Shown: one piece after another, positions 1-22,848 of the stretch
How the letters are laid out: each line of letters opens with the position of its first letter
Position numbering within the stretch: position 1 is the first letter of the stretch
Assembly (NCBI GenBank): GCA_018902385.1
Contig: JABSSW010000117.1
Span: forward strand, 1-22,848
Direction: 5' to 3'
Source of the DNA: Physcia stellaris
Taxonomy: Eukaryota; Ascomycota; Lecanoromycetes; Caliciales; Physciaceae
DNA length: 22,848 nucleotides
The notes under the pieces: generated by a model
The model's database searches: none
What the model was told of the DNA's origin: nothing
What the model saw: the letters and a program-made list of their open reading frames with translations, nothing else
Made by a program: the position numbers and the translations under genes

Positions 1-1
1 T

Positions 2-103
2 TATCATTCAGTTTACCCTGGACACGATATTCTCAACGTCAAGACGCCTTTCCGTCTGAAACACGGTAAACTCCTGACGAGTGGGACGTTGTATGTTCTT
101 TGA
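2..103 (+). CDS. possible 3' end of an upstream gene (partial, unidentified)
   Basis: Frame 2 is open from the window edge for 33 codons and stops with TGA at 101-103. The residues (for example TPFRLKHGKLLTSGTLYVL) look protein-like, with a mixed hydrophobic and charged pattern ending in a hydrophobic run. No family is recognised, and so short an open stretch could be chance. If real, it is the last exon of a gene that begins outside the window. Confidence 0.22.
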   Translation, partial: YHSVYPGHDILNVKTPFRLKHGKLLTSGTLYVL

Positions 104-832
104 TGGATATTGATATGGGAACAGAAACGTGTACGATCGGCGTCTATGTCACCATCGACGCTCCACCCGCTCCAGGTCTTGATCCACCACCAAGTCTGTT
201 CTCGGAGATGGCTTCACTGCACGTCATAGCTAAGGATATGGCCTTCCCCACCCCACACGTACTTAGTTTTCTCTGTAAGACAAAGCATACTGACTCATTG
301 CTGCTGCAGATGAGTGTGTTCGCGTGCGCAATGCAGGGTAATGCTGGATTCGTCAAGTCAGGTATGTGGATTTACCTCTTCTCCTCAGCTGAGTTAACCT
401 TAACCCATCGATCAGGCAACAATGGCAATATGGCAATTTTTGTTGCTTGGAGCAAGGATTTCCCGACGAGATATCTGTTTCCGTCTAAGACGAAATGCTC
501 GATGCCGCCTTGTGATGATACTATTGACAACAATTGCATTCAAAGATACTAGTATGTCAAATAGAAATACGGGGAAATCTTGTTTAGTCCATGGCGCGTC
601 CACGATGCAAACTACTTTCATGGAAAGCTGCTGGCTTCATCCTAACTCATGGCTATTGACCAACTCACACCGCGGTTTGTTAGCATATCTTTCTCGTTTG
701 GCCTGTGATCTGAAAATTGAGTTACGAGTAGTTTAGATCACAAGTGCGGGGTGGTGAGGTTTCATAAATTGTTTCATAAATTACCACTTTATCCTGGCAA
801 GCTTTCACCAACACCTTGCTGAAAGGTTAATA
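104..832. other. intergenic stretch upstream of RIO1; no supported gene
   Basis: Open frames occur on both strands (for example 100-552 on +), but none gives a recognisable domain and they overlap one another antisense. The last 100 bases are presumably the RIO1 promoter and 5' leader. A short direct repeat of GTTTCATAAATT lies at about 759-782, just upstream of the RIO1 start. Confidence 0.5.
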
Positions 833-2506
833 ATGGCGGATGCCGACGATCCTGCCGCCGGTCACGCTCCGACTCATGGTGTCCAGGCCAGGGTTATACG
901 AGCGACAATGGCTGGCCAATGGCCCAGCTTCTGAGCCCCAGGTCAACGACGACGATACGAATGAAGATGAGTTGACGACGAGGACTACGATGACATTTTC
1001 GCTGGCGATGAGCTAGACGAGGAAGACTTCGCTTCCTACAACCCTTCTGACTTCACCAAGAGTTACAATCGCCAACGGAGAATTCAAGAAACCGATACAA
1101 ACGCCTCCAAACCAGCTTTGCCCAAAACGAACCCTCAAAAACCGACCGCTAATACACTAGCATCCATAGATGATCAGGTCACTTCACTTGCGCGACACGC
1201 AGGGAAGCTCAGGCTAGATAATCAGTCGGCCGGACTAGGAGTGAGGAATGCTCGAACGGCAGATAAGAGTGACCGAGCAACAAGCGAACAAGTGCTGGAT
1301 CCACGGACCCGCATGATACTTCTACAGATGATCAACAGAAATGTTGTCTCTGAAGTTAATGGATGTTTATCGACTGGAAAGGAGGCCAACGTATACCATG
1401 CACTTTCGATACTTCAGGATCAGAGTTCCGAAACTTAGCAAATCCGCCCTTACACTGGGCCATTAAGGTCTACAAGACTAGTATATTGGTCTTCAAAGAC
1501 CGTGACAAAATGTCACGGGGGAATACAGATTCCGGCAAGGCTACAGCAAGAGTAACAACCGAGCTATGGTCAAAGTGTGGGCAGAAAAGGAGATGCGCAA
1601 TTTAAAGAGGATTTATGCAGCCGGAATACCGTGCCCGAGCCTGTGCTTCGTTTGCACGTGCTGGTGATGGGCTTTCGGTGATAAGAGAGGTATACCCGCT
1701 CCCAGGCTGAAGGACATTGTGCTCGAAGGTGATGATGTGGACAAGAGATGGCACTCGCTCTGTTACAGCTTCTCGGATACATGCGCATCCTTTATCAGAA
1801 ATGCCGATTAGTGCATGCAGATTTGAGCGAGTACAATGTACTATATCACGAAGACAAGCTCTGGGTCATTGATGTCAGCCAAAGCGTGGAACATGACCAT
1901 CCTAAGAGCCTTGATTTCTTTGCGTATGGACATCAAGAACGTCGGTGACTTCTTCAGACGTCAAGGTGTTGACACACTCCTGAGCGGACCGTCTTTGGAT
2001 TTATCACTGCCACTCAGGTGGGCTCGCGCAGACTAAACATTGCTGCAATGCTTCAGGCTCTCTACGAAACAAGACAAAATCATGAGGAAGTAAATGACGC
2101 AGCAGTTGAAGTTGACAACGAGGTTTTCAGAACCAATATATACCCCAGACTCTTGAACAAGTTTATGACGTTGAAAGGGACGCCCAGCAGATTGGTGAGG
2201 GGACAACAGAACCTCGTCTACCGTGACTTGCTTGCCGATCAAATAGCACCCCAAAAGGGGGCACACGGAGATTCAGCGGCTTCTGCGGAAGTCGAAGAAT
2301 CGTCTGAAAATACCGATTCCGAAACTAAGGCCGACGCAGACCCATTTGCTCCGCAACGACCTCGTGGGAAGCGGTTCGAAGACAAAGACGCCAGGAAGGA
2401 TCACAAGAAGCAGGTAAAAGAAGAGAAGCGAGTCCAAAGAGAGAATAAAATTCCAAAATACGTTAAGAAGAAGATGATCAGTAACTCTTCAAGGAACAAA
2501 CACTGA
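833..2506 (+). CDS. RIO1: RIO1 atypical serine kinase/ATPase, reading frame broken by about nine indels
   Basis: RIO1 is a cytoplasmic atypical kinase/ATPase that acts in final 40S subunit maturation (20S to 18S rRNA processing). The ATG at 833 begins an Ala/Asp-rich N-terminus, followed by an acidic segment and [14 protein letters not shown]. The RIO1 signature follows: P-loop STGKEA (1370-1387), the lysine strand [35 protein letters not shown], catalytic HADLSEYN (1814-1837), metal-binding [12 protein letters not shown] (from 1868) and [11 protein letters not shown]. The Lys/Glu-rich tail ends at TGA 2504-2506. These motifs lie in three different frames. Shifts fall near 860-935, 971, 1404, 1511, 1636, 1676, 1754, 1919 and 1981, and none has the GT..AG ends of an intron. 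Amino-acid conservation across the shifts is very high, so recent error or very recent decay fits better than an old pseudogene. The family call is firm. Confidence 0.9.
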
Positions 2507-2860
2507 AAAAGAGCGCGAATACCTATCTCGGGTCGTCTTGTCCATGACAACCTAATATCTACCCTCGGACAGCACTATGGTATGTCCTTTGACACTACCT
2601 TCACACCGGAGCTACATGAAGAAAACAATACCCCTCTCAATGCTGGATTTGCGTTTTGTCACATCATAACCATTTCCGATCTACCTAGTTGAGCGGGACT
2701 CGATGAGAGCTTGCTCGGCAAGCACTTAACGAAGATCAAAGAGAGCCCTGAGCACCCTAGATTATTGCTGCGATTCCACTATTCGTACGTTAAACTTTGT
2801 GCTAATCGACATTTCACAGATCAGCCCTGATTATAAATGCCAACTACGACTCTGAAAAGC
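2507..2860. other. convergent intergenic region between RIO1 and ATG17
   Basis: About 350 bp between the two stop codons. It should hold both 3' UTRs and polyadenylation signals. No open frame, RNA gene or repeat is evident. Confidence 0.6.
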
Positions 2861-4302
2861 CTAGGCCCTCCGGCGTACTCGATCCATTGCCTGCTGTATG
2901 ACAGACCTTGGTACCTCGGGTACCTTCCGCATTGAGTTGTCAACAGGCGCTATCGCATATTGGAGGGGACCATTCATCATGTCAGGCCAGATATCACCAG
3001 GAAGAAATTCTCCCTGCTCTGTCTTAAAGGCCTCGCGCGCCCCGAAGTCGTCGTTGTACAATTTATTGACCTTGCCCATGGCGTCTTGAACGACCATCTC
3101 AACCTTAGCCTCAAGCGCTTTACGTCTACCCACCTCAATAAGTAAATTATCATAGGCTATCAGAAAGCCATCATAGAACTACGTCGCTCTTCCAGTTGCT
3201 CCATGTGTTCTTCCAATCTCGATCTCTCCTCTTCCCACCTCATGAGAAAGACCTGGCTCTGGCTGATAAAGGCCGGTAACCGATGGCCAATATTCTCGAG
3301 GATCTTAAAGGCCGCATTGGTATCCTCATGTTCATCCGTACAAGTACTAAACATGCCTGGCTAGAACCTGCTCTTGAGCTTCCATCTCGATTATCCTGTC
3401 TCGAATCTCCATAACAACCTCTTCCACCTGACTGGCGTCTTTCTCTATAATATGTATCATCTCTTGTCTTTCGTCTTCACTAATAGGCTCTGACGAGGCG
3501 TTGAGATCTGTTTCACCTATTTCAACCCCTTCTGGTAGACTCCCCGGCGATGCGTTGGGCGGCATCGCCTCCACCTTCGGTATGCTTGATTGCAGAAACG
3601 CAAAGATCATAGTGTTTCACCAATGATTCGAGATTATCGGCCATTTCGCGGGCGTTGTCCTCCATACTGGTAAGGATGTCGGGGACGAGGGAGATTGTCT
3701 CTGCATTTTCCGCGCTGTCTTCAAAGATCCGAACCTTGCGCTGCGACAACAGACGTCTTACGCCCAGTACCTCTTCAGCAAAGTTCCAGTTTGTCTCAGT
3801 GAAGCTTTGTGTGCTGTCCCAGCACTAGTAACTGTCTCTTTAATCTTACCCAACAGTGTCTCGACTCCGCTCTCGTCCACGAAATCAAAAAGACTCCTCT
3901 TCTCTTCCCCTTCTGGTCTAAGCCCTGCCTCCACAAAAGTCTCTCTCAGATTTTGGAGGTGTTCTTGAGCCTTTGTTCTGCTTCATCCAATGTCTTGAGA
4001 ACAGTCTCGAACTCCGAGTTCCCCTGACGTGCTACGCTCTGACTCCCTGCATGAACCTGCTCGAGCACTTTGACTTGTTCATCGATGCCGCTTCTCAAGA
4101 ATTGGGTACGAGCAGTGGTTATCATGTTCGTTTCCAGGGTTTTCCGAGTCGATGTGACAAGCTCGTTGGCGCGCAGGACATGGCTTACGGAGGACAAGGA
4201 TCGTTTGGAGGCGAGAAGATGGGAAACAAGTGATTCAAGTGGCGTGGGCTGTTGCTCCGGGGAAGGTGAACGAGGCGAGGGGCTTCCGCTTGATGAGCTC
4301 AT
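2861..4302 (-). CDS. ATG17: Autophagy scaffold protein Atg17, with about five frame-breaking indels
   Basis: Atg17 is the elongated coiled-coil scaffold of the Atg1 kinase complex (with Atg13, Atg29 and Atg31) at the phagophore assembly site. The ATG at 4302 gives a Ser/Pro-rich start, then the family hallmark LESLVSHLLASKRSLSSVSH and an ANELV segment. Further conserved blocks follow on the minus strand: ETNWNFAEEVLGVRRLLSQR, VPDILTSMEDNAREMADNLE, HIIEKDASQVEEVV, AFISQSQVFLMRWEEERSRL, LLIEVGRRKAL and FLPGDIWPDM. The stop is at 2861. The blocks are in order but change frame near 3948, 3819, 3541-3546, 3350 and 3165, several of them in G/C or T runs, and no introns fit. The coding span of about 1,440 bp suits a protein of roughly 475-480 residues. 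An upstream in-frame ATG at 4371 exists, but the Atg17-like start is at 4302. Confidence 0.87.
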
Positions 4303-4945
4303 GGCAAAATAAATAGATCTTTTCCGGGCCTTAACGTTCGGAGGCTGCCGGACGTATCCATAGTAGCACACGTCAAGAGGCCTGACTACGCACCTCAGAC
4401 TGCTAATGACATTGATTCAGCACCTCTGCATATAGCGATATAGAGGTTAAAGCAAGTCGGCCAGTGAAGCGATGATGTATAATGTATGGAGTAAGCGATG
4501 GTTCCATACCTTAAGGTACCCCCTCGTCCTCTATTCGTATTAGCAACTCAGGGTTCAATGACTAGCGCACTCGGCTCCGGGACGATCAAGCGGACCTTGC
4601 TTGGCGCTTGGCATGCAGATCACAGGGCAGGTGGAGTCGTCCAGAATCGGCCCTTTTGACAGGGTCCAGCTCTCCAGGACAGCTTGCGAACTCTTCACCA
4701 GCTCTCCCATGTACTTTGTCCATCACGCGCAGCTGAAGGTGACAGTGCGAAAACAGACAATCAAAGGCGCGGATTTGTTCGGGGACCCAAGACATGATAC
4801 TGCAGCATAACATGTCGGAGAAGATCTTCCGTCGCACGCCACCGATTGCGAATATTCCATAGTCAAGGCGACATCCGAGTTGGATTGTTAAGCCCCCGGT
4901 CCAAGATCCCTGTCCCAGACCTTTCAGCCTCGGACTTCAACGGTC
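4303..4945. promoter_or_regulatory. divergent intergenic region shared by ATG17 and the sconB-like gene
   Basis: About 640 bp separate the two start codons, so both promoters must lie here. Open frames around 4586-4837 run on both strands, match no family and are taken as chance. I found no clear TATA box and no obvious palindromic bZIP site of the sulfur-regulator kind (ATGRYRYCAT). Confidence 0.5.
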
Positions 4946-7078
4946 ATGACGGATACGGAGGGAGCGATGGCACCATCCAGAGTCTATGAAAGTATGGAGA
5001 ACCCTTCGAAACGTCGACGACTATCAGGACCGGCATTTCCAGAGAGTGCTCCCTCTGATTCTCAGAGGCCTCAAAATATGACACTTTCCCCATCACGTCT
5101 TAAGGATCTCGAGAAAGAACCAAAAGCTACAATCAACGGAAACATCACCATCTCTGCTACCTCAAAGCTGGCGGGACAGATCGTTGCCCCGTTCCTGGCA
5201 AAACACATCCCGGACCAATATGCTCCCTTAGGAGGGATGGATTCATCCGGAAGTCCTAAAGTCAAAGATTCGAATACAAAATACTGCTACAGACATCGGC
5301 CCGACTTGAAGTGTCGGAGGCAAGCCAACGAACCCTCCATGGACCAGCTTCAACATGTAGGTGGTTGCACATCTATGAACTATCAGGAGATGATTTTAAT
5401 TTACATAGGAGCTCGAGGTCCTATCCCACGCCGACCAGCAGGCTGTTGCACATGTCTGGTCTCTGTTCTCCGCTGCACCTTCGAAACAGAGGAATCTCAT
5501 GCTTCAAGGAATCCTTACCCAATGCTGCTTCCCACAGCTATCTTACCTTTCAGACAACGTCCGGGAACTCATTCGAATCGACTTTCTCAGCGCGCTGCCC
5601 TGTGAGCTGTCATTTAGGGTCTTGTGTTTCCTCGATACGACATCACTCTGCAAGGCCGCACAAGTGAGCCGAAACTGGAGAACGCTCGCCGATGATGATG
5701 TTGTATGGCATAGAATGTGCGAGCAGCATATCGACAGAAAATGCACCAAATGCGGCTGGGGCTTGCCATTGTTGGAGAGGAAAAGGCTAAGGGCTTCAAA
5801 GCGACAGATTCAACTGCGAGCTACTGGTCAAGGACTCAATGAATGGTCGCCCAACATCACGCCGTTACCGGAATTGGCTGATGAAATGCGTCAAATTGAT
5901 CAAGAGGTGGAGGAGGGAGCGTCAGGTCCCCTCACAACGTCACGTAATGAAGCCAAGCGGCCATTTCCACCCACTGAGCAGACAGACACGGATGATTCCT
6001 ATTTCCTACCTCGTGTACAAGCTTGGAAAGATGTATACAAGGACCGTTTCAAGGTTGGCGTTAATTGGAAGTACGGGCGGTATTCGATGAAAACCTTCAA
6101 AGGCCACAGTAACGGGGTTATGTGCCTCCAGTTTGATGAGAACATACTAGCGACGGGATCATATGACACCACGATCAAAATCTGGGACATTCACTCCGGC
6201 GAAGAGCTTAGGACCCTTCGAGGTCATAGCAGTGCAGTCCGAGCCCTTCAATTCGACGACACCAAGCTGATCAGTGGAAGCCTGGATTGCACCCTGAAAG
6301 TCTGGAATTGGGCAACTGGGGAATGCATCAAGACCTACGCCCAGCCTGACGGAATCATCGGTCTACATTTTGATTCCGCGATCCTCGCAGCCGGTTCAAG
6401 GGACGGTACGGTCAAAGTGTGGGAGTTCCAAGACAAGTCCACGTTTGTCTTACGCGGTCACACCGACTGGGTAAACGCCGTCAAAGTCGACTGCGTCTCG
6501 CGCACCCTGTTTTCCGCCTCAGACGACGGCTTTGTAAGGTTGTGGGACCTGGACACCAGAGCGTGCATCAAGATCTTCGAAGGACACGTCGGCCAAGTCC
6601 AGCAAGTCGTCGCCCTGCCCCCCGAATTCGAATTCGAACAAAACGACCACGACGACCACGACGGCGCATCTTCAACAACAACAAGCAGCAGTTCCCAAAA
6701 CTCCATCACCGAGCCCGCAGCCGCCTCCCCTACTTCAGACTCCTTCGGTCCAGGCTTCAGCGATTCCACACGCCGACTTCCCCCCCGCTACATCCTGACC
6801 GGCGCCCTCGACTCCACGATCCGCCTGTGGGACACCACGACGACGAAGTGCCTCCGCACATACTTCGGCCACGTGGAAGGCATCTGGGCGCTCGCGGCCG
6901 ACACGCTCCGCTTCATCTCCGGCGCCGAGGACCGCATGACGAAAGTGTGGGACCCCGGACCGGCAAGTGCGAGCGCACGTTCGCGGGCCATGCGGGACCC
7001 GTGACGTGCGTTGGGCTGAGCGACTCGCGCTTTTGCACCGCTGGGGAGGACTGCGAGGTGCGGATGTATAGCTTCTGA
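4946..7078 (+). CDS. sconB: SconB/Met30-type F-box WD40 protein (sulfur metabolite repression)
   Basis: This is the substrate receptor of an SCF ubiquitin ligase. In Aspergillus SconB, Neurospora SCON-2 and yeast Met30 it represses sulfur assimilation by acting on the bZIP activator. Exon 1 is 4946-5356 (137 codons) and ends at MDQLQH. A 52-bp intron (5357-5408, GTAGGT..TAG) follows, and exon 2 resumes in frame with [20 protein letters not shown]. Hallmarks in order: [20 protein letters not shown], the F-box from about residue 190 ([19 protein letters not shown]), [43 protein letters not shown], then seven WD40 blades to the end, [10 protein letters not shown]. One base is missing in the C run near 6955, shifting the frame just after VWDP; the next frame continues the family sequence to TGA 7076-7078. 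The intended length is about 693 residues. The third blade is atypical, and an Asp/His- and Ser-rich insert separates blades 5 and 6. Confidence 0.92.
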
Positions 7079-7805
7079 GGAGAGGTTGCTGTGGCGAGTG
7101 ATTCCATAATTGTCAAGGCACCGTGGAAGGGCGGTTTGGGGAGGGAGTCAAAGGCGACATTGAGATATTTATGGAAGGGGATTGGGGTTACTTGGCGCTG
7201 GGGTAAGGTTAGAGATGTTCGAGATACCCCTTCTGTATTGTACAGGTTTTTTTGTCGCTCAGTGTCCAATACGTAGTACAGTATATGTATGGAACAATTG
7301 ATCTGATTTTTGAAACTCAACTTTCAATCGACGATTCACTTCCAGCCTACATTACACGCCCCTTACGTGCTCAACGAATTATGGTTATTAATCTTTTAGC
7401 CATACTGGACGTAATCATCATCTCACGTCCACCACTCTTGGATTTCTAACCCTGAAACAACTGAGGGAATAGCTAGATACTTTGAATGTTACTGTTATTA
7501 CGAATCACGGTGACCCATCCCGAGACCAGAGATGGTCGTATTCGATATGGAGGAGGCACTGCGATGCGATATTCATAAGGTGAGCATTCTTCGCTGAAAA
7601 GAGGAAGGACGCTATAGAGACTGAGATATCTGGAGTGAATTCCCAAGAAGCTCAGGTGGGAGATGAACTCTGTTAATTCTGTTTCTTGTTCCAGGAAGTA
7701 GCCCGTTTGTAGGCATTGAGAGTTCAATATCATGATTAGGGATTTCATCTATAAATTTCCCATGCGCCATGCAAACCCGATTCTATACCCCCCTTTTTTT
7801 TTCTC
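7079..7805. other. intergenic region between two convergent genes
   Basis: This stretch holds the 3' UTRs of the sconB-like gene and of the minus-strand phosphotransferase. It includes a T run at about 7794-7802 and scattered AT-rich DNA. Small open frames on both strands show no domain. Confidence 0.5.
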
Positions 7806-9435
7806 TTATGATAAAGCCTCTATAACCGTCATTTCCATCTTCAAACAAGTCTTCGAAAAAAAAAGTACCATATCATCCCTCAAACCGCCAAGGCTGCTGC
7901 CCACACTCTGCCAAACGCCGCAAACCCGCCGCTTGCATATCACACACGTATCGACGTCAACGTCGAGCTTCTCCAGCACCTCAGCGAGCAGCTGCGCGCC
8001 GATGGCATAGATGGGCACCGCCACGTTCGGGTTCGCCCGGGACGGATGTGGAACGGCATGTCGGAGCAGAAATGCATCGCCTCATTGAAGCGCACCCGCA
8101 GATCGACATCCGCGGGGTCCTCGCGGCCGCCGAACAGCTCGTGGATGACGGGCGTCATGCGGTCGTTGACCTCGGCGTACAGCTGCGTCAAGGTGTCCGA
8201 CGTGAAGTGGAAGTCGATGACCGCGGTGTCGTCGCGGAAGGCGAAACTGGCTTCGTGCCGCCCTTCGTGCAGCAGGTCGTATTTGCTGTTGTAGCTGTGC
8301 GCCAGCTTGCCCAAGTCGTAGTAGATGTCGCAGGACGGGTAGCCGCGGGGATCGATGAGCCAGAAGCGCCCGCCCGCGACGTCGCAGAGTATGTTCTCGA
8401 GATGCAGGTCCGAGTGGACGAACGGCGAGACGCCGCCAGGGTCGAGGCGCGCTCCGGCGGCTTTGTCTTCTTCTAGGCGCAGCAGCATGGCTGGGATGTT
8501 GGGCAGGTTACGTCCGTTCACTCGGAGCCAGCGCGCATTGACCAGCCCGTTGAAGTCTTCGTCCAGCTCGGTCGAGATTTGGATCCGTCGCCATACCCGG
8601 TCGTAGTGGTAGTCCTGCAAATAATTTTCTGGCGTGGGCTGTCGGTAGCTGCAGAAGGCTTGACGGTATTCGTATTTCAAAACTTGGCCAATCAGTTGTA
8701 CTGCCTCCGCAGGCCGGATCTGCAGGTTCAGAAGCAGATCTCGAAGGTTGGGGTATTCTTTGTACTCGATGTTCATGGAGACACCTCCCTCGTTCTTGGA
8801 CGCGGAGACCAGCTCAGGGTAATACTGTTGCAATGGCAGGGGCAGACTCTGGTAAAATCGGACCTCGTCATTTAGCTTGATCGCACCTCGCCCTTTCGCA
8901 TGTTTGTAGAAATATTTCCTGATTCCGGCTGTAGAAAAAGACCCACCAATGCGTAATGCGTCGGCGCTGTCGACTTGTTGCAGGGTATAATGGGCGATGC
9001 TGGGATTGTTTCTCAATGCTCGGACGATGCTGTCGAGCTTGGCGCCGTTGACCGTGGTGCTGTTAGGCTTGATACCGTTGAGCTGGGTGCCATTAAGGTT
9101 GTTAACGTTGCTGAAACCATTAAACTTGATATCACTCAGGTGTACTCGAGCCGCTGCTAGCTGTGCTTTGCCCCCAGTAGTCAGACTGCAATGCACGTGG
9201 GTAGTCGGACCGTACTCAGAGTCAAGCGACGGATAGCGAGGCTCGAGATGTCCTGAAGTGCACTTACTAGCACTACTTCGTCTTGTGTGCTGTAACGATG
9301 GTGAATGTCCGCTAAGTCGGTTTCCTCCTCAAGGGTCAACACTTCACTAATCCCATAGCACAACAGCAACTTTGTCAGTCTGGCACTAGCTTCGGCACAA
9401 GCAATACCATCCGTATCGAAGATGATTGCCAACAT
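7806..9435 (-). CDS. APH/choline-kinase-like phosphotransferase, bacterial capsule-cluster type
   Basis: The ATG at 9435 opens a 56-codon exon beginning LAIIFDTDGIACAE, which has a HAD-like DxDG. A GTAAGT donor (9267) and CAG acceptor (9186) define an 82-bp intron. Exon 2 then joins the long frame if one G in the run near 9171-9175 is surplus. The main body has a kinase-like N-lobe (RKYFYKHAKGRGAIKLNDEVRFYQSLP in pieces), a hinge-like MNIEYKEYPNLRDLL, catalytic HSDLHLENILCD (H codon at 8416-8414), a metal motif LIDPRG, and CDIYYDLGKLAHSYNSKYDLL. The HxDxxxxN plus IDPRG pairing and the YDLxKLxHS motif recall phosphotransferases in bacterial capsule and sugar-nucleotide clusters. A missing base near 8036 separates HIRPG from NPNVAVPIYAIGAQLLAEVL. 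The exact 3' end is uncertain; the stop at 7806 is the first in that frame, and a further intron is possible. An Asn-Gly-rich linker follows the intron. The substrate is unknown. Confidence 0.6.
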
Positions 9436-11687
9436 TTTGTGGATGGTCTGATGATATAAGAGTTTCCTTAAAAAGTCTTGAGTAGTGTTCGACTGTTGGC
9501 TGCCCTTCGCAGGTCTCGTCCTGGATCCACAGTTGGGACCGTGAAGGACTTATACTCTTGTTCTGCCGTGATTGTTGTGCCGATATTACTGATAAGTCCC
9601 AATTGAGCGTTCTACAGCACCCTCAAAGCGGTGTCGGATAAGTTGATTAGTAAGGAGATGACTGAAATTTTGCCCATTTCCACCTTCTCACAGAGTGAGT
9701 CTTCGGTGGATCCCTGATAATAATTCTGCAGCGATGAGTCGGTCAGATCAACTCCGAAAGCTCGTAGTCAGGCTCCTGATCCTGCAGCGAGTGAGCTGCA
9801 GGTTGACGTGAGCCGAGATGCTTCATGAAGACAAAGCATCCCAGCAATAGTGATACGTGTGGGCCTCATGCATTGTACAAGCGGAATGTCTAAGGTCAAC
9901 CCGGGTGGCAGATTGTCTTCCTACCCACACACAGAGGTTCATCACGGATCGAGGCGGTCAGCAGTTCCTTTGGTAAATGCGGGTCTCATCTCGATGTATG
10001 ACTGTATTGCCCAACTCTGAGAAGCTTCGAGACCTTGCTCGCGTTTAAAGTTGGCATAGAGAGACGACTGATCGCTTTGTGGCAAGCCCTGCTTGATCGT
10101 GGTTTGCGTATTACACCTCGTGCCATCCCGAAAGCAATATTCGATGCTCCCATTTTGCAACCACTTCTTCTGCATCGTGCGAGAGATGCATGATAGCTTT
10201 TGGAAGAATCATTGGGTACGATTTTTATGCTGACGTGACAAATATATCTTCAAGAAAGCCAGATTGGAGCATCAGGGTGGCCTACCGATCCAAAGAGATG
10301 TACGGCACAATTCATCTCCACTGAGCTGCGTCCAAGCGGTGTCAAATTCCGCCTTGTACTTGACGATGTTGTAATATCTTGCGTGCTTGACTAAGCGAGT
10401 GGTATTTCATGGATTATTTCAAGATCCTTGGATGAAACCGAAGAGATGCTTATCAGGGTACCGTGTCGTAATCTCCCAATCTTAGCTATGATGCCAGCCC
10501 CGACAGGGTAGTAAGTATATCTGCCGGTGAGCGTAGGATTAGTAAAGAGGGAAATCATGGGTGTCCCGTGGAATGATCCGTCAGAGTGAGTGGCGAACTC
10601 GACGAGTCCTCCTAGATCGCCACTGACTATTATAATGCCGAAAAAGCGGCGATCGAATCAAGGAAAGAAAGTGGATGGTGTAGTGGCGCAGGGCAATATC
10701 AGAGATCTGTGAGCGCACACAATTTCACGGTTGCAGAGCCATGCTCTGATTGGCCCGCACGGTCTATGATTCAATCCTACATAGTGATGAGTCCATAAGA
10801 AAATTGGACGACATAAGCTATTAATAGTAGACGTACAAAGTTGGGGGAAAGAGAAGGAATATCGGCAGATGCCTGCTCTGCACGTACCTGGATTTTGGTG
10901 CAGTTCCCTTCCGTCCCGTCATCTGCTGCATGAGTACTTTTGTGTAACGGCCGGGAACTAGTAGTAGATAGTATCTTATATCAAGACGCGGTGAAGAAAT
11001 GTTAAAGTGGTTTGCTGAGCGACACTGCTAGCGTGAGCTGTTTCGTTGATAGTGGCCCGTCTAGATTTAAGGTTAGTATTTCTCAAGCAATTGCTTGATG
11101 TGGGCATTTTATGCGGCTTACGCATCTTGATTTGTGGGATGGCACGATCTCAAATGGACCATGCGGAATATCCGCTGCTATGTAAGCAAAGTGAGATTTA
11201 AGTAGATTTAAGACTACCGAGGGAACTTGATCGCTAATCCGGTCTTCTCTTACATGCCATGTATCGACCTTGGTAATCGGCTCTTGAATTCAGGAGTACG
11301 CAGGTGGCGAGAGCCGAGTCACGCCCCTTGTTCAACGACGGCTGTTGTCTCGGTCCAAAGACTTCGGAGTAAAGCGGGAATCTGACAAGGGAGCCCGGGT
11401 GGCCCATGGCATTCAGTATTCTGACACGAGGAAAGCCGCCACGCACAAGTGATCCGGGTAGAACTAAAACCTCGTTGCGTCTCCTACTTATCTGAAACGT
11501 CATACTCTCTATGCTCCCTTCGTCCTTGAATATGTAATCACATATCCCTTCCTCTCTTACCAGCCATTTCTGTAAACGTTTACTCTATCAGCAACCTTTT
11601 CTTTGCAAAGTCATTGTAACACGTTTGTCCACTCGCGCGTCGGACAGAAATAAAGACAATAGCTCCAACGGCAATCTTAAGGGCGTT
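9436..11687. other. long stretch without a convincing gene, upstream of the sugar transporter
   Basis: About 2.25 kb. Two minus-strand ATG-started frames are the longest here: 9942-10175 (77 codons, FRDGTRCNTQTTIKQGLPQS) and 11234-11503 (89 codons, containing two PGSLVR motifs). Neither is recognised, and both may be chance or decayed fragments. No transposase, reverse transcriptase or tRNA was seen. The final few hundred bases should include the promoter and 5' leader of the transporter at 11688. Confidence 0.45.
9781..9802. repeat. perfect 8-bp inverted repeat with a 6-nt loop
   Basis: CCTGCAGC and GCTGCAGG flank GAGTGA, giving a GC-rich hairpin or a composite PstI-like palindrome. It lies about 350 bp upstream of the start of the minus-strand phosphotransferase gene. 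It could be a protein-binding dyad, but chance is possible. Confidence 0.5.
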
Positions 11688-13370
11688 ATGGCAGCAGGAG
11701 ACGTCCCTTACCTTACGCGGAGCGCTGCTCTCACGGGCTTGATAGCTTCGATTGGCGGTCTCATTTTTGGGTACGATACAGGTCAGAGCCAATGTAGCCC
11801 AGATTTGACAGCAGGCTGACGAAAGAATGAAGGCCAGATTTCTGGTTTTCTGAAGATGAACGAATTCAAGCACCATTTCGGACAGCTAGATCCCCAGATG
11901 GGCAACTATTATTTCAGCAACGTCAGATCCGGGCTTATTGTAGGCATGGTGAGATCATATTTCTACATTAATATACCAAAAGTTCACAGAAGTAGCTCAA
12001 CATCGGGAACCTTTGCGGCGCTATACTGGCTGCAACGCTTGGAGATCTGATTGGCAGAAAGCCATCGATTTCGGTGTCGTGTATCGTCTACACTGTGGGG
12101 ACTATTATCCAGATCTCTTCGAATGCCAAGTGGTATCAATTGGTCCTCGGAAGATGGGCTGGCGGCATAGGTGTTGGAGCGATGTCTGTTCTGGTGCCTA
12201 TGTATGTCAGCGAGACAGCTCCGACCCATAATCGTGGTGTACTTGTTTCGTAAGTTTCCACTTTATAGAACTGCGGCCATGCAATAGCTGAGCTAATGCC
12301 CCAATAGCGGCTACCAAGTTTTCGTCACTCTGGGCATCTTCCTAGCCTACCTGATCAATTATACTACTCAGTCTTTCAGATCAACCGCAGCTTGGAGGAT
12401 AACCATGGGCCTAGACTTCTTGTGGGCTTTGCTGCTAGGCTGCGGCGTAACCCTTTTGCCTGAGAGTCCAAAGTATGTTTACCGCAACGGGAAAACTGAG
12501 GAGGCCAGATCAGCGATGGCAAACTTACTTGGAGTACCCAAGGATCACCCTGTTCTGGTCAAGGAGCTTAGCGGAATGCAGGAGAAACTCGAAGCTGAGC
12601 AAGCGGATGGTGATCAAGCTTGGTGGAAATCTTTTCTCGGTCCTCGAATGGCGAACCGGACGCTTCTTGGCGTCGCAATCCTGTCTTTTCAGCAACTGAC
12701 AGGTGCCAACTTTTTCTTCTACTACGGGACAACAATTTTTACCGCCACTGGTATATCGGACAGTTTCATCACGTCTATTATCCTTGGAAGTGTCAACGTC
12801 GCTTGCACGATCCCCGGTCTCTACGCGGTCCAACGATTCAGTCACCGCAAATGCCTGATCTTCGGCGGTCTTTGGATGAGCGCCTGGTTCGTTGTATTCG
12901 CCAGCGTTGGCCATTTTGCCCTTGATCGTAATGATCCAACGAATAGCCCCAAGGCTGGTGCTGTCATGGTCGTCTCGGCCTGCCTGTTCATTGCAGCTTT
13001 CGCAAGCACATGGGGTCCAATATCTTGGGGCGAGTCGGCGGCTTTGTACCCTGCGAAGTACCGGGCCAGATGCATGGCTGTCGGAACAGGATCACTGTGG
13101 ATCTGGAACTTCCTGATCGCATTCCTCACACCCTTTGCGACCGCTTCTATAGACTTTTGCTATGGATATATATTCGCCGCATTTTGTGCTATTATGGCAG
13201 TGGTTGTTTATTTTTATTTGATTGAGAGCCAGGGACGGACACTGGAGGAACTGGACACGATGTACTTGACCAAAGTCAAGCCATGGGAGAGTGAGAGGTG
13301 GGGGAGTAAGGATAAGGAGGAACAGTCTTCGTTGGATATTCAGATGGAGATTCAGGCGAGGGAGCATTGA
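11688..13370 (+). CDS. MFS sugar transporter (hexose transporter family), intact, four exons
   Basis: A 12-TM plasma-membrane sugar porter of the major facilitator superfamily. The first ATG in frame is 11688. Exons are 11688-11781, 11833-11948, 11996-12249 and 12308-13370; the introns of 51, 47 and 58 bp all have GT..AG ends, and the phases join cleanly to 508 residues. Family motifs in order: GGLIFGYDTGQISGF in TM1, GDLIGRKPS in the loop 2/3 region, GRWAGGIGVGAMSVLVPMYV then SETAPTHNRG, PESPKYVYRNGK at the end of TM6, QQLTGANFFFYYGTTIF in TM7, WGPISWGESAALYPAKYRAR in TM10 and ESQGRTLEELD at the end of TM12 (usually ETKGRTLEE). The PESPK, QQLTG and GRTLEE motifs point to hexose or related monosaccharide transport, but the substrate cannot be fixed by eye. 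There is no indel anywhere, unlike several neighbours. Confidence 0.93.
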
Positions 13371-13516
13371 TCTGGCTGTTTCCTTTGTGTATACGGAGGC
13401 GGGGCGGGATGGTGCATTTCAATTGCTACGATTACTGATTGACAGAGATCTACTCGCCATGTATTCGGATGATCATCTAGGAAAGCGTTATGCCCGCGTA
13501 GGTAGAGATAAGCCTT

Positions 13517-13565
13517 CGGGAGGCCTCCCGTCGTTCCTTCTACTAGCTCCGGCCGGCTAGCTCCG
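13517..13565. repeat. GC-rich palindrome cluster
   Basis: CGGGAGGCCTCCCG at 13517-13530 is a perfect 14-bp palindrome. Just downstream, CTAGCTCCGG and CCGGCTAG form an imperfect dyad around GGCCGG, and CTAGCTCCG is directly repeated at 13543-13551 and 13557-13565. This may be the end of a decayed element or a 3' UTR structure. Confidence 0.55.
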
Positions 13566-13586
13566 TAGGACGGTAACCCTTAGAAC

Positions 13587-13613
13587 TATCTCCCTTATCT
13601 CCCTTATCTCCCT
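13587..13613 (+). repeat. three exact tandem copies of a 9-bp unit (TATCTCCCT)
   Basis: TATCTCCCT occurs three times in a row without change. It lies next to the palindrome cluster. It is a pyrimidine-rich minisatellite seed with no known function. Confidence 0.8.
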
Positions 13614-14494
13614 TCGAGCCCTTACAGAGTAACAGCATATCAGCAGGCTCTCAGATAGGAGGACACAATGTAATCATTCACCGATATTGTAATCCTCACC
13701 TCTGTCCCCGTCACACTTGCCACCTCTAGAAGCCTCGACATTTGTCAACCCTTAGTCAATCGCTCAAACAATCCGCTGACTGTGCCCTGCATGTACTCGT
13801 ACAGCAGGATGAGCGCTCTCACGAGGGACCCACCCGTCACTGAGTGAGATTGATAAAAGCATGTAGATTTGTCCGCCACCGACCTACACCGCATTTATCG
13901 GTAAGCTAGATACCGGGAAAGAAGCAAGGTGGGCCTCAGAAAGGAAAAGTGCTGTCGAGTGCTGGAGTCAGCATCGTGTTTGGTACTATGAGATCATTCT
14001 GAAACCTTCTGGCCTACAAAAGCTTGATACCAATTGCGTCTTACGCTGGAATCAAATCATCTAGGAAGAATATTCTCCGATACGTATTCAATCACAAGAA
14101 GTGTCGAGGACTGGACGACATTTGCGTGTGTACAGACATATTCGACTTGTACTCTAAGAGTATGGCTTGTTGCGACTGAATAGTAGGGGACTAGGATTGT
14201 CCCAAGTCCTGTATCGTCGGTTGGCGTCTTCACAGCTTGAGCAAGCAATACCGTGGAATCATTCATATAGATTTGCTTGCGAGAATTCTGGGACATTCTT
14301 CTATACCCCCACTATCAAATACCAGGCCAATATCACTGGTATACGTTTCGTCTGAGTCCTGCCCCGACATTGCCTTGTTCATGGAAAGACCATTACAGAG
14401 GATATTCGCCAATGAAACCCTGCGATTCCGGCCAGCACTGCATGATGGAGATCAAGAAAGCACCACGTATGAGAATACCGCTTCGATCTTTACC

Positions 14495-16219
14495 ATGCTG
14501 ACATATCTCCAGCACCATATCGTACGTCAGATAACACGTCGTTTGCCCGCATCTCCGCTACAGATCGCTGGCCTATCATTTTGGTGGGCTTCCTAACGAC
14601 TACGAGACGTCCTGCCTCTCTAACGAACTGTGACTCAAGACAGGTGCTATCGACGATCTCCACCGAACCGTCGTAGCGTGCGACGGCGATGAGCAGCGAA
14701 AAGAGGGCAAGACCATCCTGGAAGAATTGACGACGCTGAAGTACGAAGTGCAGCACAACCGTCACATGACGTTAGCATTCTGTCTTCTGAGACTTGGAGG
14801 AACTTGCTTACATTCGTAGGTTTCTGGTTGACGATGGGCAGCCCGATATCGAAGGGTACACCAAGGAGCTGGAAGCTTTGGGGCATCCCAAGTGGCTTGA
14901 CGTTCCCTGGCTCTATGCAGAGTGTTATCTCTATCGGTACGATTTGAAGTCAATGATCTCGTTTTACACTGACATTGGCATTATAGACGCATGAGCACAT
15001 TCTTTACGCCCTCGCAATATTGGAAGAGCTATGATGTCTTTGCACGGCAGAAGATGTCCACATTCAAATCGTCGAGACCTGCGATCCTAGAGCTAGCCAC
15101 CAAGTATAAAGAATTAATTGCAGAACTAAGTGATGACCAGCCTATCACAAAATCACCACCGGATCTAGAAAACGCCGAGAAAGTGCTGTTCACCGAGATG
15201 ATGGAAATCTGCCTTTGGGAAATGCCACTGATTTATCGCTGCTCACTTCGCTGACGTACGAGGATCTACAAAAGCTTCAAGGTTCAGAGGCGAGAAAGCA
15301 GTCGGAGAAGAACATCTTAGTCAACGATCTACCAGCCGTTTACAAAGTACTGAAGGACGCACAAAAGAACGGAAAGCAGGATCGACGAGTTGACATTGTT
15401 CTAGACAATGCTGGGTTTGAGCTGTTTGTCGACCTTATTCTGGCGGGCTACCTGCTATCCGCCGACTTAGCAACTCAGGTGGTGCTTCACCCCAAATCCA
15501 TTCCTTGGTTCGTTTCAGATGTCATCCCAGCCGATTTCGCTGAACTTCTCAACACACTCGCAAACCCACACGCTTTTGACTCTACTCCTTATGATGATAG
15601 CGAGCACTCTGCGACATCATCACCGTTATCAGAGGCCGAAAACGCCGCGCTGTCGTTCCTGTTCCCGCATTGGAGTGGTCTTCATCAAGAAGGGCGGTTG
15701 ACAATTCGCCCTAATCGCTTTTGGACCCACGGGGGTAGCTACTGGGTACGTCCTAAACTTCTCTTTCGTAAAACTCCCACCGTTCCACTCATTACAAAAA
15801 TCCGTTCCACATCTATCACGCACAAAGCTTCATCTCAACAGCTCCACATCTCCCAACATCCAAACCGCTAATTCTCCACGCATGTCCAGCGTCTCCCAAC
15901 CAGCGCCCCCACGCTCTACACCGACCTCCAAGCCAGCGAACTGGTCATCTTCAAAGGCGACCTGAACTACCGCAAACTGACCGGCGACGCCATGTGGGAT
16001 CCAACCACCCCTTTCCAGACCGCCATCGGGCCTTTGGCATCCAATCTCCGGACTCTGGCGCTGCGAACCTGCAAGGCGGATGTAGTTGTTGGGCTGCCGC
16101 AGGGCGTCGATGAGAGGCTGAGGGGTGAGTATGGGGGTGATCCGCAGTGCAGGAAATGGGCGTGGAGCGGGACGTGGGCTGTTGTGCAGTTTTGCGATGG
16201 CAAGGATGGGGGGAGATAG
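14495..16219 (+). CDS. DUF89/ARMT1-like damage-control phosphatase, five exons, two small indels
   Basis: This belongs to the DUF89 family of metal-dependent proteins, described as damage-control sugar-phosphate phosphatases and, for human ARMT1, as a protein-glutamate methyltransferase (yeast relative YMR027W). Exons are 14495-14583, 14640-14770, 14820-14936, 14987-15745 and 15890-16219, and all four introns (56, 49, 50 and 144 bp) are GT..AG. Family blocks: DRWPIIL joined to [63 protein letters not shown], metal-site [45 protein letters not shown] (second metal Asp) and [13 protein letters not shown]. The likely start is an ATG at 14495 that lost one G (ATG.GCT.GAC expected), leaving the [12 protein letters not shown] frame shifted. 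A second lost G near 15217 separates MEICLWG from [16 protein letters not shown]. The protein would be about 475 residues, normal for the family. Confidence 0.88.
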
Positions 16220-17847
16220 TGGGCGACCGTGAAGGCTACTAGGTACGCATGAGTTGATAATATAGACGAATCGAATCCAAGAGCGGTAGAAATGCATATC
16301 TATACACACAAGGTTTTGGTGCCTATTATGCCCTGACGGTGCGGAAGTTGCAAATTCAAACCAACTCTCGGCTTTCCTTTCCATATTCATGGCTCCATTT
16401 CGGACGATGGCATCAATTCCTGAAGTACTGACAGAGTAGACTGGGATTTTTAACGATACTGATCATCTCTTAATGCTAAAGATGAAGAAACACCTGACCT
16501 GTCACGGCTGGATCAGTCAACACGCCAATCTGTTGTATCTGACTTGTTCGGCAGCTGACCCTGAATTTTATCAAGAGATGTTCCACTCTCTCGCATGACG
16601 CCCAGGTACTCGGATGATATCCTCAGAATCTGAACGGTCTTTCTTTCTTCCTTTTTCTTTCCCATTCCATGTTATCGACTGTAGAGAAAACTCCCTTTTG
16701 GATAAATCCGATGACGAGAAACATCATTCCTTGAGAGGAGGGAACGTGGAGATGGTTCTCCTCGTGATCAATTCAAGCATGACTTATTGGATCTGGGGTC
16801 ATGAGCTGCTTGGCATATAACACTGAATCAGTGTAGTAGTAGCTGCATGCAAGAATTCTTGTCGATATTGGATATCATACAACACACCACCTGAAGTTTG
16901 CGAGATCTCTAGCAAGCAAACCACCGAACTGGTGGAACACGTGCCTATCTTGTCTTTGTCTCAAAGTAGGAAAGAAAGAATGAATCGATGTCCCCAGCCT
17001 TCACCTTAAAAATATACAAAGCGCAGCAAACAAGATCCCGCAGACAAACAAACACCCAGAAACAAGCGTAAGATAATAATCCAGTGTTTCATCTTTTTGT
17101 GCCTTATCCTTGATCTAGATTACACTTTCGAGTTAATACCAGAACCTTAGAGAAAAAGGGGTTGTGACTAAGCCACGGGCGTGTTGATTCTCTTTACCCT
17201 CTTTTTTTCATAGGGGTAAGTAGGGGGGAGATTGGGGGGTGCTTTAGCACCGAGGAAGCTGCTTATACGGTTGGGTAGTGTCTGTTGGCGTATCTTGTGC
17301 GGGTGTGGAGGGGTGGTTGGGGTTCGTATGCTATGCTATGTTATGCTATGCCATGCTATGTTATGCTATGCAAGGTAAAGGATTCTGTCGTAAGGGGCAA
17401 GAGGACTTTGACGAGGGTAAATTAGCTGTGCGTAGGAAAGGGAAGAATCGAGGGGTACTGGTAACTGTATCTGGAAAAGGGGGAGTCCTTTTCTTTCTTC
17501 TCTCGTTGTTTTTGGAGAGCTTTTTCCAAGAATGAGTTGGAGGGAGAGAGGGAGACCGGTTTACCAGCAAGCAAAGGGTCATTGGAGAGGCGTTGATGTA
17601 TTGCTATCTGATGATAATCGTTGTACGCATCATGCTAATTTTCCCTTGATGCTATCCTCCCCTACTCAGCACATGGCAGTAATCATCGTCGTGGCGTAAA
17701 CTCACCTCCATTCCCAAATTTTATCCGGTTTCCGTATTGTGTGTTTTTGCCAGATTCGGCTACCCGTTCTACATGCACGCTCTATGGAACACCAAAAGTC
17801 TCAAGTCAGACCCAATGCCGTCAACCTCGATAATTGCCAATCAGGCT
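16220..17847. other. long non-coding stretch with AT-rich and purine-rich tracts
   Basis: About 1.6 kb between the DUF89 gene and the TBP-like gene. Short frames (16614-16820, 17361-17582) have no recognisable domain. It contains the pentanucleotide repeat at 17327-17371 and several purine or pyrimidine tracts (for example around 17200-17240 and 17460-17560). It would hold the 3' UTRs of both flanking genes. Confidence 0.5.
17327..17371 (+). repeat. pentanucleotide microsatellite, nine units of TATGC
   Basis: Nine consecutive 5-mers: six exact TATGC, two TATGT (units 3 and 7) and one CATGC (unit 6). The interruptions suggest an older, stabilised array. On + it would read as repeated CYAML, but no ATG-started gene of interest contains it. 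Confidence 0.9.
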
Positions 17848-17947
17848 TCATAATTCGTCCGGGAGACCCATTGATTTGTGGTACACATTGGTGTCATCTA
17901 AGACGGAGATCATTTGGTTTTGGGCTCTTGTTTAGCTTCCAGCGTGG

Positions 17948-18637
17948 CTACTTACTAGTGTTTTCCACAGATTTCTGTGGCGGAGTGAATGGATACTGCC
18001 GCACGACAGGCAAGATCTTTTCAAACGCCTGATAAATCGTCTCCCTCGTCTTCGCCCCCGTGATTACGATCTTACCCCCATAGAAAATCAGCAGCACGGC
18101 TTTGGGATCGTACATATGATAAACGAGTCCCGGAAACCGCTCAGGTTCATGGCTGGCAAATTGCCTGTGATCCCTGGCAAGGTCGTCTATTTTTATCCCT
18201 TCATTTGCAGCACCCAAGGAGCCCGAGCCGACGATATTCTGGATCTTGAATTCCTTGAACGAAACACAATAGCCCTGCTTCTGCACGATCCGAGCATTTT
18301 TCCGCGCCGCGAGCCGGGCGTCGTCTTCGGATTTGGCGCCGGTGATTACCATCTTTCCACTTGCGAAGATCAGGGCGGTGGTTCTAGGCTCGCGGATGCG
18401 GACGACGACGGCGGAGAAGCGTTTCGGTGCGTACTCGGCGTTCCGGATGTGCTGGGCGAGATGAGTGAGATCGAGGTGGCAGCTGAGATCGCAACTGGCG
18501 ACAACGTTTTGGATCTGGGGGAGATTGCCATTGATAGGGATGTTGCGATCTGCGTGTGTTGTTGTAGGAGACGTAGTCGCAGGAGATGCTGTATTTGTTT
18601 GGGAAAATGTGCTCGTGTTGTTAATGTGAGATGCCAT
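17948..18637 (-). CDS. divergent TATA-binding protein (TBP-like), single uninterrupted exon
   Basis: TBP is the saddle-shaped DNA-bending subunit of TFIID. The ATG at 18637 gives 229 residues: a Ser/Thr/Asn-rich N-terminus (1-38), then two TBP repeats (about 39-127 and 128-215). Conserved: QNVV (N44) and QNIV (N134), RNAEYAPKRF (F74), REPRTTALIFASGKM (F91), GAKSEDD, FPGLVY (F168), VLLIF (F185), TGAKTRETIYQAFE. So all four intercalating phenylalanines and both minor-groove asparagines are kept. By alignment to yeast TBP, Y139 (TFIIA side) is N114, L189 (TFIIB side) is R167 and Y185 is H163. The start of repeat 2 (SGSLGAANEGIKIDDLA) is three residues longer and unlike any TBP I know. Canonical fungal TBP cores are nearly invariant, so this is likely a paralogue. 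A GTAAGT donor overlaps the stop region, so a short C-terminal exon ending at 17848 is possible. No indel is seen. Confidence 0.85.
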   Translation of the reverse strand: MASHINNTSTFSQTNTASPATTSPTTTHADRNIPINGNLPQIQNVVASCDLSCHLDLTHLAQHIRNAEYAPKRFSAVVVRIREPRTTALIFASGKMVITGAKSEDDARLAARKNARIVQKQGYCVSFKEFKIQNIVGSGSLGAANEGIKIDDLARDHRQFASHEPERFPGLVYHMYDPKAVLLIFYGGKIVITGAKTRETIYQAFEKILPVVRQYPFTPPQKSVENTSK

Positions 18638-20137
18638 GCCAATTTGTTACAATTTTGGTGCGCTCACAGAGCAGGTTGCAAAGCCCGGTAAGAAAGGTCG
18701 AGTCGAGCCTGCCGATTTGGAAGCTGTCTAATTCACGTCGTCAAGGTGTAGTGAAATCAACCCAACCGATAAACTCCAAACGCCGCTGTTCCCAGGTTCT
18801 AATCGCAAAATGCTGAGAGTTGGTCTTTTAAGTAGAGCAAAAGAAGATTGGAGATGCATAAAAGGGGTCTAAGAAAAGGAGAGAATGGCCAGGCGACAAT
18901 GTCATACATGGCTTGGCACTTAACACAAAGAGCTGCAGGAATGAGATAATGAGTCTGGTGAATCAGACATTCACTGTGACTGTGGAAACTGATTCTGGCA
19001 AGACAGCTCAATCCGTGATGCTTCAACGACGTATCTCGAATGTAGAGATCCTCCCAAATGTGTCAGTAGAGAAGCTGAGTATGTCCCTTGTCAAATCTTG
19101 CAGGATGATCTCTCGAGCTACTATCCATGCACGCGTACGAGGGCAAATACCGGCGAGAAAGTCAATCATCAGTGAGTTTGTGGTGCTATCTTACCTCTCA
19201 TACATCGTCACTAGTATATCAAAACGCGTACCCGTTCTTGACACAAAGTATATGAATATGACATAAGAGAGCCGTCATCTTCTGATCTCGTCTCAAATCG
19301 GGTGATCGCAGGTCCGTCAGGGCTAAATTGAAAATTAGCACCACCAAGTAGCAGGCCATGGGATAAGGAGATCATGAGGGCATCGTGTGCTGGAAAAACG
19401 GATATGGGAGCTTCACAAGGTACAATAATTTCGAGTAACAATGCTATTTCACCGAAGCTGATAGATGTTTCCGTCCAAAAATGTGTCTCACTTTTTCTTG
19501 TCATATTGGCGCAGACCTTTTTGGGTACGCTTGTCCTCTTGGAATAAGGCCACCCAAGCTGTCATCAAGTATCGAACTTTGCACTGGGCATGTGGAAAGC
19601 GAAGGTCTACCTATGGTCCGGGAAATTAGGATTCGGTTGGTTCTCTAGATGTTTGTGGTGGAGTTGGGCGTTTCCTTCTAGAAACGTGGAGTCTCAGCCT
19701 GAACTCGTCTCCACTTCGTTGGGACCCTGGATTCATGCACGACATTAGAATAAATGTGGCGCAGAACTATGGCTGTGCGCAAAGGTTTGTGTAATCTGGC
19801 TCACTCATCGTTGACTGCAGTGTTTGCACCATTATATTGGGATAAACTTTGCCAAAGGCAAATAAGCATGTGAGGCTTTTCCAGAACTGACGCAGAAGAT
19901 CTTTCAACATCACTTTCGGCGGCCTCTGTCGCTTGAAATGAAAATGCCGACTTGCACCACCAGCACAGCCCCGCTCCAAGGCGCCTTCTCAAAATCCTTC
20001 CTCTGCCTATCACAGATCATTCCTTCACTATATATCACCGTGCCACCACTTCAGTCTCCTCGACCTGGCCTCTACATCGATCCGTTGAAGAAGTTTTCTG
20101 CGACCGAGCACTGAAGTCTATCATTCCAGATCCAGAC
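18638..20137. other. intergenic region between the divergent TBP-like and annexin genes
   Basis: About 1.5 kb that must hold both promoters. Two ATG-started frames partly overlap antisense: 18949-19266 (+, 105 codons, LVNQTFTVTVETDSGKTAQS) and 19211-19504 (-, 97 codons, FWTETSISFGEIALLLEIIV). I recognise neither, and chance is likely at these lengths. No RNA gene was seen. Confidence 0.45.
20029..20035 (+). promoter_or_regulatory. possible TATA element of the annexin gene
   Basis: TATATAT lies about 100 bp upstream of the annexin ATG at 20138 and is preceded by a pyrimidine-rich stretch. The position suits a fungal TATA box with a short leader, but the transcription start is unknown. Confidence 0.35.
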
Positions 20138-21681
20138 ATGTCTTACAATCAAGGCGGTTACCCGCCATACGGAGGACCACCACCTCGTAAGTGCTCACTT
20201 TTGGGACCATCGCAGCTCATATACTGATACATCATTGTAGAAGGATATCAACAACCGCCGCAAGGCCAGTATCCCCACAAGGCTATCCGCCGCAGCAGGG
20301 TATGGCGCACCGCCAGGGCCCCAGGGGTACGGCCAGCAGGGTTATCCGCCTCAGGGCCAATTCCAGCAGCATAATCAAGCATTTCCTCCTCATCAGCAAC
20401 CAGCTTATCCGCCCCAGCAACAGCACAACCAAGCCTATCCTTCTCAGCAACCTCAGCAAGGTTATCCTCCTCAACAGAATCAAGGATATCCTCCGCCAGG
20501 GCAGCCACCATACGGAGCGCCATCCCATAGTCCCTACCCCCAACAACCTCAGGCACCGTATGGCGTACCCCCACATAGTCCACAACCTCCATACGGCGCG
20601 CCACAGGGAGCTCCATATGGCGCTCCGGCTCCAGGACAACATCAGCAAGTACCATATGGCGCACCTCATGGTGGTCCTTCCGCTCCTTATGGAGCAGCTC
20701 CCACGCAGCCGTACGGCGCTCCCACCATGCCAACCCCCCCTACGCTTGGGTACGCCCCTAGTCAAGACGTCCAATACGATGCCTCAAAACGAGCCGACGA
20801 GCTTCGGAGCGCTATGAAAGGCTTCGGGCCAACGAGTCCGTCCTCATCCGTACTTTTTTTCGCACACATTCGCGATCGAGCTCACCCTTGCCTAAAAACA
20901 ACCTACAACCAGCGCCACCACCGCAGTCTGGAAAAGGACATTGAAAGCGAAACCTCGCGCTACTTCGAAGACCGCCCCATCTCGATCCTGGGTCCCCCAA
21001 GGCGACGTCTACAGCCTCCAACAAAGCGCTCAAAGGCGCCGGCACGCGCGAATCCTGGCTCAACGACGTCCTCATCGGCCGCCCAACGCCGACATGCACG
21101 CCATCAAGCAAGCCTACAAAGCGACCACGCGCCGCGACCTGAGGCCGACGTCCGCGGCGACCTGTCCGGCAAAACCGAACGCCTGTTCATGATGATCGTC
21201 GGGTACGCGGCAAGAGGAGCTCGGCGCCCGTGCCGTCGACGCGGACGTGGTGGAGCTGCACCGCGCGACGGAAGGCAAAGCCGGCGCCGAGCAGCTGACG
21301 GTGTGTTCGGATCCTGTCGAACCGGTCGGACGGGCAGATCCGGGCGATCGCGCACGCGTACGAGGCCAAAATAATGGCGCTCGCTCGAGAAGGTCATCGT
21401 CAGCGAGTTCAGCGGGCATATGGAAGACGCTGGTGGATATCGTGCGCTGTGGCACCGATCGCGCGATGAGGGATGCGCAGCGGTTGGAGGAGTGTATGAA
21501 GGGTCCCGGCACGAAGGATGAGCTGTTGGTTGCGCGCGTGGTGCAGATGCATTGGGATAGGGCGCATATGGCGCAGGTGAAGGGGGCGTATCGGGTCAAG
21601 TATGGGAAGGAGCTGGTTGGTCGGGTGAAGGGGGAGACCAGTGGGGACTATGAGAGGTGTTTGGTTGCTATGATTGAGTAA
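20138..21681 (+). CDS. Annexin with Gly/Tyr/Pro/Gln-rich N-terminus, frame broken by many indels
   Basis: Annexins bind anionic membranes in a calcium-dependent way. Exon 1 (20138-20186) encodes MSYNQGGYPPYGGPPP. A 54-bp intron (20187-20240, GTAAGT..GTAG, branch CTGAT) follows. Exon 2 first encodes a low-complexity domain of GYPPQ and PYGAP repeats, as in fungal AnxC-type annexins, then the annexin core: ADELRSAMKGFG, TTYNQR, SLEKDIESETS, GDVYSL, NADMHAIKQAYKATTRRDL, ADVRGDLSGKTERLFMMIVG, ADVVELHRATEGKAGAEQLT, SDGQIRAIAHAYEAK, EFSGHMED and a clean last repeat with MKGPGTKDELL (type II calcium loop GxGT, with the downstream acidic residue in GETSGDYER). The stop is TAA 21679-21681. The core jumps among all three frames at least ten times; early cases are a lost C near 20272, a lost T near 20300 and a loss near 20827. 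Family identity is sure; the true protein needs a corrected sequence. Confidence 0.88.
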
Positions 21682-22381
21682 AGGTGGATAGCAAGATGAC
21701 GGCTGTCGGAGTAGAAGGAGGGGGGTCCGCCGTGTCATTTGGCGATGAGAGGGAAGTGAGGGGACTTTCCCGATACCCTGGACGCCTGAAGATTATTTTA
21801 GGTGTCTGGCCCTATGACCAACGGGGGCCTTTTCGTATGTAATAATGTGGCAAGGGCACGATTGACGACCAATACGCTTTCATGATAAAGCTTTGCTATT
21901 GCTTGATGAAAATTATGACTCTAGACATTAGGTCTTCCTGCCGGCTGGAAACCAACAATGATATCAATCGTAAATCGCACGCTCGCTCGCTCGCTCGCCG
22001 GTAGTCATACAGAATTCGGACTTAAAACAGATCCGTTCAATCCTTCGAGTGAGTATCCCCTCGTCTTCCACCTTGTGGCATCGCTTCATCCATATGATTC
22101 ATAAGGAAAGGTGATATTCTGCCAGGACCACCCGAACCCTCAACCGGGGAAGGCCATGAGAGACGCTCTCCGCGATCGGGCTGTCGTGGTCCGATGGTGG
22201 GTGGGTGTGGCCTGGGCCGGCGTGATAGATGTGCAGACATGAAAGGCAGATAAAGCTGCGTAAATGGCACTCGATAGCGCTTCCTAAAATGGTTCCGGCT
22301 CCGCATCTTGGTGAATGTTGCAATCTGGAATGTTCGTAGGAGATTGATTGGTTCTTTCGTAGATTCCGAGTACGACCACAA
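21682..22381. other. intergenic region downstream of annexin
   Basis: About 700 bp. It holds two GC hairpin-like dyads in the annexin 3' flank (GACGCCT/AGGTGTC at 21781-21806 and GGCCC/GGGCC at 21808-21829, the latter followed by TTTT) and a CGCT microsatellite at 21980-21998. A minus-strand frame at 22037-22381 has no recognisable domain. Confidence 0.45.
21980..21998 (+). repeat. short CGCT tetranucleotide repeat
   Basis: Four and three-quarter copies of CGCT in a row. A minor microsatellite in the annexin 3' flank. Confidence 0.85.
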
Positions 22382-22777
22382 TCAACTTCTCAATTCCTTG
22401 AAGAGACTGCCCCACCCGCTGAAGAGCCATTCATCGCCATGTCGTCCGCACTGCATGACCGTGCCCGAGCTCCTCGACCGTGAGGATTTTGGGCGGGAGG
22501 AGGTCGTTGTCTTGGACATTGTCGTCTTGGACCTGCTCGGCTGGGGAAGTGTGGTTGTGGATGGGCTACTGGGTGACGAGGGAGAGGTGTGTGCACGGGG
22601 AGACTGTTCGAGAGCGGACTTGGTGCTGGTGAGATTGATGGTGAGGAGCGGGGTTGTGCTTTGCCTGAAACTGCGGCAGTGGAAGCGAGAGAAGAAGGTC
22701 GGTGTTGAAGGAGAAGAGGTAGGCGTTATGGCTGTGGAGGGTGAGGGTGAGGAGGATGGGGAGATGGATAGCTTCAT
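22382..22777 (-). CDS. hypothetical Ser/Thr/Pro-rich small protein
   Basis: The first ATG in this frame is at 22777-22775, giving 131 residues to TGA at 22382. Most of the chain is low-complexity Ser/Thr/Pro with basic residues (for example SKTTTSSRPKSSRSRSSG). It ends with an ordered-looking segment, CGRHGDEWLFSGWGSLFKEL. A Cys-Gly-Arg-His-x-Asp-Glu-Trp-Leu-Phe ending is, as I recall, seen in small uncharacterised Pezizomycotina proteins, which supports a real gene. The frame continues upstream without an ATG, so an extra 5' exon outside or near the window edge is possible. No function can be given. Confidence 0.45.
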   Translation of the reverse strand: MKLSISPSSSPSPSTAITPTSSPSTPTFFSRFHCRSFRQSTTPLLTINLTSTKSALEQSPRAHTSPSSPSSPSTTTLPQPSRSKTTMSKTTTSSRPKSSRSRSSGTVMQCGRHGDEWLFSGWGSLFKELRS

Positions 22778-22848
22778 TGTTTGAGCCTGATGTTTGGGAA
22801 TGACTTTGGCGGATACCAGGAGTTGGAACAAGCGGGAGCGGTGATATA

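Follow-up and report, generated by a model that had tools for sequence, protein, structure and literature searches.

The gene at positions 17948–18637 on the minus strand of the window (the whole stretch of 22,848 nucleotides of Physcia stellaris DNA analysed here, which is all of contig C117) encodes a paralogue of the TATA-binding protein (TBP) and is not the ordinary TBP gene of this fungus. With modest confidence, and judging from the sequence, it is regarded as an old TBP paralogue of a filamentous ascomycete that has been retained in the lineage, was probably retroposed, and would act as a promoter-selective TBP-related factor. Each of the three nuclear RNA polymerases uses TBP, a protein whose core is almost unchanged among ascomycetes. 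To our knowledge, TBP paralogues have been described mainly in animals and in some protists. The window gene may encode an alternative transcription-start factor. As fungi are amenable to simple genetics, a long-kept second TBP would allow direct study of the duplication and specialisation of a constrained factor, and of whether fungi, too, exchange core transcription components between stages or conditions.

Gene and predicted protein

The coding sequence is intact and intron-free (229 codons plus stop) and extends from an ATG at 18637–18635 to a stop codon at 17950–17948, so that the limits of the interval 17948–18637 coincide with it exactly. A single-exon TBP-type gene had been proposed here in the preliminary description, and the open frame and the Pfam matches bear this out. 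The whole protein matched the Pfam TBP profile with E 2.4e-61 (204 bits, cut-off 22.9), and each of the two tandem PF00352 repeats was individually above the curated cut-off. When the PDB sequences were searched with the protein, the top match was the TBP of Chaetomium thermophilum (E 2.8e-68), and every one of the 35 distinct sequences that reached E 1e-5 was a TBP. The structural model predicts the TBP saddle fold.

All parts of the protein are encoded on the minus strand. The N-terminal extension (residues 1–37, 18527..18637) is rich in Thr, Ser, and Asn and is predicted to be disordered (pLDDT <50 at residues 1–36). Repeat 1, the N-lobe (18278..18520, PF00352 E 2.4e-32), is followed by repeat 2, the C-lobe (17993..18253, PF00352 E 6.2e-25). 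The loop opening repeat 2 (residues 139–147, 18197..18223) is rewritten and, in the alignments, has three more residues than its counterpart in the reference TBPs; the confidence of the model is lower there (mean pLDDT 75 at residues 141–150). The C-terminal tail (residues 216–229, 17951..17992) exceeds the short end of the ordinary TBP in the alignments; model confidence is low at its end.

The ordinary TBP and the second copy of the paralogue

Three gene loci of the assembly (43.97 Mb, 147 contigs) match PF00352: the gene in the window, a closely similar copy on contig C35, and a gene on contig C2 that matched in several pieces; no further TBP locus was found by protein search of the assembly. 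The gene on C2 is an ordinary TBP gene with three introns in its core region, which are located (yeast numbering) in the Q68 codon, after K97, and in the D236 codon. Its core is identical to the TBPs of C. thermophilum, yeast, and Arabidopsis at 167/175, 158/175, and 148/175 positions, respectively; these three and the C2 TBP served as references for conserved positions. The C2 TBP is closer to that of C. thermophilum than to that of yeast, which points to a filamentous ascomycete. The core of the window protein is identical to the C2 TBP at 108/175 positions, to those of C. thermophilum and yeast at 109/175 each, and to that of Arabidopsis at 106/175. It has neither the near-invariant core nor the standing as sole TBP gene that would mark the canonical TBP of the species, and it is a paralogue because an ordinary TBP is present on C2 and matches it at only 108 core positions. 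The preliminary description had considered the gene probably not the canonical TBP and had suggested that the same genome be searched for a second, canonical one; the intron-containing gene on C2 is that TBP, and the view was upheld.

The second copy of the paralogue is located at C35:284432–285118 and shares 94% protein identity with the window copy. Contig C117 is collinear with C35 at approximately 264.2–289.4 kb in three blocks (89.2, 95.8, and 90.2% identity), and C35 carries approximately 2.1 kb extra between two collinear blocks. The divergence between the contigs is a mosaic (0.6–11.9% per 1 kb bin), by which a recent segmental duplication is disfavoured. Repeat-induced point mutation was ruled out as the source of the differences by the ratio of transitions to transversions (612:439) and by the lack of an excess of C/T differences before A. 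By its mosaic divergence the pair looks like two haplotypes, and C35 and C117 may be alleles. Window 4892–7004 was found at two places in the assembly, but the sampled C2 TBP region and C35:261000–263399 were found at a single place each, which does not fit this simply.

Three observations were made in the surroundings. A dispersed repeat was found beyond the aligned part, at C35:292799–296299 (L012:3000–6500; of 61 candidate matches, 40 were scored, many of them with 90–93% identity), and it may explain the nearby assembly break. The open frame at window 7943–9328 (minus strand) has a dS of 0.022 between the copies, versus 0.213 in the TBP paralogue 9 kb away, which would reflect either haplotype exchange or strong local conservation. 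An F-box/WD40 gene, which we take to be Met30/sconB-like, occupies window 5409–7004; it shows one-base gaps relative to C35, its WD40 end lies in the neighbouring frame in the list of open reading frames, and the frame breaks are either sequencing errors or real frame changes.

Selection and age

Over the 229 codons, 30 synonymous and 14 non-synonymous substitutions, and no gap, separate the two copies of the paralogue; the probability of 14 or fewer non-synonymous differences among 44 without selection is 4.4e-10. The resulting values (dS 0.213, dN 0.027, dN/dS 0.127) are short-range measures, because C35 and C117 may be alleles. The dN/dS values obtained with the same script for seven further open frames in the window were 0.086–0.430 (eight rows, with the RIO region represented twice; some may include intron or shifted sequence). 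At the level of codon differences, the comparison shows a paralogue that is retained under purifying selection, and such selection shows that it has a function, without indicating which.

Relative to the C2 TBP (165 codons), the synonymous proportion was 0.80, which is saturated, and dN was 0.29. The duplication is old, because synonymous change between these genes is saturated. That the gene is instead a recent duplicate or a decaying pseudogene is very improbable. The small contig and the lack of introns, as in processed pseudogenes, would suit a pseudogene, but this was ruled out by the dN/dS of 0.127 and the intact, indel-free frame in both copies, and the saturated synonymous change speaks against a recent duplicate.

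Origin and phylogenetic placement

At each of the three sites where the C2 gene has an intron, the window gene is uninterrupted. Outside the TBP genes, a 9.9 kb segment of C2 that contains the ordinary gene showed no similarity to the window at the thresholds used. Loss of the parental introns and an unlinked position, by which retroposed copies are recognised, are thus both observed (the genes are on different contigs), on the assumption that the parent then had introns. The gene probably arose as a reverse-transcribed copy of a TBP mRNA. Retroposition had already been suggested in the preliminary description; the three missing introns and the lack of shared flanks are consistent with it but do not prove it. 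A poly-A relic and a target-site duplication are not expected, because the duplication is too old.

In a tree with 4 of the 38 archaeal loci as outgroup, the best placement of the paralogue was outside all four references (p-AU 0.954). The alternatives were sister to the Pezizomycotina (p-AU 0.122), to the ascomycetes (0.112), to the C2 TBP (0.0535), and to yeast (0.028). The tree gives neither a date for the duplication nor a donor, and it does not link the paralogue to the fungal TBPs. The outside placement is read here as probable long-branch attraction.

The same placement would favour acquisition from another organism (another fungus, a protist, or a large DNA virus) over duplication in place, an explanation to which we give little credence. 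The GC3 of the gene (0.617) is close to that of the C2 TBP (0.630), and all 38 matches in the prokaryote collection were archaeal TBPs with 28–45% identity. A viral origin is disfavoured in particular: viral models matched distantly, the best-ranked one in BFVD with 23% identity, and the IMG/VR contigs, by the scan used, encoded no relative.

Kept and changed residues

Among the 143 positions that are identical in the four reference TBPs, 41 are altered in the paralogue. As a leave-one-out control, each reference was scored against the other three, which gave 1/144 changes for the C2 TBP, 1/144 for C. thermophilum, 3/146 for yeast, and 14/157 for Arabidopsis; against the same trios, the paralogue had 42/144, 42/144, 44/146, and 49/157. 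By this count the divergence of the paralogue exceeds chance or ordinary drift. The C35 copy is altered at 40 of the 41 positions (at yeast L172 it has kept Leu), and at Y185 and Y231 it carries a different residue from the window copy. The paralogue evolves faster than the ordinary TBP: the core residues of its two copies differ at 7/175 positions, six of them in the C-lobe. Consensus or sequencing error is an unlikely source of the unusual residues, as the altered states recur on a separate contig.

The four intercalating Phe residues are kept (F74, F91, F168, and F185, corresponding to yeast F99, F116, F190, and F207), as are the two minor-groove Asn residues (N44 and N134, yeast N69 and N159). 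In comparison with yeast TBP, Y139 is replaced by Asn (N114), L189 by Arg (R167), and Y185 by His (H163; Leu in the C35 copy). These residues and the longer repeat-2 loop were all found in the alignments as they had been described beforehand. Further changes (yeast numbering) are K151S (S126) in the N-lobe and R196H, V208Y, and S209G in the C-lobe, the latter three lying with Y185H and L189R within 17993..18253. Kept, in the same numbering, are K138, K145, R90, N91, R137, R141, E186, P187, and E188; the replacement of K133 by Arg is conservative, and the basic patch of repeat 1 is retained. PMC7221094 supports the role of F116/F305.

From the four Phe and two Asn residues, the preliminary description had expected the protein still to bind and bend DNA. 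The DNA side is not untouched: R196H and S209G in the C-lobe, which it had not mentioned, break positions that are identical in 4/4 eukaryotic references and in 21/21 archaeal TBPs (38 archaeal loci were fetched, of which these 21 entered the alignment); Y185 is likewise identical in 21/21 archaeal and the four eukaryotic TBPs. R196 and S209 are presumably contacts to the DNA backbone, and R196H, S209G, and V208Y could impair DNA binding by the C-lobe. Changes affected 5/30 DNA-face positions versus 36/113 others (Fisher p 0.117, with an assumed list of 30 positions), and better conservation of the DNA face was therefore rejected as not significant.

Partner surfaces and proposed function

Residue lists for the TFIIA and TFIIB interfaces were assumed, in part after the preliminary description, except for the residues that are named in PMC7221094. 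In that source, the TFIIB contacts are given as two glutamates at C.L3.2 and C.L3.4 (human E284 and E286), here equated with yeast 186 and 188. It also gives a cluster of basic N-lobe residues, to which yeast numbers were likewise assigned in this analysis, as a common site for TFIIA, Mot1, TAF1, and Brf1. The paralogue has Glu at both positions (E164 and E166), as a TFIIB-recruiting TBP would. Altered TFIIA and TFIIB surfaces had been claimed for it: Y139N, K151S, L189R, and Y185H/L are real, but the basic patch (K138, K145, R90, N91, R137, R141, and K133R), E186, and E188 are retained. The claim was thus overstated: judged by these residues, the paralogue keeps its principal partner sites and differs at their edges. 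L189R could impair TFIIB binding.

In the favoured reading, a promoter-selective TBP-related factor, the gene would have started with reverse transcription of a TBP mRNA. The protein is predicted to take the TBP saddle fold and would insert its four conserved Phe residues into TATA-like minor grooves. TFIIA, Mot1, TAF1, and Brf1 would still find the basic patch of the N-lobe, and TFIIB or Brf1 the C-lobe E-P-E motif. Y139N, K151S, Y185H/L, L189R, and the repeat-2 loop, together with the two C-lobe positions weakened by R196H and S209G, would shift the affinity for DNA and partners. The paralogue would leave the general work to the C2 TBP and be used at certain promoters or under certain conditions.

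Alternatively, the protein could be a repressive decoy that occupies TATA boxes or sequesters TFIIA or Mot1, assembles TFIIB poorly owing to L189R and Y185H/L, and lowers transcription from TATA promoters. The clustering of changes beside E186/E188 points in this direction, and animal TLF sequesters TFIIA and inhibits TATA promoters according to PMC3142196. Both glutamates described as the conserved TFIIB contacts are retained, however, and R196H and S209G would lower DNA occupancy, not raise it; we consider a decoy unlikely.

Comparison with known TBP paralogues

Insect TRF1 also exists beside an ordinary TBP and is, in PMC3142196, described as 63% identical to TBP, TATA-binding, and associated with Brf1. 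The core identity of the window paralogue is 62% (108/175), and its intercalating Phe residues are kept. TRF1 belongs to another lineage and probably arose by an independent duplication (the tree was built without insect sequences), and its known partner is Brf1. A TBP specialised for Pol III (or Pol I) in the manner of TRF1 would agree with this level of identity and with the retained basic patch and E-P-E motif, both reportedly used by Brf1 (PMC7221094). It is nevertheless a quite unlikely function, as the ordinary TBP is present and is expected to do that work as in yeast.

TLF/TRF2/TBPL1 of animals resembles the paralogue as a divergent, faster-evolving second TBP. It is reportedly characterised by a Trp at N.L5.1 (PMC7221094) and by approximately 40% identity to TBP without TATA binding (PMC3142196), whereas the paralogue has F91 and 62%. 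Vertebrate TBP2/TRF3/TBPL2 is likewise a paralogue with the TBP saddle, but its core is 95% identical to TBP according to PMC3142196, versus 62% (108/175) here. Among unicellular or lower eukaryotes, Entamoeba histolytica also has a divergent second TBP, named TRF1; it differs in its reported 42.6% identity to EhTBP (PMC5842622) and its unrelated lineage. The ordinary ascomycete TBP (Spt15) shares the two-repeat fold but is nearly invariant (C2 versus C. thermophilum 167/175, versus yeast 158/175). In 30 ascomycete genomes, mostly of Fusarium, TBP is among 14 families with an expansion index of 1 and strong orthologous conservation, according to PMC9934661, and PMC7221094 describes TBP paralogues for animals. 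The literature searched, largely without subscription papers, yielded no fungal TBP paralogue, which does not prove that none has been published.

General transcription factors in the same genome

One match each was obtained in the assembly for the gamma and the alpha/beta subunit of TFIIA (PF02751 and PF03153), and no duplicated TFIIA was found with these two profiles. TFIIB repeats occur at four loci, on C5, C2, C46, and C12. The C5 locus includes the TFIIB zinc ribbon, and the C2 locus, read from its open frames, is presumed to be Brf1. The other two are divergent single-repeat TFIIB-like open frames on the minus strand, at C46:275321–275536 (L020:1405–1836; PF00382 E 2.8e-8) and C12:605698–605928 (L021:1219–2070; PF00382 E 7.9e-6, with a weak match to Cyclin_N as well). 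Both frames have an Arg aligned with human TFIIB R169 (residue number by our own count), which presumably contacts TBP E284. The rewritten C-lobe edge of the paralogue (Y185H/L, L189R, R196H, S209G, and the longer loop) could conceivably pair with one of these two proteins instead of ordinary TFIIB, as an alternative initiation module; we think this improbable. If true, it would amount to a second, partly separate TBP–TFIIB pair for a set of promoters, and separate TBP–TFIIB pairs of comparable logic are described for large DNA viruses in PMC7221094.

The C46 gene seems to extend over further exons separated by introns, and a long stretch of low complexity lies upstream of it. The sole 5.8S rRNA match above the cut-off, around C41:45899–46052 (L015), is in a very AT-rich copy that, judged by eye, seems to have suffered C-to-T and G-to-A changes of the kind that repeat-induced point mutation causes.
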